A DNA stretch of 64,000 bases from Scleromatobacter humisilvae. Lineage in GTDB: Bacteria; Pseudomonadota; Gammaproteobacteria; Burkholderiales; Burkholderiaceae_C. The notes under the pieces are model-generated. The model was not told the DNA's origin. It did not search any database and saw nothing but the letters and a program-made list of their open reading frames with translations. Shown here one piece after another: positions 1 to 64,000 of this stretch (position 1 is its first letter; each line of letters begins with the position of its first letter). A program made the translations under genes and the position numbers. The stretch spans positions 1,240,001-1,304,000 of the forward strand of contig NZ_JAJLJH010000001.1 of NCBI RefSeq assembly GCF_023231945.1. The letters run 5' to 3'.

Positions 1-1
1 C

Positions 2-466
2 GAGTTGCAGGAGCGCGCGATCGGCTGGGCGAAGAAGGCGTGGCCGCTGGTGGTGCTGGGCATCGCGGCGATCTCGCTGGCGACGCCGCTGGTCAGCGCC
101 ACGGTGCGCGAGCGCTGGTTCCAGATGCCCGAGTTCATCGCGCTGCTGCCCATCCCGCTGACCAGCGCCATCGCGCTGCTGGGGCTGCGCGGCCTGCTGA
201 ACTCGCACCGCATCCGCGGCAAGCTGTGCGGGTTGCCGTTCGCGCTGCTGGTGCTGGTGTTCGTGCTCGGCTTCTTCGGCCTCGCCTACAGCATCTACCC
301 GTTCGTCGTGATCGACCAGCTGACGATCTGGCAGGCCGCCAGCAGCCCCGCGGCGCTGAAGGTGATCCTGGCCGGCGTCGCGGTGGCGGTGCCGGCGATC
401 GCGGCGTACACCGTGCTGGCGTACCGCGTCTTTGGCGGCAAGGCCACCGCGCTCAGCTACGCCTGA
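2..466 (+). CDS. cydB: cytochrome bd ubiquinol oxidase subunit II (CydB), 3' part
   Basis: This is the C-terminal 154 residues of CydB, the haem-free subunit of the cytochrome bd quinol oxidase in the inner membrane, which reduces O2 with quinol electrons. The reading frame is open from the window edge, and family members are usually about 330-380 residues, so the 5' part with the rest of the oxidase lies upstream. It shows at least three hydrophobic helices and the characteristic C-terminal block YPFVVIDQLTIWQAASSP, followed by a last helix and the tail YRVFGGKA. The identification rests on that block, which is strongly conserved in CydB. Confidence 0.93.
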   Translation, partial: ELQERAIGWAKKAWPLVVLGIAAISLATPLVSATVRERWFQMPEFIALLPIPLTSAIALLGLRGLLNSHRIRGKLCGLPFALLVLVFVLGFFGLAYSIYPFVVIDQLTIWQAASSPAALKVILAGVAVAVPAIAAYTVLAYRVFGGKATALSYA

Positions 467-473
467 TCGCCGG

Positions 474-905
474 CTACTGGCTCGGGCACGTCGAGCCCGG
501 GCCGGCGATGCGCGCGAACACGGTCTGCGACTGGTCGGCCTCGATCGTCGTGAAGTGCCCGGGCGAGACGTCGACCATCCGATTGACGTCGGCTGCGAAG
601 CCCTGCGACGAATCGCGCCAGGTGATCTGCTCGTCGGCGACGCGCCAGGTGCCATGGAAATTGAGATGGTCGCCGGCTTCGGAGTTGGGCGCCATCAGGT
701 AGGTGCCGTCGGCATGCAGCTCGATGCAGCGCATCACCGGGCCGCGCGTCGAGGTCCAGACGCCCGCCATGTCCGACGGCACGTCCGCCGGCGGCGCGAC
801 GGGTGCGGGCGCGGGCGCCGCCGCGGGCACGTGCCGGGAACAGGCGTGCAGCAACGCGCAAAGCAGCAGCAGGGACGCGGCGCGCAGGAACAGTGGCGGG
901 GGCAA
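474..905 (-). CDS. small predicted lipoprotein, function unknown
   Basis: A 143-residue predicted lipoprotein. I place the start at a TTG at 905 because a GGAGA box lies six bases upstream and this start gives a compact signal peptide running straight into a lipobox (LLHAC, Cys at about residue 22). The longer GTG frame from 962 adds an Arg-rich stretch that looks untranslated. After an Ala/Pro-rich linker comes a compact domain beginning MAGVWTSTRG with two Cys (MRCIEL and the C-terminal STCPS) that may pair. It resembles the small lipocalin-like 'how much response to substrate' folds of many proteobacterial lipoproteins, but no family is recognised. It is convergent with cydB, eight bases apart. 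Confidence 0.7.
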   Translation of the reverse strand: MPPPLFLRAASLLLLCALLHACSRHVPAAAPAPAPVAPPADVPSDMAGVWTSTRGPVMRCIELHADGTYLMAPNSEAGDHLNFHGTWRVADEQITWRDSSQGFAADVNRMVDVSPGHFTTIEADQSQTVFARIAGPGSTCPSQ

Positions 906-1013
906 GGCGGGTCTCCGTCGGACGATGTCCGCGCGGAGCCGGCCGGCCCCGCGCGCGGCCACAGTCTACGTGCCCGCCCGGGCGCGCGCGCGTCACGCGC
1001 GCGCGGCTGCCCG

Positions 1014-2639
1014 CTACAGCAGCTTGGTCAGCGCGGCCAGCAGGTCCTTGCCCCGGGGCGAGCCCCAGCCGGTGACGGCGTCGAAGCCGGCCGTCGACTT
1101 GAAGCCGCCGACATGCGCCGTGACGTTGTCGCCGGCGTGGATGTCGTTGCAGCCCAGCTTGCCGAGCGGCCCGCCGCCGGCGGCCGCCGCGCCGTACAGC
1201 AGCGGCGTCAGGTAGCCGACGCGCTTGCCGGTGGCCGCCAGTTGCTGGTTCATGCGCGCGACCAGCGCGGCCCACAGCGGCGCGGCGGCGCTGGTGCCGC
1301 CGCTGATCTCCTGCTGGCCCTGGGCGACGACGAAGTAGCCGGTGTTGGCGCTGGCGTTGGCCGCGACGTCCGGCACGATGCGGCCGGCCGTCTGGCCCGG
1401 ATTGACCGGCGCGATGTCCAGCCCGGCCTGCCACGCCGGCCGTGCCAGCCGCGCGCTGACGCCGCCGCCGGTGGAGCCGCCGTTGTCGGCGCGCAGGCCG
1501 TCGCCGTCCTTCCACGCGCGCTCGCTGCCCTTGGCGCCGGTGCGCAGCAGCGTGCCGCCCACCGCCAGCACGAACGGACTCGCGCACGGGAAGTCGACGT
1601 GCGCGTGGCCGTCGTTGATGCCGTCGGACGAGCCGTCGTCGCCCGCGGCCACGCAGATGGTGATGCCCATCAGCGCGGCCTCCTGCAGCGCCTCGTTGAC
1701 CTGCTTGACGGCCGACGCCGTCCACACCGACACATCCTCGGCATAGCCCCAGCTGATCGACAGCACCTGCGGCTTGTACTGGGCGTCGTGCGTGGCGGCG
1801 TCGAGCGCGTCGACCCAGCCCTTCTCGGTGAACTGGCTGAACCACACGGGAATCGTCGCCTTCGGGCAGATGCCGGCCAGCACCTCGACGTCCAGCATCA
1901 CCTCGCCGGTGGCCTCGTCGTTGGTGTTGGTGGGCATCTTGTCGACGCTGATCGGCACCACCGTGGGCAGGCTCGCGAGGCCGGCGGCCTTGCCGAAGGC
2001 GGCGAGGTCGTCGGGGAAGTAGCCGCCGCCGAACTCGAGCAGGCCGATGGTCTGGCCGCTGCCGTCGCCGTCGGGGAAGTCGTAGGCCGTCGCGAGCTCG
2101 GACGGGAAGAACCAGGGACGCTTCTTCGCGGCCGTGGCGGTGTGGTCGACGACGTGGCGCTTGCGGCCGGCGTCGGGGCGGCGCCGCACGACGCGCCGGT
2201 TGTCGAGGCCGAACACGCCGACGATGTCGTTCCCGAGGGCCGCCGGCACATGCAGCGCGCCGACGCGGCCGCGGTAGGCGCCGCGCACGCCGTCGAAGTT
2301 CATCAGCTTGACCTGGAACGCACCTTCCATCGCGCTCACCGGGCCGCCCAGCTGCACGCTGCGCGTGGCGGCGTCGCTCGCGAGCACGGTCAGGCCCAGG
2401 CCGGTGAAGGTGTCGGACACGCGCTTGACGGCGTCGTCGGACGCGCCGTATTGCGCGCCGAGTTCGGTGGCCGACAGCGGGCGCTGCGGGCGCTGGTCGA
2501 CCGCCGGCAGCGGCGTCTTGCGGGCCAGCTTGAGCGTGACCTCCACCCACGCCTCGGCATCGGCCGCGCGCGTGGCGGTGGCGCCGAAGGCCGGGGTGCG
2601 TTCGCTGCCGGGGACGGCGATGAATCTCGTATCGGTCAT
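1014..2639 (-). CDS. S53 family (sedolisin/kumamolisin-like) serine-carboxyl peptidase
   Basis: A 541-residue pro-peptidase of MEROPS family S53. The N-terminal ~180 residues are a pro-kumamolisin activation domain (LSATELGAQYGAS; VRLGG-like turn), removed on maturation. The catalytic domain carries the acidic pair in NDEATGEVMLD (Glu and Asp four residues apart), the oxyanion region and the nucleophile motif SGGTSAAAP with Ser at about residue 450. The C-terminal Ca-site region is GFDAVTGWGSP. The ATG at 2639 is preferred over an upstream TTG because GGAG sits six bases ahead of it. No classical signal peptide is visible, as in several bacterial kumamolisins, so the export route is unclear. 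These enzymes usually act at acidic pH. Confidence 0.92.
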   Translation of the reverse strand: MTDTRFIAVPGSERTPAFGATATRAADAEAWVEVTLKLARKTPLPAVDQRPQRPLSATELGAQYGASDDAVKRVSDTFTGLGLTVLASDAATRSVQLGGPVSAMEGAFQVKLMNFDGVRGAYRGRVGALHVPAALGNDIVGVFGLDNRRVVRRRPDAGRKRHVVDHTATAAKKRPWFFPSELATAYDFPDGDGSGQTIGLLEFGGGYFPDDLAAFGKAAGLASLPTVVPISVDKMPTNTNDEATGEVMLDVEVLAGICPKATIPVWFSQFTEKGWVDALDAATHDAQYKPQVLSISWGYAEDVSVWTASAVKQVNEALQEAALMGITICVAAGDDGSSDGINDGHAHVDFPCASPFVLAVGGTLLRTGAKGSERAWKDGDGLRADNGGSTGGGVSARLARPAWQAGLDIAPVNPGQTAGRIVPDVAANASANTGYFVVAQGQQEISGGTSAAAPLWAALVARMNQQLAATGKRVGYLTPLLYGAAAAGGGPLGKLGCNDIHAGDNVTAHVGGFKSTAGFDAVTGWGSPRGKDLLAALTKLL

Positions 2640-2884
2640 GTGCAACTCCAGTGATTGAGGGCAGGACGACAGGTGCGTGCGCGCGGGCCGCGCGACCGCC
2701 CGCTCAGACTAGGACGACGAGCCTGCCATTGGATCCCTCCAACGAGTGTGACGCCAGCGCCGCTCGCCCGATGAGCTAGGGAGGACGCGTGTGCCCCGGC
2801 CCGCGCCCGGTTAGCGGCCACTGTCGGGCACGGTGCTTGCCGAATCGGTCTCACGGGCCGCAAGGCCAAGCAGGAGATCACGAC

Positions 2885-3454
2885 ATGACCATGTCCCCAA
2901 GACCGTTACAACTGGGCCTCGCCGTCGCCGCGGCGCTCGCCGGTCTCGCGTTGGCGGGCTGCGACAACAAGCTGCCCGCCGACAAGCAGGCCAGCGCCGG
3001 CACCCACCTGGACGACGCCGTCATCACGACCAAGGTGAAGTCCACGCTGCTGACCGACGCGCAGACGCGCGGCGGCGACACCAGCGTCGAGACCCGCAAG
3101 GGCGAAGTGCTGCTGAGCGGCTTCGTCGACAGCCAGGCGCAGGCCGACCGCGAGGTGCAGTTGGCCAAGGGCATCGAGGGCGTGACCTCCGTGCAGAACA
3201 AGTTGATGGTCAAGGACGGCAAGTCCACGCCCGGGAACGTGCTGGACGACTCGGTCGTCACCGTCAAAGTGAAGTCGGCCCTGCTGGCCGACGACCAGAC
3301 CCGTGGATCGGAATTCACGGTCTCGAGCAACAAGGGCGTCGTGCAGCTGAGCGGCTATGTCGACAGCGCCGATGAGCAAGCACGCGCGACGTCCGTCGCA
3401 CGAAACGTCGAAGGCGTCCAGAGCGTCGTCAACGACACCAGCATCAAGAAGTAG
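2885..3454 (+). CDS. BON domain lipoprotein (OsmY-like)
   Basis: A 189-residue periplasmic lipoprotein with signal peptide and lipobox LALAGC, then two BON domains of about 60 residues each. Both repeats begin with a DD-A/S-V-T-KVKS-LL pattern and end in the G-V-LSGFVDS / GVTSVQN signature. BON domains bind phospholipid surfaces, and OsmY-type proteins appear under osmotic or envelope stress. The start is fixed by AGGAG at 2872 eight bases upstream of the ATG. It is followed after 15 bases by a tiny membrane protein, probably in the same transcript. Its precise ligand cannot be told from the sequence. Confidence 0.9.
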   Translation: MTMSPRPLQLGLAVAAALAGLALAGCDNKLPADKQASAGTHLDDAVITTKVKSTLLTDAQTRGGDTSVETRKGEVLLSGFVDSQAQADREVQLAKGIEGVTSVQNKLMVKDGKSTPGNVLDDSVVTVKVKSALLADDQTRGSEFTVSSNKGVVQLSGYVDSADEQARATSVARNVEGVQSVVNDTSIKK

Positions 3455-3469
3455 CAACCGGAGAAAACC

Positions 3470-3616
3470 ATGCTCTACACCATCGCCGTCATCCTCGTCA
3501 TCCTCTGGCTCATCGGCATGCTCACTTCGGTGACGCTGGGCGGCCTGATCCACATCCTGCTCGTCATCGCGATCATCGCGGTGCTGTTCCGTCTGATCAG
3601 CGGACGCGGGATCTGA
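3470..3616 (+). CDS. lmo0937-type small membrane protein
   Basis: A 48-residue protein with two hydrophobic helices separated by a short Gly-rich turn (SVTLGGLIH) and the tail RLISGRGI, matching the widespread 'lmo0937 family membrane protein' pattern. The start is supported by GGAGA six to ten bases ahead of the ATG. It directly follows the BON lipoprotein gene, and in many bacteria such peptides sit among stress-response genes. No biochemical role is known for the family. A GC-rich inverted repeat downstream (CGGCCCC ... GGGGCCG, about 3637-3671) lacks a T tract and is not a clear terminator. Confidence 0.85.
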   Translation: MLYTIAVILVILWLIGMLTSVTLGGLIHILLVIAIIAVLFRLISGRGI

Positions 3617-3696
3617 CGCTCCTGGTCGACTGATCGGACGGCCCCTGTCGCAGAGATGCGGCCGGGGCCGATCTGCGTGCTGGGTACAGTCGGGGC

Positions 3697-4113
3697 ATGA
3701 CCACGACCCCGCCCCAGCCGCTGGCTGCCATCGGCAGCTTCCACGCGCACATCTACTTCGACGGCCCCGCCCAGCGCGAGACGGCGCTGGCCCTGCGCGC
3801 GCAGATCGGCGAGCGCTTCGGCGTCGCGCTGGGGCGCGTGCACGACGGCCTGGTCGGGCCGCACGCGCGCGCCATGTACCAGGTCGCGTTCGACGTCGCG
3901 AGCTTCGGCAAGTTCGTCCCGTGGCTGATGCTCAACCGGCAAGGTTTGACGGTGCTCGTGCATCCGAACACGCGCGACAGCCGGCGCGACCACCTGACGC
4001 ACGCGCTGTGGATGGGCGAGGTTCTGCCCATCGTGCGGCAGGAGATCCTGGGCACCGACGACGAGCCCGAGCTCGCGCCGGCGCCCAACACGGCGCCGAC
4101 GATCGCGCCCTGA
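3697..4113 (+). CDS. DOPA 4,5-dioxygenase family protein
   Basis: A 138-residue protein of the DOPA 4,5-dioxygenase family (ferredoxin-like small ring-cleavage fold). Visible family signatures are the N-terminal FHAHIYFD, the central block with VGPHARAMYQVAF, and the C-terminal VHPNTRDSRRDH followed by HALWMG. The His residues in these blocks are the likely metal or substrate ligands. Plant and fungal relatives open L-DOPA for betalain synthesis; bacterial members are mostly uncharacterised, so the substrate here is unknown. It stands alone, convergent with the next gene. Confidence 0.85.
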   Translation: MTTTPPQPLAAIGSFHAHIYFDGPAQRETALALRAQIGERFGVALGRVHDGLVGPHARAMYQVAFDVASFGKFVPWLMLNRQGLTVLVHPNTRDSRRDHLTHALWMGEVLPIVRQEILGTDDEPELAPAPNTAPTIAP

Positions 4114-4123
4114 GCCTGCTGCG

Positions 4124-4576
4124 TCAGCTCTTGGCGGACTGCAGCGCGGTGTAGACGCCGCCGATGGCGGTGAAGATGCCGCCGGTGTCGCCCACCAGCG
4201 CCGCGGCGGCCAGGCCGATCACCGCGCTGGCGACCGTGAGCTGGCCTTCGATCTTCTTGACGTCGGCGAGGAATCCGTTGATCTTGCCGGCCGCCTGCTT
4301 CAACTGCGCGACCGCGTCGGCCGCCTGCGAACCGAGCAGCGTGACGGCCTGCGTGCGCAGCTCGATCGCACGCTTGTCCAGCGCGAGCTCGAGGTTCAGC
4401 GCCTGGGCGACGTCGGCCGCGTCGGGGTTGTCGCGCCGGTAGTTGAACAGCACGGTCGACACGTGGCCGGCCGCGTCCGCCAGCTGCGTCAGCGCGTCGA
4501 AGGTGTCGTCCGCGGTGGGCGCGGCGGTGCTGGCGAGCGTGGTGGCGGCGATGTCGGCGGCGGTGGGGGCGGTCAT
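4124..4576 (-). CDS. hypothetical helical protein
   Basis: A 150-residue protein I do not recognise. The ATG at 4576 has GAGAGG at good spacing and is preferred over a GTG at 4603, although that GTG overlaps the upstream stop (GTGA) and would also allow coupling. The protein is Ala-rich and helical, with a middle region full of charged heptads (LELALDKRAIELRTQAV) and a C-terminal hydrophobic segment (SAVIGLAAAALVGDTGG) that could insert in a membrane. It follows a lipoprotein gene by 23 bases in the same direction, so the two probably form an operon and act together in the envelope. Confidence 0.7.
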   Translation of the reverse strand: MTAPTAADIAATTLASTAAPTADDTFDALTQLADAAGHVSTVLFNYRRDNPDAADVAQALNLELALDKRAIELRTQAVTLLGSQAADAVAQLKQAAGKINGFLADVKKIEGQLTVASAVIGLAAAALVGDTGGIFTAIGGVYTALQSAKS

Positions 4577-4599
4577 GGCGATCCTCTCGATGGCGGGGG

Positions 4600-5499
4600 T
4601 CACAGCGCGGCGGAGGCCTTGAGCGCCTGCACCTTGGCGACGAAGTCCTGCACCTGCTTCAACTGCAGGACGCCGTGCAGCGTGTCGAAGTTGGCGGCCA
4701 GGTCAGCGTGCGCCTTGACGAGCGCGTCGGCGGCCTCGTCGAACGCGAGGACATGATCGTGCGCCAGCCTGTTGGCATCGATGTCGGCCCGCAGCCCCGG
4801 CTGCGCGAGGCGCCAGGGCAGCACGCGTGGCACATCGGACGACGTCGCCGCGTTCGACGCGGCGACGAAGCTGGCGTGCTCGCCGATGAGGACGGCCCGG
4901 GTGTCCGTGAGCTGGTGGTCGTAGATCTTGTCGGCGTAGCGCTTCATCGCGTTGACGACGACCTCGAGCGGCGCCTGGTTCTCCTGCAGGGTCGACTTCG
5001 TCAGCGTCTGCAGCCGGCCTTCGACGACCAGCAGCGCCGTCGCGCGCAGGGCCTTGGTGGCGACGTTCAGCTCCTGGTTCGCGATCACGGGCTCGCCGTC
5101 GTGCGTCATCGCGCCGAGTTCACCGGAGGCCTGGCGGATCTCGCTGTCGAAGACGGTGGGCCTGGCCCCCGACAGCCTCACGAGCGCGACCGCGTAGGCC
5201 GACAGGCCGTCGGCGATCGCCGCCGCCTCGGCGCCCGCCCGCTTGTACTGCGCGCAGAAGGCCCTGGCGTCGCGCCAGACGACCTCGTCGTCGTAGTTGC
5301 CCGGGGCGCTGAGCGCCACGGTGCGCTGTTGCTGCTCGCAGCTGTCTTCGAGGCCCGTCGTGAAGGGCTTGTAGGCGCCGGCCAGGTGGTTGGCCGAGGC
5401 CCCGAAGTCGGCGACCGGCTGCATCTGCGCGGCACAGCCGGCGAGCAGGCTCATCGCGATGGCGGCCGGCAACCAGGGCGCACGCAGGCGGTTCGACAT
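4600..5499 (-). CDS. predicted lipoprotein, helical, function unknown
   Basis: A 299-residue protein with a short signal peptide and lipobox LLAGC (Cys about residue 21), so it is probably anchored to a periplasm-facing membrane leaflet. The second of two in-frame ATGs (5499) is chosen because GGAG lies six bases ahead of it. The mature part is largely alpha-helical, with long amphipathic stretches and several Cys (EDSCEQQQ, ARAFCAQY). No family is recognised with certainty. It is the first gene of a two-gene unit with the following 150-residue protein, and it is divergent from the VOC-modABC genes. Confidence 0.75.
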   Translation of the reverse strand: MSNRLRAPWLPAAIAMSLLAGCAAQMQPVADFGASANHLAGAYKPFTTGLEDSCEQQQRTVALSAPGNYDDEVVWRDARAFCAQYKRAGAEAAAIADGLSAYAVALVRLSGARPTVFDSEIRQASGELGAMTHDGEPVIANQELNVATKALRATALLVVEGRLQTLTKSTLQENQAPLEVVVNAMKRYADKIYDHQLTDTRAVLIGEHASFVAASNAATSSDVPRVLPWRLAQPGLRADIDANRLAHDHVLAFDEAADALVKAHADLAANFDTLHGVLQLKQVQDFVAKVQALKASAAL

Positions 5500-5632
5500 G
5501 GACATCTCCGGCTCGGTCTGTTGTGGTGGCGCGCAGTCTACGTTCGCGGCGTCGCGGGTGCACTGCTCGTCCTGGGGGGATGGCCGCCAGCCTGACGCAA
5601 AATCGCCGGCTCATCAACGAGGTTCCGCATCC

Positions 5633-6028
5633 ATGATCGACCACACCGGCGTCACCGTCAGCGACTTCGCTGCCAGCAAGGCGTTCTACACGACGGCGCT
5701 CGCCGCCATCGGCTATGCGAAGCTGCTGGAATTCGGCTCCGGGATCACCGGCACGACGGCCGTGGCCGGCTACGGCGAGCCGCCCAAGCCCGACTTCTGG
5801 ATCGCCGCCGGCACGCCCAATCGCCCGCCGATCCACGTGGCGTTCCGCGTCGCCACGCGGGCCCAGGTGCGCGCGTTCCACGCCGCCGCGCTCGCCGCGG
5901 GCGGCGCGTGCAATGGCCCTCCGGGCCTGCGCGCCCACTACCACCCGAATTACTATGGGGCCTTCGTGCACGACCCGGACGGCCACAACATCGAGGCCGT
6001 CTGCCATGACCCCGAGGATCACTCATGA
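5633..6028 (+). CDS. VOC family (glyoxalase-like) protein
   Basis: A 131-residue single-domain vicinal-oxygen-chelate protein. The opening MIDHTGVTVSDFAASKAFY is the first VOC half with a metal-ligand His, and the end FVHDPDGHNIEAVCH carries the second-half signature with the Glu ligand. The middle block PIHVAFRV supplies the other His. Such proteins are metal-dependent lyases, dioxygenases or resistance proteins; the substrate is unknown. Its stop overlaps the modA start (ATGA at 6025-6028), so it is translationally coupled to the molybdate transporter genes, which is an unexpected partner. Confidence 0.88.
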   Translation: MIDHTGVTVSDFAASKAFYTTALAAIGYAKLLEFGSGITGTTAVAGYGEPPKPDFWIAAGTPNRPPIHVAFRVATRAQVRAFHAAALAAGGACNGPPGLRAHYHPNYYGAFVHDPDGHNIEAVCHDPEDHS

Positions 6029-6783
6029 CGCTGACGTTCCCCCGCGCGCTGTTCGGCCTCACCGTCGCCGCGTTCGCGTTGTCCGCGCAGGCCGACGAAG
6101 TCCAGGTGGCGGTCGCTGCCAACTTCTCGGCCGCCGCGCAGAAGATCGCCGCGCAGTTCGAGCATGACACGGGCCACACGGTCAAGCTGTCGTTCGGCGC
6201 GACCGGCAAGTTCTACGCGCAGATCGAGGCCGGTGCGCCGTTCGACGTGCTGCTCGCGGCCGACCAGGTCACGCCCGGCACGCTGGTCACCGAAGGCAAG
6301 GCCGTGCCCGGCACGCTGCACACGTACGCGATCGGCAAGCTGGTGCTGTGGTCGGCCGACCCGGCACTGGTCGACGGCAGGGGCGAGGTGCTGAAGTCGG
6401 ACAAGTGGAAGCACCTGTCCGTCGCCGACGCCAAGCTCGCGCCCTACGGCCAGGCGGCCAAGGAGACGCTGGCCGCGCTCAAGCTCACCGACGGCGTGCA
6501 GCCGCGCATCGTGACGGCGGAGAACATCGGCCAGGCGCTGCAGTTCGTGCAGAGCGGCAACGCCGAACTCGGCTTCGTCGCGCTGGGCCAGGTGCAGCCG
6601 CCGGACGGCTCCAAGGTGCCCGGCTCGATGTGGCTGGTGCCGGACAACCTCTACACGCCGATCAAGCAGGACGCCGTCGTCATCGCGGCGACCAAGGTCA
6701 ACAAGGCCGCGACGGAGTTCGTCGACTACCTCGCGAGCGACAAGGCGCGCGTCGTGATCAAGGCCTACGGCTACAGCTGGTGA
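6025..6783 (+). CDS. modA: molybdate ABC transporter substrate-binding protein ModA
   Basis: A 252-residue periplasmic binding protein that captures molybdate (or tungstate) for the ModBC importer. It has a cleavable signal peptide ending near SAQADE, then the ModA signature [15 protein letters not shown], the ligand loop [20 protein letters not shown] (a Ser/Thr-rich oxyanion site) and the C-terminal [15 protein letters not shown] found in ModA/WtpA. The length matches the family. It overlaps the VOC gene by four bases and is followed by modB after four bases, forming a compact operon. No ModE-type operator is recognisable because the promoter would lie before the VOC gene. Confidence 0.95.
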
Positions 6784-6787
6784 CGCA

Positions 6788-7492
6788 TTGAACGCGGTCG
6801 ACGTCGACTGGGCCACCGACCTGCAGGCGGTGGCGCTGACGCTCAAGCTGGCGTTCGTCGTCACCGCGTTGCTGCTCGTGCTCGGCACGCCGCTCGCGTG
6901 GTGGCTCGCGCACACGCGTTCGCGCTGGAAGGCGCCGCTGGCCGCGCTCGTCGCGCTGCCGCTGGTGCTGCCGCCGACGGTGCTGGGCTTCTACCTGCTG
7001 ATGCTGATGGGCCCGCACGGCTGGGTCGGCAAGGCGACGCAGGCGCTCGGCATCGGGCTGCTGCCGTTCAGCTTCGCCGGCCTTGTGATCGCGTCGATGC
7101 TGTATTCGATGCCCTTCGTCGTGCAGCCGCTGCAGACCGCGTTCGAGGCCATCGGCGCGCGCCCGCTCGAGGCCGCGGCCACGCTGCGCGCCGGCCCGTG
7201 GGAACGCTTCGCGCACGTGGCGCTGCCGCTCGCGCGGCGCGGCATGATCACGGCCGCGGTGCTGGGCTTCGCGCACACCGTCGGCGAATTCGGCGTGGTG
7301 CTGATGATCGGCGGCAACATCCCCGGCGCGACACGCGTGATCTCCACGCAGCTGTACAACCACGTCGAGGCGCTCGAATACCCCGCGGCCCATCGGCTCG
7401 CGGCGCTGCTGCTCGTCTTCAGCTTCGCGGTGCTGCTGTGGGTCTATCGGCTGCGAACCCGGGGCGCGCTGATCGGCCCGCCAAGCGCATGA
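6788..7492 (+). CDS. modB: molybdate ABC transporter permease ModB
   Basis: A 234-residue inner-membrane permease with five hydrophobic helices. The cytoplasmic EAA loop is clear ([21 protein letters not shown]), where the ATPase docks, and the block [11 protein letters not shown] is typical of ModB. Translation appears to start at TTG 6788, four bases after the modA stop; no other start fits the conserved N-terminus. It overlaps modC by four bases (ATGA). Together with ModA and ModC it imports molybdate for molybdenum-cofactor enzymes. Confidence 0.95.
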
Positions 7493-8568
7493 TCGAAGCG
7501 ACCCTGCGCCTGCCGCGCGGCGCCTTCACGCTGGACGTCGCGCTGACCCTGCCCGCGCGCGGCGTCAGTGCGCTGTTCGGCCCGTCGGGCTGCGGCAAGA
7601 CGACGCTGCTGCGCTGCCTCGCCGGCCTCGAGCGCGCGCCCGGCGGACGCGTCGTCGTCGGCGGCGAGGTCTGGCAGGACGACGCCGCCGGCGTGTTCGT
7701 GCCCACGCATCGCCGCGCGGTCGGCGTCGTGTTCCAGGAGGCCAGCCTGTTCGAGCACCTGGATGTGCGCGCCAACGTCGAATTCGGCTGGAAGCGGCTC
7801 GCCCCGTCGGAGCGCCGCGTGTCGATGGAGGACGCGATCGCCTGGACCGGCATCGAGTCGCTGCTCGCACGCGGGACGGCGGGCCTGTCCGGCGGCGAGC
7901 GCCAGCGCGTCGCGATCGCGCGCGCGCTGGCGGTCAGCCCGCGCGTGCTGCTGATGGACGAGCCGCTGGCCGCGCTCGACGCCGCGCGCAAGGCGGAGAT
8001 CCTGCCGGCGATCGAGCGCCTCAACGAGCTGTCCGGCATCACCATCGTCTACGTCAGCCACGCGATCGCGGAGGTCGCGCGGCTGGCCGACCACGTCGTG
8101 CTGATGGACGCCGGCAAGGCCGTCGCCTCGGGCGCCGTCGCCGACCTGCTGAGCCGCCTCGACCTGCCGCTGCCGCCGGGCGAGGACGCCGGCGTCGTGC
8201 TGCTCGGCGAGGTCGGCGCGCTCGACGCGCCGTGGCACATGGCGCGCCTCGACGTCCCCGGCGCCGCCTTCTGGACCCGCGACCCCGGTCTGCCGATCGG
8301 CCATCGCATCCGCCTTCGCGTGCTGGCGCGCGACGTGTCGCTGAGCCTGGTCGCGCAGCCTGGCAGCAGCATCGTCAACCAGATCCCGGCGACCGTCGAG
8401 GCGCTCGCCGACGACGCGCATCCGTCGCAGGTGCTGGTGCGGGTGCGCGCGCAGGCGGGCGCCAGCGCGCTCCTCGCGCGCGTGACGCGCCGCTCCGCGC
8501 AGGCATTGGGGCTGGCGCCGGGCCAGGCGGTGTGGGCGATGGTGAAGTCGGTGGCGTTGCTGGACTGA
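7489..8568 (+). CDS. modC: molybdate ABC transporter ATP-binding protein ModC
   Basis: A 359-residue ATPase with Walker [10 protein letters not shown] (about residues 31-39), Q-loop VVFQEASLF, signature [15 protein letters not shown], Walker [12 protein letters not shown] and switch His YVSHAIAE. The last ~70 residues form a Mop (TOBE-type) domain, starting near [13 protein letters not shown], which binds molybdate and can feed back on transport. The start ATG overlaps the modB stop. The length and Mop tail distinguish it from sugar and phosphate ABC ATPases. It is the last gene of the VOC-modABC unit. Confidence 0.95.
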
Positions 8569-8692
8569 GGGCACCGCGCCATCCCCTGACCAGGTGATGC
8601 GATAGCCAACTGACGGACTTCTGCAAGCTTGCGTTCGGGCAGCACGCGGCCGGCCCACTACAACCGGGGCACCTCCTTTCGACAGGTGCATC

Positions 8693-9247
8693 GTGCTCGA
8701 TTCCTCGTTCCAGGACGCCACCGCGGCCGCCGTCCTCGCTCCCCGCATCCACCTGGCGTCGGCGGCCGACGTGCCGTTCATCGTCGACGCGATCGTCGCC
8801 GGCTCGCGCGATGGCCACTTCGGCTGCGACTGCACGCGGCCCGACGTGCTGCAGGGGCTGTGGCACCAGGTCCAGGCCGTCGTGTCGGACGGCGTCACGC
8901 CGCTGCCGGGCGCGCGCAACGGCGCCGGCGGGCGGGCGTTCGTCGTGCAGGCGGGCCGCGCCACCGCCGGATTCGCGATGCTGGTCGAGGACACGCCGGG
9001 ATCCTGGCGCGAGAGCATCGAGCTGTTCGCGATGACCGTGCATCCGTCGTTCCGCGGCGCCGGCCTGGGACGGCACCTGCTGACCAGCCTCGTGCGCGAC
9101 GCGCAGAGCGCGCACGTGTACGCACGCGTGGCCTTCGCGTCGACCGCGATGAGCGGCCTGCTCAAGTCCTGCGGCTTCGCGCTCGGCGCGCGCTCCGGCC
9201 ACGGCACGGTGACGCTCGAATACCGCCGGGACGCCGCGCGGGGCTGA
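8693..9247 (+). CDS. GNAT family N-acetyltransferase
   Basis: A 184-residue acetyl-CoA-dependent acetyltransferase. GNAT motif A is seen in FAMTVHPSFRGAGLGRHLL (the R-x-x-G-x-G/A pyrophosphate loop), preceded by the beta-4 strand FAMLVED, and the last strands end LKSCGFALGARSG. The start is a GTG at 8693. It stands alone between modC and a DUF1275 gene, and its acceptor substrate cannot be inferred. Confidence 0.85.
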   Translation: MLDSSFQDATAAAVLAPRIHLASAADVPFIVDAIVAGSRDGHFGCDCTRPDVLQGLWHQVQAVVSDGVTPLPGARNGAGGRAFVVQAGRATAGFAMLVEDTPGSWRESIELFAMTVHPSFRGAGLGRHLLTSLVRDAQSAHVYARVAFASTAMSGLLKSCGFALGARSGHGTVTLEYRRDAARG

Positions 9248-9334
9248 AGTCGCGCCACCGAAGGGGCATTGCCGGCCAGCGCCGGCCAAGCCGCGTATCG
9301 TCGGACGCATCGCCTCGCTGCGTCCGGTGCGCCC

Positions 9335-10009
9335 ATGAAATTCAGCGTCCCCGTCTTCCTGAGCCTCAACGCGGGCTATGTCGACACGGCCGGCTTCCTC
9401 GCGTTGCAGGGGCTGTTCACGGCGCACGTCACCGGCAACTTCGTGACGCTGGGCGCGGCGCTGGTGCTGGGCACCTCGGGCATCCTGGCCAAGCTGCTGG
9501 CGCTGCCGGTGTTCTGCGTGGTCATCCTCGTCACGCGGCTGCTCGCACCGGCCCTGCCGCGCCTGGGCCTGCCGGTGCTGCGCACGGTGCTGTGGCTCAA
9601 GCTCCTGCTGCTGGCGGCGGGCGCGGCGATGGCGATCTGGATCGGGCCGGTGCGCGACGCCGGCCAGCCGGCGGCCGTGGTCACCGGCATGCTGCTCGTG
9701 TCCGCGATGGCGATCCAGAACGCGATCTCGCGCATCCATCTCGGCACCGCGCCGCCCACCACACTGATGACGGGCACCACCACGCAGATGATGATCGACA
9801 TTGCCGACCTGCTGCGCGGCGGGTTGCAGGACGAGCAACGCGCCGCTGCCAGGGCCCGCCTCGGGCGCATGGGCGCCAACGTCGGCGCCTTCGCGCTCGG
9901 CTGCGCCGGCGGCGCGCTGCTGTTCAGCCAGTTCAGGATGGACTGCTTCGTCGTGCCGCCGCTCCTGGCCGTCATACCGCTGACGATGGCCGAGACGCGC
10001 GAACCGTGA
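9335..10009 (+). CDS. YoaK/DUF1275 family membrane protein
   Basis: A 224-residue inner-membrane protein with six predicted helices. Family signatures are the N-terminal LNAGYVDTAGFLAL, followed by AHVTGNFVTLG, and the central MAIQNAISR ... TTLMTGTTTQMMIDIADL. The DUF1275 family has no established function. It is monocistronic, with the next gene starting more than 200 bases downstream. Confidence 0.9.
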   Translation: MKFSVPVFLSLNAGYVDTAGFLALQGLFTAHVTGNFVTLGAALVLGTSGILAKLLALPVFCVVILVTRLLAPALPRLGLPVLRTVLWLKLLLLAAGAAMAIWIGPVRDAGQPAAVVTGMLLVSAMAIQNAISRIHLGTAPPTTLMTGTTTQMMIDIADLLRGGLQDEQRAAARARLGRMGANVGAFALGCAGGALLFSQFRMDCFVVPPLLAVIPLTMAETREP

Positions 10010-10155
10010 GCGCTCACTGACAGCCCAGGAGCTGCCCGTCGCGTCCAGGTTGCGGCGGAAGCGCCACAACAGGCCCGTCCTCTCGCTGGCAAAACCCTTG
10101 AACAAGGCGTCCGGCCTTGTCCTCATCGCTGCGGGTCTGTAAAGTCGCGGATCTG

Positions 10156-10174
10156 ATTGCGAATCAATCGCAAT
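10156..10174. promoter_or_regulatory. 19-bp perfect palindrome, Fur-box-like
   Basis: The sequence reads ATTGCGA-ATCAA-TCGCAAT, with 7-base arms in perfect inverted symmetry. Length, spacing and the TGCGAAT core resemble betaproteobacterial Fur boxes. It lies 53 bases before the peroxidase ATG, where it could overlap a promoter. Assignment to Fur is inference; another dimeric repressor is possible. Confidence 0.5.
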
Positions 10175-10226
10175 TGCACTACCAATCAGCGCCTGGCGAT
10201 CGGGTCACGCGCGGCATGCACAGACA

Positions 10227-11645
10227 ATGACGATTCCTGGCTTGGTTTCGGCTCCTGCGCCGAGAGGATGGGGGCTGGCGCTCTCGATGTGCCTGCTGCT
10301 CGCGGCCTGCGGCGGCGGCAGCGACTCCGCGCCACCGCCCGCGACCGGCAGCGGCGCCATCGCGCTGTCGGCCGCGGCGCAGCTGGGCCAGAAGATCTTC
10401 AACGACGCGACGCTGTCGGTCTCCGGCACGCAGTCGTGCGCGAGCTGCCACGTCACGGGCTCCGCGTTCGCCGAGGATGCGAGCGCCAGCGGCGTCGACC
10501 ACGGCTCGCCCGTGCCCATCGGCGGCGCCGGCATGAACCAGACCGGCTTCCGCAACACGCCCTCGCTGATGTACGCATCGCTGATCCCGGCGTTCACCAT
10601 CGACGCCGACGGCGGGCCCAACGGCGGCTTCTTCCGCGACGGCCGCGCCAACACGCTGGCCGACCAGGCCGTGCTGCCGTTCACCACGTCCTTCGAGATG
10701 GGCAATGCCGACGCGAGCGCCGTCATCGCGCGGCTCAAGACGCGGCCCTACCTCGCCGACTTCCAGGCGCTGTACGGCAGCGCGGTGCTGGACGACCCCG
10801 CGACCGCGCTCGCGCGCATGGGCCAGGCGCTCGCGGCCTTCGAGACGGAGGAGCCGTCGTTCCATCCGTTCTCGAGCAAGTACGACGCGTTCCAGAACGG
10901 CCAGGTCCAGCTCTCGGCACAGGAACTGCGCGGGCTCGCGCTGTTCAACAACGCCACCAAGGGCAACTGCAGCGCGTGCCATCCGAGCACCTCGGGCGAC
11001 GGCGTCCACCCGCCGATGTTCACCGACTTCAGCTACGACAACCTGGGCATCCCGCGCAACGGCCTGATCCCGGCCAACGCCGCGTCGGCGCCCGCGGGCA
11101 CGCCCGTCGACAGCGACGACGGCATCCAGGCGTACTACGACCTGGGCGTGTGCGGCCCGTTCCGCGAGCAGACCGTCAACTTCTTCAGCAACTGCGGCCA
11201 GTTCAAGGTGCCCACGCTGCGCAACATCGCCGTCACCGCGCCCTACTTCCACAACGGCCGCTTCACGACGCTGAAGGACGCGATCGGCTTCTACGTGCGG
11301 CGCGACACCAACCCCGAGGAGTGGTACCCGATGAACGCCGACGGCACGGTCACCAAGTTCGACGACCTGCCCGCGATCTACGGCGGCCAGTTCGTCGTGA
11401 CGCCGGGCGTCGTCGGCAGCGATGCCGGCTATCTCGGCAACGTCAACACGAGCGAGATTCCGTACAACCGCTCGATCGGCGACACGCCGGCCCTGTCGCC
11501 CGACGAGATCGACGACGTCATCACCTTCCTGTGCACGCTGACCGACGGCTACGACCCGGCCCATCCGGGCGCCCAGGTGCTGCCCGCGCAATGCCAGGCC
11601 GCCGTCCACGCGACGGCCGCCTTCCCGACTTCCCAGAGCCGCTGA
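10227..11645 (+). CDS. di-haem cytochrome c peroxidase / MauG-like lipoprotein
   Basis: A 472-residue exported lipoprotein (lipobox LLLAAC, Cys about residue 28, then a Gly/Ser linker) with two c-type haem motifs: CASCH at residues 71-75 and CSACH near residue 250. Family blocks include FFRDGRANTLADQA, GMNQTGFRNTPSLM and PTLRNIAVTAPYFHNGRF around the distal region. These are typical of bacterial cytochrome c peroxidases and MauG relatives, which use high-valent haem to reduce H2O2 or oxidise a protein partner. At 472 residues it is longer than the usual ~330-residue CcpA form. It is followed after five bases by a porin gene. Confidence 0.9.
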   Translation: MTIPGLVSAPAPRGWGLALSMCLLLAACGGGSDSAPPPATGSGAIALSAAAQLGQKIFNDATLSVSGTQSCASCHVTGSAFAEDASASGVDHGSPVPIGGAGMNQTGFRNTPSLMYASLIPAFTIDADGGPNGGFFRDGRANTLADQAVLPFTTSFEMGNADASAVIARLKTRPYLADFQALYGSAVLDDPATALARMGQALAAFETEEPSFHPFSSKYDAFQNGQVQLSAQELRGLALFNNATKGNCSACHPSTSGDGVHPPMFTDFSYDNLGIPRNGLIPANAASAPAGTPVDSDDGIQAYYDLGVCGPFREQTVNFFSNCGQFKVPTLRNIAVTAPYFHNGRFTTLKDAIGFYVRRDTNPEEWYPMNADGTVTKFDDLPAIYGGQFVVTPGVVGSDAGYLGNVNTSEIPYNRSIGDTPALSPDEIDDVITFLCTLTDGYDPAHPGAQVLPAQCQAAVHATAAFPTSQSR

Positions 11646-11650
11646 ACCCC

Positions 11651-13039
11651 ATGAAAAACACGCCTGCCGCCCTCGCCGCCCTGTCCCTGTGCCTGCTGAC
11701 GTCGGCCCGCGCCGCCGAGACGTCGCCCGACATCGCCGAAAAGCTGGCCAACCAGATCAACCAGATGCAGCAGCAGCTCGACGCGATGAAGCAGGAGCTG
11801 GCGCGCGTGAAGGCGCAGAACGACGCGCTCGCCGCCGCGCAGGCCAAGGCCGCCGCGGCGCCGCCGCCCGTCGTCGCGGCCGCGCCGGCTCCGGCGCCTG
11901 CGCCCGCCAGCGCCATCTCGCCCAACCTGGGCCTGTGGGGCTACGGCGAGATCTACTACACGCATCCGACCAAGGACAAGAGCCTGACCGAGGCCGACCT
12001 CGCGCGCGCCGTGTTCGGCATCGGCTACAAGTTCGACGACCGCACCAGCTTCAACTCCGAGTTCGAGGTCGAGCACGCGGTGGCCTCGTCGAGCGACGCC
12101 GGCGAGTTCGAGGTCGAGCAGTTCTACATCGACCACCAGCTGACCGACTCGATCAACGCCAAGGCCGGCCTGTACCTGATGCCCGTGGGCCTGCTCAACG
12201 AGCACCACGAGCCGACCAACTACTTCGGCGTGCAGCGCAACTTCGTCGAGACGCTGATCATCCCCAGCACCTGGCGCGAAGGCGGCCTCGGCCTGCACGG
12301 CACCAGCGACATCGGCCTGACCTGGGATCTGGGCGTCACCACCGGCCTGAACCTGGGCGGCTGGAACAACAGCCCCGAGGATCCGCAGTACCGCACGGCG
12401 CTGGACATGGAAGACAACGACATCGCGCCGATGCAGGCCATGCACCAGGAGCTGCAGCTGGCCAACGCGCAGCACCTGTCGCAGTACGCCGGCCTGAACT
12501 ACGTCGGCGTGCCGGGTCTGCAGCTGGGCGGCTTCGCGTTCACCGGCAACCTCGCGCTGCCCGCGGTGCCGGCCAACCTGCCGCAGTCGCGCCTGACGCT
12601 GTGGGAGACGCACGCGCGCTGGACACCGGGCAACGCCGACATCTCGGCCGTCTATGCGCGCGGCACGATCTCCAAGACGGCCACCTACAACCTCGACAAC
12701 ACCGGCGTGTCCAACCCGATCCCGTCGTCGTTCCTCGGCTACTACGTGCAGGGCGCCTACAAGGTGTGGGAAAGCGGCGGCGAGAAGCTGACGCCGTTCG
12801 TGCGCTGGGAGCACTACGACATGGGCGCCAGCTACGCCGGCATCGCCCCGGGCTTCTCGACCGTGCCCACCGGCCTGGCCTCCGACGGCAAGCCGTGGCC
12901 GCAGCCGCACGACCGCGTCTGGACGGCGGGCGCCAACTTCTACCTCAACCCGAACGTGGTGCTGAAGGCCGACTACCAGCGCTTCAACACCAACACCGAC
13001 CTGACCCGCTTCGACCTGGGTCTGGGCCTGGCGTTCTGA
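11651..13039 (+). CDS. outer-membrane porin-like protein with N-terminal coiled coil
   Basis: A 462-residue outer-membrane protein. It has a signal peptide (cleavage near ARAAE), then a coiled coil (IAEKLANQINQMQQQLDAMKQ ...), an Ala/Pro linker, and a beta-barrel of alternating strands ending with an aromatic terminal residue (LGLGLAF), as the BAM machinery requires. The layout is that of phosphate-selective porin (OprP/OprO)-type or DcaP-like trimeric channels, where the coiled coil projects into the periplasm. It is co-transcribed with the di-haem peroxidase upstream and ends just before a strong terminator. The solute is unknown. Confidence 0.8.
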   Translation: MKNTPAALAALSLCLLTSARAAETSPDIAEKLANQINQMQQQLDAMKQELARVKAQNDALAAAQAKAAAAPPPVVAAAPAPAPAPASAISPNLGLWGYGEIYYTHPTKDKSLTEADLARAVFGIGYKFDDRTSFNSEFEVEHAVASSSDAGEFEVEQFYIDHQLTDSINAKAGLYLMPVGLLNEHHEPTNYFGVQRNFVETLIIPSTWREGGLGLHGTSDIGLTWDLGVTTGLNLGGWNNSPEDPQYRTALDMEDNDIAPMQAMHQELQLANAQHLSQYAGLNYVGVPGLQLGGFAFTGNLALPAVPANLPQSRLTLWETHARWTPGNADISAVYARGTISKTATYNLDNTGVSNPIPSSFLGYYVQGAYKVWESGGEKLTPFVRWEHYDMGASYAGIAPGFSTVPTGLASDGKPWPQPHDRVWTAGANFYLNPNVVLKADYQRFNTNTDLTRFDLGLGLAF

Positions 13040-13054
13040 TCGTCACCGCGCTCG

Positions 13055-13085
13055 AAAAAAGGGATCGCCGCGGCGATCCCTTTTT
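13055..13085. terminator. bidirectional Rho-independent terminator
   Basis: A perfect 10-bp stem (GGGATCGCCG / CGGCGATCCC) is flanked by AAAAAA on the left and TTTTT on the right. It can therefore end transcription of the porin on the plus strand and of the convergent 87-residue protein gene on the minus strand. Confidence 0.93.
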
Positions 13086-13104
13086 GTCTGGCGCGTCGCG
13101 CGGC

Positions 13105-13368
13105 CTACTTGTGGCGGTTGGCGGCTTCGGCGGCCAGGCGCATCTGCTCCTCGGCCTCGCGCAGCAGCTTCTCGGCCTTGGCGGCGTGGCCGCCCATGTC
13201 GTACTCGTTGGCCGCCTGCGCCGCCTTCATCTTCTCGATCGCCGCCTGCGCGTTCTCGCGCGCGGCGATGATGTTCGGGTGCCCGGCTTCGGGGCCCGCG
13301 AACGCCGTGCCTGCCGCGGCCAGGGCGGCGCCGAGGGCCACCAGCGACATCGTCTTCCTGAAGGTCAT
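13105..13368 (-). CDS. small secreted helical protein (SmbP-like)
   Basis: An 87-residue exported protein. The ATG at 13368 has GGAGA just upstream and gives a clean signal peptide (VALGAALAAAGTAFAG). The mature ~60 residues are a two-helix bundle with His residues at GHPN and GHAAKAEKLL and many Glu/Lys. This resembles small metal-binding SmbP-type or DUF4398-like proteins, but the His content is low, so metal binding is a guess. It is convergent with the porin gene across the shared terminator. Confidence 0.75.
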   Translation of the reverse strand: MTFRKTMSLVALGAALAAAGTAFAGPEAGHPNIIAARENAQAAIEKMKAAQAANEYDMGGHAAKAEKLLREAEEQMRLAAEAANRHK

Positions 13369-13573
13369 GACTGTCTCCATCGGTTCGAAGCGCCGGCCGG
13401 GATGCCGGGCACGTCGTGCGGATTCAACGCCGCGCCCGCGCGGCGCGAAGTCAGTGGAACCACGGGGTGGCCAAGTTCAGCCTGGCGTCATTGCGGCGTC
13501 GCCGCCGTCACGTCCGCCGTCCCACCGGAAGGACGCCGCCAATGCCGAGGCGGCCTGCGCGAACCGGGTCGCG

Positions 13574-15148
13574 TCAATCGCGTGCCGGATAGCCCGTGAT
13601 GGCCCGGATGCGCGCGTACAGCGGCGCCAGCCGCGGGTACATCTTCTGGTAGACCTGCTCGTAGAGCTGGTCGTACAGCGCCGCGTTCCTCGCATCGGGC
13701 TCGAAGGTGCGCGCGACGCGCGTCATCGCGCGCACGGCGCTCGGGAAGTCGGCGTGCAGGCCCAGGCCCACCGCGCAGTCGATCGCCGCGCCCAGGCCGC
13801 TGGTCTCGTAGACGTGCGGCCGGCTGGCCGGCAGGCGGAAGATGTCGGCCGTCAGCTGCAGCGCGGCGTCGGACTGCGAGCCGCCGCCCGACACCCGCAG
13901 CTCGGTCAGCGCCACGCCCGTCTTCTTCTCGACGCGCTCGCGCCCGTCGCGCAGCGCGTAGCCCAGGCCCTCGAGGATCGCGCGGTAGACGTGCGCCCGC
14001 GTGTGGGCGTCGCCGAAGCCGATGATCGCGCCCTTGGCGTCGGGGCCGGGATGGCGGATGCCGGGCGTCCAGTACGGCTGCAGCACCAGGCCCAGCGAGC
14101 CGGGCGGCACCGCGGCGACGAGCTCGTCGAGCAGCGCCTCGGGCGCGACGCCGCGCTCCTGCGCCGCGTTGCGCTCGCGATCGCCGAACTGCTCCTTGAA
14201 CCAGCGCACCATCCAGTAGCCGCGGAAGATCTGCACCTCGCTGTCGAAGTGGTCGGGCAGGGCGGCCGGATAGGGCGGCACGAAGGACAGCGCCTCCGCG
14301 TATTTCCTCGTGCAGACATTGATGGTGGCCGTGGTGCCGTACGAGATGCCGCCGACGTGCGGCTCGAGGCAGCCCGAGCCCAGCACCTCGCAGGCCTTGT
14401 CGGCCGCCGCGGCGATCACGGGCGTGCCGGCGGGGATACCCGTGGCCGTACTCGCCGCGGCGCTGACGCGTCCCAGCGTCGAGCCGACGGGGCGCAGCTC
14501 GGGCAGCTGCTCGCGCCGCACGGAAAGCGCCTGCCACTTCCAGTCCGACGGCTTCGCCCACGCATGCGCCTTGAAGTCGAACGGCACGTAGCCCACCTGC
14601 GAACCGACCGAGTCGACGAACTCGCCGGTCAGCTTCCAGTTGATCAGCCCCGACAGCAGCAGCACCTTGTGCGTGCGCGCCCAGGCCGCGGGCTCGTTCT
14701 CGGCCCACCAGTTGACCTCGGCCTCTCGCTGGAAGTAGCGGATGGTGTCGGCGACGCCCGCGAGGCGGAATGCCGTGCGCCACGCCACGCCGATCTGCGG
14801 CACCTTCGCCGCGCGGCGCTGGTCGAGCCAGACCAGCGCGGGCAGCGCCGCGTTGCCCTGCGCGTCGATGGGCATGATGGTGCCGCGCTGCGTGGTCACC
14901 GTGACGCCGCGCACCCGCGCGGCGAGCTCCGGACGATCCAGCCACAGCTGGCGGCAGGCACGCGCGCTGGCGGCCCAGAAGCCGTCGACGTCGTGCGCCA
15001 TCCAGCCGGGTTGCTCGACGACGTAGTCGTCCAGCGCGAGCTGCGACTTCGCCACCAGGTTGCCGAGCGGGTCGAACAGCAGCGCGCGCACGCTCTGCGT
15101 GCCGCAGTCGATCGAGAGCAGGAGGTCGTCGGGACGGGCAACGGTCAT
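13574..15148 (-). CDS. FGGY-family carbohydrate (polyol) kinase
   Basis: A 524-residue sugar or polyol kinase. The N-terminal phosphate-1 motif is LLLSIDCGTQSVRALLFD, phosphate-2 is GGISYGTTATINVCT, and the adenosine motif is SGGGSQSDAALQLTADIF. These show the two-lobed FGGY/ASKHA fold that phosphorylates sugars or polyols such as glycerol, xylulose or erythritol. Its ATG overlaps the stop of the GlpD gene (ATGA, 15145-15148), so it is the last of four coupled genes. The combination with GlpD suggests a polyol phosphate feeding the dehydrogenase; the exact substrate is not visible. Confidence 0.92.
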   Translation of the reverse strand: MTVARPDDLLLSIDCGTQSVRALLFDPLGNLVAKSQLALDDYVVEQPGWMAHDVDGFWAASARACRQLWLDRPELAARVRGVTVTTQRGTIMPIDAQGNAALPALVWLDQRRAAKVPQIGVAWRTAFRLAGVADTIRYFQREAEVNWWAENEPAAWARTHKVLLLSGLINWKLTGEFVDSVGSQVGYVPFDFKAHAWAKPSDWKWQALSVRREQLPELRPVGSTLGRVSAAASTATGIPAGTPVIAAAADKACEVLGSGCLEPHVGGISYGTTATINVCTRKYAEALSFVPPYPAALPDHFDSEVQIFRGYWMVRWFKEQFGDRERNAAQERGVAPEALLDELVAAVPPGSLGLVLQPYWTPGIRHPGPDAKGAIIGFGDAHTRAHVYRAILEGLGYALRDGRERVEKKTGVALTELRVSGGGSQSDAALQLTADIFRLPASRPHVYETSGLGAAIDCAVGLGLHADFPSAVRAMTRVARTFEPDARNAALYDQLYEQVYQKMYPRLAPLYARIRAITGYPARD

Positions 15149-16779
15149 GGGGTGGGCACGCAGTAGCAGCTGGCAATGATGCGCGCGTAGCGCTCGCGCT
15201 GGTCGCGCCATTCTCCGGCAGACCAGCCGAGCGCCTCGCGCGCCACCGGTTCGAGACGTGGCAGGAGCGCGGCGGCGCCTTCGGGCAGCAGCAGGCCCAG
15301 GCGCGTGCGGCGCAGCAGCAGGTCGTCGAGGAAGCGAACCTGTTCGTGGCGCAGCGCCCAGTGCAGCTCGGCCCAGGGCGTGGCCGTGCCGGCGATGGGT
15401 TCGAGGTCGGCCGGCGCGGACTCGCGCAGCAGCACCCGCGCGTGGCGGCCGAAGCGTCCGGCGAGGCGGCTGCGCAGGCCGTGCGGAAGCGCGAGCAGTT
15501 CGGGCGCCTCGGGCTGGGGCGCGAAGATCGGGTCGGCCGCGCGATAGTCGAAGGCGTCGGCGCTGGTCGTCGCAGCGACGGCCGCATCGCCGGCGACGGA
15601 CGATGGCGCCAGGTAAGGCGCGGCGTGGCGCAGCGCGTCGAGCGCGTTGACACGGAAGGTCGTCAGCTTGCCGCCGGTGACCGTGATCAGGCCGTGCTCG
15701 TCGCGCACGACGTGCTCGCGCGGCGCCTTCGACGGATCGCCGCCGCCGGCGCGATCGTCGACCACCGGACGCACGCCGGCGAAGCTGCAGATCGCGTCGG
15801 CCGCGCGCAGGTCCAGGCGCGGGAAGGCCTGGCGCACCGCCTCGACGAGGTAGGCCGTCTCGTCGGCCGTGATGCTCGGCTCGATGTCGGGATCGTCGTG
15901 GTGGTCGAGGTCGGTCGTGCCCACCAGCGCGACGCCCTCCCACGGCGTCGCGAAGACAGGGCGGCCGTCGCGCGGGTGGTAGAGACTCACCGTCTGCGCG
16001 ACCGGCAACTTCCACAGCGGAAACACGAGATGGCTGCCGCGGAGAGGCCGCAGCATCGGCGTGCCCAGGCCGCGGCGCAGGCCGTCGGCCCAGAAGCCGG
16101 TGGCGTTGACGACGCAGCGCGCCCGCACCGCGCCGGTGAAGCCCGCGCCCTCGATGCGCGCACCGACGACGGTGCCCGGCTTCGGCGCGGCGCCGCCGTC
16201 GGCCGACAGCGACGACAGCGGCATGTCTGCGTCGCCCGCGCGCAGCAGCGACTTCACCGCCGCGCGGTTGACCACGCGCGCGCCGTGCTGCTGCGCCTCC
16301 TGCAGCACGCGCATCACCAGGCGCGCGTCGTCGGTCTTGGCGTCGAGGTAGCTGGACGCCCCCAGCAAGTGCGTGTCGTCCATGTGCGGCGCGAGCGCGC
16401 GCACCTCGTCGGGCGTGTGGAAGCCGCGCGTGCGCTGGCCGGCCATCGCGTCGTAGATCGCCAGACCCGTGACCATCGTGCGCCGGCTGGGGCTGCGGCC
16501 TTCGTAGTGGCCCATCAGGAAGCGCTGCGCCTCGACGAGCCCCGGCGCGTCCTGCAGCAGCCGGCCGCGCTCGCGCACCGATTCGCGCGTCAGGCCGAAC
16601 GCGCCCTCGCGCAGGTAGCGCAGGCCGCCGTGCACGAGCTTGGACGAGCGCGACGAGCTGCCCCACGCGAAATCGCGCGCCTCCACGAGCATCACGGCCA
16701 GGCCGCGGCGCGCCGCCTCCAGCGCGACGCCGGCCCCGGCGATGCCGCCGCCGACGACGAGGATGTCGACCTCGGTCAA
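15145..16779 (-). CDS. glycerol-3-phosphate dehydrogenase/oxidase (GlpD-like)
   Basis: A 544-residue FAD-dependent dehydrogenase that oxidises glycerol-3-phosphate (or a related polyol phosphate) at the membrane and passes electrons to quinone. The FAD-binding Rossmann motif is VVGGGIAGAG (residues 8-17). The GlpD signatures WGSSSRSSKLVHGGLRYL and, later, FAGVRPVVDD and TVTGGKLTTFR are intact. The C-terminal DAO_C domain is present. Translation starts with TTG at 16779, whose last bases overlap the stop of the 71-residue gene (TTGA). It shares a four-gene coupled unit with an AGPS-like oxidase and an FGGY kinase rather than with glpFK, so it may not be the housekeeping GlpD. Confidence 0.9.
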   Translation of the reverse strand: MTEVDILVVGGGIAGAGVALEAARRGLAVMLVEARDFAWGSSSRSSKLVHGGLRYLREGAFGLTRESVRERGRLLQDAPGLVEAQRFLMGHYEGRSPSRRTMVTGLAIYDAMAGQRTRGFHTPDEVRALAPHMDDTHLLGASSYLDAKTDDARLVMRVLQEAQQHGARVVNRAAVKSLLRAGDADMPLSSLSADGGAAPKPGTVVGARIEGAGFTGAVRARCVVNATGFWADGLRRGLGTPMLRPLRGSHLVFPLWKLPVAQTVSLYHPRDGRPVFATPWEGVALVGTTDLDHHDDPDIEPSITADETAYLVEAVRQAFPRLDLRAADAICSFAGVRPVVDDRAGGGDPSKAPREHVVRDEHGLITVTGGKLTTFRVNALDALRHAAPYLAPSSVAGDAAVAATTSADAFDYRAADPIFAPQPEAPELLALPHGLRSRLAGRFGRHARVLLRESAPADLEPIAGTATPWAELHWALRHEQVRFLDDLLLRRTRLGLLLPEGAAALLPRLEPVAREALGWSAGEWRDQRERYARIIASCYCVPTP

Positions 16780-16991
16780 TGCAGGTCCTCGCAGCCGCGC
16801 GGCGGCAGGCTGGCCTTGGCGTCCGCCGTGTCGCGCGGCGCGACCCGGCGCGCGGGCCGCGGGCCGACGAAGACGCTGCGACGCGCAGCCGGCTCCGGCT
16901 GCAATGCGGCCAACGCCGCGGCGACGACGCGCATCGCGACGGCCACGGGCGTGCGCGCACGCGCGAACGCGAGGCGGCGATCGATGCTCAT
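16776..16991 (-). CDS. 71-residue basic protein embedded in a coupled operon
   Basis: A small Arg/Ala-rich protein that I do not recognise. Its ATG overlaps the stop of the FAD oxidase gene (ATGA, 16988-16991) and its stop overlaps the TTG start of the dehydrogenase gene (TTGA), which argues for real translation. The N-terminal half could form an amphipathic helix (VAVAMRVVAAALAALQPE); the rest is Pro/Arg-rich and ends RGCEDLH. It could be a small subunit or adaptor, or simply a coupling ORF that keeps ribosomes moving. Confidence is limited because in such GC-rich DNA short frames arise easily. Confidence 0.5.
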   Translation of the reverse strand: MSIDRRLAFARARTPVAVAMRVVAAALAALQPEPAARRSVFVGPRPARRVAPRDTADAKASLPPRGCEDLH

Positions 16992-18604
16992 TCGATGTCG
17001 CCCAGCAGGTTGCCGCGCGCCATCACGCCCTGCGGATCGAACTCGCGCACCATCGCGGCGATGGCGGACATGCCCGTCGCGCCCTTCTCGGCCGCCAGCC
17101 AGCGCGCGTGGTCCTTGCCGACGCCGTGCTGATGCGTGATCGTGCCGCCCTGCGCGACGATCGCGTCGCCGACGGCGGTCTTGAGCGACTGCCAGCGGGC
17201 GAGCGCGCTGTCGTAGTCCGCGCCGATGCGATAGACGAAGGTCGAGTAGACGCTGGAGCCCTGCGCGTAGACGTGCGACAGGTGCGTGTAGCAATGCGTG
17301 CGCTCGCCGTGCCGTGCCAGCGCGCCGCGGCCGGCGGTCTCCAGCGCGTGCACCATCGCGTCGACGCGCGGCCAGTCGCACGCGGTCTCCATCGTGTCGA
17401 CCGCATAGCCGGCGTCCCACAGCGCGTTGCGCAGGTAGACGTTGGCGAAGCGGCGCTGCGCCCACTTCCTGCCCAGCACGGTGCCGGTGGAGACGCCGCC
17501 GTGCTCCTGCCAGATCGCCGCGGCCGCGCGCTGCATCGAACGGACGGCGCCCGCGCTGGCACCGGTGAAGCCGGCGAACAGCAGGCACTTGCCCTCGCCC
17601 GCGCCGTTGAGCGACAGGTAGCGCTCGAGCCAGCGGATCGCGCCCGCGTGGCCGGCCATCTGCAGCGTCGTGAAGGTCTCGGCCGGATTGGCCAGGCGCA
17701 GCATCGACAGCCCCAGCCTGGCCTGCCCGAGGCGGCGCACCGCGGCCAGGCCGCTGGCCCAGTCGGGGAAGAAGATGCCGACGAAGCGCTCGGCCACGGG
17801 CGCGCGCGTCACGCGCACGCTGGCCTCGGTCAGCACGCCGATGCGGCCTTCGGAGCCGAGCACCCACTCGCGCAGGTCGGGGCCGGCGGCCGAGGCGGGG
17901 AAGGTCGGCAGCGTCCATTCGCGCTCCGGCGTCTGCAGCGTGCCGCCGGCGAACAGCTGCTCGATGCGGCCGTAGCGCGCCGACTGCTGGCCCGACGAGC
18001 GCGTCACCACCCAGCCGCCGAGGGTCGACAACTCGAAGCTCTGCGGAAAGTGGCCCAGCGTGAAGCCGTGGGCGCGCAGCTGGGCCTCGAGGTCGGGCCC
18101 GGCGACGCCGGCCTCGAAGCGCGCGAGCTGCGCCACCGGGTCGAGATCGAGCAGCCGCATCATGCGGCCCATGTTGAGCGTGAGCACCGGCGCGGCGCCC
18201 ACCGGCGTGAGGTGGCCGGCGACGCTGGTCGCGCCGCCGGAGGGCAGCACCTGCACGCCCTGCTCGCGCGCCCACGTCAGCAGCGCGCGCACCTCGGCGC
18301 TGCTGCTCGGGAAGGCGACGCCGTCGGTCACGCGCCCCAGGACGCCGAAGCGCAGCCGCAGCCAGTCGTGCATGGACTGGCCGAAGCTGGCGCGCAGGCG
18401 CGTCTCGGCGCGCGTGTCGACCAGCGGATGCGGCGGCAGCCGCGAGGGCTGGGCGTCGACCTGCGCCAGCGCGGCGGCGAAGGTGGCGTCCGACGGCGGC
18501 TGGCCCTCGCCGATGGCCTGCGCCAGGAAGGCGCGCGCCTCGGGCTTGAGCTCTTCGTGCACGCTGGCATCGCCCCAGCCGTTCCAGCGTCGTTCGGTGG
18601 TCAT
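16988..18604 (-). CDS. FAD-binding oxidase, alkyl-DHAP synthase (AGPS)-like
   Basis: A 538-residue flavoprotein of the VAO/PCMH fold. The FAD-binding region shows VLPSGGATSVAGHLTP (pyrophosphate loop) and FELSTLGGWVVTRSSGQQSARYG. The C-terminus carries the AGPS-type His motif ITHQHGVGKDHARWL and the final GVMARGNLLGD. Eukaryotic AGPS swaps the acyl group of acyl-DHAP for a fatty alcohol in ether-lipid synthesis; bacterial relatives are also called FAD-linked oxidases or lactate/glycolate oxidases, so the reaction is not certain. It is the first gene of the unit with the 71-residue protein, GlpD and FGGY kinase, and is divergent from an AraC regulator. Confidence 0.87.
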   Translation of the reverse strand: MTTERRWNGWGDASVHEELKPEARAFLAQAIGEGQPPSDATFAAALAQVDAQPSRLPPHPLVDTRAETRLRASFGQSMHDWLRLRFGVLGRVTDGVAFPSSSAEVRALLTWAREQGVQVLPSGGATSVAGHLTPVGAAPVLTLNMGRMMRLLDLDPVAQLARFEAGVAGPDLEAQLRAHGFTLGHFPQSFELSTLGGWVVTRSSGQQSARYGRIEQLFAGGTLQTPEREWTLPTFPASAAGPDLREWVLGSEGRIGVLTEASVRVTRAPVAERFVGIFFPDWASGLAAVRRLGQARLGLSMLRLANPAETFTTLQMAGHAGAIRWLERYLSLNGAGEGKCLLFAGFTGASAGAVRSMQRAAAAIWQEHGGVSTGTVLGRKWAQRRFANVYLRNALWDAGYAVDTMETACDWPRVDAMVHALETAGRGALARHGERTHCYTHLSHVYAQGSSVYSTFVYRIGADYDSALARWQSLKTAVGDAIVAQGGTITHQHGVGKDHARWLAAEKGATGMSAIAAMVREFDPQGVMARGNLLGDIE

Positions 18605-18736
18605 GTGGCTATACTCGTTTTCAGGTCGAATGCGCCCACGAAGCCTGGAAAGACGAGGCCCCGGACGCTACGCCGCGATGGTGCGCCGAACGCGCACCGG
18701 CGGCTTGTCTTTCGCCGACAGGCGAGTTGCCACTAC

Positions 18737-19864
18737 ATGCCAGTCCCGCCCGCGGCAACCCCGCCCGCCTCCTCTGCCGTCAACCGGCCCGCGGACGCGC
18801 CCTGCCCGATCCCGCCGGCGCAGGACGCGCGCGTCGCCATGGCCTACGTGCAGACGGCGGTGGCGGCGGCGCAGACGATGGGCGTGACGCCCGCCGCGCT
18901 GTGCGCCGATCTCGCCTGGCCCGCCGACACGCTGGACCCCGCGCGCGACAGCCTCGGCGTCGCCGAATACATCGCGCTGCTGGGCGCGGGCGACCGCCTC
19001 GCGGGCGATCCGGCGTTCGGCCTGCACGTCGGACTGCAGGCGCGGCTGTCCACCTATCCGTTCTACGGCCTGGTGGTGTGCGCCTGCACGACGCTGCGAG
19101 CCGCCTTCGACCAGACCCGCCGCTACGAAGGCCTCGCGCACGACCTCGGCCGCTCGCGCCTGGACGAGCGCGGCGACGTCGCCACCTACTACTGGGACAC
19201 GCCCTGGCTGGCCCAGTGCACGCCCGCCGAGGCGCGCCATCTCTGCGACAGCGTGCTCGCCGGCATCCTCACCTTCGTCAGCTGGCTCGCGCACGAGCGG
19301 CTGCCGGTGCGCGAGATCGGCCTGCCCTATCCCGAGCCCGACGCGGCGATCCGCGCGGCCCATGCGCAGGTCTTCGGCCCCGCGGTCGTCTACGGCGTGC
19401 CCGCCGCCTACGGCCGCTTCGACGCCGCACTGCTCGATCGCCCGGTGCCCAACGCCGACGGCAGCATGCTCAAGGTGTTGCAGCGCCACGCCGACGAGTT
19501 GCTGGCCGCGCGCCTGCGCGAGACCTCGGAGCCGCGCATCGTCAGCGACGTGCGGCGCGAGGTCGCGGCCCAGCTCGCCAACGACCGCGCCCGCGTCGAC
19601 GACGTCGCCTCGGCGCTGGCCGTCAGCACCCGCACGCTGCAACGCAAGCTCGCCGACGCCGGCACCAACTTCCAGGCCGTGCACGACGCCGCCCGCCAGG
19701 CGCTGGCCGAGGAACTGCTGCGCGACTCGCGGCTGAACCTCACGGACGTCGCGTACATGCTGGGGTATCGCGAACAGAGCTCGTTCAACCGGGCCTGCCG
19801 CGACTGGTTCGGCAACACGCCGGCGCGCACGCGCGAGCGCCTGCGCGCGGCCGTCGGCACCTGA
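18737..19864 (+). CDS. AraC-family transcriptional regulator
   Basis: A 375-residue regulator with an N-terminal AraC-type sensing domain (Arabinose_bd family, VGLQARLSTYPFYGLVV region) and a C-terminal pair of helix-turn-helices. The first is VDDVASALAVSTRTLQRKLAD and the second is the classic block LTDVAYMLGYREQSSFNRACRDWFGNTPARTR. It is divergent from the FAD-oxidase/GlpD/kinase genes with a 130-base gap, so it is the likely local activator; its ligand may be a substrate or product of that pathway. Confidence 0.9.
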   Translation: MPVPPAATPPASSAVNRPADAPCPIPPAQDARVAMAYVQTAVAAAQTMGVTPAALCADLAWPADTLDPARDSLGVAEYIALLGAGDRLAGDPAFGLHVGLQARLSTYPFYGLVVCACTTLRAAFDQTRRYEGLAHDLGRSRLDERGDVATYYWDTPWLAQCTPAEARHLCDSVLAGILTFVSWLAHERLPVREIGLPYPEPDAAIRAAHAQVFGPAVVYGVPAAYGRFDAALLDRPVPNADGSMLKVLQRHADELLAARLRETSEPRIVSDVRREVAAQLANDRARVDDVASALAVSTRTLQRKLADAGTNFQAVHDAARQALAEELLRDSRLNLTDVAYMLGYREQSSFNRACRDWFGNTPARTRERLRAAVGT

Positions 19865-20122
19865 GTCCCGAGGTCAAACCAGCGGGTCGGGCGGCAAATT
19901 CGCGCGCCGAGCGGCCGTCGACCTCGACACGGCGCCGGGCCCCGGCTGCGGCGACGGGCCTCGGCACCGGCGAGGCGCGGCGGACGTCCTCGCGCTGCCG
20001 ACATTGCCGTGCGACACCGCGACAGCACGTCTCGGAGCGCCGACATTCCCCCGCGCCGGGCCGACGTCGGGTCTTCCAGCAGCGTCGATCCCCCGTCGAA
20101 GCGGCGCCTTCCCATCCGGACA

Positions 20123-20206
20123 CCTGAAATCGCCCCTAGGCGCGGGAAACTTGCCGCGCCGAAGGGGAAATCTGCCGCTCCGAGGGGCAATGTCGCGGAT
20201 CGGAGC
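20123..20206. repeat. degenerate 21-base tandem repeat
   Basis: Units of 21 bases start at 20144 and 20165 and agree at 17 of 21 positions (GGGAAA..TGCCGC.CCGA.G). Weaker units lie at 20123 and 20186. On the minus strand the array reads as a Pro/Phe/Gly/Ala heptad pattern, but no gene with a plausible start contains it. Confidence 0.55.
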
Positions 20207-20500
20207 GAGGACGCCGCAGCTGCAGAGGCCGGCGCCGGGGCCGAATGCGGGAGGACGCCCGCCTTGACAGGGATGGAGGACACCGTCGGTCCCGGAGGCC
20301 GGAGGGCGGGCAGCGAGCCCCCTTTGGGCCAAGCATCCGTCGAGCCGTAACGGCCGCGGGCCCCTGGGCATTCGCTGGAATCGGCCATCCCGACCGCAAG
20401 GCGGCTCTGGTCGTTTGGTCTTGCAGTGCTGGCGGGATGACCGCTTCCGGCGTCGCGATCGGCAGCTGGCGACCCGTTGCGGCCCTTCGTCGAAGCGAAT

Positions 20501-20520
20501 TGACCGCTCGAAAGCGGTCA
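20501..20520. repeat. perfect hairpin, REP-like intergenic element
   Basis: TGACCGCT-CGAA-AGCGGTCA forms an 8-bp stem with a 4-base loop and no T tract. Similar 'gaccgctt..ggcc' words appear upstream at about 20440 and again near 27510 in another gene-free stretch. From general knowledge, such elements recur between genes in Burkholderiales, but I cannot search for copies. Confidence 0.5.
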
Positions 20521-20904
20521 TCGGAGAGCTGGCACCAAGCCAGTTCGTCAGGGTCTGGACGAGGATCTGCTCGTCCCGAATTTACGGTCTCGACTTCATC
20601 GACAATCGACATTCGACATGCAGGCTGCGCCTTCGATCGAATAGCCGCCACGCCACACGCTCTTCGCCTACGACCTGCGGTCGGTGCGGCGAAGATCCGC
20701 GCTCGCCCGGCGCCCATCGCCGCTGATCGGTCTACTGGCAACGCTGGTCCTGATCGTGATCGGGTACACGCATCAGCGCATCGGTATGGGCGCTGCGCTG
20801 CTGAGAGGAACACTTTTCAGAGAACCAGCATCTGCGCATCAGGGTCGAAGCGACTGCAAGGCAAAGTCCCAGGTTCGCAACGTTTAAGTGAAGAGACCCG
20901 AACG

Positions 20905-21077
20905 TCAATGAAAAGCTTGCGGCCATTCAATGGGCAGACTCGGTTTCGGACTCGGTATCGTCAAAGCGATTGCCGAAATGCACGGCGAGAGCCAGCGTCG
21001 TCAGTGCAAGCCTGCAGCCTGGATCAACCTTCGAATTGCGCTTGCCCTTGAGACAAGCGCTCACGCTGGCACGGTGA
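20905..21077 (+). pseudogene. frameshifted tail of a sensor histidine kinase
   Basis: Read across frames, this stretch gives an F-box-like RPFNG, then in another frame GFGLGIVKAIAEMHG (the G2 ATP-lid motif), then after one more shift ASVVSASLQPGSTFELRLPL (the final strand motif of HATPase_c), ending in a stop at 21075-21077. The order and spacing match the C-terminal end of a two-component sensor kinase. At least two frameshifts and the loss of the N, H-box and dimerisation region show it is a decayed remnant. Confidence 0.7.
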
Positions 21078-21182
21078 GTGCAGGAACTCGGTATGGCTGC
21101 CGTCCGAATTTGCGCTGAAGGCCGCTCGCTCGCGGCTTTCAAGCCTTTCGACAATGTCCGAGCGGGCAAGCCTCCTGCGTTG

Positions 21183-21455
21183 TCAGACAGCTTCGTCGAG
21201 CGCGGGGGTCTTCTGCAGGACGGCGCTCACGCCGGTCGACGCCGGCAGCCGTCGCACTGCGTCCAGCGGGACGTGCACGTCGCGGCCCGTCGGATCGGCG
21301 CCGACGAAGCGAAGCACGGGGGACGCGCTCGAGGCCAGCTTGGGCCAATACCGATGAACCAGATACTCGCCCGGCAAGACGTGCGTGGCCTCGCCCCCGG
21401 CGGCGGAGCCGGCCACTTTCACGCCGGACGGTATCTCGATGCGATAGCACTCCAT
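21183..21455 (-). CDS. hypothetical 90-residue protein
   Basis: A small protein I do not recognise. The ATG at 21455 is supported by a GAGG box seven bases upstream. It begins MECYRIEIPSGVKV and has alternating hydrophobic residues suggestive of a small beta-rich fold, with a conserved-looking YLVHRYWPKLASS centre. It follows an Hsp20 gene by about 60 bases in the same direction, so it is probably the last gene of the heat-shock operon. Confidence 0.6.
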   Translation of the reverse strand: MECYRIEIPSGVKVAGSAAGGEATHVLPGEYLVHRYWPKLASSASPVLRFVGADPTGRDVHVPLDAVRRLPASTGVSAVLQKTPALDEAV

Positions 21456-21517
21456 GATGATCCTCGCGCTGCAAGACGAGGCGGCGGCACTCGCGCGGCC
21501 GCCGCTCCCGTGCAGGT

Positions 21518-21901
21518 TCAGCCGGCCGTCACCTCGATGCGACGCGGCTGCGCCTGGGCCTGCTTCGGGATCCGCAGGGTCAGCACGCCGTCCTTCAGAT
21601 TGGCCTCGATGCGCGCGGCGTCGAGCTCCCGGCTCAGCGTGAAGGTGCGGCGGAAGCGCGGGACATTGACCTCGGCCCACACCGCGCGCATTTCCGCTGG
21701 CGCGTCCAGTTCCACGCGGCCCTCGATGGAAAGGTTGTCGCTGTCGAGCTTGACGTCCAGGCGCTCCTTCGACACGCCCGGCATGTCGGCCAGCAGCGTA
21801 ATGCCGCCGGCGTCCTCGAAGATGTCCACGGCGGGCAGGGCGGGACGTTGCGCCGATTCGGCAGGCTTGTTGGCGGTGGTGAGTTCGTTGCGATCAGTCA
21901 T
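21518..21901 (-). CDS. Hsp20/alpha-crystallin small heat-shock protein
   Basis: A 127-residue small heat-shock chaperone. The alpha-crystallin domain begins VDIFEDAGGITLLADMPGV and ends with the signature DGVLTLRIPK, followed by a short tail. sHsps form oligomers that hold unfolding proteins for refolding by DnaK/ClpB. The C-terminal I-x-I anchor is present only loosely (RRIEV). It is the second of two adjacent Hsp20 genes, 33 bases apart. Confidence 0.93.
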   Translation of the reverse strand: MTDRNELTTANKPAESAQRPALPAVDIFEDAGGITLLADMPGVSKERLDVKLDSDNLSIEGRVELDAPAEMRAVWAEVNVPRFRRTFTLSRELDAARIEANLKDGVLTLRIPKQAQAQPRRIEVTAG

Positions 21902-21934
21902 GTCGGTTCTCCTTCAATCCGTGGTCGTGGGAGG

Positions 21935-22381
21935 TCACTGCACCGCGATGCGCTGCGGTTGCGCGGCGGCGCTCAACGCCACGCTCACGCGCAGGACGCC
22001 GTCGCGGTATGTCGCCTCGACCTTCAGCGGGTCGACGTCGTCAGGCAGGGAAACGGCCCGCGAGAAGCCTCCGTCCGGCCGCTCGTTCGCGTACAGCTGC
22101 ACCTGGGCGTCGCGCTTCGGGATGGCGGCGCTGCGGGCGCCGGAGATCTTGAGGACGTTGCGCTCGATCGTGACGTCGAGCGTCGACGCGTCGAGGCCGG
22201 GCGCGAAGGCGAAGACCTCCACGCTCGTGGGCGTGCGCCCGACGTTGATCTCGGGGAAGGCGCCGTAGCCGACGGCGCGGATGCCGCCGGGCGCGCCTTC
22301 GGCGCCGAACGAGCGCGCGAGCAGGCGCTGCATGGTTTCGAGTTGGTCGAAAAGGCTCTGGGGCCGCAGGGTGTCGATCAT
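21935..22381 (-). CDS. Hsp20/alpha-crystallin small heat-shock protein
   Basis: A 148-residue sHsp more like IbpA in layout, with an N-terminal helix (LFDQLETMQRLLARSF), then the alpha-crystallin domain with PEINVGRTPTSVEVFAFAPG and the end signature YRDGVLRVSVALS. The start has GGAG seven bases upstream. Its divergence from the second copy implies the two are paralogues that may co-assemble, as class A/class B sHsps do. It lies in one orientation with a 60-residue protein upstream. Confidence 0.93.
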   Translation of the reverse strand: MIDTLRPQSLFDQLETMQRLLARSFGAEGAPGGIRAVGYGAFPEINVGRTPTSVEVFAFAPGLDASTLDVTIERNVLKISGARSAAIPKRDAQVQLYANERPDGGFSRAVSLPDDVDPLKVEATYRDGVLRVSVALSAAAQPQRIAVQ

Positions 22382-22494
22382 GTTGAAGCTCCTTCGGTGG
22401 GGTGGACGCGGATACCGGGCCCTGTATCCCGCCGGGAGGGGTCGAGCCTGCCCGCGCGGCTGCGGGGCCGCGGGATCCTCGGGAAATCCGTCGG

Positions 22495-22677
22495 TCAATC
22501 CGCCGGCGTCGGCGGAGAAGAGCGCTGTCGCGGCTCCTCGGGAACGGCGGCGGCGCGCACGCGCCGCAACGCTTCCCTGGCCTGCAGATAGGCGTCGAGC
22601 TGGCGCTCGCTCATCCAGCGCATGCCGCGCGTCCCGCGCGACGAAGCCTGGCGTATCGATGTGGACGTGTTGGCCAT
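22495..22677 (-). CDS. 60-residue protein, first gene of the sHsp operon
   Basis: A short basic protein beginning MANTSTSIRQASSRG with one predicted helix (SERQLDAYLQAREALRRVRA) and a disordered C-terminus. A strong GGAGAGGA box lies about seven bases before the ATG, which makes translation likely. No family is recognised. It sits between the putative heat-shock promoter and the two Hsp20 genes, so it is probably induced with them. Confidence 0.6.
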   Translation of the reverse strand: MANTSTSIRQASSRGTRGMRWMSERQLDAYLQAREALRRVRAAAVPEEPRQRSSPPTPAD

Positions 22678-22744
22678 GATTCAGTCCTCTCCGAATCGGT
22701 TGATGGCAGATCCTCGACGCATCAGCTAGGAGCGGCGTTGACAG

Positions 22745-22751
22745 TTTCAAG
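22745..22751 (-). promoter_or_regulatory. sigma-32-like -35 element upstream of sHsp operon
   Basis: On the minus strand the sequence reads CTTGAAA, identical to the sigma-32 -35 consensus, about 70 bases upstream of the 60-residue gene. The -10 region at the expected distance (TCCTAG/CTAGCT) is a poor match to CCCCAT, so this is a tentative call strengthened by the downstream Hsp20 genes. Confidence 0.4.
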
Positions 22752-22949
22752 CGTCGATCAAGGTCCGTGAAAACCCTTACTCAACGCGCTGGCGCGAGGT
22801 CTTGAACCGGCGCTCCCACCAAGCGAGCCGCCAGAAAGCTTTCTGTCAGCGAGACGACCGTCGGACTGGTGCCACCCTGGATGGGGCGCGGCATCGCGCT
22901 TGCCCTTCTCGCCCGAGCCGGCGCCGCCGGCACATCGCGGGAGCAAGTC

Positions 22950-23117
22950 ATGTTGAGATGGGCACTGATATTCGCGGTCATCGCGATCATCGCGGGCGCG
23001 CTGGGGTTCACCGGGATCGCCGTGGGCGCGGCGGACATCGCGCGTCTTCTGTTCTACGTCTTCGTGGCGCTCGTGGTGATCTTCCTGCTCCTGGGCTTCA
23101 CGATCTTCCGGCGTTAG
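22950..23117 (+). CDS. DUF1328 (YtjA-type) small membrane protein
   Basis: A 55-residue protein with two membrane helices. The family signature is [21 protein letters not shown] followed by [16 protein letters not shown] and the Arg-rich end FTIFRR. GGGAGC lies six bases before the ATG. DUF1328 proteins are stress-associated but have no defined function. It is 22 bases upstream of a DUF421 gene, probably co-transcribed. Confidence 0.92.
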
Positions 23118-23139
23118 CGGCCTGCACGCGCGAGCGGCG

Positions 23140-23673
23140 ATGGACCACGACACGCTCGAATCGATCTTCAAGCTGACGATGCCCATCGTCGAGCTGGTCG
23201 CGCGCGGCAGCCTCATGTTCTGGTTCCTGGTGCTCATCTTCCGCATCGTGCTGCGGCGCGACGTGGGCTCGATGGGCATCACCGATTTCCTGTTCATCGT
23301 GCTGCTGGGCGACGCCGCGCAGAACGGCATGATCGGGGACGCGACTTCGGCCACCGACGCCATCGTGCTCATCTCGACACTGGTGTTCTGGAACGTCGCG
23401 ATCGACTGGGCGACCTATCGCTGGCCGGCGGCCGAGCGGCTGCTGGCCGCGCGCCGGTTGACCCTCGTGCGCAACGGCAAGCGCAACCGCCGCAACATGC
23501 GCCGCGAGTTCATCTCGGATGCGGAGCTGATGTCGAAGGTGCGCGAAGAAGGCCTGGAGGATCTGAGCCGGATCAAGGCGATGTACCTCGAATCGGACGG
23601 CGAGATCAGCCTGATCCGGCAGCCGGGCTCGCAGGACGACCCGAAGACGCTCGCCCGGCCCCCTGGCCGCTGA
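23140..23673 (+). CDS. DUF421 (YetF-like) membrane protein
   Basis: A 177-residue protein with three N-terminal membrane helices carrying the DUF421 pattern RIVLRRDVGSMGITDFLFIVLLGDAAQN, followed by a cytosolic domain with REFISDAELMSKVREEG and MYLESDGEISLI. This is the same order as YetF, a germination and spore-coat relative in Bacillus of unclear function. It is shorter than some family members because the C-terminal domain is abbreviated. It follows DUF1328 in the stress-gene block. Confidence 0.9.
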   Translation: MDHDTLESIFKLTMPIVELVARGSLMFWFLVLIFRIVLRRDVGSMGITDFLFIVLLGDAAQNGMIGDATSATDAIVLISTLVFWNVAIDWATYRWPAAERLLAARRLTLVRNGKRNRRNMRREFISDAELMSKVREEGLEDLSRIKAMYLESDGEISLIRQPGSQDDPKTLARPPGR

Positions 23674-24246
23674 TCAGCCCGCGAACACCCGGTTCTCCAG
23701 TTGCAGGAGGTGCGCCGCGAAGCCGTCGGGCGCACGCGCGACGCGTCGTGCGCTGGTCCGCACGCGCCTAGCGTTGGTTCAGCGGATGGTCGCGCCTTGC
23801 CAATGGTCTTCGTGCGCCAGTGCCATGGCGACCGCGACCCGGTCGCCCTGGGCGAGCGCGTCGTGGGTGGAGGCGAGACCTCATGGACGAACAGGTGCTG
23901 ATGGCGTGCACCATGCTGCGAAGCATCGGAACGGAGCGCTTTAGGCTGCCGGAACGCCAACGGTCAGGCCTCTTTAACGACTTGCCAGGCGACTCTTGCG
24001 GGAGGGGAGAAATGCGGAACAGAGCTAGTGGAGAACACGCTCAAAGTCGCGTGAGCGCAGCCAAGCTGTGAATTGCAGTGACAGGCTATTTGACTACCCG
24101 TAGACCTACGGGTTCCCGAGCTTTCACTCTTCGGGTGGCCAACTACGGATCGCCTATGGCACAAGGACGCCCGGGTGAGATGACGGGAAGTAGCTGCCCA
24201 CCAATGACAGCTCCTGGCCGACCTGAGACGACCGGTCGCCCCACCG
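23674..24246. other. intergenic stretch; base composition shifts, no gene called
   Basis: No convincing gene is present. The GC content appears to drop after about 23900, and a perfect inverted repeat lies at 24096-24113. A minus-strand frame ending at 23779 (ALAQGDRVAVAMALAHEDHW) looks protein-like but is cut by stops and lacks a start, so it may be a relic. Confidence 0.55.
24096..24113. repeat. perfect 8+8 inverted repeat
   Basis: ACCCGTAG-AC-CTACGGGT is a perfect palindrome with a 2-base centre and no T tract on either side. It sits at the edge of the composition shift, 130 bases from the nearest gene's 3' end. It could be an operator, a recombination site or a remnant; nothing else shows which. 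Confidence 0.5.
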
Positions 24247-25002
24247 TCAGCAGACCCGGCAGTCGACTTCCTGCATGTCGCGGGGCACGGTGTACTTCGA
24301 CCCGTCGTATTGCAACCGGTGCTCGTTGGTTTTCACGCTGGTGGGTGCAAGGCGACATCGGCCGGAAGCGTCCTTCTTGCCCGCTGAATCGGTGATCGTT
24401 TCCTTAACCAGCAGGTCGCGGAAGCCGTGACTGAGCGCCTTGTCGACGACCAGAACCCGTGCAATCTCGCGTCTCTGCTCTTCGCAGACTTCGGCACGGT
24501 TCGAATAGGAGATGCGCATGTCGGCGTTTGACAGGACATTGACGATGTCCTTGCCCCTCACGACGAATAGGGCGAGTTCCTCACCGTCGGTAGGAACACC
24601 GAACAGAGTCATGGAATTGAGCGCGCGTACACCGAAGGCCCGGACGCCGGGCGCGATAAAGTATCTGCCAGTGTCGACCTTGATCTCGCCGAGCTCCGGA
24701 CCGCCGCCGTTTTTCAGCAGGCCCTTGAAGTGGCCGACTGCGATGGACTTGCCGCTGACAAGATCTTCCAAAGACACATCGAGATCGTAGCTGTCCTCTG
24801 ATGCATCCTCCGACGCATCGCGCGGGGAGGCTACGGCCCAGATGTCCTTGTTTAGCTCGAAATCTCTCTTGCAGGCAACGTGTTCTTGGCCGGAACCCGG
24901 TGAATCCGCGAACTTCAGATGCCGCCTCTGGTCATCGCTCGAGCAATTTCCCCAAGCAGACATCGAAAGAACACCGGAGACTACGAATACGGCGAGGCGC
25001 AT
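24247..25002 (-). CDS. secreted Cys-rich hypothetical protein
   Basis: A 251-residue exported protein I cannot assign. The N-terminus is a signal peptide (MRLAVFVVSGVLSMSAWGN), and the mature part has seven Cys, including NCSSDD at its start, HVACKRD, EVCEEQ, GRCRL and the terminal DCRVC, so disulfide bonding is likely. A short direct repeat of DASEDASEDS is seen. The central region has beta-strand character. Base composition is less GC-rich than in flanking genes. It stands alone between gene-poor stretches. Confidence 0.65.
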   Translation of the reverse strand: MRLAVFVVSGVLSMSAWGNCSSDDQRRHLKFADSPGSGQEHVACKRDFELNKDIWAVASPRDASEDASEDSYDLDVSLEDLVSGKSIAVGHFKGLLKNGGGPELGEIKVDTGRYFIAPGVRAFGVRALNSMTLFGVPTDGEELALFVVRGKDIVNVLSNADMRISYSNRAEVCEEQRREIARVLVVDKALSHGFRDLLVKETITDSAGKKDASGRCRLAPTSVKTNEHRLQYDGSKYTVPRDMQEVDCRVC

Positions 25003-25239
25003 AAATCGACGGGTGACGAGGCCTTAGGATCCCGGGATGGTAGCTGAACGCCAATTCGAGCGGCTGGTCCCAGAGCGGCGTCATTTACCCGACACTCTGC
25101 AACATCTCAATCTCCGAAGTCGCTGATGGCTCTCGTGGATGACAAGCCATCGCACCCTGGGATTCGAGGCAGGTGCAGGGTGCCCTTCCCGAAAGCGGAA
25201 AGTCGCGAGCGACCGGTTGTGGCCGGATTGTGACTTCTC

Positions 25240-25743
25240 TCAACGCCGCGTGGAACTTGCAAGCCACGCAGCACGAAGCGCTCTTGCGTCGACGAGCGCA
25301 TGATGCCGGCCCGGCGATTTGCTGGTTTCGAACACCGCGTTCTGGGCGGCCTCTCCCGGCGTCCCCGGCGCCGCCACGCCGGCGACGTCCTCGGTGCGAA
25401 TTGTCGAGGCCAATGCGTGCCACTGCCCGGCCGCGCTCAGCGCGCTCTCGAAGAATCGCCAGTCAAGTTTGTAGTCATACGAAATTACGACTGGGTGCTC
25501 GAACGAACGTAGCCAGTTTGCCACCCGCGCGCCGACCGCCGCGTCGTCGCGAACAGCAGCGCCAGGTACGAGTCCGAACTGGGGAATCACCACGTCCTTG
25601 CAGAAGTCACTCGCCTGGGCATGGCGGGTCAGATCTGCAACCTCGACATAGAACTCATGGCCTTCGTCGGTGACCAGCCCAATCGAGAGCAGTTGGCCGT
25701 CACGGAACTGGGTGAACTCGGTGTCGAGGAATATGCGACGCAT
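25240..25743 (-). CDS. Rv2179c-like 3'-5' exoribonuclease (DEDDh fold)
   Basis: A 167-residue nuclease-fold protein. It begins RRIFLDTEFTQF, giving the D-x-E of the first exonuclease motif, has ISYDYKLDWRFF in the middle and HHALVDARALRAAW at the C-terminus with the His and Asp of the DEDDh site. The layout and length fit the Rv2179c-like domain that degrades RNA 3'-to-5' with two metal ions. The target in bacteria is unclear. It is an isolated gene next to the Sel1 repeat gene. Confidence 0.8.
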   Translation of the reverse strand: MRRIFLDTEFTQFRDGQLLSIGLVTDEGHEFYVEVADLTRHAQASDFCKDVVIPQFGLVPGAAVRDDAAVGARVANWLRSFEHPVVISYDYKLDWRFFESALSAAGQWHALASTIRTEDVAGVAAPGTPGEAAQNAVFETSKSPGRHHALVDARALRAAWLASSTRR

Positions 25744-25966
25744 GGCTTCCGTTCGTGGGTTGCCCGGGGGAAAGGGGCGATAGCCTACCCCGAAGCCGAC
25801 GTTCGCGACTGGCAGATCGTGGCCGACACATGCCTATGCGGCGAAATACTCAACGATGACTTTGTCATCGCTAACCATGCTACTGGCCGCGTGCCGCCCG
25901 AAAGAAACCAAGTCGATCGCAACGCTGCCGACCCAAGCGGCGGCAGTTGCTTGGCGAGCATCAAAG

Positions 25967-27349
25967 TCAATTTTCTGCCCCCGTTCCCGAGGCAAGGAAC
26001 TCGTCGACAGCCCTTCCCACGCCAAGGACTGCAGCGCGACTGACCAGCGCTTGGCCGCGTTCGACATCCTTCTTGCTCAGGAGCTCCTGCACGATCGCTC
26101 GATTGCCGACTGCGTGGCTATTGTTTGAGGGGTCGATTTTCACGGAGAGGCCAAACAGCGCATAGGCGACCACCAGGTTCTTGCGCACGCCTTGACCACG
26201 GGCGTACATATCTCCCCAGTTACTGAGCGCTTGGCGGTTCCCTTGTTCAGCGGCTTGTCGATACAACGTCGCGGCAGCGCTGAAGTCCTGCGGGACACCC
26301 TCACCGTTGCTGTAAAGGACGCCGAGGTTGTTGCGGGCTTCGGCGTCCCCTTGCTCAGCTGCCTCGTGAAACCAAGCCGCCGCGGCATTCATATCCTTCG
26401 GAACGCCACCGCCGCTGGCATACATGCTGCCGAGAGAACGTTGCGCAGTCGCATGCCCTTGTTTTGCCGCCTTGCGATACCAGGCAGCTGACTCTTGCAT
26501 GTCCTTCTTCAAGCCTTTGCCGGTGCCGTACAGGGCGCCGAGCAAAAACTGCGAGTCGGCATCGCCCTGTTCAGCCGCCTTGAGGAGCCAAGCGGCCCCC
26601 TCGCGGTCGTCTTCGGATACACCTTGGCCGGCGAGATACATGGTGGCGAGAACGTACTGCGCCATGGCGGCACCTTGACCAGCCGACTTGCGAATCCAGC
26701 CCGCGGCCAGGACCATGTCCTTGCCGACGCCTTCGCCAATGTAGTACGCCTCGCCGAGACGTAGCTGGGCTGTGGCATTTCCCTCGTCGGCCGCCGCGCG
26801 ATACCAATGTATCGCCTCACGCGCATCCTTGTCGACACCTTCACCTTTCGTGTACATCAATGCAAGGGCGAGCTGCGCGGGCTCATTCCCTTGCTCGGCC
26901 CCCCGGCGAAACCAGGCTGCGGCCTCGGGCGTATCCTTCGTCACTCCAAGGCCGTTGAGATACAGGCGTCCCAAGTCGTACTGCGCATGGCCATCCCCTT
27001 GCTCGGCCGACTTCCGAAACCAGACCGCGGCCTCAGCCTCGTCCTTGGGAACGCCCTGCCCATTGACGAATAGGAGCCCAAGCAGATACTCGCCTCGGGA
27101 GTCGCCATTGACAGCCAACGAGCGAAACTGCTGCAGCGCCTCTGAATAATTCCTTTCCTCGTACGCCTTCAGCCCCTCGCTCAAGCCGGCATATGCTGCT
27201 TTGGAACCGAGGCACAGTACCAGGAGCGCAAGGCCGCTCTTCAGCGACGCGAATCTGGAACTCGTGCGGTTCAAGAAGTGTACGGAGGTCGAATCCCAGA
27301 AATCGCGCATTGGTGTTTGGAGACTGGTGAGCCGTGATCGGCGGGGCAT
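25967..27349 (-). CDS. Sel1-like repeat (SLR) protein, nine repeats
   Basis: A 460-residue exported or membrane-anchored protein. After a hydrophobic signal (LALLVLCLGSKAAYAG at about residues 40-55) come a TPR-like unit and nine Sel1 repeats of exactly 36 residues following the pattern A-LG-LY--G-GV-KD---A--W--KAAEQG. SLR proteins are scaffolds in envelope stress, secretion and signalling. The start is uncertain: the frame opens at an ATG at 27349, an ATG at 27310 is also possible, and neither has a good ribosome-binding site. The C-terminal ~60 residues after the last repeat are not a recognised domain. Confidence 0.85.
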   Translation of the reverse strand: MPRRSRLTSLQTPMRDFWDSTSVHFLNRTSSRFASLKSGLALLVLCLGSKAAYAGLSEGLKAYEERNYSEALQQFRSLAVNGDSRGEYLLGLLFVNGQGVPKDEAEAAVWFRKSAEQGDGHAQYDLGRLYLNGLGVTKDTPEAAAWFRRGAEQGNEPAQLALALMYTKGEGVDKDAREAIHWYRAAADEGNATAQLRLGEAYYIGEGVGKDMVLAAGWIRKSAGQGAAMAQYVLATMYLAGQGVSEDDREGAAWLLKAAEQGDADSQFLLGALYGTGKGLKKDMQESAAWYRKAAKQGHATAQRSLGSMYASGGGVPKDMNAAAAWFHEAAEQGDAEARNNLGVLYSNGEGVPQDFSAAATLYRQAAEQGNRQALSNWGDMYARGQGVRKNLVVAYALFGLSVKIDPSNNSHAVGNRAIVQELLSKKDVERGQALVSRAAVLGVGRAVDEFLASGTGAEN

Positions 27350-27573
27350 GGTCGAGCGATGGAACGTGCATTAGTCTCGGCCTGCAGCAGCACGCCTAGA
27401 GCAGCTGTGAATTCGGCCAATAGGGATGTGATCGTCGACCACCTTTCCGCGATGCCGACGACTGCATCGTAAGATGGCCTACGACCTTACCCCATAGCGG
27501 ACACGTTCGAACGACCGCTTCTGGCCGTTCAGAGAGATCCCAGATCGACCTCAACGTCACAATCCGTACTCGC

Positions 27574-28011
27574 TCATGGTTTGAAGATGTCGACGGGGAG
27601 CAATACGACCGATGTCGTGCCGCGGTTTTCCCACCAGTGCGATACGTCACGTGTTGCGATCACCATGTCACCCGGTTGGTGGGGGATCTCGATTCCGTTG
27701 CGGATCTCGACAGGCTGCCCCTGAACGACATACTCCATCGTCGGCCGGTCCTTGTGGCTATGGAGTGCGATGTGTCCACCGGGCTCGATGGTCACCAGGC
27801 GCGCACGCAGTTGGCGCGCTGACATCCCCTCGATTTCGCTCGACAAGTCGATCGTCCCAAGCGACTTGGTGGACACCCCTTGGGCCTCCGATGGGCCGGT
27901 GCCTTGCGAATGTGCGACTACCGCCAACGTGATGGCGCCCAAGACGGCAACTGCAATTGCAGTCCACCGAGCCGGAACGATCGACCGCGATGTCAGAAGG
28001 TCTGGATTCAT
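27574..28011 (-). CDS. cupin-domain protein with N-terminal membrane anchor
   Basis: A 145-residue protein. Residues ~15-35 form a single hydrophobic helix (signal anchor or uncleaved signal), followed by a cupin barrel. Cupin motif 1 is visible as GGHIALHSHKDRPTMEYVVQG, with His/His/Glu ligands, and motif 2 as PGDMVIATRDVSHWWENRG with a His. It probably binds a divalent metal in the periplasm; the substrate is unknown. It lies downstream of tag in the same direction, 57 bases away, with no obvious functional link. Confidence 0.85.
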   Translation of the reverse strand: MNPDLLTSRSIVPARWTAIAVAVLGAITLAVVAHSQGTGPSEAQGVSTKSLGTIDLSSEIEGMSARQLRARLVTIEPGGHIALHSHKDRPTMEYVVQGQPVEIRNGIEIPHQPGDMVIATRDVSHWWENRGTTSVVLLPVDIFKP

Positions 28012-28068
28012 GGTGGCCCTTTGGATGAAGTGTCTCGACGGCGAGGAAACGGTCCTGCCCAGGCGACC

Positions 28069-28713
28069 TCAGACCGGCTTCTTCAGCTTCTTGCGCGCCT
28101 TGGCCGCCTTCTCGCGCGCATGGCAATGCTCGTAGTGGTCGTTGACCAGCCCCATGGCCTGCATGAACGCATACACCGTCGTGGGCCCGACGAAGGTCCA
28201 GCCCCGCTTCTTCAGGTCCTTGGACATCGCCACCGCCTCGGCCGACGGCCCGAGCACCACGCCGGTCTGCGGCACGTGCGGTCGGCTGTCCTTCGCGGGC
28301 TCGTAGCCCCAGGCGTAGGCCGCGAGCGAGCCGAACTCCTGGCGCAGCTCCAGCACGCGCTGCGCGTTGTTGATGGTGGAGACGATCTTGCCGCGATGCC
28401 GCACGATGCCCGGGTCGGCGAGCAGGCGCTCGATGTCCCTGTCGCCGAAGCGCACGACCTTGTCGGCCTCGAAGTTGGCGAAGCCCTTGCGGAAGGCCTC
28501 GCGCTTGTTGAGGATGGTCAGCCAGCTCAGGCCGGCCTGGAAGCCCTCGAGGCAGATCTTCTCGAACAGCCGGCGCTCGTCGGTGACGGGAAAGCCCCAT
28601 TCCTCGTCGTGATAGCGCCGGTACTCGGGGCTGGCCCGGCACCACTGGCAGCGCAGCACGCCGTCGTCTTCATGCAGGAACAGGCCGGCGGGGACAGAAG
28701 TGGTTTCGCTCAT
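28069..28713 (-). CDS. tag: DNA-3-methyladenine glycosylase I
   Basis: A 214-residue base-excision repair enzyme that removes 3-methyladenine from DNA. Tag signatures are RCQWCRASPEYRRYHDEEWG with the Zn-binding Cys and the catalytic-region Glu, LFEKICLEGFQAGLSW, and near the end KKRGWTFVGPTTVYAFMQAMGLVNDH, with a C-terminal His/Cys pair (HYEHCH) completing the zinc site. The product is about the usual family length (~190-215). It is oriented away from the neighbouring small-protein gene. Confidence 0.95.
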   Translation of the reverse strand: MSETTSVPAGLFLHEDDGVLRCQWCRASPEYRRYHDEEWGFPVTDERRLFEKICLEGFQAGLSWLTILNKREAFRKGFANFEADKVVRFGDRDIERLLADPGIVRHRGKIVSTINNAQRVLELRQEFGSLAAYAWGYEPAKDSRPHVPQTGVVLGPSAEAVAMSKDLKKRGWTFVGPTTVYAFMQAMGLVNDHYEHCHAREKAAKARKKLKKPV

Positions 28714-28924
28714 GCATCCATTCTGCAGCCGTTGCGCCGAAACTGCCGCGCGCCAATCGTGCGCCGAATCGGCCGGTTCGCGCGGCACGGCGCCGCTCCG
28801 TAGCGCCGGCCTGCAGTTCGTCCGGCCACGCTGGCGCGTCGTCGCAAGCGGCTCGTGACCCGGGGCGCGCCTGCCTACAGTCCACCCCATCGACACGCCG
28901 GACACACGACCCCAGGAGCCCACC

Positions 28925-29119
28925 ATGACCAAGACCTTCGCCCACCAGGCCGCCCCCATTGCCGTCGCCGCGCTGCTGACGACCGCGATGCTGCTGGCCA
29001 CCAACGCGCTGGCGGGCCACCAATACCGCGTCGCCGCGCTGTCGCAGGCCGCCTCGACGCGAGTGGTCGCCGTCGACCACCAGACCGTGACCATCGTCGG
29101 CCGCCGCGCGAACGCCTGA
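28925..29119 (+). CDS. 64-residue predicted secreted protein
   Basis: A small exported protein with a signal peptide (IAVAALLTTAMLLATNALAG) and a 34-residue mature part. AGGAG lies six bases before the ATG, and a strong terminator follows immediately, so it is a genuine single-gene unit. Mature residues alternate polar and hydrophobic (HQYRVAALSQAASTRVVAVD). No family is recognised; similar short 'hypothetical exported' genes are common in Burkholderiales. Confidence 0.7.
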   Translation: MTKTFAHQAAPIAVAALLTTAMLLATNALAGHQYRVAALSQAASTRVVAVDHQTVTIVGRRANA

Positions 29120-29140
29120 CCCCCGATTTCCCAGCCTTTG

Positions 29141-29163
29141 GCCCCGCGATGCGGGGCTTTTTT
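29141..29163 (+). terminator. Rho-independent terminator
   Basis: GCCCCGC-GAT-GCGGGGC forms a 7-bp GC stem with a 3-base loop, followed by TTTTTT. It lies 22 bases after the 64-residue secreted protein gene and ends that short transcript. Confidence 0.93.
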
Positions 29164-29208
29164 GCATGTCCATCCGCGGACAGTGCTGCCCCGAGCCGCC
29201 GCCCGCGC

Positions 29209-30093
29209 TCAATCCTCTGCTGCCGCCGCCGCGGCCTCGTCGCTGCCGCGGATCATCCCCAGCATCGCCGGGATCATCGCGAGCTTGGCGCGCTGCAGGG
29301 TATCGGTGTGCGTGCCCCCGGGCACTTCGAAGATGGGCAGGCGCTCCGGCCCGCCCGCTTCCGACCCGAAGTCCGACAGCGGGGTGCGTGTGTCGGCGCT
29401 CCCCTGGAAGATGGCGACGTGCAATCCCGCGGGCACGGCCTCGGCGATCGAGTAGTCGTGCTTGACGATCATCTCGATCGGCAGGGACGCCAGCGGACGA
29501 AGGAACCAGCGCTCGCGCAACGCGCCCCGGATGCCGGCGCTCAACGACGGCGAGGCGGACTCCAGCACGAGGCCCGCAGGCATCACGGCGCCGGCGGCGT
29601 AGGCCGCGACCATCGCGCCGAGCGAGCGTCCCGCGACGACCGTGTGGCCGGATCCGCAGTTCGCGACGACGGTGGACACCGCGGTTGCCGCGAGGGCCTG
29701 CACGTCGTCGATGCGGGCCGGCCCCGGCGCGCCGTCCTGGCCCGGATAGGCGACGGCGTACACGATCAGCCCTGCGCGCTCGAAGTCGGGGAACAGTTCG
29801 CCTGCATATCGGTCGACGCCGCCCTCGTGTCCTGGAAAGAAGACGACGCAGCCGTGTCGAGGCCTGGCGACGGCACGGTCGAAACGGCGCACGATCATGG
29901 CGGCGCCGTCGCGTCCCGGCAACCGGAACGCCTCCGCGGCGCGCCCCAGCGAGACGGGCGGCGGCGTGCGCGCGAAGAGCAGGCGGTCGAGATCGAAGCG
30001 CAGCAGCCAGGCCGTGGCGGCAACGACCGCGACGGCCACGCCGCCCAGCGCGACCGTCGCCGCGGCGAGCTTCCTGAGCGTGGAGGACCTCAT
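29209..30093 (-). CDS. alpha/beta hydrolase, membrane-anchored
   Basis: A 294-residue hydrolase with an N-terminal membrane helix (ATVALGGVAVAVVAATAWLL). The nucleophile elbow GRSLGA (G-x-S-x-G) with VVAG before it, the strand VVFFPGHEGGVDRYAG giving an oxyanion turn, a later GSADTRTPLSDFG acid region and GGTHTDTLQ with the catalytic His complete a triad. This resembles the YfhR/BEM46-type hydrolases with a membrane anchor. The substrate is unknown. The last ~10 residues are an Ala tail. Confidence 0.85.
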   Translation of the reverse strand: MRSSTLRKLAAATVALGGVAVAVVAATAWLLRFDLDRLLFARTPPPVSLGRAAEAFRLPGRDGAAMIVRRFDRAVARPRHGCVVFFPGHEGGVDRYAGELFPDFERAGLIVYAVAYPGQDGAPGPARIDDVQALAATAVSTVVANCGSGHTVVAGRSLGAMVAAYAAGAVMPAGLVLESASPSLSAGIRGALRERWFLRPLASLPIEMIVKHDYSIAEAVPAGLHVAIFQGSADTRTPLSDFGSEAGGPERLPIFEVPGGTHTDTLQRAKLAMIPAMLGMIRGSDEAAAAAAED

Positions 30094-30371
30094 CGTCCCG
30101 GCATTGTGGCGGGATGCGGGCGGCCCGCTCGACCACCGCGCTACTACCCGTCGCACGGCCCAACGTCGCTGGATCGTCGACCCCGCCGGCGCAGCCCTCT
30201 TCGATCGCCTGGCCGCCGGCCTCGCGGGCTAGGAGCCGCAATCGCCGCTGCTCGAAGTGACGGGCTGGGCCGTCTCGCCGCCAACCGGCGCGCCGTCTTC
30301 GTCGGCAGCGGACCGGGATCGCAGCGGATCGCGCCGCGCTTCGCCTCCAACCGCTGAAATGAGCGGCGTCC

Positions 30372-31295
30372 TCACGCGCGGCCGAACGTCCTCCGGCCCG
30401 AGCGCAGCCCCAGCGCCAGCACCGCCAGCGCAAACGGCAGCAGGTTGTAGAGCAGGCGATAGAGCAGCAGCGCGGCCAGCAGGTCGGGCCGGCCGCGGCC
30501 CGAGAGGATCGCCGTCATGCTCGCCTCGAACACGCCCAGGCCGCCGGGCGCGTGCGATACCACACCCAGTATCACGGCCGCGATGCAGCCGACCGCGAAG
30601 ATGTCGAACGGCGGCGCGAGGTCGGCCGGCAGCAGGATGTAGAGCGCGGCGATCGCGGTGCCGCTCTCGACCGCACCCAGCAGCATCAGGCTCAGCGCCA
30701 TCGAGGCGGGCGGCATCTTCAGGCGAAAGCGCCCGAGCGCGAGCTCGCGCGGGCCGCGCGACAGCCACCACAGCCACAGCAGCATGAGCCCCTCCAGCAC
30801 GAGGCCCAGCATCGCGTGCCAGGCGGGGTCGGCGCCGGTCGCGGCCTCGACCAGCTCGGCGCCGGCCAGCATCGTCATGTTGCCCGCCACCAGCGACAGC
30901 CACGACATCGACACGACGCGCGCCACTTCGCCGCCGCTCAGGCCCGCCGGCAGGTAGAGATGCGCGCGCACGGCCGAGCCCGACACCGCGTGGAAGCCGA
31001 GCGTGTTGGCGATGGCCGCGCTGGACGCGCCCGCCAGCAACGCGAGCCGCGCGCGCACGCGGCCGGGCGCGGCCACGCGCAGGCCCACGAGGTCGTGAAG
31101 CGCGAGGCAGCCGAAGCTGGCGAGCGTCAGCGCCAGGCACGCGAGGATGTGCCACGTCGGCTGGCGCCGCACGGCCGCCGCGAGCTCGGCGAGGCTCAGG
31201 TCGCGGAAGACGAAGTCGAGCGCGAGGGCCGCCAGCACGAGCGCGAGCGCCACGCCCGCGCGACGCGCGAGCGCGGCCGCGGCCGCACGCGTCAC
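30372..31295 (-). CDS. flippase-like membrane protein (lysylphosphatidylglycerol synthase TM / UPF0104)
   Basis: A 307-residue inner-membrane protein with about eight helices. The conserved UPF0104 pattern is visible: FHAVSGSAVRAHLYLPAGLS near the middle, then HAPGGLGVFEASM and LLYRLLYNLLP near the C-terminus. Relatives are the flippase half of MprF and archaeal AglD-like proteins, which move lipid intermediates across the membrane. The start is a GTG at 31295 that overlaps the stop of psd (GTGA), so it is translationally coupled to it and probably moves or handles its lipid product. Confidence 0.88.
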   Translation of the reverse strand: MTRAAAAALARRAGVALALVLAALALDFVFRDLSLAELAAAVRRQPTWHILACLALTLASFGCLALHDLVGLRVAAPGRVRARLALLAGASSAAIANTLGFHAVSGSAVRAHLYLPAGLSGGEVARVVSMSWLSLVAGNMTMLAGAELVEAATGADPAWHAMLGLVLEGLMLLWLWWLSRGPRELALGRFRLKMPPASMALSLMLLGAVESGTAIAALYILLPADLAPPFDIFAVGCIAAVILGVVSHAPGGLGVFEASMTAILSGRGRPDLLAALLLYRLLYNLLPFALAVLALGLRSGRRTFGRA

Positions 31296-32212
31296 GCGCT
31301 CACCTGCTCCAGCGCCTCGCGCGAATCGGCGTCCGCGGCCGCGGGCTGCTGCACCGGCAGCCGCATCAGCGCCTGCCCCATGCGGATGCGCGTGCCGGTG
31401 GCGATGCCGTCGACGAACTCGAAGCCGGGCGGCACGAACAGGATGATGGTCGAGCCGTGCTGGAAGCCGCCCATCTCGTCGCCCTTGCCGAAGCGCGCGT
31501 CGACGGGAATCTCGTTGGGGCCGCGGTACTTCAGGTGCAGCAGCACGTCGGTGAACTTCAGCCGGATGCTTGCGACGAGGATGGCCGCCACCGGCACGAT
31601 GGCGATCGGATGGTTGCCGCGGCGCAGGCGCGCGCTGAGCACGGCGCGCTCGTTGCGGCAGAACAGCTTCTCGACGCGCTTGAGCGCGATCGGGTTGACG
31701 TTCCAGGTGTCGCCGGTGATGTAGCTCACGTGGCTCACGTCGACGTCGTGCGGCGCGTGGAAGCGGTGGTACATCGCCGACGTCAGCCGCAGCGTGATGA
31801 AGCGGCCGTCGCGGAACGGCGTCGCGTCGGTGCCCGGGCCGAACAGCTCCTCCATCTTGTACGGGAAGCCCTTGGCCTGGAACACCGTGGTGCCGGCCAC
31901 CGCACCGCACGCGCCGACGATGGCGTCGCAGGGCGACGTGAGCACGTTCGGATCGGGATCGACCACGCGCGCGCCCGGCATCAGCTCGCGCGTGAAGCAG
32001 TCGTGCATCGAGCGGAACTTGCGCGTGCGGGCGTCGCTGAGGTCGAGGTCGGTGAACAGCTTCCACATGCCGATCGAGGCCTTGCTGACGATCGGGTTGC
32101 GGATCTTGCTGAACTTGCCCATGAAGTGCGTCAGCGCGATGCGCGGCACGCGGTTGGTGAGCAGGAAGTTCAGGTCTTCTTGGGCGAGCAGGCGCCGGAA
32201 TTGTTTTTTCAT
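31292..32212 (-). CDS. phosphatidylserine decarboxylase
   Basis: A 306-residue pro-enzyme that makes phosphatidylethanolamine. It has the N-terminal regions LTHFMGKFSKIRNP and CFTRELMPGARVVD, the catalytic Asp/His neighbourhoods SPCDAIVGA and YHRFHAPHDV, and the self-cleavage site HGST (the G-S bond forms the pyruvoyl group) near residue 265. The length fits the 280-320-residue family. It lies between the aminotransferase and the flippase-like gene, so its decarboxylation may serve a specialised lipid rather than, or as well as, bulk PE. Confidence 0.93.
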   Translation of the reverse strand: MKKQFRRLLAQEDLNFLLTNRVPRIALTHFMGKFSKIRNPIVSKASIGMWKLFTDLDLSDARTRKFRSMHDCFTRELMPGARVVDPDPNVLTSPCDAIVGACGAVAGTTVFQAKGFPYKMEELFGPGTDATPFRDGRFITLRLTSAMYHRFHAPHDVDVSHVSYITGDTWNVNPIALKRVEKLFCRNERAVLSARLRRGNHPIAIVPVAAILVASIRLKFTDVLLHLKYRGPNEIPVDARFGKGDEMGGFQHGSTIILFVPPGFEFVDGIATGTRIRMGQALMRLPVQQPAAADADSREALEQVSA

Positions 32213-32236
32213 CGACTTTCGATCAACCCGCCGCTC

Positions 32237-33895
32237 TCAGTTGCTGAAGCGTTGACGCAGCATCTCCCGCAGCAGGCCGCGCCGGATGGTGCGGTTGCTC
32301 TGCGCGGGATCGTTCCACCACCAGCCGTCCGCCTGCATCTGGACGGCCGCGGCGACGAAGCGGTCGAGCACCGCGTCGAAGTCGGCGTCGCCATAGTTCA
32401 GGCTGAAGATCAGGCGCCCCGTGCCCACCCAGCTGAGCGCCAGCCCGTGCGCGCGCAGGTAGAACTGCAGCATCCAGTTGTAGCGCGACGGCTGCTCGTA
32501 CAGCACCGTCCAGATCGACTGGATGTTGGCCACGCGCACCGGCACGCCGGCGGAGGAAAGGCGTTCGTTGAAGCGGGCACTGCGCCGGTTCCAGCGCTCG
32601 TCGACGCCGTCGTACATGGCCTTGACGTCGGCACTCTCGAGCCGCTCGAGGAACACGTTCATCGCGCCCATCACGTACGGGTGCGAGTTGAAGGTGCCGC
32701 GGGCGAAGCAGATGTCGGCGGGCCGGTCCTCGCGGAAGCGCTTCATCAGCTGGCGCCTGCCGCAGACCACGCCCACCGGCAGGCCGCCGCCCAGCGACTT
32801 GCCGTAGGTCACCATGTCGGCCTCGATGCCGAAGTACTCCTGCGCGCCGCCGGGCGCGAGGCGGAAGCCGATGAAGATCTCGTCGAAGATCAGCACGATG
32901 CCGCGCTCGGTGCAGACCTGGCGCAATGCTTTCAGCCACTCGGTGTACGCCGCGCGGTCGAACTTCGCGCGGCGGCCGCTGTCGACCAGCGACGAGTCGC
33001 CCGGCGCCGCGGCGTTCGGATGCAGCGCCTGCAGCGGGTTGACCAGCACGCAGGCGATGTCCTTGCGCGTGCGCAGCACCTTCAGCGTCTCGGCCTTCAT
33101 CTCTTCGAGCGTGTAGGTCTCGCGCGGCGGCAGCGGGTTGCCGGGGCCGGGCTGCACGTCCTCCCACCAGCCGTGGTACGCGCCGCAGAATCGCACGAGG
33201 TACTTCTTCTTCGTGTGGTAGCGGGCCAGGCGCACGGCCTGCATGACGGCCTCGGTGCCCGACATGTGGAACGACACCTCGTCGAGCCCGGAGATGCGCT
33301 GCAGGTGGCGCACGTTGTCCAGCAGCACCGGGTGGTAGGCGCCGAGCACCGGCCCCAGGTCGGCGACGCGCGCGGCGCCCTCGGCGATGCATTCCTTGTA
33401 GAAGTCGACGCCGAACAGGTTGACGCCGTACGAACCGGTCAGGTCATACAGCGTGTTGCCGTCGAGATCCTGCACGGTGACGCCCGACGAGGACTGCAGG
33501 AAGCTGCCCGTCTTCAGGTGCTTGCGCAGGTACGGGCTGTACTGGAACGGCACGCGGTAGCTGCCGGTGAACTGCAGGTCGGAGATGCCGGTGCTGGCCT
33601 GGGCGGTGAGCGCGGCGCTCTTCGGGAATCGCTCGGTGTAGAGCGCGACCAGCTTGTCGAAGCCGGCGCGGCGCCGGCGCTGGAACTCGTCCGGGGCGCC
33701 GTCCGAGCCGAAGAAGCGCGCCTCGTCGTACGCGTAGCCGGGCAGCAGGCCGGCGACGCGCTTGGCCATCTTCGAGTGGCCGGTCAGCGAGCGGTGCTTG
33801 GCACGCGAGAGATCGAGGCGACGCCAGGCGCGCGGAGCCATCACGGCCAGCGCGGCGAGCATCAACGCGGAGAGGGCGAGGGTGGTGGGTTCCAT
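32237..33895 (-). CDS. class III aminotransferase with N-terminal membrane helix
   Basis: A 552-residue PLP enzyme related to glutamate-1-semialdehyde 2,1-aminomutase and omega-aminotransferases. An N-terminal membrane helix (TLALSALMLAALAVMA) is followed by ~100 residues not seen in soluble relatives. The PLP Lys lies in VTYGKSLGGGLPVGV, with the Asp of LIFDEIFIGFR pairing with the pyridine ring and SGTEAVMQAVRLAR binding phosphate. The final ~40 residues are basic. Membrane anchoring suggests an amphiphilic substrate. It is 24 bases from psd. Confidence 0.87.
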   Translation of the reverse strand: MEPTTLALSALMLAALAVMAPRAWRRLDLSRAKHRSLTGHSKMAKRVAGLLPGYAYDEARFFGSDGAPDEFQRRRRAGFDKLVALYTERFPKSAALTAQASTGISDLQFTGSYRVPFQYSPYLRKHLKTGSFLQSSSGVTVQDLDGNTLYDLTGSYGVNLFGVDFYKECIAEGAARVADLGPVLGAYHPVLLDNVRHLQRISGLDEVSFHMSGTEAVMQAVRLARYHTKKKYLVRFCGAYHGWWEDVQPGPGNPLPPRETYTLEEMKAETLKVLRTRKDIACVLVNPLQALHPNAAAPGDSSLVDSGRRAKFDRAAYTEWLKALRQVCTERGIVLIFDEIFIGFRLAPGGAQEYFGIEADMVTYGKSLGGGLPVGVVCGRRQLMKRFREDRPADICFARGTFNSHPYVMGAMNVFLERLESADVKAMYDGVDERWNRRSARFNERLSSAGVPVRVANIQSIWTVLYEQPSRYNWMLQFYLRAHGLALSWVGTGRLIFSLNYGDADFDAVLDRFVAAAVQMQADGWWWNDPAQSNRTIRRGLLREMLRQRFSN

Positions 33896-33916
33896 GTATC
33901 GCTTGCGCGTGGCGTG

Positions 33917-34537
33917 TCAGTGCGCGGCCGTCGGCATCGTCGGCGACGCCACCGACGAGATCATCTGGCCGCGCATCAGCTTGAGCGGGGCCTTGTGATA
34001 CAGCACGATGTCCATCACCGGGTCGGTGATGATCTTGAAGCCCCAGGCCAGGCCTTCGGTGACGTTGCGCGTGATGCACAGCTGGATGACGCGCACCGCC
34101 AGGCCGGCCGCGCCCTGCGACAGCCAGGCGATGCCCACGTCGTGCAGGAAGCCGCGGACGTCGGTGTGCGGCTGGATCAGGCCGCCGAGCGACGGCGCGA
34201 ACCACAGCGCGGCCGGGATCGCGACCCAGATCGCCATCAGCACGATCTTGCGGCGGATGTTGTAGCCGGCCTTGACCTCTTCCTTGTAGTCGTCCGAGAC
34301 CTGGTTGACGTCGTCGTAGCCGCGCGGCTCGAAGAAGAAGTGGCCGGCCTGGCGCGTCGTCATCGACACGGTCCACGCGAGGATCGCGGCGGCCGCCGGG
34401 TTCACGAACAGCAGCGCATACGAGACGCAGAACGTGATCGCGCTGATGAAGTGCAGGCTCTGGTTGATCGTGCTGTGATGGTAGAAGCGGTGGTCGTCCC
34501 AGCGCAGCGTGCGCAGCGTTTGCATGAAGTTGTTCAC
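33917..34537 (-). CDS. predicted integral membrane protein, function unknown
   Basis: A 206-residue protein with three or four hydrophobic helices. The GTG at 34537 with GAGAGGA upstream is chosen as the start. Notable residues are RFYHHSTINQSLHFISAI, HFFFEPRGYDDVNQ and TRNVTEGLAWGFKIITDPVMD. A His-rich N-terminus followed by membrane helices recalls the Mpo1-type (DUF962) iron dioxygenases of lipid oxidation, but the match is weak and I do not claim it. It heads the aminotransferase-psd-flippase unit, so it likely works on the same lipid. Confidence 0.75.
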   Translation of the reverse strand: MNNFMQTLRTLRWDDHRFYHHSTINQSLHFISAITFCVSYALLFVNPAAAAILAWTVSMTTRQAGHFFFEPRGYDDVNQVSDDYKEEVKAGYNIRRKIVLMAIWVAIPAALWFAPSLGGLIQPHTDVRGFLHDVGIAWLSQGAAGLAVRVIQLCITRNVTEGLAWGFKIITDPVMDIVLYHKAPLKLMRGQMISSVASPTMPTAAH

Positions 34538-34713
34538 GGTGTTCCTCTCGAGGTTCGCTCGCGGCCAGGAGCCTGCGCGGCGTGACAGGATGGTGACGCC
34601 GAAATATGAAAGGGCCGTGTCCGTTGATGCGTCGAATTGACGCGGAACTGTCATCGATCTGTTGCTTGCCGTTGTCATCATCGACCGCGACCGCAACCAA
34701 CCGAAGGTTCCTC

Positions 34714-35925
34714 GTGGACATTCAATCCGGCCTCCCGCGGCCCCTGCGAATCGCCTGCGTGACGGAGACCTATCCGCCCGAGGTCAACGGTGTCGCGATG
34801 ACCGTCGCGCGCCTCGTGCAGAGCCTGCGGGCCCGGCATCACGCGGTGCAGGTGGTGCGTCCGCGCCAGAAGAGCGAGGTCGGCGCGAGCTCGGCGGACG
34901 GCCAGGGCGACGTCCTCGTGCACGGCGTGCCGATCCCGCGCTACGCGGGCCTGCGCATGGGCCTGCCGTGCATGGGCAGGCTCGTGAAGCTGTGGAAGAA
35001 GCACCGCCCCGACGTCGTGCACATCGCCACCGAGGGCCCGCTCGGCCGCTCCGCGCTGCTGGCCGCCCGCCGCCTCGGCCTGCCGGTGTGCTCCGAGTTC
35101 CGCACCAACTTCCACGCGTACAGCCAGCACTACGGCTTCGGCTTCCTGCGCGGGCCCATCATCGGCTACCTGCGCCGCTTCCACAACGCGACGCAGTGCA
35201 CGATGGTGCCGACGCAGGCGCTGCACGACGACCTCGCCAAGGAAGGCTTCCACAACCTGCTGACGGTGGCGCGCGGCGTGGACGTGCGCCGCTTCGACAC
35301 CGCGCATCGCAGCGAGGCGCTGCGCGCGCAGTGGGGCGCGGCGCCGGACGACCTGGTCGTCACCTGCGTCGGCCGCCTCGCGCCCGAGAAGAACCTGGCG
35401 ACGCTCGTGTCCGCCTTCGAGGCCATCCGCCGCCAGCAGCCGCGCGCCAGGCTGGTGCTGGTGGGCGACGGCCCCATGCGCAAGGAACTGCAGGCGCGCT
35501 GCCCCGACGCGATCTTCGCCGGCCAGCGCATCGGCGACGACCTTGCGGCGCACTACGCGTCGGCCGACCTGTTCCTGTTCCCGAGCGTCACCGAGACCTT
35601 CGGCAATGTCACGACCGAGGCGATGGCCAGCGGCCTCGCGGTGGTCGCGTTCGACTACGCCGCCGCGCAGCGCGTGATCGAGGACGGCGTCAGCGGCGCG
35701 CTCGTGTCGTTCAACGACAATGCCGCGTTCGTCGCCCGCGCCGCGCGCGTCGCCGCCGACCTGGCGCACTGCCGCGTGCTCGGCACGCGGGCGCGCACCA
35801 GCGTGATGGCGCTCGACTGGGACAGCATCGCCGCGCAGGTCGAGGGCGTGATGGCCTCGGTGATGCGCGCGGTCGAGCCGGTGCAGGACTACGCCTTCGC
35901 GCCGGCGCGCCACTCGTCCGTGTGA
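34714..35925 (+). CDS. GT4-family glycosyltransferase
   Basis: A 403-residue GT-B enzyme like the mannosyl/glucosyl-diacylglycerol transferases. The N-terminus IACVTETYPPEVNGVAMTV is the family's acceptor-domain hallmark, and the C-terminal half has VTCVGRLAPEKNLATLV, LVLVGDGPMRKEL and the donor-site FLFPSVTETFGNVTTEAMASGL (E-x7-E). The GTG at 34714 fits this opening; the frame also opens at 34606. It is divergent from the membrane-protein/aminotransferase genes, and its end overlaps the convergent lplT gene by 37 bases. Confidence 0.88.
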   Translation: MDIQSGLPRPLRIACVTETYPPEVNGVAMTVARLVQSLRARHHAVQVVRPRQKSEVGASSADGQGDVLVHGVPIPRYAGLRMGLPCMGRLVKLWKKHRPDVVHIATEGPLGRSALLAARRLGLPVCSEFRTNFHAYSQHYGFGFLRGPIIGYLRRFHNATQCTMVPTQALHDDLAKEGFHNLLTVARGVDVRRFDTAHRSEALRAQWGAAPDDLVVTCVGRLAPEKNLATLVSAFEAIRRQQPRARLVLVGDGPMRKELQARCPDAIFAGQRIGDDLAAHYASADLFLFPSVTETFGNVTTEAMASGLAVVAFDYAAAQRVIEDGVSGALVSFNDNAAFVARAARVAADLAHCRVLGTRARTSVMALDWDSIAAQVEGVMASVMRAVEPVQDYAFAPARHSSV

Positions 35926-37100
35926 ACCGCGGCGCGGCGCTCGCGCCAGCGCTGCTGCATCAGCAACAGGCCCAGCGCGGCGGCCACGCCCACGCCGAGC
36001 CCGGCCATCAACGCGGCCAGCGGCACGTCGATGGCCACCAGCAGCGAGTAGACGCCCAGGCAGGCGAGCACGCTCGCGTTCTCGTTGGCGCCCTGCACCG
36101 CGATCGAGCGGCCCGCGCTGAGCAGCGTGTTGCCACGATCCTGCAGCAGCGCGTTCAGCGGCACCACCATCAGCCCGCCGACGCCGCCGACCACGATCAG
36201 CAGCAGCGTCGCGGGCACCAGGTCGTCGACGAACGGGACGGCCGTCATCAGCACGCCGAACAGCACGCCCGCCCAGAGCATGCGCCTGGCGTGGGCGAGC
36301 GGCACCCAGCGTCCCGCGGCCACCGCGCCCGCGACGACACCCACGGCCACCGCGGCCTGCAGGAACGAGGCGTGCGCGAGCGACAGGTGCATCGTCTCGC
36401 GTGCCCAGCGCAGCACCGCGAACTGCAGCGTCGCGCCGACGCCCCAGAAGATCGTGGTGACGGCCAGCGACATCCCGCCGTCCGGATCGCCCCACAGCCT
36501 GCGGTTGGCGCGCACGAACTCGACCAGCATCGTTCGCGGCCGCAGCGATACGTCGTGCCGTATGCCGCTGTCGGCCACGCCGAGATTGAGCGCGCCGGCC
36601 AGCAGGTACACGCCGAGCAGGATCAGCAGCGGCGCGATCCCGCCCAGCCGCGGCGCGACGAGAAAGCCGCCGAGCCCGGTGCCCAGCAGCACGGCGGTGA
36701 CGGCGGCCGTCTCGATCCACGCGTTGGCCTCGACGAGCTGGTCGGGCCGCACCAGCTCGGTCGCGAGGCCGTACTTGGCCGGCGCGTAGGCCGCCGCGCC
36801 GAGGCCGACGATGAGGAAGGCCGTCACGGGATGCGCGCCGGCCACCAGCGCGAGCACCCCGCAGATCTTGACGCCGTTCATGCACGACATCAGCCGTGCC
36901 TTGCGGAACGTGTCCGCCAGCGGCCCGACGAACGGCGCCAGCAGCACGTAGGCGGCGATGAAGGCCACCTTCAGCAACGGTGCGAGCCAGCCGGGCATCG
37001 CCCGCCGCTGCAGGAGATCGATCGTGACGATCAGCAGCGCGTTGTCCGCGAGGGCCGAGGCGAACTGGGCGGCCAGCAACAACAGGAAGGAAGCGGGCAT
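35889..37100 (-). CDS. lplT: LplT-like lysophospholipid transporter (MFS)
   Basis: A 403-residue, 12-helix MFS protein. Key landmarks are FASALADNALL at the start and PLADTFRKARLM in the loop after helix 2, as in E. coli LplT, which flips lysophosphatidylethanolamine inwards for reacylation by Aas. The downstream aas gene usually fused or adjacent is not here. The start at 37100 matches the length of LplT. Position beside psd and the two glycosyltransferases supports a role in membrane-lipid traffic. Confidence 0.88.
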   Translation of the reverse strand: MPASFLLLLAAQFASALADNALLIVTIDLLQRRAMPGWLAPLLKVAFIAAYVLLAPFVGPLADTFRKARLMSCMNGVKICGVLALVAGAHPVTAFLIVGLGAAAYAPAKYGLATELVRPDQLVEANAWIETAAVTAVLLGTGLGGFLVAPRLGGIAPLLILLGVYLLAGALNLGVADSGIRHDVSLRPRTMLVEFVRANRRLWGDPDGGMSLAVTTIFWGVGATLQFAVLRWARETMHLSLAHASFLQAAVAVGVVAGAVAAGRWVPLAHARRMLWAGVLFGVLMTAVPFVDDLVPATLLLIVVGGVGGLMVVPLNALLQDRGNTLLSAGRSIAVQGANENASVLACLGVYSLLVAIDVPLAALMAGLGVGVAAALGLLLMQQRWRERRAAVHTDEWRAGAKA

Positions 37101-37273
37101 CGCGGGCGGGCACTCGGGCTGGAGACAGCTGGCGAGCATGCGCGATGCGCGTGATGGGGTCGTGACGTCGACATGACAGGCTCGCGACAGGCCTGCGAAC
37201 GGTCCTTGCCTCGACGCTGTCACGAAGCCCGCCGATAGTCGCGCGTGACTCCACCACGGTCCGTCTTCAACGA

Positions 37274-38011
37274 ATGATCGCCAATCCGTCACATGCCGTC
37301 GCGCCGCGCATCAGCTGCATCATCTGCGCCTTCAACGAAGGCCCGCGCATCGGCGCCGTGCTGGAGGTGGCCGCGGGTCACCCGCTGGTCGCGGAAGTGA
37401 TCGTCGTCGATGACGGTTCGAGCGACGACACCGCCCAGGTCGTGGCGCGCTTCGCCGACGTGCGGCTCATCTCGCACGAGAAGAACCAGGGCAAGAGCAA
37501 GGCGGTTGCCACCGGCGTCGCGGCCGCGCGCCACGGCCTGCTGATGCTGCTCGACGCCGACCTGAAGGGCCTGCGTGCCGAGGACCTCGTGTCGCTCGCC
37601 ACGCCCGTGCTCGAAGGCCGCGCCGCGGTCAGCATGAGCCTGCGCCGCAACAGCCTGGCCATCTTCCGCTGGGCGGGCATCGACTTCGTGTCGGGCGAAC
37701 GCGTGGTCGACAAGGCCCTGCTCGCCGACGTGCTGGAGGACATCCACGCGCTGCCGCGCTTCGGCATCGAGGTGTTCATGAACAAGCGCATCATCGCCGC
37801 GCGGCTGCCGGTGGCGATCGCGAACTGGCGCACGGTGACGCAGGCGCGCAAGGCGGAGAAGCTCGGCTGGTGGCGCGGCGTGCGCGCCGAGTGGCGCATG
37901 GTCTTCGACCTGATCGACGCCGTCTATCCGCTCGAGCTGCTGACCCAGACGCTGCACCTGGCGCTGCTGCGCACGCCGGCCGAGCCGCGCCCCGCGCTGC
38001 AGGAACCCTGA
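37274..38011 (+). CDS. GT2-family glycosyltransferase
   Basis: A 245-residue GT-A enzyme. It opens with ISCIICAFNEGPRIGAVLEV, has the nucleotide-binding EVIVVDDGSSDDT and the metal/donor motif LMLLDADLKGL (D-x-D). No C-terminal membrane helices are visible, but the C-terminal part is hydrophobic and basic, as in dolichyl/polyprenyl-phosphate transferases that sit at the membrane surface. It starts at 37274, divergent from lplT with a 170-base gap. The acceptor is unknown. Confidence 0.88.
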   Translation: MIANPSHAVAPRISCIICAFNEGPRIGAVLEVAAGHPLVAEVIVVDDGSSDDTAQVVARFADVRLISHEKNQGKSKAVATGVAAARHGLLMLLDADLKGLRAEDLVSLATPVLEGRAAVSMSLRRNSLAIFRWAGIDFVSGERVVDKALLADVLEDIHALPRFGIEVFMNKRIIAARLPVAIANWRTVTQARKAEKLGWWRGVRAEWRMVFDLIDAVYPLELLTQTLHLALLRTPAEPRPALQEP

Positions 38012-38017
38012 CGCGCG

Positions 38018-39994
38018 CTACTGCCGGCCGCGGATGATCTTGTCGCCGGCGCGCTGCAGCGCCGAGTTCGCATCGGCGGCACGCAGCAGGCCCTGCGCGA
38101 CCATCTTCTCCAGCGCCTTGCGCGTGAAGCTGCGCGAGGCCTCGCCGCTTCCGGCGAACAGCAGGAAGTAGCCGTTGTCGCTCGTCCAGAGCAGCTGCAG
38201 GTCGGTCCATTCGCCGTGCAGCTGCAGCGAGATCGTGTCGCCGACCTGCAGGTTGGCCAGCGGCGACGATGCATCGGGCGCCGGCTCCGGCGCGGGCGGC
38301 GGCGGCGCGGGCGGCAGCTCGTCGTCGAGCTCGAGGTCGACCGTCACCGGGCCGCCGGCGGCTTCCGCGCCTTCCGGCCGACGCATCGCGTGCAGGTGGA
38401 TCGCGGCGATCTGGTCGAGCCAGGCCTTCCTCATCGCGTCGGACAGCTTGACCGTGGCCATGCCGGCAGTCACGCGCTCGACGAGCTCCGGGATCATCGC
38501 GACGAGCGTCGACGCGTCCGCGCGCGAGCGGGCCGCGTCGGTGGACCAGATGATGTCGACGGCGGTGTCCATCGCGGGCGAGTTGCGTCGCGCCTCCACG
38601 GGCAGCGTCGTCCACTCCTGCGCGACCACCAGCGACCACAGCGTGAGGATGAAGCGGCGGGTCTTGGACGGCGGCTGCGCCGAGTCGAGCTTGCGTTGAA
38701 GACGGGCCCGCGCCTGGCCGACCAGTTCCTCGAGCGACGCATTGCGGCGCAGCAGGTCCAGCGCACCCTCGACCGAGGTCAGCCGCTTCTGCGCCTGCTT
38801 GCGCTGCCATTGCGCGAGGCGGTCGACGGCGGCCTGGAAGTGGGCAGTCGACGGCTCGGCCGACACCTGCGCCACCGAATCCGCCAGCCACTGCGTGAAC
38901 TCCGGCGCCGGCGCGTCCTTGTCGGCGCGCATGTGCGTGACGATGCGGTTGACCAGCGTCCACGCCGGATGCCGGTGCGACTGCAGCAGCGTCGCGTCCT
39001 GCGTGGCCAGCCGCACGACGACGGGCTGCAGGCGGGCGATCCACTCGCGCGCGTCGTTGGACAGCGCGGGATCGGCAACGATCTGCACGAACAGGTGGCC
39101 GATCAGCGCGACGCCCAGGCGCGCGCTGGTGGCGTCCTGCAGCGCGGCGAGTTCCTCGCGGTGGCTGTGGATCAGGCCGGGCAGGCGCGTGTCGTCGCCG
39201 TCGAGCGGCATCGGCAGCGTGTCGGCGACGTGCGCGAACGGCAGCGGCGCGGTCGACGCCTCGAAGACCGGGCGCTGCTCGTCCAGGTCCATCAGCTCGA
39301 ACAGCGCGCCGGGCCGCGTGACGTCGAAGCCGGTGGGCCGGGCCGCGCTGACGGCCTCGTCGGCGACATCCGCGGCGCGATCGGCAGCTTCCAGGTGCGA
39401 CGCGTCGGCGAAGCCGGCCTGGCGCACCGCGGCGTAGATCTCGTTCAGGCGCGGCGCCAGCCAGCGCGCCATGCTGCGCACCAGCTCGGCCCGCACCGGC
39501 GCGCCCACGCCCAGGCCTTCGGACGCCGTCCACAGCGCGCGCGCCAGGCACGGCGGCCCGATCGGCGAGGCCGCGACGCGCACCCCCTCGTGGCGCCGCA
39601 GCGCCGCCTCGAACTTGATCAGCCGGCGCAGTTCGACCGCGCAGTCCTCGTCCAGGATGCGCACGACCTGCGCGACCTCGATCTCGTCCTGGATGCGCGA
39701 CTCGTCCATGATCTCGAACGAGCCGAGATCCAGCCACTGCCCCGGCGCCTTCGCGGCCGGCGGCTGCGTGAACTCGGTGAACGCCTGCAGCAAGGCATCG
39801 GCGAACGCGGCGGAGAACTGCGCGTGCTGCCGCGCGATCGCGGCCGCGACCTCGCCGCGCAACGCGCGGAGCGCCGCGTTGGCGACCGGCGCGCTGGTGA
39901 TCTCCGCGCCCAGCCCCGACGCGCCGCTGCGCACGCGGCGCGACATCAGCGAATGCGCGCGTTCCAGGTGTCGTTCGTAGGCGGTCTTGGTCAC
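38018..39994 (-). CDS. DUF1631 family protein
   Basis: A 658-residue cytosolic protein of a large proteobacterial family of unknown function. The N-terminal half is helical with the characteristic WLDLGSFEIMDESRIQDEIEVAQVVRILD-like region (given in part) and LEDEI-type repeats. The C-terminal ~100 residues carry VGDTISLQLHGEWTDLQLLW and a helical end RKALEKMVAQGLLRAAD, a PilZ-like small beta-barrel region. Family members are often linked to c-di-GMP-related or surface behaviour, but there is no direct evidence here. Confidence 0.87.
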   Translation of the reverse strand: MTKTAYERHLERAHSLMSRRVRSGASGLGAEITSAPVANAALRALRGEVAAAIARQHAQFSAAFADALLQAFTEFTQPPAAKAPGQWLDLGSFEIMDESRIQDEIEVAQVVRILDEDCAVELRRLIKFEAALRRHEGVRVAASPIGPPCLARALWTASEGLGVGAPVRAELVRSMARWLAPRLNEIYAAVRQAGFADASHLEAADRAADVADEAVSAARPTGFDVTRPGALFELMDLDEQRPVFEASTAPLPFAHVADTLPMPLDGDDTRLPGLIHSHREELAALQDATSARLGVALIGHLFVQIVADPALSNDAREWIARLQPVVVRLATQDATLLQSHRHPAWTLVNRIVTHMRADKDAPAPEFTQWLADSVAQVSAEPSTAHFQAAVDRLAQWQRKQAQKRLTSVEGALDLLRRNASLEELVGQARARLQRKLDSAQPPSKTRRFILTLWSLVVAQEWTTLPVEARRNSPAMDTAVDIIWSTDAARSRADASTLVAMIPELVERVTAGMATVKLSDAMRKAWLDQIAAIHLHAMRRPEGAEAAGGPVTVDLELDDELPPAPPPPAPEPAPDASSPLANLQVGDTISLQLHGEWTDLQLLWTSDNGYFLLFAGSGEASRSFTRKALEKMVAQGLLRAADANSALQRAGDKIIRGRQ

Positions 39995-40019
39995 GCGAGA
40001 GATCTTAGAACAAGCGCGT

Positions 40020-43000
40020 TCAGAGCCTGTCCAATTGCGCGACGACCGGGGCGAGCGGACGATCGACGTCCTGCAGCAGCGCCTCGATGCGCGCGTCGTC
40101 GTCGCCTCCGATGCAGGCGCGTTCGAGCGCGTCGGCGGCCCGGTGCACGTCCGGGACGGCGAGCGATCCGCTCACGCTCTTCAGGTCGTGCGCCATGCGC
40201 ATCGCGGTCGCGGCGTCGCCGCGCGAGCGCGCGGCTCGGAAGCGCTCCGCGAAGTTCCGCTCGCGGTCGCGGAACATCCGCAGCAAGTGGACGTACAACG
40301 CGCTGTCGCCCATCATGGCGGCAACGCCGGCACGGCTGTCGATGCCAGCCAATTCCGCCAGCGCATGGCCGCGCGAGTCGTCGCCGGCCGGGTCGGGCGC
40401 CGGGCGTGCAGCCGCGGCGGGCGGCCGGATCCAGCGCGCCAGCGTGGCGAACATCTCCTCGACGTTGATCGGCTTGGCGATGTGGTCGTTCATCCCGGCG
40501 GCCAAGGCCTTGTCCCGATCGCCGACCATCGCGTTCGCCGTCATCGCGATGACCGGCAGGTCGCGCCAGCGCGCCTGCGCACGCAGGGCGCGTGTCGCCG
40601 CGTAGCCATCCATGACCGGCATCTGGCAGTCCATCAGGACGCCGTCGAAGCGCTGGCTATCCAGCATCCCCAGCGCCTCCCGGCCGTCGCAGGCCACGTC
40701 GACGACGATCCCCGCGCGGCTCAGCACCGTCAGCGAGATCTCGCGGTTGATGGCGTTGTCCTCCACCAGCAGCACGTGCGCGCCGCGAAGGCGCTCCTGG
40801 TGATCGAGCATGGCCTCTTCCCGCTTCGCCGAGCGCCGCTGTCGAAGCACCGTCACGCCCAGCGCGGCGGCGCAGGCATCGAACAGCGTCGACGGCGTGA
40901 CCGGCTTGATGAGCAGCGCGCCGACGCTCAGCTTGCGCTCGGCGAGTTGCCTCTGCACATCGTCGCGATTGAACGCCGTCAGCATCAGCACCGTGGGCGT
41001 CGGGTGGCGCGCGCCATCGCGCCGTTGCAGCAGGTACGCACACTCGACGCCGTCGATGCCGGGCATTCTCCAGTCGAGCAGCATCGCCCGGTACGGTTCG
41101 TCGCCGGCGTCGGCGATCGCGACCTTGCGCAACGCGTCCTCGCCATCGACGGCGGTGTCGGGTCGCAGGCCGAGCGCGCGGCTCATCGCGGCGAGCACCT
41201 CGCGGGCGCCGGCGTTGTCGTCGACGATCAGCAAGCGGCTGCCCTGCAAGTCCGGATGGCCGCACAGCTGCGCCTCGTCGTGCCCGGCCTGCAGGTCGAA
41301 GCGCAGGCAGAAGTGGAAGCGGCTGCCCGCGCCGTGCGTGCTCTCCACCGCGATCTCGCCGCCCATCAGGCGCACCAGGTGGCGGCTGATCGCCAGTCCG
41401 AGGCCCGTGCCGCCGTAGCGGCGGCTGGTGGAGGCATCGGCCTGCGAGAACGGCTGGAACAGGCGGCCCTGCTGCGCGGGCGTCATGCCGATGCCCGTGT
41501 CGCGAACCTCGAAGCGCAGCCAGGCCGACACGTCCGTTCGCTCGACGACCTCGACGCCGACGGTCACCTCGCCACGCTCGGTGAACTTGACGGCGTTGTA
41601 GCCGAGGTTGAGCAGCACCTGGCGCAGGCGCGACGGATCGCCCACGAGCGCCATGGGCAGTTGCGGCGGCTGCATGAACAGCAACTCGATGCCCTTCTCC
41701 TCCGCGCTCATGCCCACCAGGTTCGCCAGTCCGTCCAGCACGTCGCCGAGATCGAACGGGATGGCCTCGATGTCCAGCTTGCCGGCCTCGATCTTCGAGA
41801 AGTCCAGGATGTCGTTGATGATGCCCAGCAGCGACTCGGCCGCGCCGTGCACGCGCTGGACGTAGTGCAGCTGCTGCGAGTCGAGCCCGCTCTGCAGGGC
41901 CAGATACGACATCCCCAGGATCGCATTCATCGGCGTGCGGATCTCATGGCTCATGTTGGCCAGGAAGTCGCTCTTGGCCCGGTTGGCGGCGTCGGCCTGC
42001 TCCTTGGCCACGACGAGCTCGGCCGTCCGCTCGTGGATCATGTCCTCCAGGTGCTCGCGATGGCGCTGCAGCTCCTCGTCGGCGCGCTTCTGCTCCGTGA
42101 TGTCGCGCGAGATGCCCAGCAGGAATTGCGGCTCGCCGCGCACGTCGAGGATGGGGATCTTCATCGTGTGCACGACGCGCGTGCCGTGACGCGTGTGGAC
42201 GGGTTCCTCGGGGATGTCGACCATCTGGCGCGACGCCAGCACCGCGCGATCCTTCAGCGCGAAGAAGTCGGCCTCGTCCTTGGGGAACATGTCGTGCACG
42301 TCCTTGCCGATGAACTCCTCGCGGGGATAACCCAGGAGCTGCTCGCCCGCCTTGTTGAAGCGGACGAAGCGCAGCGTGGCCGCGTCCTTGACGAAGACCA
42401 TGTCGGGCATGTTCTCGACGATGTTGTTGAGGAAATGCTCGCTGGCGCGCGCAGCCTCCTCCGCTTGCTGGCGATCGGCGATCTCGGCGCGTTGGCCGGC
42501 GAGCGCCGCGCTGAGTTCGGCCGTGCGTTGCGCGACGCGGGCCTCGAGCTCGAGGTTGAGCTCGTGCAACGCGTCCTCGGCCAGGCCGCGCCGCCGGCGG
42601 TCCTCGAGGAACTGCTGGACGGCGCGCGCCATGTCGGCAATCTCGTCGCCGCCCTGGACCGGCAAGCCGGGCTGCACCGGGTCGCCGACGCCGTAGCGCA
42701 GCACATGGCTGACCCGGCGGAGCCGCCGCACGACATGCCGGCCGAGGAACACGCGAGCGATCAGCCAGGCCAGCAGCAGGCTGACGGTGACCTCGCCGAC
42801 GACCCAGCGACGCGTCCGGTCCGATTCCGCGGCCAGTTGCTGCACTGCATCCCGATAGTCCCGCGTCAGCGAATTCGACAGCTGGTAGGCCGCCGTCGCC
42901 AACGCCTCGGCCTCGCGCGGCAGGCTGGCGTCCGGGGCGGCCGACCCGGGCGGCAGCGGCGTCGCGGCCGCGGCGCGAAGCGCGTTCTCGCGCGCCTGGG

Positions 43001-43394
43001 CCTCGATGTTGACGGTATTGCGAAAGCGCTGGCTCGACCGATGCAGGGCGAGCATGTCGGCATCGTCGCTGCCGGCGGCGCCGGCCAGGCGCGCGACCAG
43101 CTGGTCGAAGGTCTCGAGGTGCCCGATCACCTGCGCATGCATGTCGCGCACGCCGTCGACGCTCGCGATGGCAGGCAGTTGCAACGCGAGGCGCTCGATC
43201 TTCAGCGTGTGCTGCTGCAGGTCCTGCGCATCCTGCAGGCGCGCCAGCCGCTGGTCGGCCAACTGGCGGATCGCAACGGCCGATCCGGACAGCGAATAGA
43301 TGGTGGTCGCGCCGACGACGGCCACCAGGGCGGCCAGGCACGACACCACCAACGTGAACTGGGCAGCGAGGGATTGGGGGATGGGCAGCTTCAC
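40020..43394 (-). CDS. hybrid sensor histidine kinase/response regulator (TM-sensor-HAMP-PAS-HK-REC-REC-HPT)
   Basis: A 1124-residue inner-membrane hybrid kinase. Membrane helices lie at ~10-35 and ~198-217 and flank a helical periplasmic domain of ~160 residues. Then come HAMP (~218-270), coiled coil, PAS (~318-435), phospho-accepting histidine H483 in [10 protein letters not shown], the N-box near N596/N600, G-boxes at ~632-671, REC1 with D774, REC2 with D922 and an HPT domain with H1069 in [10 protein letters not shown]. This gives a full phosphorelay ready to pass phosphate to a separate regulator. It starts at GTG 43394, overlapping the stop of the binding-protein gene. Confidence 0.95.
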
Positions 43395-44539
43395 GGACGT
43401 TGCCAGATGCGCCGATAGATGTCGCGGTAGCCGTTGGCCGGGTCGTAGACCAGGCGATCGCCGCCGTCCGCATCGATGTTTTCCGCCGTCACGAGGTGCA
43501 CCGGAAACACGGTGCCCGTCACGTGCTCGCCGGCGAACAGGCGGTTCATCTCGTCCACCAGCTGCCAGCCGTGCAGGTTGAGCGGCTCCGCCACGGTGCC
43601 GGTCTGGAACGTGCCCTTGCGGATGCGCAGGAAGGCGGACTCGCTGCCGTCGCCCGCGGAAAGCATGCTCAGGGCGTTGCTGGGCAGCGCCGCCTGCGTG
43701 AGTACCGGCGCGGCGTAGTCGAAATAGATGTCGTTGATGGCGAGCGCGTGCGTCCAGCGCTTGCCGTGGCGCGCCAGCAATTCCCGTGTCGTGCCGGGCA
43801 TCAGCTCGGCGTTGCGCGAGATCGGCACGTCGCGCACTTCGAGCAGGGTGCAGCCGGTGCAGCCGCGCACCACGGCGGCCATCGCGTTCGCCTTGGCCAT
43901 GGGCAGCTCGTAGTTGGTGTCGGTGAAGACCACCACCCCCGCGTGTCCGCCGGACTGCACGATCGCGGCCAGCGCCGTGACGCGCGCCACCTCGAGCGGA
44001 TCCGTCGACACGTTCATCGCCACCGGCGTGCCGGGCACCGGGCCGGCCTGGGCCGTCACGTGCCAGCCGACGATGGGGATGCCGCCGTCGGCGAACGGCT
44101 TCAACCAGGGCGCGAGCGCGTGCGCGTCGCCGCCGAAGATGATCAGGCCGTCAGGCCGGCTGGCCAGCGCGTCGGCCAGCATCTTCTTGCGCCCTTCGAG
44201 CGTCCCGCCGGAGTCGAAGACCTTCACGCTCCAGCCGATGACCTTGGCCGCCTCGAGCACGCCTTCGTCGACCGCAAGGATGCCGCCGTTGCGCAGGTCC
44301 TCGTTGACCAGCGCGATGCGCTTGCCGGGCTGGGCGCGCGGGCCGCTGCGCGGGCCCGTCCAGGCGGCGCCGGCCCGTGCGGCGGTGTCCACGACGCGCC
44401 TGGCATCCGCCAGGTAGGCCTTGACGGCATCGGACGAGTCGGCCGCGGATACGCCGGAGACCGGGGTCACCGCGACAACCTGCGCCACGGCGACCGATTG
44501 CACGCAAGCCAAGGCCCAATGGACGAGCAAGCCCTTCAC
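43391..44539 (-). CDS. periplasmic sugar-type substrate-binding protein (sensor partner)
   Basis: A 382-residue exported binding protein of the RbsB/TorT (type I PBP) fold. GTG 44539 with GGAG upstream is the likely start, giving a signal peptide ending near SGVSAAD. The two-lobe core has [53 protein letters not shown], a Cys pair [11 protein letters not shown] and [13 protein letters not shown]. There is no adjacent permease or ATPase. Its stop overlaps the kinase start, which points to a job as ligand sensor for the kinase rather than transport. Confidence 0.88.
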
Positions 44540-44732
44540 ATTGTTCTCCAACGACCCGGTTCCGGAGTCGAATGCCGGCGTTCATGCCGCCACTGAGTGG
44601 CCAGGCAGGGTGGATCCCTCCGTCGAAATGGTAGCCCAATGGCGGTGCGCGTTGGGGATATTGTCGAGCAGCCTCCCCCCTACAACGACAGGGCGGGCGC
44701 CCGGCTCGCACCGGGCACCCGCGGGCCAGGCG

Positions 44733-47573
44733 TCAGAACTTGTACGTCGCGGTCGCGGCGAACACGCGGCCCAGCGCGTTCGTGTAGCGGCTGTCGTAGC
44801 CGCGCGCGTTGCCGACCTCGAGCTGGTCGATCAGCGAGAACGGCGGGTTGCGGTTGAACACGTTCTTGATGCCCGCGGTCACCGACAACGCCTTGCTCAC
44901 GTCGTACTTCTCCTGGAAGTCGAAGGTCGCGTACGAGCTCACGCGCCGATTGCCGCTGTCGGCCGAGCAGGTGCTGCTGTCGCCGTCGAAGCCGGTGGCC
45001 GAGTTGAAGCAGTAGTCGGTGTAGTCGTCCTTGTAGCCAGGCTTGAAGTTGAAGGTCACCGTGTGGGTGAACTTGCCCTGCTGCAGCGACGTCGACGCGT
45101 TGAGCTGGTAGCGGAACGTCACCTGGCCGTCGGGGCCGACCTTGTTCATGTCGTTGACGTAGCCGGCGTTGCCCGGCTGCTGGTAGTCGGCGCGCAGCAT
45201 CCACGTCACGTGGCCGCGCGTCGTCAGCTTGCCGACCGGGGTGTCGATGTGGCTTTCGCCGTCGAAGTCGATGCCCTGATAGAACGCGTTGCCGGTGTTG
45301 ATCGGCTGCGACAGGAAGGTCAGCGTGGGCGCGCCGGTGGCCGGATCGTTGACGACCGAGAACAGGTACGCATAGGCGGCCATGTCCTTGAACGCCGTCG
45401 TCTCGGTGATCGTGTTGATCTGGTCGTGGATGCGCACATTCCAGAGGTCGGCGCCGAACGAGAAGGCCGACGACGGTTCGAAGCGCGCGCCCAGCGTCCA
45501 CTGCTGCGAGCGCTCGGGCTTGAGCGCGCCCGCCCCGGTCGACGGATTGCCGCCGGACTGCTCGTTGTACTCGAACGGCCCGCTGTGGCAATACTGCGCA
45601 AGCCCGGCCGGCGCGTTGGCGGAGCAGGTCTCGTCGCCCGTGACGCCGAAGAACTCCAGCGGGTTGCTGACGTTGCCGATGGTCGGCACCTTGAAGCCGG
45701 TGCCGAACGAGCCGCGCAGCAGCAGCTGGTCGACGGGGCGATAGGCGCTGCTCAGCTTGAACGTCGTCGCCGAGCTCTTCTTGCCCTGGATCTCCGCGCC
45801 GATCGGGTTGCCCGCGGCGTCGAAGCCGTCCTTGTTGTGGACGGCGCTGTACGAGTCGAAGCGGGCCGATGCGTCGAGCTCCAGCTTCTTGGTGATCGGC
45901 GCGTCCAGTTCGCCGAACACGCCCCAGGCGTTGCGCGCCGAGTCGAACGGCAGCGTGCCGGAGCTGCCGCCGAACAAGGTGTCGGTGTAGTCGGGCTGCA
46001 GCGCGTTCGGGCCCATCAGGATGTCGCTCGGACGGTCGGTGTACTTCTGGCGCGTCAGGTCGAGGCCGGTCGCGAAGGCCAGGTCGCCGCCGCCCAGCTT
46101 GGCCAGCGTCGTCGACGTGTGGGCCGAGGCCACGTCCAGCGTCGAGCGGTCCTGGTCGAGGGTCTGGTGCAGCACGGCGGGCGCCAGCACGCTGGCCTGC
46201 GCGTCGCCCGAGAACGGATCGTAGGCGCCGCTGTCGATCAGCCCGTTGATCGCGTTCGCCGACGCATAGCCGCCCTCGGCGATGTCGTAGATGTGGCTCT
46301 GCGAGTGCGTGAACGAGAACGTCGAATCCCACTTGCCCAGCGTCACGTCGGCGCCGACCACGAAGTGCTGCGTCTTCGTCTCGTAGCCGTCCTTGCGGCC
46401 GCCGGTGCCGACCATGCGGACGTAGCCCACCTCGTTCTCGGAGGTCGTGCCCGCGGGCAGCTGCGGCGTGACGTAGGTCGCGATCTGGCTGGCGTTCAGG
46501 GCGAACGCCTGCGCCGGCGCGGCGTAGAGGGCGTCGGTGCGGGTCTCGCCGACCAGCGCCTCGGCGAACAGGCTGACCTTGTCGTTGAGGTTGAAGCGCC
46601 CGGTGGTCAGGAAGTTCGCGCGGCGCGTCGCCGGGATGTCCTCCGCAGTGGCGGCGTAGTTGAACTTGCAGACGGTGTCGGACTTGACGGTGCCGGCGGC
46701 CGTGCACGAGCCGTTGGCGGCCAGCGACGGGTTGTAGTACAGGAAGCCGTCGGGCGACGTGGCGCCGGCACTGGTCGTGTCGGCATACACGTTGGCCGCG
46801 GGCGCGTAGGCGCTGGTCAGGTTGACGCTCTCCGCGCCGTGGCTGTCCTTGAAGTTCAGGATGCCGCCGCCGCGCGAGAACGAGCGCTGCGACGCCTGCA
46901 GCGCCGACTCGTGGTCGAAGGTGGCGGAGAAGAAGACGTTGTAGCGGTCCTTGTCCAGGTCGCCGAAGCCTTTCGAGATCGATGCCGTGGCGCTCTGCCC
47001 GCCGGCCTTGAACGGATGGTCGACGCTCAGGTCGATCGAGCCGTCGGTGGTGTCCTTCTTCGTGATGATGTTGACGACGCCGGCGATGGCGTCGGCGCCG
47101 TAGAGCGCGGACGCGCCGTCGGTCAGCACGTCGACGTGGTCGACCGCGCCCAGCGGGATCTGGTTGAGGTTGACCTCCGAGCCGGTGGTGTACGACGCCA
47201 TCCGGTGGCCGTTCAGCAGCACCAGCGTGTAGGCCTCGCCGATCGCGTGGATCGACGCGGTGGTGTTGCCGCCGCCGCCGCCGTTGACCGACTGCGTCGC
47301 GGTCGTGAAGCCCTGCATCGCGGGCAGGTTCTGGACCAGGTCGGTGACCGACGTGACGCCCGACTTCTTGATGTCGGCGTTCGTGATCGTCTGGATCGGC
47401 AGCGCGCCTTCCATCGCGATGCGCTTGATGGCGGAACCGGTGATCTCGACGCGCTGGACGGTGGTCGGGGCGTCGGGCGCGGCGGGTGCGGCGTCCTGTG
47501 CGATGGCGGCGTTCGTCAGGAACGGGCCGAATGCCAGCGCGAGCGCGCCGCAGATCTTGGTACGGTGAAACAT
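44733..47573 (-). CDS. TonB-dependent receptor
   Basis: A 946-residue outer-membrane active transporter. It has a signal peptide (FLTNAAIAQ), a plug domain with VQRVEITGSAIKR as TonB-box-like start, then IHAIGEAYTLVLLNGHRMA and VDVLTDGASALYGADAIAGVVNIITKK, and a 22-strand barrel ending in FAATATYKF. The ITGS-type N-terminus and large loops are typical of receptors for oligosaccharides or peptides, not classical siderophore receptors. GGAG lies eight bases before the ATG. It is the first gene away from the binding-protein/kinase pair on the same strand, with a 193-base gap. Confidence 0.92.
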   Translation of the reverse strand: MFHRTKICGALALAFGPFLTNAAIAQDAAPAAPDAPTTVQRVEITGSAIKRIAMEGALPIQTITNADIKKSGVTSVTDLVQNLPAMQGFTTATQSVNGGGGGNTTASIHAIGEAYTLVLLNGHRMASYTTGSEVNLNQIPLGAVDHVDVLTDGASALYGADAIAGVVNIITKKDTTDGSIDLSVDHPFKAGGQSATASISKGFGDLDKDRYNVFFSATFDHESALQASQRSFSRGGGILNFKDSHGAESVNLTSAYAPAANVYADTTSAGATSPDGFLYYNPSLAANGSCTAAGTVKSDTVCKFNYAATAEDIPATRRANFLTTGRFNLNDKVSLFAEALVGETRTDALYAAPAQAFALNASQIATYVTPQLPAGTTSENEVGYVRMVGTGGRKDGYETKTQHFVVGADVTLGKWDSTFSFTHSQSHIYDIAEGGYASANAINGLIDSGAYDPFSGDAQASVLAPAVLHQTLDQDRSTLDVASAHTSTTLAKLGGGDLAFATGLDLTRQKYTDRPSDILMGPNALQPDYTDTLFGGSSGTLPFDSARNAWGVFGELDAPITKKLELDASARFDSYSAVHNKDGFDAAGNPIGAEIQGKKSSATTFKLSSAYRPVDQLLLRGSFGTGFKVPTIGNVSNPLEFFGVTGDETCSANAPAGLAQYCHSGPFEYNEQSGGNPSTGAGALKPERSQQWTLGARFEPSSAFSFGADLWNVRIHDQINTITETTAFKDMAAYAYLFSVVNDPATGAPTLTFLSQPINTGNAFYQGIDFDGESHIDTPVGKLTTRGHVTWMLRADYQQPGNAGYVNDMNKVGPDGQVTFRYQLNASTSLQQGKFTHTVTFNFKPGYKDDYTDYCFNSATGFDGDSSTCSADSGNRRVSSYATFDFQEKYDVSKALSVTAGIKNVFNRNPPFSLIDQLEVGNARGYDSRYTNALGRVFAATATYKF

Positions 47574-48120
47574 GGAATCAGCTCCGGGGAGAAAGTGAGA
47601 TTTCGCCGCGCGAACTCGTGATTCGCGTCGACACCCTTTCGGTATTTCATTTTTTCCAGGAAGCCGGCACCGCACTCAACGACAAACCCTGATGTCGCGA
47701 CCCGCAGACAACCGAAAATGACATTTCGGTCAGCAAGCCGGGAAATTCGGTCGCAAGGTCGACACCAGAATCCGCACCGCGGCGACGCCGATATTCACGA
47801 CGCTGGTGCGCGCGGCGTTCGCCACGCGGAGGCCGGAGGCAGAATTCCCCTGCGACAGCACCCTGCCCGGCGCGCGCGGCGCGATCTCGAAGCCGCACCG
47901 CGCCGGTGCGGGCGCGCGGTTTTCGCAAGCGCCGTCCCAGCAATATGCAGCAAATTCGTTTCGCCGGACTGTGTCAGAAATGACATCAACCCGGATATTC
48001 TTAACATCGACGCTCTTGATGAGCGATTCCGATACAGAGGAAATATAATCCGTTGACGCGCGGATGGTCTGGCGAGCAGTCGCCGCGGGGAGTATTCGAC
48101 CGCCCGGTCGCCGCTCCGCT
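47574..48120. other. long intergenic region upstream of the TonB receptor gene
   Basis: About 550 bases with no credible gene on either strand. It holds a perfect palindrome at 47712-47731, a second AAATGACAT word near 47979, and an AT-rich patch (about 47990-48055) that includes TATAAT on the plus strand at 48044. The promoter and operators of the receptor gene probably lie here. Confidence 0.6.
47712..47731. promoter_or_regulatory. palindrome upstream of the TonB receptor gene
   Basis: ACCGAAA-ATGACA-TTTCGGT has perfect 7-base arms and lies about 140 bases before the receptor start. It looks like a dimeric repressor or activator site. Its core word AATGACAT recurs near 47979. Confidence 0.5.
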
Positions 48121-49116
48121 TCAGCCGCCGGTGATCACCGTGAGCGCGGCTCGGATCGGCGCGAGGTGCGCCTTGAAGAACGCGACGACCTCGGCGTTGA
48201 AGCGCGCGTGGAAGGCCACGCGATCGAAGCCCGGCTTGTCGCGACAGAGCCCGGGCAACGCGTCGGCCAGCGACGGCGGGCACGGCGTGAGGAAGGCGAA
48301 GTGCGCCGCATCGGTCGCCACGTGCCAGTCCGGCGCGACGGGCAGGTCGCGCCGCAGCGCCGTGACGCTCGCGGGCGTCACGCCGTCGCCGCCGAATTCG
48401 GACGCCCACAGCTGCAGCGGCAGCGTCACGCTCCTCAGGCCCTTCGCGTCGAAGGCGCTCAACGGATCGACGATGACCGCGGCCTTCACGCGCGCGTCGC
48501 GCACGGGCGCGGGCGGGAGGTCGCCGCGGCGGAATTCCTCGCACATCGGGAACGTCGAGGACGGCGGGCACAGGTCCTTGCGCAGCGCGAACTCCGGCAC
48601 CGCGCCGGCCGCCACGAGTCCCGTGTAGCCGCCGCGCGAGAAGCCGAAGACACCGACGCGGTCGGCATCGATGCTCGCGTGGCCGGCCCAGCCCGCCAGC
48701 ATGTAGTCGACCAGCCGCCGCAGGTCGACCGGACGCGTCGCGAAGGCCGACAGGTGCTGCTGGCGGCTCAGGTCCTGGTAGTTGTCGCCCGGGTGGCTGA
48801 TGGCCGCGACGACGAAGCCGGCGTCCGCGAGGGCCTCGGCGGTGTCGTGGTGGCCGAGGAACGAGCCGCCGGTGCCGTGCGACACCACGACCAGCGGCAG
48901 GCGCGCGCCGGCGACGGCGCAGTCGCGGACGCCGGACACCACCATGCCGCCGACGTCGATGGGCTCGGGCGCCGCGGCGCACGGCGTCCAGACGGCGCCG
49001 TGCAGCGCGGGGCCGTCGCGGTCGGCGGGCACGTCGATGAGGGCGAAGCCGGCGGCGTGCGCCAGCGACGTGGCCAGGCACAGGGCGGCGAGCGAGAGGA
49101 GTCGGGCGACGGTCAT
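48121..49116 (-). CDS. secreted alpha/beta hydrolase (dienelactone-hydrolase/PAF-AH-like)
   Basis: A 331-residue exported hydrolase with signal peptide (LCLATSLAHAAG). Oxyanion/beta-3 region LPLVVVSHGTGGSFLGH, nucleophile elbow VGVFGFSRGGYTGL (Ser of G-x-S-x-G), and later DWHVATDAAHFAFLTPC with the catalytic His are seen. A Cys pair (LCPPSSTFPMCEEF) may form a disulfide. Relatives hydrolyse short esters or lipids in the periplasm. Its ATG overlaps the stop of the upstream AraC gene (ATGA), so the regulator and enzyme are made together. Confidence 0.88.
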   Translation of the reverse strand: MTVARLLSLAALCLATSLAHAAGFALIDVPADRDGPALHGAVWTPCAAAPEPIDVGGMVVSGVRDCAVAGARLPLVVVSHGTGGSFLGHHDTAEALADAGFVVAAISHPGDNYQDLSRQQHLSAFATRPVDLRRLVDYMLAGWAGHASIDADRVGVFGFSRGGYTGLVAAGAVPEFALRKDLCPPSSTFPMCEEFRRGDLPPAPVRDARVKAAVIVDPLSAFDAKGLRSVTLPLQLWASEFGGDGVTPASVTALRRDLPVAPDWHVATDAAHFAFLTPCPPSLADALPGLCRDKPGFDRVAFHARFNAEVVAFFKAHLAPIRAALTVITGG

Positions 49117-49961
49117 GGTCGGGCGGCGGGTCGGATGGGAACGAGGAGCTCGGTGCGCAGATCGGCCGGCGCGGCGTCGCGCGGCGAGTTCAGGTAGCGC
49201 TCGAGCGCGAGGCGCTGGTCGGGCTCGTAGCCGCTGCCGGGCATCCAGTGCGAATGGATGGCGTCGAAGGCGGTGTTGATGCGCGTGTAGGGGCCGGCCA
49301 GCTCGTACAGGGCCCAGGTGCCGCCCGGCACCTGCAGCATCTCGAGCGTCGCATCCTGGACATCGCCCTCGCGCGGAGCCAGGCCGACGTAGTACGCGAA
49401 ACCATCGGCCTCGTCCGGCTCGCCGACGGACAAGCCCAGCCAGTCCGCCATCGGCCGCTCGCCGAATCGCTGCTCCATACGTCGCCAGGTATGCGGGATC
49501 GTCGCGACGGGGCCGGCATGCCGCATTGCCAGCACCTGCCGCGCAGGCAGCTCGACGACGCGCACGCGCGGCGCGCCCGCGTCGTCCTCGCGGCCCGGCG
49601 CCGGCTCGACGCCTTCCTGCAGGCGCTGCTGGAACGCGCGCGGCGACTGGCCGGCGAAGTGGCCGAACGCGCGGCTGAAGGCCTGCGGGCTGTCGTAGCC
49701 GACGGCCTGGCCGATCTGCGTGATGCTCTCGCCGCCCTGCGCCAGCAGGCTCGCGGCGCGGGCGAGCCGCACGCGGCGGATCGTCGCGCTGACGCTCTCG
49801 CCCACGACACTCGTGTAGACGCGATGGAAGTGGAACGGCGAGAAGTGCGCGAGCGCGGCCAGGTCCTCGAGCCGATGCTCGGCCAACGGGTCGGCGACGA
49901 TGGCCGCGACGACGCGGGCGACGCGGGCGCGGTAGTCCTGGTCGGTGGAGCGGGAGGGCAT
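49113..49961 (-). CDS. AraC-family regulator with GyrI-like effector domain
   Basis: A 282-residue regulator. Residues ~1-110 hold the paired AraC helix-turn-helices (LEDLAALAHFSPFHFHRVYTSVVG; ITQIGQAVGYDSPQAFSRAFGHFAG). Residues ~125-280 form a GyrI/SbmC-like ligand-binding domain (VVELPARQVLAMRHAGPV; TWALYELAGPYTRINTAFDAIHSHWMP), as in Rob and BmrR-type sensors of small hydrophobic molecules. It is coupled by a 4-base overlap to the secreted hydrolase and probably controls it. Confidence 0.92.
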   Translation of the reverse strand: MPSRSTDQDYRARVARVVAAIVADPLAEHRLEDLAALAHFSPFHFHRVYTSVVGESVSATIRRVRLARAASLLAQGGESITQIGQAVGYDSPQAFSRAFGHFAGQSPRAFQQRLQEGVEPAPGREDDAGAPRVRVVELPARQVLAMRHAGPVATIPHTWRRMEQRFGERPMADWLGLSVGEPDEADGFAYYVGLAPREGDVQDATLEMLQVPGGTWALYELAGPYTRINTAFDAIHSHWMPGSGYEPDQRLALERYLNSPRDAAPADLRTELLVPIRPAARP

Positions 49962-50021
49962 GGACGCGAGTGTGCCGCGCGCCGCGCGGAAAGACTTAGC
50001 CGACTTTGCGCACCCGCATGC

Positions 50022-50513
50022 TCACGGCAACGCGTACTCGAAGCGATACGAATGCGCCCCGCCCGGCGCGATGTCGACCACCATGCGGCCGGTCAGCCCG
50101 GCCAGCGCGCCGGTGCCCGAGTCCGGCACGACCGTGATCGACTGCGCCGGCTCGCCGCGGGTCATCGTCGAGCTGTGCTGCAGCAGGAAGCTGCCGGCGC
50201 GGCCGTCCAGCGTGCCGCGCACCCGTTCCATCGCGACGTAGCCGCCGGAACCCGACGCGTCGCGCCAGCCCAGCATCTCGCCGGCGCTCGAGGCCTCGAG
50301 CGTGCCGTGGAACTGCTTGGCGATCGACATGCGGCCGAGGCCGCTGTGCTCGGCGACGTCGCTGAGCGGCTGGGGCGCGAGCTTGACGTCGAACGGGCCG
50401 GTGGCGGTGTGGGAAGTCACGGGATGCTCCTCGGCAACGGATGCCGCGTCGGCGCCGAAGGCGCTCGCGACGGCAAACAGGGCAGTGGCGGCGAGTATCT
50501 TGAAACGCATCAT
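50022..50513 (-). CDS. DUF3224 domain secreted protein
   Basis: A 163-residue exported protein with signal peptide (AATALFAVASAFGADA). The DUF3224 barrel shows TATGPFDVKLAPQP, IAKQFHGTLEASSAGEML and GSFLLQHSSTMTRGEPAQSITVVPDSGTGALAGL (part), a lipocalin-like pattern. Two adjacent ATGs (50513 and 50510) are possible starts. DUF3224 proteins are uncharacterised. It is divergent from the next AraC gene, 60 bases apart. Confidence 0.88.
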   Translation of the reverse strand: MMRFKILAATALFAVASAFGADAASVAEEHPVTSHTATGPFDVKLAPQPLSDVAEHSGLGRMSIAKQFHGTLEASSAGEMLGWRDASGSGGYVAMERVRGTLDGRAGSFLLQHSSTMTRGEPAQSITVVPDSGTGALAGLTGRMVVDIAPGGAHSYRFEYALP

Positions 50514-50573
50514 GGCATCATGAAATTCGGGCCGGCCGGACATCGGCCGTGCAGTCATTGAAGCAGCGAACCC

Positions 50574-51395
50574 ATGGCGCAGATTGGAAAAACGCGACGC
50601 CCGTTGAGCCCCGAGCCGCGCGGCGTGCTGCACCGGCTCGCGGTCGGCGAGTTCGCGCATGGACGCTTCGAGGCGCCGGACGATCTCGCCGACCGCATCG
50701 AGCATTTCTGGAGCGTGCGCTGGAACCTCGAGGGCCAGCCGCCGCAAGTGCAGGAGACGCTGCCGCATCCGAACGTGCACCTCGTCGTCGAGCCCGGCAC
50801 GATCGCCGCCTGGGGCGTGCACACGGGACGCTGGACGCGCGTGCTCGAAGGCCGGTCGTCGGCCTTCGGCATCAAGTTCCGGCCCGGCGCGTTCCGCGCG
50901 CTGCTGGGCCGCGCGGTCTCGACGATCGCCGACGGCACGATCCGCGCGACCGAACTGTTCGGCGCCGATGCGGCTGCGCTGGACGCCGTCCTGGCCTGCG
51001 ACGGCGACGCCGCCGCGGCCGCCCTCGCCTCGGACTTCCTGCGCGCGCGCCTGCCGCCCGCCGACGCGACCGCGCTGCTCGCCGGCCGCATCGTCGACAG
51101 CGTGGCCGACGACCTCGAGCTGCACTCGGCCGACGCGCTCGCGCGCCGCTTCGACATGAGCCTGCGCGCGCTGCAGCGGCTGTTCAACGAGCATGTGGGC
51201 GTCGGCCCGAAGTGGGTCATCAACCGCTACCGCATGCACGAGGCCGTCGCGCGCGTGCAGGCGGGGCAGCCGGTGTCGTGGGCCGCGCTGGCGCAGGATC
51301 TGGGCTACTTCGACCAGGCACATTTCATCGCGGACTTCCGCAAGCTCGTCGGCCGCACGCCCGGCGAGTACGCGCAGGCGATGCGGCGCGGCTAG
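50574..51395 (+). CDS. AraC-family regulator (DUF6597-type N-terminus)
   Basis: A 273-residue regulator with an N-terminal beta-rich sensing domain (IEHFWSVRWNLEGQPP; LPHPNVHLVVEPG; FGIKFRPGAFRALLGR) typical of DUF6597 AraC proteins. The C-terminal helix-turn-helices are ADALARRFDMSLRALQRLFNEHVGVGPKWVI and LAQDLGYFDQAHFIADFRKLVGRTPGEY. It is divergent from DUF3224 and probably controls it. Its end overlaps the convergent TAXI gene by four bases. Confidence 0.9.
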   Translation: MAQIGKTRRPLSPEPRGVLHRLAVGEFAHGRFEAPDDLADRIEHFWSVRWNLEGQPPQVQETLPHPNVHLVVEPGTIAAWGVHTGRWTRVLEGRSSAFGIKFRPGAFRALLGRAVSTIADGTIRATELFGADAAALDAVLACDGDAAAAALASDFLRARLPPADATALLAGRIVDSVADDLELHSADALARRFDMSLRALQRLFNEHVGVGPKWVINRYRMHEAVARVQAGQPVSWAALAQDLGYFDQAHFIADFRKLVGRTPGEYAQAMRRG

Positions 51396-52741
51396 TTCTT
51401 CTTCACGCAGCGTTCGAGCAATCCCGCCCGCACGACCGCGATGTGGCTGCGCAGTCCGTACAGCAGGTCGCCATACGCCGGCGGGATCTGCAGCCGGCTC
51501 ACGGTCGCCTCGACGTGCGCGAGCCGGTGCAGCAGTTCGCCGCAGCGCGCGTCGTCGAGCGGGCCCGTGCCCGAGTCGTGCTCGATGTGCTGCAGCACCG
51601 CGTACCAGCGATAGATGCGCGACACCACGCGCCAGCGGAAGATGGCCGGCGCGATCTTGAAGCCGGGCACAAGGATGATGGTGATGGGCACGACGACCGC
51701 GATGACGCGTTCGATCAGGCTCGCGATCCAGAACGGGAACGTGCGGTACAGGAAGCTGCGGCCCGAGGCGTAGTAGCGCGTGGCGTCGGCGCTGATGGCG
51801 AACTCGTGCTCGAGCGGTGCCGGGAATTGCCCCGCCTTCTTGAACAGCCCGGCCCGGCCGTGCACCTCGCGCGCGGCCTCGAGCAGCAGGTCCGACAACG
51901 CGGGATGCAGGCTGTCGCGCGCGACGAGTTCGACCGTCGGCGCGATCAGCGAGACGTCCTCGGCCGGGATGTCCTCGCCGAAGTCGATCGCGCCGCGCGG
52001 CAGCGTCAGCCGGCTCAGGTAGGTGATGCGGTGCGTGTAGCCCTCGGCCTGCACGAAGCCGAACAGGTGGATGTTCTCGTCGTGCAGCAGCTCGCGCAGC
52101 AGCGCGGTGGGCGTCGCGTCGCTCATCGCGAACACCGCGTCGATCTTGCCGGCCAGGAGCGCCTTGATCGACGCCTGCGGATCGCGGTGGCCGACCTGCG
52201 TGCCGTCGCCGGCCTTGATGCCGTTGGCGTCGAGCAGCGTCTGCGCGAGCGCCGAGGCGCCGCTGCCCTCGAGGCCGATGTCGAGACGCTCGCCCTTGAA
52301 CTCCGACAGCAGCGCCTTGGGCTTGCCGCGATAGAAGATCATCAGCGGCTGGTACGACAGGCTGCCCAGCGACACGAGATGCGACACGCCGCTGGCCGCG
52401 CTCTCGCCGCCGACCACGAAGCCGACGTCGACCTTGGACTTCGGATCGGACAAGCGCGCGAGGTTGTCGCGCGAGCCCTGCGACGGCAGCACCTTCAGCG
52501 TGACGCCCTCGCGCGCCAGGATCTTGCGGTACTGCTCCGCGCTCAGGCGGAACGCGCTGCCGTCGGGGCCGCTGGCCATCGTCAGCGTGGTCGGCGGCGC
52601 CGAATTCAGGAACGCGAAGGCCACCACGCCCACGACCAGGCTGATCGCCAGCAGCAGGCCGATGCTGATCGGCAGGCCCTTGCCCATCACCGCGACGCGG
52701 GTGCGCATCGCGTCCTTGAACGAGTCGCGGGCGCCGCTCAC
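51392..52741 (-). CDS. TAXI-family solute-binding protein, membrane-anchored, no permease nearby
   Basis: A 449-residue protein. An N-terminal anchor helix (ISIGLLLAISLVVGVVAFAFL) is followed by a TAXI-type binding domain (LTMASGPDGSAFRLSAEQYRKIL; VGFVVGGESAA; VSLIAPTVELVARDSLHPALSDLL), and then a second membrane helix (ERVIAVVVPITIILVPGFKIAPA) and a ~90-residue cytosolic tail rich in charged residues (CGELLHRLAHVEATVSRL). TRAP permease genes are not adjacent. A later ATG at 52708 with AAGGA is an alternative start. It may be a sensor or orphan. Confidence 0.82.
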   Translation of the reverse strand: MSGARDSFKDAMRTRVAVMGKGLPISIGLLLAISLVVGVVAFAFLNSAPPTTLTMASGPDGSAFRLSAEQYRKILAREGVTLKVLPSQGSRDNLARLSDPKSKVDVGFVVGGESAASGVSHLVSLGSLSYQPLMIFYRGKPKALLSEFKGERLDIGLEGSGASALAQTLLDANGIKAGDGTQVGHRDPQASIKALLAGKIDAVFAMSDATPTALLRELLHDENIHLFGFVQAEGYTHRITYLSRLTLPRGAIDFGEDIPAEDVSLIAPTVELVARDSLHPALSDLLLEAAREVHGRAGLFKKAGQFPAPLEHEFAISADATRYYASGRSFLYRTFPFWIASLIERVIAVVVPITIILVPGFKIAPAIFRWRVVSRIYRWYAVLQHIEHDSGTGPLDDARCGELLHRLAHVEATVSRLQIPPAYGDLLYGLRSHIAVVRAGLLERCVKKN

Positions 52742-52799
52742 GGCGCGGCACCGGGCAGGAGGAGGATCGAACTCGGCGCGGTCATGCGCCGATCTTAAG

Positions 52800-52997
52800 T
52801 CAGCGACTTCGGATCACCGTCGTCGTCTCGCCCTGCCAGCCCCAGTTGTCGGTGTCGATCTCGTCGATGACGATGTGGGTCAGGATCGGATCCTTGCCGA
52901 GGATGCGCTGCAGCGTCTCGGTGATCTCGGCGATGACCTGCGCCTTCTGTTCGCGGGTGGTGCCGTCGCGGGTGATCTGGACGTGGACGAATGGCAT
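52800..52997 (-). CDS. 4-oxalocrotonate tautomerase family protein
   Basis: A 65-residue tautomerase. It begins MPFVHVQITRDG, so removal of Met exposes the catalytic Pro-1, and has the helix KAQVIAEITETLQRILGKDP and the strand THIVIDEIDTDNWGW. The family forms hexamers that shift double bonds in keto acids; the substrate is unknown. The gene sits just downstream of an MFS transporter gene in the same direction, separated by 33 bases, so they probably form one transcript. Confidence 0.9.
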   Translation of the reverse strand: MPFVHVQITRDGTTREQKAQVIAEITETLQRILGKDPILTHIVIDEIDTDNWGWQGETTTVIRSR

Positions 52998-53030
52998 GGT
53001 GGACTTTCAGTGAGGAGGAAGTTGAACGGG

Positions 53031-54245
53031 TCAGGCCGGCTGGCGGATCAGCCGCGGCGCGACGAGGTCGATGGCCAGCGCGAGCACGACCGCCGCGCCG
53101 CCCACCGCGAACAGCGGCGCGTGATGGCCGCCGCTGCGCACCAGCAGATACGACATGCCGTATGCGGCAGCCGCCTGCAGGATCGCGAAGCCGGTCGTCG
53201 CGCGGCTCCACGCGAGCTTGTGCGACGCCGGGTGATGCACCAGCAGCTCGTGCAGTCGCCCCAGCACCAGGCCGACGATGCCCGGCGTGAAGGCGCCCAT
53301 CACGACGCTCGAGATCGCGAGCCAGGCGCCGGTCATGCCGAAGGCCGGCAGCCACGCCGCGATGGCCTGCAGCACGAAGGCCAGCCGCAGCGCGGTGCGG
53401 AACCCGGTGCGGTCGGCGACGAGCCCGCCGGCGATCGGGCCCACGACGGCCCCGAGGCCGAACAGCACCCACATGTGCGCGCCGGCCGCGAGGCCCTGCC
53501 CGAGCCCCCGCGCGACGAAGTCGACCAGGTAGATCATGTGCGGCACCAGGCCCACCGCGTTCAACGCGTATTCGACGTAGACCGCGCGCAGGGCCGCCGC
53601 CGGCAGGCGATGGTCGGCGTGCCCGCGTTTTGCGGGCGCGGGCGCGTCGGGTTCGGGCCAGCCGGACCACGCGAGCACCGTCAACGCCAGCGACATCGCG
53701 CCGAGTCCCAGCCACGTGGCGGTCAGTCCGTGGCGCAGCAGCAGCGGCACTAGCGAGCCCGACGCGGCGATGCCCAGCCCGATGCCCATGAAGATCGCGC
53801 CGCTGGCGAGGCCACGCCGCGCGGGCGCGACGTGCGGCAGGATCGTCGGCGCGGCCAGCACCATCAGCGTGCCGCCGCCGACACCGGCGAGGAAACGCCA
53901 TGCGAAGAACCACGCGAAGTCGATCGGCCAGGCGCAGGCGAGCAGCGTCAGCGTCGACAGCAGCATCATGCCGCGCAGCACCGATCGCGCCGAGGCGCGC
54001 GCGGACAGCGGCGCGGCGAGCAGCGCGCCGGCCAGGTAGCCGGCGAGATTGGCGGCCGCCAGCCAGGACGCGTCCGCCGCGCCGAACCAGCGCGCCTCGA
54101 CGATCGCCGGCAGCAGCGGCGTGTAGGCAAAGCGCGCCAGGCCCAGGCCGACCAGGCTCGCGCAGAGCCCGGCGAGCATCGCGCGCCACGGCTCCAGCGC
54201 GCGCGCCGGGGCCTTGGAGACGAGTGGCAGGGCATCGGACGACAT
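53031..54245 (-). CDS. YbfB/YjiJ-family MFS transporter
   Basis: A 404-residue, 12-helix transporter. The N-terminus CASLVGLGLARFAYTPLLPAIV is the family signature, followed by FAWRFLAGVGGGTLMVLAAPTILPHVAPARRG and, in the second half, MVVGPIAGGLVADRTGFRTALRL-type loop. GGAAG is just upstream of the ATG. It is divergent from a LysR gene, which is likely its regulator, and precedes the tautomerase. Confidence 0.88.
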   Translation of the reverse strand: MSSDALPLVSKAPARALEPWRAMLAGLCASLVGLGLARFAYTPLLPAIVEARWFGAADASWLAAANLAGYLAGALLAAPLSARASARSVLRGMMLLSTLTLLACAWPIDFAWFFAWRFLAGVGGGTLMVLAAPTILPHVAPARRGLASGAIFMGIGLGIAASGSLVPLLLRHGLTATWLGLGAMSLALTVLAWSGWPEPDAPAPAKRGHADHRLPAAALRAVYVEYALNAVGLVPHMIYLVDFVARGLGQGLAAGAHMWVLFGLGAVVGPIAGGLVADRTGFRTALRLAFVLQAIAAWLPAFGMTGAWLAISSVVMGAFTPGIVGLVLGRLHELLVHHPASHKLAWSRATTGFAILQAAAAYGMSYLLVRSGGHHAPLFAVGGAAVVLALAIDLVAPRLIRQPA

Positions 54246-54358
54246 CGCGCTTCCTTCGAATGACCGCACCAATTCGCGGTCGTTCGATCCTATGGTTTGC
54301 CGCCGTGCGAGTGAATGCCTATGCTCCGAAACTCAGTGTTGCGCAGCAAGGAAGAGTG

Positions 54359-55270
54359 ATGGATCGGATCGATGCCATGAAGGTGTTCGTGGCCGCGTTG
54401 AACGAGGGCAGCCTGGCCGGCGCGGGCCGCAAGCTGGGCAAGTCGCCCGCGGCGGTCAGCCGCGCGATCGCTTTCCTCGAGGAGCACGTCGGCGCCGCGC
54501 TGCTGCATCGCACGACGCGTTCGATCAAGCTCAGCGAGGCCGGCGAGCGCTATGCGATGGCCTGCCGCCGCATCCTGGTCGATCTGGAGGAGGCCGACAT
54601 GGTCGCGGCCGGCGAGCGCTCGGCGCCGCGCGGCACGCTGACCGTCACCGCGCCGGTGGCCGCGGGCGAGGATCTCGTGCGGCCGATCATCGAGGCGTTC
54701 ATGGACAAGCATCCCGAGGTCAACGTCCGCCTGCACCTGCTCGATCGCCCCGCCAACCTGATCGACGAGGGCATCGACGTCGCGCTGCGCCTGGCGCACC
54801 TGGCCGACTCGACGCTGGTCGCGATCCGCGTCGGCGAGGTGCGGCGCGTGGTCGCGGCCGCGCCGCGATACCTGGCGAAGCATCCGAGGATCGCCACGCC
54901 CGCCGATCTCGCCGAACACCGCATCATCGCGATGACGCACTTCGGCCTCGACTCCTGGACCTTCCCGCCGCTCGCAGGCTCGTCGGTGCCGCGCGCCATC
55001 GCGCTGACGCCGCGGCTGGTGGTCAACAGCATCCGCGCGGCCGTCGCGTCGGCCGTGGAAGGCCGCGGCGTCACGCGCATGTTCTCGTACCACGTCGCGC
55101 GCGAGGTGGCCGCGGGCCAGCTGGAGATCCTGCTCGCCGACGACGAATACCCGGCGCTGCCGGTGCACCTTGTCTCGCCGCACGGGCGCCTGTCGGTGCC
55201 CAAGGTGCGCGCCTTCGTCGACTTCGCCGTGCCGCGGCTGCGGCCCGCCTTCGCGCCCGCTTCGGCCTGA
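54359..55270 (+). CDS. LysR-family transcriptional regulator
   Basis: A 303-residue regulator. The winged helix-turn-helix is IDAMKVFVAALNEGSLAGAGRKLGKSPAAVSRAIAFLE, followed by TTRSIKLSEAGERYA. The effector domain begins RGTLTVTAPVAAGEDLV and has LIDEGIDVALRLAHLADSTL. It lies between the divergent MFS gene and a co-directional SDR gene, and may control both. GGAAG lies six bases before the ATG. Confidence 0.94.
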   Translation: MDRIDAMKVFVAALNEGSLAGAGRKLGKSPAAVSRAIAFLEEHVGAALLHRTTRSIKLSEAGERYAMACRRILVDLEEADMVAAGERSAPRGTLTVTAPVAAGEDLVRPIIEAFMDKHPEVNVRLHLLDRPANLIDEGIDVALRLAHLADSTLVAIRVGEVRRVVAAAPRYLAKHPRIATPADLAEHRIIAMTHFGLDSWTFPPLAGSSVPRAIALTPRLVVNSIRAAVASAVEGRGVTRMFSYHVAREVAAGQLEILLADDEYPALPVHLVSPHGRLSVPKVRAFVDFAVPRLRPAFAPASA

Positions 55271-55416
55271 ATCGTTCGCGAATCGGAAGAGTGTCTGCCG
55301 CCGCGCGGCTATTCGCTTATCGCGCGGAACGCCATAGATTGACCTGCATCGGCCACACGTCGCGGCCGACGACTCCGAAAAGCGGAGTCCTCCACACACC
55401 TGCAAGGACAATCATC

Positions 55417-56127
55417 ATGGCTGCAAACCAGAAAGTCGTCGTCATCACCGGCGCATCGCAAGGCATCGGCGCGGCGCTCGTCAAGGCGTATCGCGAGCGC
55501 GGGTTCTTCGTCGTCGCCAACTCGCGAAACATCGCGCCGTCGACCGACGAAGGCGTGCTCGCCGTCGCGGGCGACATCGGCGAGCGCGAGGTCGCCGAGC
55601 GCGTGATCGCGCAAGGCATCGCCCGCTTCGGGCGCATCGACTCGCTCGTCAACAACGCCGGCATCTTCATCGCCAAGCCCTTCACGCAATACACCGCGGA
55701 GGACTACCGCGCGGTGCTGAGCACCAACCTGGCCGGCTTCTTCCACGTCACGCAGCTGGCCATCGCCGAGATGGAGAAGCGCAACGCTGGCCACGTCGTC
55801 AGCATCACGACGAGCCTGGTCGACAACGCCAACTCCAACGTGCCGTCGGTGCTGGCATCGCTCACCAAGGGCGGCGTCGACTCCGCGACGCGCTCGCTTG
55901 CCATCGAGTACGCGAAGCGCGGCATCCGCGTCAACGCCGTCGCGCCCGGCATCATCAAGACGCCGATGCACCCCGAGGCGACGCACGCCACGCTGGCCGG
56001 CCTGCATCCGGTGGGCCGCATGGGCGAGATGTCGGACATCGTCGAGGCGGTGCTGTACCTCGAGTCCGCCGGCTTCGTGACGGGCGAGACGCTGCACGTC
56101 GACGGCGGCCAGGCGGCCGGTCACTGA
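55417..56127 (+). CDS. SDR-family protein lacking the catalytic Tyr
   Basis: A 236-residue short-chain dehydrogenase-fold protein. NAD(P)-binding motif TGASQGIG, NNAG at 79-82 and the Ser region VVSITTS are intact. The YxxxK position reads ASLTK, with Ala147 where Tyr is expected and Lys151 present. A family with LTKGG at this site exists in related bacteria, so this is probably a natural variant. It might use another base, act as a non-enzymatic binder or reduce quinones. It follows the LysR gene and precedes a methyltransferase gene in convergent orientation. Confidence 0.88.
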   Translation: MAANQKVVVITGASQGIGAALVKAYRERGFFVVANSRNIAPSTDEGVLAVAGDIGEREVAERVIAQGIARFGRIDSLVNNAGIFIAKPFTQYTAEDYRAVLSTNLAGFFHVTQLAIAEMEKRNAGHVVSITTSLVDNANSNVPSVLASLTKGGVDSATRSLAIEYAKRGIRVNAVAPGIIKTPMHPEATHATLAGLHPVGRMGEMSDIVEAVLYLESAGFVTGETLHVDGGQAAGH

Positions 56128-56128
56128 G

Positions 56129-56794
56129 TCAGAGCTTCATCGACACCTCGACATCCTCGGCGAACGGCGTCGACAGCCAGCCGCCGCCCGGCGTGCGCAC
56201 GCGCGCCAGGTACTCAGGGCTGTCGTCGGCGTTGTCGGCGACGACCAGCGCGCCGGGGCGCAGGCCGCTCTCCAGCAGGTCCAGCACCTGCGGGTAGAGC
56301 GCCTTCGCGCCATCGAGCAGCACGAGGTCGATGGCGTCGGGCAGGCCGCTGCGAAGCGTCTGCAGCGCGTCGCCGACGCGGATCTCGACGAGGTCGACGA
56401 GCTCGCCGGCGGCGAGGTTCTCGCGCGCGCGTTCGACCTTCGAGGGTTCGAACTCGCAGGTGATGAGGTGGCCGCCGCCGTTGTCGCGCAGCGCCGCGGC
56501 CAGGTGCAGCGTCGACAGGCCGAACGACGTGCCGAACTCGACGATCGCGTGCGCGCCGGCGTGGCGCGCGAGCATGTACAGCAGCGTGCCCGTCGCGCGC
56601 GAGACCGGCAGCGGCTGGTCCTTCAGGCGCGAATAGAACTCGATGTAGTCGGTCTTGCTGCGCATCAGGCGCGCGAGCTCGCCGGGCGGCAGTTCGGCGG
56701 CCATCGCGCGCAGCGCGGGCGAGGCCGCGTCGGCCTCGGCAAACAGGCGCGCCAGCAAGGGAGCGACGGGGGCGGACATCAGGGTGTTGGTCAA
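56129..56794 (-). CDS. class I SAM-dependent (O-)methyltransferase
   Basis: A 221-residue methyltransferase related to catechol/caffeoyl-CoA O-methyltransferases. SAM motif I is AIVEFGTSFGLSTLHLAAAL, followed by HLITCEFEPSKVERAREN, and the metal/substrate region IDLVLLDGAKALYPQV with PGALVVADNADDSPEYL. The TTG at 56794 with AGGAAA upstream is the likely start; ATG at 56779 is an alternative. It is divergent from a TetR gene that likely represses it. Confidence 0.87.
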   Translation of the reverse strand: MTNTLMSAPVAPLLARLFAEADAASPALRAMAAELPPGELARLMRSKTDYIEFYSRLKDQPLPVSRATGTLLYMLARHAGAHAIVEFGTSFGLSTLHLAAALRDNGGGHLITCEFEPSKVERARENLAAGELVDLVEIRVGDALQTLRSGLPDAIDLVLLDGAKALYPQVLDLLESGLRPGALVVADNADDSPEYLARVRTPGGGWLSTPFAEDVEVSMKL

Positions 56795-56873
56795 GGGACT
56801 TTCCTTTCGAAGTGGATGCCGGAATAATATGAAGAATCCTTCAGGTTTCCCATTCGCATTCCGGGACACGACC

Positions 56874-57545
56874 ATGACCGACCGCCAGCACGCGCAGCTC
56901 TCCTCGCGCAAGAAGCCGAAGCAGGCCCGCTCGAACGACCTCGTCGCGGCGATCCTCGAGGCCGCCCTTCAGGTTCTGGCCAAGGAAGGCGCGCAGCGCT
57001 TCACGACGACGCGCGTCGCCGAGAAGGCCGGCGTCAGCGTCGGCTCGATCTACCAGTACTTCCCGAACAAGGCGTCGATCCTGTTCCGGCTGCAGGCCGA
57101 CGAGTGGCAGCAGACCACCCGCATGCTGCACGACACGCTGCGGGACGTCGCCCGCCCGCCGCTGGAACGGCTGCGCCGGCTGGTGCACCAGTTCGTCAAG
57201 TCCGAGTGCGACGAGGCCGGCATGCGCGTCGCGCTCAACGACGCCGCGCCGCTGTATCGCGACGCGCCCGAGGCACGCGAGGTGCGCGCGGCGAGCGACG
57301 GCGTCCTCAAGGCCTTCATGCGCGAAGCCCTGCCCGACGCGACCCCCGCCATGCGCGCGCTCGCCGGCGAGCTGATCAAGACGACCCTCAGCGCGGTCGG
57401 CAAGGAATTCTCGGAGGCGCCGCGCACCGCGCGCGAGATCGCCCGGTATTCGGACGCGATGGCCGACATGTTCTGTGCGTATCTCACGAATCTCGGGCAG
57501 TCCGCGCGGGCGCCGGCCCGGCCACGCGCGGGGCCGCGCAGATAA
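56874..57545 (+). CDS. TetR-family transcriptional regulator
   Basis: A 223-residue repressor. The helix-turn-helix is FTTTRVAEKAGVSVGSIYQYFPNKASIL, preceded by a basic N-terminus (SSRKKPKQARSNDLVAAIL). The C-terminal domain is helical with a TetR_C pattern (REALPDATPAMRALAGELIKTT). The ATG at 56874 is favoured because the upstream ATG at 56829 would leave only 35 bases for the divergent promoter; a short palindrome (GAAG-AATC-CTTC, 56831-56842) lies in this gap and may be its operator. Confidence 0.92.
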   Translation: MTDRQHAQLSSRKKPKQARSNDLVAAILEAALQVLAKEGAQRFTTTRVAEKAGVSVGSIYQYFPNKASILFRLQADEWQQTTRMLHDTLRDVARPPLERLRRLVHQFVKSECDEAGMRVALNDAAPLYRDAPEAREVRAASDGVLKAFMREALPDATPAMRALAGELIKTTLSAVGKEFSEAPRTAREIARYSDAMADMFCAYLTNLGQSARAPARPRAGPRR

Positions 57546-57552
57546 TCGGCCG

Positions 57553-58659
57553 ATGCCCGAGCCCACGTTCGACCCCGCGCTGCCCGATCCCTCGCCCGCC
57601 GGCAACGAGAGCCCGCTGCGGCCACCGCGCTCCGCGTGGGACAGCGGCGGCGATCGCTCCCACGTCAAGACCTTCGTGCTCGCGTCGGTCCTGATGGCCG
57701 CGATCGGGCTGGGCGCACTGGCCGTGCATGCGGACGTGCGATCGCTGTGGCGTCAGAAATTCGGGCCGCCGCTGACCACCGACGAATTGCGCGCGCGCGT
57801 GGCCACCTGCGAGCGCGACGGCGATCTGGCCTGTGCGCAGGACACGCTGACGACGCTGCTCAAGCGCCATCCCGACGACGGCGTCGCGCGTGCCCAACTG
57901 GGCCTGGTGATGCACCACCGCGACGACGACGCCCACGCGGTGATCGAGTTCAAGCGTGCCATCGACGGCGGCGAGGGCACCTACGACCTCTTCGCGTGGT
58001 ACGCCGACAGCCTCGCGCGCATGGGCCGCGACGCCGAGGCGGTCGACTGGTCGTACAAGTCGCTGGCCATCGTGCCCAAGCTGGTCGACGTGCGCGGCAA
58101 GCTCGCCAAGCTGCTCGTCGCCCAGGGCAAGCCGTACGAGGCGCTTTCGCTGCTCGAAAGCTTCGACGCCGACGCCGCCGCCGGCGGGCACCCGGGCTAC
58201 TTCGAGGGACAGCGCATCGCGATCGAGTCGGTGTTGACGACCGGCGCGGCGGGCGCGTCCGCCGGCTCGGAGGCGAAGTCGCTGCGCCTGCCCGCCTTCG
58301 GCAGCCATTTCTACGCGCCGGTCGCGCTCGGCAGCGGGCGCTCGCAGGCGTTCCTGGTCGACACCGGCGCCACGGTGACCACCGTCACGCCCGAACTGCT
58401 GGACGAGTCCAAGGCCGAGTACCGCGTGCTGCAGCCGGTGGTGACGATGACGACCGCCGATGGCCGCAAGGTGACGGCGCAAGGGATCCGGATCGCATCG
58501 ATGACCGTCGGGCCCTACGTGCTGCACGACGTCCCCGCCGTGCGCTGCGTGCACTGCATCGCGCTGCTGGGCCAGTCGTCGCTGTCGCACTTCGACCTGC
58601 GCTCGTCGCGCGCGCAGGGCGTGGAGTTCCTCACGATGACGCCGCGCGGCGGCGCCTGA
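57553..58659 (+). CDS. membrane-anchored TPR protein with retropepsin-like domain
   Basis: A 368-residue protein with a basic N-terminal segment, a membrane helix (FVLASVLMAAIGLGALAVHA), and a TPR/SLR region of ~4 units (VARAQLGLVMHHRDDDAHAVIEFKRAID; LFAWYADSLARMGRDAEAVDW). The C-terminal domain is an aspartyl-protease fold with the motif FLVDTGATVTTVT, which includes the catalytic Asp, and LLGQSSLSHFDL. Retropepsin-like domains act as dimers. It is co-directional with the TetR gene and convergent with the peptidase gene. Confidence 0.82.
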   Translation: MPEPTFDPALPDPSPAGNESPLRPPRSAWDSGGDRSHVKTFVLASVLMAAIGLGALAVHADVRSLWRQKFGPPLTTDELRARVATCERDGDLACAQDTLTTLLKRHPDDGVARAQLGLVMHHRDDDAHAVIEFKRAIDGGEGTYDLFAWYADSLARMGRDAEAVDWSYKSLAIVPKLVDVRGKLAKLLVAQGKPYEALSLLESFDADAAAGGHPGYFEGQRIAIESVLTTGAAGASAGSEAKSLRLPAFGSHFYAPVALGSGRSQAFLVDTGATVTTVTPELLDESKAEYRVLQPVVTMTTADGRKVTAQGIRIASMTVGPYVLHDVPAVRCVHCIALLGQSSLSHFDLRSSRAQGVEFLTMTPRGGA

Positions 58660-58687
58660 GGCCGGCGCGCGCGGCGCCGGCGGCCGC

Positions 58688-60832
58688 TCACTGGTCCATC
58701 AGCTGCCGCGCGAAGTAGGTGTACTCGATGGCGCTGGTGTGCGCGCGTTCCTTCAGGTTCGCGCCCGCGCCGTGGCCGCCCTCGATGACCTCGTAGTAGT
58801 AATACGGGATGCCGTATTCCGACAGCCGCGCCGCGAACTTGCGCGCGTGCTGCGGACCGACGCGGTCGTCCTTGGTCGTCGTCCACACAAGCGCCTTCGG
58901 ATACTTCACGTCGCGGTGCAGGTTGGCGTACGGCGAGATCTTCGCGAGGAAGGCGCGCTCGTCCGGATTGGCCACCGAGCCGTACTCGCCCACCCACGAC
59001 GCGCCGGCGGCGATCTGCTCGAAGCGCAGCATGTCCAGCAGCGGCACCTGGATGTCGACCGCGTTCCACAGGTCCGGATGCTCGGTCATCTCGACGCCCA
59101 TCAGCAGGCCGCCGTTGGAGCCGCCCATGATGCCCAGGTGGCGCGTGCTGGTGATCCTGCGGTCGACCAGGTCGTGCGCCACCGCGGCGAAGTCGTCGTA
59201 GATGATCTGGCGCTTCGTCTTGAGGCCCGCCTCGTGCCAGGCCGGCCCGAATTCGCCGCCGCCGCGGATGTTGGCCAGCACGTAGACGCCGCCGTTCTCG
59301 AGCCACAGCTTGCCCATCGTGCCGAGGTATTGCGGCGTGCGCGAGACCAGGAAGCCGCCGTATGCGTAGAGGATGGTCGGATGCGAACCGTCGAGCGCCA
59401 TGCCCTTGGGATGCACGACGAAGTACGGGATCTTCGTGCCGTCCGTCGACGTCGCCTCGAACTGCTCGACCTCGTCGCGCGACGCATCGAACTGCGCCGG
59501 CAGCGAGCGCAGCTGCCCCGCCTGCGCCGACGCGTCGACGCGCCACTGGCTCTGCGGCTGCAGGAAGCCGGCCAGCGTGAGGTAGGCCGTGCCCGTGTGC
59601 ATCGACGTGTCGCTGATGTCGACGGCGGTGTTGTCCGGCAGCGCGATCGGGGTCGGCGTCCAGGCGCCGTCCTTCGAGCGCGTGAAGACGGTGGCGCGGC
59701 CGCGCACGTTGTCCAGCGTCGTCACGACCAGCCCCGTCTTCGTGCCCGAGACCTGCTCGACGGCCTGGCGCGCGGTGGGCGCGAACACGACGGTCGCGCG
59801 CAGCGCGTCCGGCCTGGCGATGGCCTGCGCCAGGTCGACGGCCACCAGCATGCCCTGGCTGAACTGCGCGCCGCCCGTGGCCCAGTCCTCGTCGAGCTTG
59901 ACGATCAGCTGGCCGTCGAACAGCTCGACGACGGTGGCCTTGCGAGGCAGCGCGAGCTTCCTGATGCCGGCCGGCGTGACCAGGGACGTCTCCGATTCGA
60001 AGAAGGTCACGCCGCGCTGGATCAGCAACGCGTGGTGGCCCTTCGCGTCGTCCAGCGTCGACACGGCGACCTGCACGTCCGACGGCTGGCCGCGGAAGAT
60101 CTCGGTGGCCGCCGACAGCGGCTGGCCGCGGCGCAGGCGCTTGACGACGTAGGCGTAGCCCGAGGCCGTCAGCTCGCCCGGCTTCCACTCGCGTGCGACC
60201 ACCAGCGAGTTCGGGTTCTCCCACACCGCGCTCTGCTTGCTCTTGGGCAGCACGAAGCCGCCGCTGGCGAAGCGGCCCTTGCGCAGGTCGAACTCGCGCA
60301 CGGTGGCCGCGTCCTCGCCGCCGTCCGACAGCGAGACCAGGCACATGTTCTCGTGCTGCGCCTCGCACTGCGCGCCCTGCCAGACCCAGTTGGCGTGCTC
60401 CGTCGCGGCCACCTTGTCGAGGTCCAGCACCGTCTTCCAGGCGGGCGCGCCGCCGGCGTCGTAGTCCGCGGGCGGCGTCGCGCGCCAGATGCCGCGCACG
60501 TGCTGCGCGTCCTGCCAGAAGTTCCAGAGCTTGCCGTCGATCTGGTGCGCGAACGGGATGCGCTCGTTCGACTGCGCGATGGCCAGGGCCTGCTCGTTGA
60601 ACTTCGGGAAGCGCGGATCGGCCTCCAGCACCGCCAGCGACTTCTGGTTCTCGGCACGCACCCAGGACATCGCCTCGGGGCTGTCGACCTTCTCGAGCCA
60701 GACGTAGGGATCGGCGTCCGCCGCGATGGGCGACGACGCGCCGGCGGACGCCGGGGCGGTCTGCGCCAGCGCGGCGCCGGCGGTGAGCAGGACGACGAAG
60801 GCGGCGCGGGCGGGCAAGGTCAGGCGGGGCAT
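58688..60832 (-). CDS. S9 prolyl oligopeptidase-family serine peptidase, secreted
   Basis: A 714-residue exported peptidase. Signal peptide (AAFVVLLTAGAALAQ), then the N-terminal propeller region beginning DPYVWLEKVDSPEAMSWVRAEN, and the catalytic alpha/beta domain with GIMGGSNGGLLMG (Ser nucleophile), TTKDDRVGPQHARKF (Asp region) and EGGHGAGANLKERAH (His). Length and order match prolyl oligopeptidase-like enzymes that cut after Pro in short peptides. It is convergent with the TPR-retropepsin gene. Confidence 0.93.
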   Translation of the reverse strand: MPRLTLPARAAFVVLLTAGAALAQTAPASAGASSPIAADADPYVWLEKVDSPEAMSWVRAENQKSLAVLEADPRFPKFNEQALAIAQSNERIPFAHQIDGKLWNFWQDAQHVRGIWRATPPADYDAGGAPAWKTVLDLDKVAATEHANWVWQGAQCEAQHENMCLVSLSDGGEDAATVREFDLRKGRFASGGFVLPKSKQSAVWENPNSLVVAREWKPGELTASGYAYVVKRLRRGQPLSAATEIFRGQPSDVQVAVSTLDDAKGHHALLIQRGVTFFESETSLVTPAGIRKLALPRKATVVELFDGQLIVKLDEDWATGGAQFSQGMLVAVDLAQAIARPDALRATVVFAPTARQAVEQVSGTKTGLVVTTLDNVRGRATVFTRSKDGAWTPTPIALPDNTAVDISDTSMHTGTAYLTLAGFLQPQSQWRVDASAQAGQLRSLPAQFDASRDEVEQFEATSTDGTKIPYFVVHPKGMALDGSHPTILYAYGGFLVSRTPQYLGTMGKLWLENGGVYVLANIRGGGEFGPAWHEAGLKTKRQIIYDDFAAVAHDLVDRRITSTRHLGIMGGSNGGLLMGVEMTEHPDLWNAVDIQVPLLDMLRFEQIAAGASWVGEYGSVANPDERAFLAKISPYANLHRDVKYPKALVWTTTKDDRVGPQHARKFAARLSEYGIPYYYYEVIEGGHGAGANLKERAHTSAIEYTYFARQLMDQ

Positions 60833-60937
60833 GGGCAGTGGCGGCCGGTTGATCGAGGTCGCCGATCATCGCATCGCGACCGGGGGCGAACGCCGTCGTC
60901 CGGACCCCGGAATCGGCCGTCCGTCGGATCGCGCCGC

Positions 60938-61732
<795 letters not shown>

Positions 61733-62079
61733 GCTGTCCTCCGGTGAAGATCGAGTCGTCGAATCTATCGTTCTCCGACGCCCGCGACGGCGCGCAGGCC
61801 CATAGTCCACGCGGCCCGCGGGGGCGGCCCGTCGACCCCGTCTCGCGCCCTGCCGTTGCATCCGCGCCAATGTAACGACTCTGTCACGCGGCGCCGGAAC
61901 AATGCGCCGGCTTTCCGGGTCGCCGCACGCTCGGCCGCCATCGACCAAACCCACCTCGCTTCGAACGCGAACGCCCTGGCGGCGCCCGCGCGAGACTCCC
62001 TTTGCCTCGTGAAGGCGGGTTGGCTTCGTGGCACGAATCGTGCAATCCGGATCCCCTTCCACGATCTCCGAGAACTCCA
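61733..62079. other. intergenic region between divergent SDR and TonB receptor genes
   Basis: A 347-base region without a gene. It holds the -24/-12-like element at 62029-62044 and an AT-richer patch near 61860. The SDR promoter must lie on its left half but no clear -35/-10 stands out. Confidence 0.55.
62029..62044 (+). promoter_or_regulatory. sigma-54-like -24/-12 element (also a 13-bp palindrome)
   Basis: TGGCACG-AATC-GTGCA matches the sigma-54 consensus TGGCACR-N4-TTGCA with a single mismatch, and the GG-to-GC spacing of ten bases is exact. Predicted transcription starts near 62054, about 26 bases before the receptor ATG. The same bases contain GCACGA-A-TCGTGC, a perfect palindrome, so an operator is the alternative. 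No sigma-54 activator gene is nearby. Confidence 0.5.
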
Positions 62080-64000
62080 ATGCGACTCTTTCCCCTGAAC
62101 CCGATGGCCCTTGCCGTGGTTGCGATCTGCACCACCGCGCATGCGCAGGACACCACCAGCACGGCCACTCCCGCACCGCAAAACGGTGATGCGCAGCAAG
62201 CCAGGACCACGCAGCGCGCCAACACGTCGAGCACGTCCAACACCACCACCGCCAACACGACGCAGCGCGCGCTGGAGCAGGCGAACCAGCAGGTCACCGT
62301 GACGGGGCAGAAGTCGATCGCCGGCGGCCTCATGACGGTGCAGGAGGCCCCCAAGGCGGTGTCCACGGTCACCCGCGAGGCGATCCAGAAGGCGGCGCCG
62401 GGCGCGAACTATGCGCAGATGATCGGCTCGATCCCGGGCGTCGTCGCGATCACCGACGACCCGTCGGGCCTGTTCGACGCCAACTACTCGATCCGCGGCT
62501 TCACCAACGACGAGATCGGCGTCACGGTCAACGGCGCGCCGGTCAACGACAGCGGCAGCTACACGGTGTACGCGACGGAGTACGGCGACACCGAGAACAT
62601 GAACGACATCACGGTGCTGCAGGGCTATCCCGACGTCGACCAGGCGGTCGCCGGCGCCGCGGGCGGAACGATCGCGTGGTCGACCATCGACCCGTCGCAC
62701 AAGTCGGGCCTCGACACCGGCCTGTCCTTCGGCAGCCACCAGTACAAGCGCCAGTTCTTCCGCTGGCAGACCGGCGACACCGGCGCGCTGCGCTCGTGGT
62801 TCTCGTACTCGAACAACACCACCGACCTGTGGCGCGGCAAGGGCAACGCCAAGGTCGACAAGATGGACGGCAAGTCGGTCTGGACCATCGACGCCCAGAA
62901 CTCGATCTCGGCCTCGATCCAGTGGAACCGGGAAGTGCGCGTCGGCGGCTACGCGAAGCTGAGCAAGGCACAGATCGCGGCCACCGGCTACGACACGAAC
63001 TACGACGCCACGCCGACGTCGCTGACCGACACCAACTACTACCGCCTGCACCAGAACCCGTTCCGCGACTACCTGCTCAGCTTCGACGGCGAGTTCACGA
63101 TCAGCAAGACGATGCACCTGTCGGTGGTGCCCTACTACCAGTACGGCATGGGCGGCGCGAGCACCGGCTTCACCTTCAGCGAGAACACGGCGGCCGGCAA
63201 CGTCAACCGCTTCGGCTACGTCAACTACGACCTGGACGGCGACGGCGCTGTCACGAACAACAAGAAGGTGATGACCTACGCGTACAACGCGTCCACCACG
63301 TGGCGTCCGGGCGTGATCGCCAAGCTGACGCAGGACTTCGGCGAGAACGACACGCTGACCTACGGCTTCTGGGTCGACTCCGCGCGCGAGAAGCAATCGC
63401 AGGACTACTCGCGCGTCGACGCGACCCTCAATCCGCTGAGCGTCTGGGGCAACAACGACCTGGTGACCTACACGGCCAACGGCGCGCCGCAGTACAACTA
63501 CGTCGACTCCACCAGCACGATGCTGACGCGCGGCTTCCTCAGCAACGACTGGACGCCGACCGACCAGCTGACGGTGACCGTCGCCGGCGCCTACACCAAC
63601 GTCGAACGCAACGGCTACGGCTTCCAGCACTTTGGCGCCACCGGCGGCCCGGCCTACACGCAGCAGTTCGGCGGCTACTCCGCCGACAACTGGCACAAGT
63701 TCACCCCGTCGGCGGGCCTGAAGTTCCAGGTCAACAAGGAAAACCAGCTCTATCTCGGCTACGGCAAGAGCTTCCGTGCGCCGGTCAACGGCGTCATCAC
63801 GCAGAGCAACGCGGTGCTCGAGTTCTACAAGCAGAACCCCAACGAGCTGCCCTTCAGCGGCATCACGGCGGCGCAGCTCGCGGCGATTGCCAACAACAAG
63901 CCCGAGACCGCCGACACGCTGGACCTCGGCTGGCGCTACTACGGCAGCGACCTGTCGGCCAGCGCCGACGCCTACGCCTCCAACCTGAAGAACAAGCAGG
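62080..64000 (+). CDS. TonB-dependent receptor, 3' end outside the window
   Basis: The first 640 residues of an outer-membrane TonB-dependent receptor, open to the window edge. Signal peptide (LAVVAICTTAHAQ), a long Thr/Ser/Asn-rich linker of ~45 residues, TonB-box-like QQVTVTGQ, plug signatures SIPGVVAITDDP and YSIRGFTNDEIGVTVNG, then barrel strands. The plug includes INDITVLQGYPDVDQAVAGAAGG-type start (MNDITVLQGYP). It resembles the YncD/FepA-type or oligosaccharide-type receptors; the ligand is unknown. Its expression may depend on sigma-54. Confidence 0.9.
   Translation, partial: MRLFPLNPMALAVVAICTTAHAQDTTSTATPAPQNGDAQQARTTQRANTSSTSNTTTANTTQRALEQANQQVTVTGQKSIAGGLMTVQEAPKAVSTVTREAIQKAAPGANYAQMIGSIPGVVAITDDPSGLFDANYSIRGFTNDEIGVTVNGAPVNDSGSYTVYATEYGDTENMNDITVLQGYPDVDQAVAGAAGGTIAWSTIDPSHKSGLDTGLSFGSHQYKRQFFRWQTGDTGALRSWFSYSNNTTDLWRGKGNAKVDKMDGKSVWTIDAQNSISASIQWNREVRVGGYAKLSKAQIAATGYDTNYDATPTSLTDTNYYRLHQNPFRDYLLSFDGEFTISKTMHLSVVPYYQYGMGGASTGFTFSENTAAGNVNRFGYVNYDLDGDGAVTNNKKVMTYAYNASTTWRPGVIAKLTQDFGENDTLTYGFWVDSAREKQSQDYSRVDATLNPLSVWGNNDLVTYTANGAPQYNYVDSTSTMLTRGFLSNDWTPTDQLTVTVAGAYTNVERNGYGFQHFGATGGPAYTQQFGGYSADNWHKFTPSAGLKFQVNKENQLYLGYGKSFRAPVNGVITQSNAVLEFYKQNPNELPFSGITAAQLAAIANNKPETADTLDLGWRYYGSDLSASADAYASNLKNKQ

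Follow-up and report, generated by a model that had tools for sequence, protein, structure and literature searches.

The closest described system is the operon PA3026-PA3024 of Pseudomonas aeruginosa with its divergent AraC-family regulator GliR (PA3027), an arrangement in print since 2021 without a settled function (PMC8151288). GliR was reported to activate a phospholipase C gene also and, in Escherichia coli, to activate its own promoter without added ligand, and deletion of the operon or of gliR caused no growth defect in the media tried, including Biolog plates (PMC8151288). The authors proposed a scheme of ether-lipid biosynthesis for P. aeruginosa and suggested that outside Pseudomonas the operon replaces missing GlpK/GlpD (PMC8151288). 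A search for a link to alkanes had a single outcome: the PA3026 protein is lower, not higher, on n-octadecane.

A bacterial AGPS homologue is also part of the three-gene ether-lipid operon MXAN_1676-1674 of Myxococcus xanthus; in the available part of that report (PMC9131029) its partners are FAR/GNPAT-like and epimerase-type, a biosynthetic set, whereas a kinase and a GlpD-like enzyme are the partners in the locus described here. Plasmid clusters of Streptomyces fungicidicus and Tsukamurella tyrosinosolvens carry AGPS (39-41% identical), a GlpD-like gene and a kinase side by side, but their kinase is of a lipid family, their regulator is of the TetR type and the GlpD-like gene is transcribed divergently. 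Alkylglycerol monooxygenase (AGMO) reaches the same end as the route proposed below, ether cleavage of alkylglycerols, with oxygen and tetrahydrobiopterin instead of phosphorylation, oxidation and flavin chemistry. The available part of a 2021 review describes it as the only enzyme then known to cleave the alkylglycerol ether bond (PMC7911779).

Locus organization

The window, a 64,000-nucleotide stretch of the Scleromatobacter humisilvae contig NZ_JAJLJH010000001.1, carries on its minus strand an AGPS-family gene (16988..18604), a 71-codon open frame (16776..16991), a GlpD-family gene (15145..16779) and an FGGY-family kinase gene (13574..15148), chained in this order by three 4-base overlaps. 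ATGA at 16988-16991 is the AGPS stop and the start of the 71-codon frame, TTGA at 16776-16779 the stop of that frame and the TTG start of the GlpD-like gene, and ATGA at 15145-15148 the GlpD-like stop and the kinase start; all three overlaps, already listed in a preliminary description of the locus, are present in the sequence. A divergent AraC-family regulator gene on the plus strand (18737..19864; Arabinose_bd and HTH_18 domains), GliR-like by domain type and position, belongs to the unit and had been absent from the earlier gene set. The 132 bases between the AraC and AGPS starts (18605..18736) are presumed to hold the divergent promoter.

The operon is of the GliR type, an arrangement already described in P. 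aeruginosa and not new: AGPS-like, GlpD-like and FGGY kinase genes follow in the same order on one strand next to a divergent AraC regulator, a likeness judged by families, order and position. The two loci differ in that PA3023 (YegS-like) follows the operon in P. aeruginosa and is absent after the operon here, in the inserted 71-codon frame, and in the region between the divergent genes, where the published P. aeruginosa GliR binding motifs A and B have no match between 18605 and 18736 when 2 and 1 mismatches are allowed. Window-wide, both motifs exceed shuffled sequence (99 against 45 on average, and 29 against 10), an excess probably due to coding sequence. No transporter or lipase gene is found in the unit, and no FAR/GNPAT-like partner was detected by Pfam in the unit or among the 20 hand-picked neighbour genes scanned.

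Three of the four genes of the preliminary description, those for the AGPS-family, GlpD-like and kinase proteins, are firm by Pfam; the fourth, the putatively coding 71-codon frame, is doubtful as a real gene. It matches no family in the Pfam and NCBIfam profiles and is present in 2 of 4 genus genomes, the remaining two joining AGPS and GlpD directly. Its mismatches against genome G002 by codon position are 12/13/21, compared with 28/18/110 for AGPS. A codon model built from its three neighbours (AGPS, GlpD-like, kinase) gives it a score of 8.6, higher than for any of the remaining five frames (-5.7 to -68.2) and lower than for every 71-codon window sampled from those neighbours (lowest 20.9).

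Enzyme families

The 538 aa product of the first gene (Pfam FAD_binding_4 and FAD-oxidase_C) has AGPS chains as its closest solved relatives in a PDB sequence search (2uuu, 2.2e-66; 4bby, 7.6e-52), followed by 3pm9 as the first non-AGPS chain (7.9e-20) and, far behind, by glycolate and D-lactate enzymes (3e-16 and 1e-14). A glycolate or lactate oxidase, the identity that the preliminary description had named as fatal to its assignment, is ruled out by this ranking and by the NCBIfam glcD score, 92 bits where the cut-off is 568. The available part of PMC3509576 gives R352, R447 and Y508 (Dictyostelium numbering) as essential AGPS residues; our own transfer through the PDB-search alignment maps them to R303, R392 and Y453, kept in 81 of 81 aligned AGPS-like proteins. 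Position T201 varies, with Thr in 59 proteins, Ser in 21 and Ala in 1, and was left out of the argument. The likeness to AGPS/ADPS thus extends over sequence family, the catalytic Arg/Arg/Tyr set and the FAD domains. The differences are the missing GNPAT partner, a proposed direction opposite to that of the solved enzymes, and their HHH motif, here H491-Q492-H493: Q492 occurs in 79 of 81 proteins and HHH in 2 of 81, while the actinobacterial plasmid forms have HHH. That HHH is a defining AGPS feature is our own assumption, and HQH is therefore no ground to exclude membership of the family, which the sequence supports, in keeping with the earlier assignment.

The GlpD-family FAD dehydrogenase (544 aa; Pfam DAO and DAO_C) keeps the E. 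coli GlpD positions R54, Y55, H233, T270, R317, R332 and K354 in 78 of 78 proteins, whereas 268 and 375 vary among the nine positions checked; position 375 differs also between E. coli GlpD and the host's classical GlpD. The positions are presumably phosphate-binding or catalytic, so conservation of the seven argues for a glycerol-3-phosphate-type substrate. The protein scores 278.5 bits with the NCBIfam glycerol-3-phosphate dehydrogenase equivalog NF008899, below the cut-off of 360.

The 524 aa kinase (Pfam FGGY_N and FGGY_C) scores 144 bits with the GlpK profile TIGR01311 (cut-off 590; 691 for the genome's true GlpK) and 224.5 bits with the xylulokinase profile TIGR01312 (cut-off 380). A Foldseek search with its AlphaFold model (pLDDT 87) was non-discriminating, since autoinducer-2, glycerol and xylulose kinases scored alike among the matches listed. 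Among R83, E84, W103, D245 and F270, which we take to form the glycerol pocket of GlpK and all of which the host's own GlpK retains, the operon kinases keep R83, W103 and D245 and have lost E84 and F270 in 69 of 69; Tyr135 was left out of this comparison, the alignment shifting there by one residue. Glu84 and Phe270 are missing from the two xylulokinase-like proteins of the host as well, so this loss alone is no proof of a lipid substrate; the QMHG motif of those two proteins is absent from the operon kinase.

A classical full-score glpK and another GlpD-family gene lie elsewhere in the host genome, on contig C3, and the unit lacks the glpFKD set, as had been noted before. These separate classical genes rule out in this genome that the operon stands in for missing GlpK/GlpD. 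Across the order, replacement of GlpK is not supported either: in a survey, all 8 genomes with this AGPS have a classical GlpK (102 of 200 overall), which argues against the operon kinase as its stand-in.

Distribution and regulators

Relatives were the 80 loci that matched best in a GTDB scan, drawn from several bacterial phyla. Their neighbourhoods were surveyed by codon-scored gene calls, since shadow frames and Marinobacter synteny dominated a census of raw ORFs. Of the 79 loci readable for this feature, 78 have AGPS and GlpD side by side, a linkage beyond chance that bears out the one proposed earlier and goes against the genes being unlinked in relatives. The FGGY kinase follows directly in 68; five Chloroflexota loci with enough sequence have none adjacent.

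Of the 80 loci, 27 have an AraC relative next to the unit in divergent orientation. In 11 (Chloroflexota, Acidobacteriota) the gene immediately upstream, in the same orientation as the unit, encodes a FadR-like regulator, a call made with Pfam FadR_C in two loci and with BLAST in the remainder. The word TGGC-N8-ACAA is shared by 13 of 28 intergenic regions of the AraC type, compared with at most 4 in 20 shuffles; the species sharing it are related, it is absent from the window, and no conclusion was drawn from it.

Among six plasmid records inspected, two have a lipid-kinase gene next to those for AGPS, TetR and a GlpD-like protein. In S. fungicidicus it encodes a YegS/Rv2252/BmrU lipid kinase, and in T. 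tyrosinosolvens a diacylglycerol-kinase-family protein 36-38% identical to the S. fungicidicus kinase. Rv2252 is a diacylglycerol kinase (PMC3229680). Among the 1219 genes called across the 80 loci, none is similar to these two kinases. The actinobacterial GlpD-like proteins score 141 and 132 bits against the window's GlpD, compared with 149 and 149, and 166 and 135, against classical GlpDs. Being no closer to the former, they suggest that the plasmid arrangement may be convergent, for which reason ether-lipid breakdown and the wider proposal of oxygenase-free cleavage were rated slightly lower, and the published biosynthesis scheme slightly higher, in the assessment below.

Functional interpretation

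The surroundings of the operon favour glycerol lipids bearing ether-linked chains over an ordinary sugar alcohol, given the separate classical glpK and glpD together with kinases lacking Glu84 and Phe270, the plasmid lipid kinases and the upstream FadR-like regulators. Tentatively, and with somewhat less than even confidence, we read the GliR-type operon as a conserved three-enzyme module that breaks down alkylglycerols by AGPS chemistry run in reverse. The kinase would convert 1-O-alkylglycerol to 1-O-alkyl-glycerol-3-phosphate, and the GlpD-like enzyme would oxidize C2 to form 1-O-alkyl-dihydroxyacetone phosphate, with the respiratory chain receiving the electrons. In the AGPS-like enzyme, working against the textbook direction, Tyr453 would take the C1 proton and the carbon would add to flavin N5; the alkoxide would depart as a fatty alcohol, a fatty acid or water replacing it to yield acyl-DHAP or DHAP. 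Products would enter glycolysis and beta-oxidation, and the AraC gene, or a FadR-like or TetR regulator in other phyla, would switch the operon. Protein families, catalytic residues, conservation of gene order and kinds of regulator are observed here, whereas substrate, direction and induction are inferred. That such oxygenase-free cleavage of alkylglycerols, through phosphorylation, C2 oxidation and a flavin N5 adduct, is widespread in bacteria is possible and is put forward with more reserve. The ether-bond formation considered in the preliminary description thus survives as plausible ether-bond chemistry, either making or breaking, with a lean towards breaking.

The textbook direction of AGPS is towards ether formation. 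In the scheme published for P. aeruginosa the kinase makes G3P from glycerol, the GlpD-like enzyme makes DHAP, an enzyme encoded elsewhere acylates it and AGPS swaps acyl for alkyl; this agrees with the AGPS reaction as given in the available part of PMC3509576, with the proposal itself (PMC8151288) and with the intact catalytic residues. It is nevertheless quite unlikely here: the operon kinase lacks the Glu84/Phe270 pocket, all 8 surveyed genomes with this AGPS have a classical GlpK besides, DHAP belongs to central metabolism anyway, and the lipid-kinase replacement in two plasmids is at odds with a glycerol substrate. No acyltransferase or alkyl-DHAP reductase was found among the 20 hand-picked neighbour genes scanned, which was counted for breakdown and against this scheme. 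Synthesis free of an acyltransferase, with the kinase acting on monoacylglycerol, the GlpD-like enzyme turning 1-acyl-G3P into acyl-DHAP and AGPS exchanging acyl for a fatty alcohol, would account for the lipid-kinase replacement, the FadR-like regulators and the missing GNPAT while keeping AGPS in its known direction. It requires oxidation and then re-reduction, Pfam recognised no reductase or fatty-alcohol-forming gene in the unit, and no bacterial precedent appears among the papers listed by a literature search, so that it, too, appears unlikely.

If the AGPS-like protein acted instead as a dehydrogenase or oxidase, the operon could serve to degrade some polyol or a derivative of glycerol, a reading favoured by the Arabinose_bd domain of the regulator and by the FGGY and GlpD families, which commonly serve polyols. 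It is very unlikely, since AGPS is far closer than any oxidase, the Arg/Arg/Tyr set is complete in 81 of 81, and lipid kinases and FadR-like regulators point to lipids. The uptake and phosphorylation of a polyol suggested earlier is not supported: the unit has no transporter, two residues of the glycerol-kinase pocket are missing from its kinase, the latter is replaced by a lipid kinase in 2 of 6 plasmid records, and FadR-like regulators adjoin the unit in other phyla.

Several observations stand against breakdown of ether lipids: the known direction of AGPS, the P. aeruginosa deletions without growth defect, ligand-free GliR activity in E. coli, the decrease of PA3026 on n-octadecane, the possibly convergent actinobacterial clusters, the 0 of 1219 lipid-kinase-like genes in the 80 loci, the five Chloroflexota loci without FGGY kinase, and the unit's lack of a transporter or lipase. 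Fatty-acid synthesis is also under the control of FadR proteins, a further observation on this side.

If the lipid reading is true, 1-O-alkylglycerols become candidate substrates and bacterial ether-lipid recycling would be explained; cleavage by reversed AGPS would be a second way, beside AGMO, to cleave the ether bond. The swaps of kinase type and regulator type between lineages make the hypothesis directly testable. The activation of a phospholipase C gene by GliR in P. aeruginosa (PMC8151288) is an observation on the side of breakdown.

Gene arrangement and flavoenzyme identity

The minus strand of the window carries, from 18604 to 13574, a head-to-tail series of three firm genes, which encode an AGPS-family flavoenzyme (16988-18604, 538 aa), a GlpD-family dehydrogenase with a TTG start (15145-16779, 544 aa) and an FGGY kinase (13574-15148, 524 aa). 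An AraC-type gene with an Arabinose_bd domain (18737-19864, plus strand) is divergent from the AGPS gene, its start lying 132 bases away. The three overlaps of the preliminary description (16988-16991, 16776-16779, 15145-15148) are exact in the sequence, and the AGPS-GlpD-FGGY arrangement had been observed correctly.

The closest solved relatives of the flavoenzyme in a sequence search were AGPS chains, which scored tens of orders of magnitude better than glycolate, lactate or hydroxyglutarate enzymes. The earlier AGPS-type call was thereby supported, and the lactate or glycolate oxidase alternative was rejected. R352, R447 and Y508, reported as important in Dictyostelium AGPS in PMC3509576, correspond in an alignment with solved AGPS to R303, R392 and Y453 of the window protein, which are invariant in 81/81 sequences (the window and 80 loci). 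The AGPS HHH motif reads HQH in 79/81; three actinobacterial forms carry HHH.

HHH is also present in a more distant AGPS-like family (30-34% identity; L098:7049-13601 of genome G014, from the window's taxonomic family, L116, L117), whose partners are different: AMP-binding/acyl-CoA synthetase, CaiB-type CoA transferase, gamma carbonic anhydrase and AraC genes. L116 is Moraxella osloensis plasmid p4, where the group is flanked by two Tn3-family transposase genes, and L117 is a Roseovarius plasmid. Another AGPS-like gene, with a TetR gene near, is located on a plasmid of Mycobacterium dioxanotrophicus (L115:5986-7599), a name suggesting growth on the cyclic ether dioxane.

The 71-codon frame at 16776-16991, between the AGPS and GlpD-like genes, had been counted as a fourth gene, a status that is unproven; the other three stand. 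It had no match in family searches and is found in two of four genus genomes, with the 4-base overlaps kept on both sides; the remaining two have no such insertion, GlpD following immediately on the AGPS stop. The relative G002 retains frame and overlaps, with substitutions of 12/13/21 by codon position, as compared with 28/18/110 for AGPS. Under a codon model trained on the three neighbouring genes, the score of the frame is above zero, yet below every sampled stretch of equal length from those genes.

Distribution and linkage

GTDB genomes were scanned with the window AGPS, giving at least 592 pattern matches, of which at least 589 encode relatives; the best 80 loci were retained as a selected set and not a census. 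At one locus the contig stops just past AGPS. All other 79 contain a GlpD-like gene, which is the same-strand neighbour of AGPS in 78 and overlaps it in 41. A kinase of the operon type follows in 68 loci, always directly 3' of GlpD and overlapping it in 40, so the linkage proposed earlier holds in relatives. Among the 11 loci lacking this kinase, at most 127 bases remain past GlpD in L046, L056, L062, L075 and L085, and 745 bases in L078. The other five (L044, L069, L081, L083, L087), all labelled Chloroflexota, have no such kinase nearby. At the usual kinase site of two of them (L083:13427-14485, by PF01180 scan; L081:13430-14485, by BLAST), a dihydroorotate-dehydrogenase-family gene overlaps the GlpD end. 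Record labels include Burkholderiales, several gammaproteobacteria, Chloroflexota, Acidobacteriota, Eremiobacterota and Actinomycetota. A large share of the loci come from metagenome bins, for which mislabelling is possible.

Among 200 genomes of the window's order (E up to 1e-100), AGPS was found in eight, the kinase in eight and both in seven, so the unit is patchily distributed, with AGPS and kinase largely co-occurring. Six of the seven have both genes on a single contig, separated by a few kilobases; the seventh, G182, has them on separate contigs, with AGPS at the edge of its own. AGPS without the kinase was seen in G217 (a partial match), and the reverse in G036. The G036 kinase (L112:8261-10237) is of the operon subfamily (59% identical), with AGPS and GlpD not nearby, O-antigen ligase-type and GAPDH genes upstream and a gene without a Pfam match downstream.

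Comparison with the GliR operon and the glycerol pathway

The architecture is that of a described yet unexplained operon type: P. aeruginosa PA3026-PA3024 has the same gene order and a divergent AraC gene, PA3027 (GliR). Among the matches listed in a literature search, PMC8151288 alone contains both 'FGGY' and 'alkylglycerone'. That report proposes a route from glycerol to alkylglycerone phosphate, describes the cluster as confined to very few sequenced strains and suggests that outside Pseudomonas it substitutes for missing glp genes. Classical GlpK is present in 8/8 AGPS genomes of the order survey (102/200 overall), which speaks against such a replacement. On another contig of the window's own genome lie a GlpK with a full score (691 bits) and a further GlpD-family gene, adjoined by genes for a putative GlpR-like regulator and a putative ABC transporter, both read from an ORF list.

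Six GlpK positions that we take to function in glycerol binding were examined. R83, W103 and D245 are kept in 69/69 operon kinases; in all 69, E84 is replaced by G, A, S or T and F270 is absent, and Y135 aligns ambiguously. The host's two other FGGY kinases, xylulokinase-like with a QMHG motif that the operon kinase does not have, likewise lack E84 and F270, so the loss indicates only that the enzyme is not a GlpK. The confidently predicted kinase structure (pLDDT 87, pTM 0.90) matches autoinducer-2, glycerol and xylulose kinases equally well and thus gives no choice of substrate. For the GlpD-like enzymes, nine positions presumed from E. coli GlpD were tested: seven are kept in 78/78, and 268 and 375 vary. 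From these residues the enzymes are therefore expected to act on a glycerol-3-phosphate-type substrate.

Pointers to lipids and proposed direction of the pathway

Six of 69 records from a plasmid protein search were inspected, chosen from the matches listed. The gene after AGPS encodes a YegS/Rv2252/BmrU lipid kinase on a Streptomyces fungicidicus plasmid and, on a Tsukamurella tyrosinosolvens plasmid, a protein of the diacylglycerol-kinase family that shares 36-38% identity with that kinase; both clusters also have TetR, with the GlpD-like gene divergent. In Nonomuraea AGPS adjoins a GlpD-like frame, with no lipid kinase of that kind within 6 kb, and in the remaining three records the AGPS-like protein is more distant and its partners differ. 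Two results weaken this pointer: GlpD-like proteins from both lipid-kinase clusters score no higher with the window GlpD than with classical GlpD, and among the 1219 genes predicted across the 80 loci none resembles the two lipid kinases.

In 11/80 loci the gene immediately upstream, in the same orientation, encodes a FadR-like GntR regulator (8/12 labelled as Chloroflexota groups, 3/3 as Acidobacteria or Holophagales), at most 100 bases away in ten and slightly farther in L075; FadR_C was scanned in two, the others being BLAST relatives. E. coli FadR senses long-chain acyl-CoA. Further pointers are the activation of phospholipase C PlcA by GliR and the absence of an ether-lipid-synthesis acyltransferase or reductase from a Pfam scan of 20 hand-picked neighbour genes, three of which had no Pfam match. 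In this they differ from the Myxococcus MXAN_1676-1674 operon, for which PMC9131029 describes FAR/GNPAT-like domains. PMC8151288 reports the PlcA activation and a YegS-like gene after the P. aeruginosa operon kinase; Rv2252 is given as a diacylglycerol kinase in PMC3229680. The present analysis adds the breadth of the unit, its exchanges of regulator and kinase type, and the residues of the kinase; taken together, these favour an ether-lipid role.

Two routes would engage all three enzymes on lipids. Alkylglycerols may be broken down by kinase, dehydrogenase and AGPS in reverse, or monoacylglycerol may serve in synthesis through the same steps with AGPS running forwards. Breakdown is preferred, since the kinase and dehydrogenase would follow their families' normal direction, AraC, FadR or TetR control and patchy inheritance suit a catabolic unit, and synthesis would have to include a subsequent re-reduction step, with no gene for it seen. 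We infer on chemical grounds that AGPS may be reversible, from the ping-pong flavin-adduct mechanism described in PMC3509576. Counting against breakdown are the five Chloroflexota loci with no kinase nearby, P. aeruginosa deletions without a phenotype or growth defect and ligand-independent GliR activation in E. coli (both as given in PMC8151288), and lower PA3026 on n-octadecane, as stated in PMC5491041.

Other features of the window

No tRNA was found within the window. GC content is about 0.60-0.61 at 24001-28000, against a background near 0.70. At 10287-13036 a gene for a di-haem cytochrome c peroxidase (CCP_MauG) precedes one that encodes about 480 aa and matched no Pfam family, and a tandem pair of HSP20-family small heat-shock genes lies at 21521-22381 on the minus strand.
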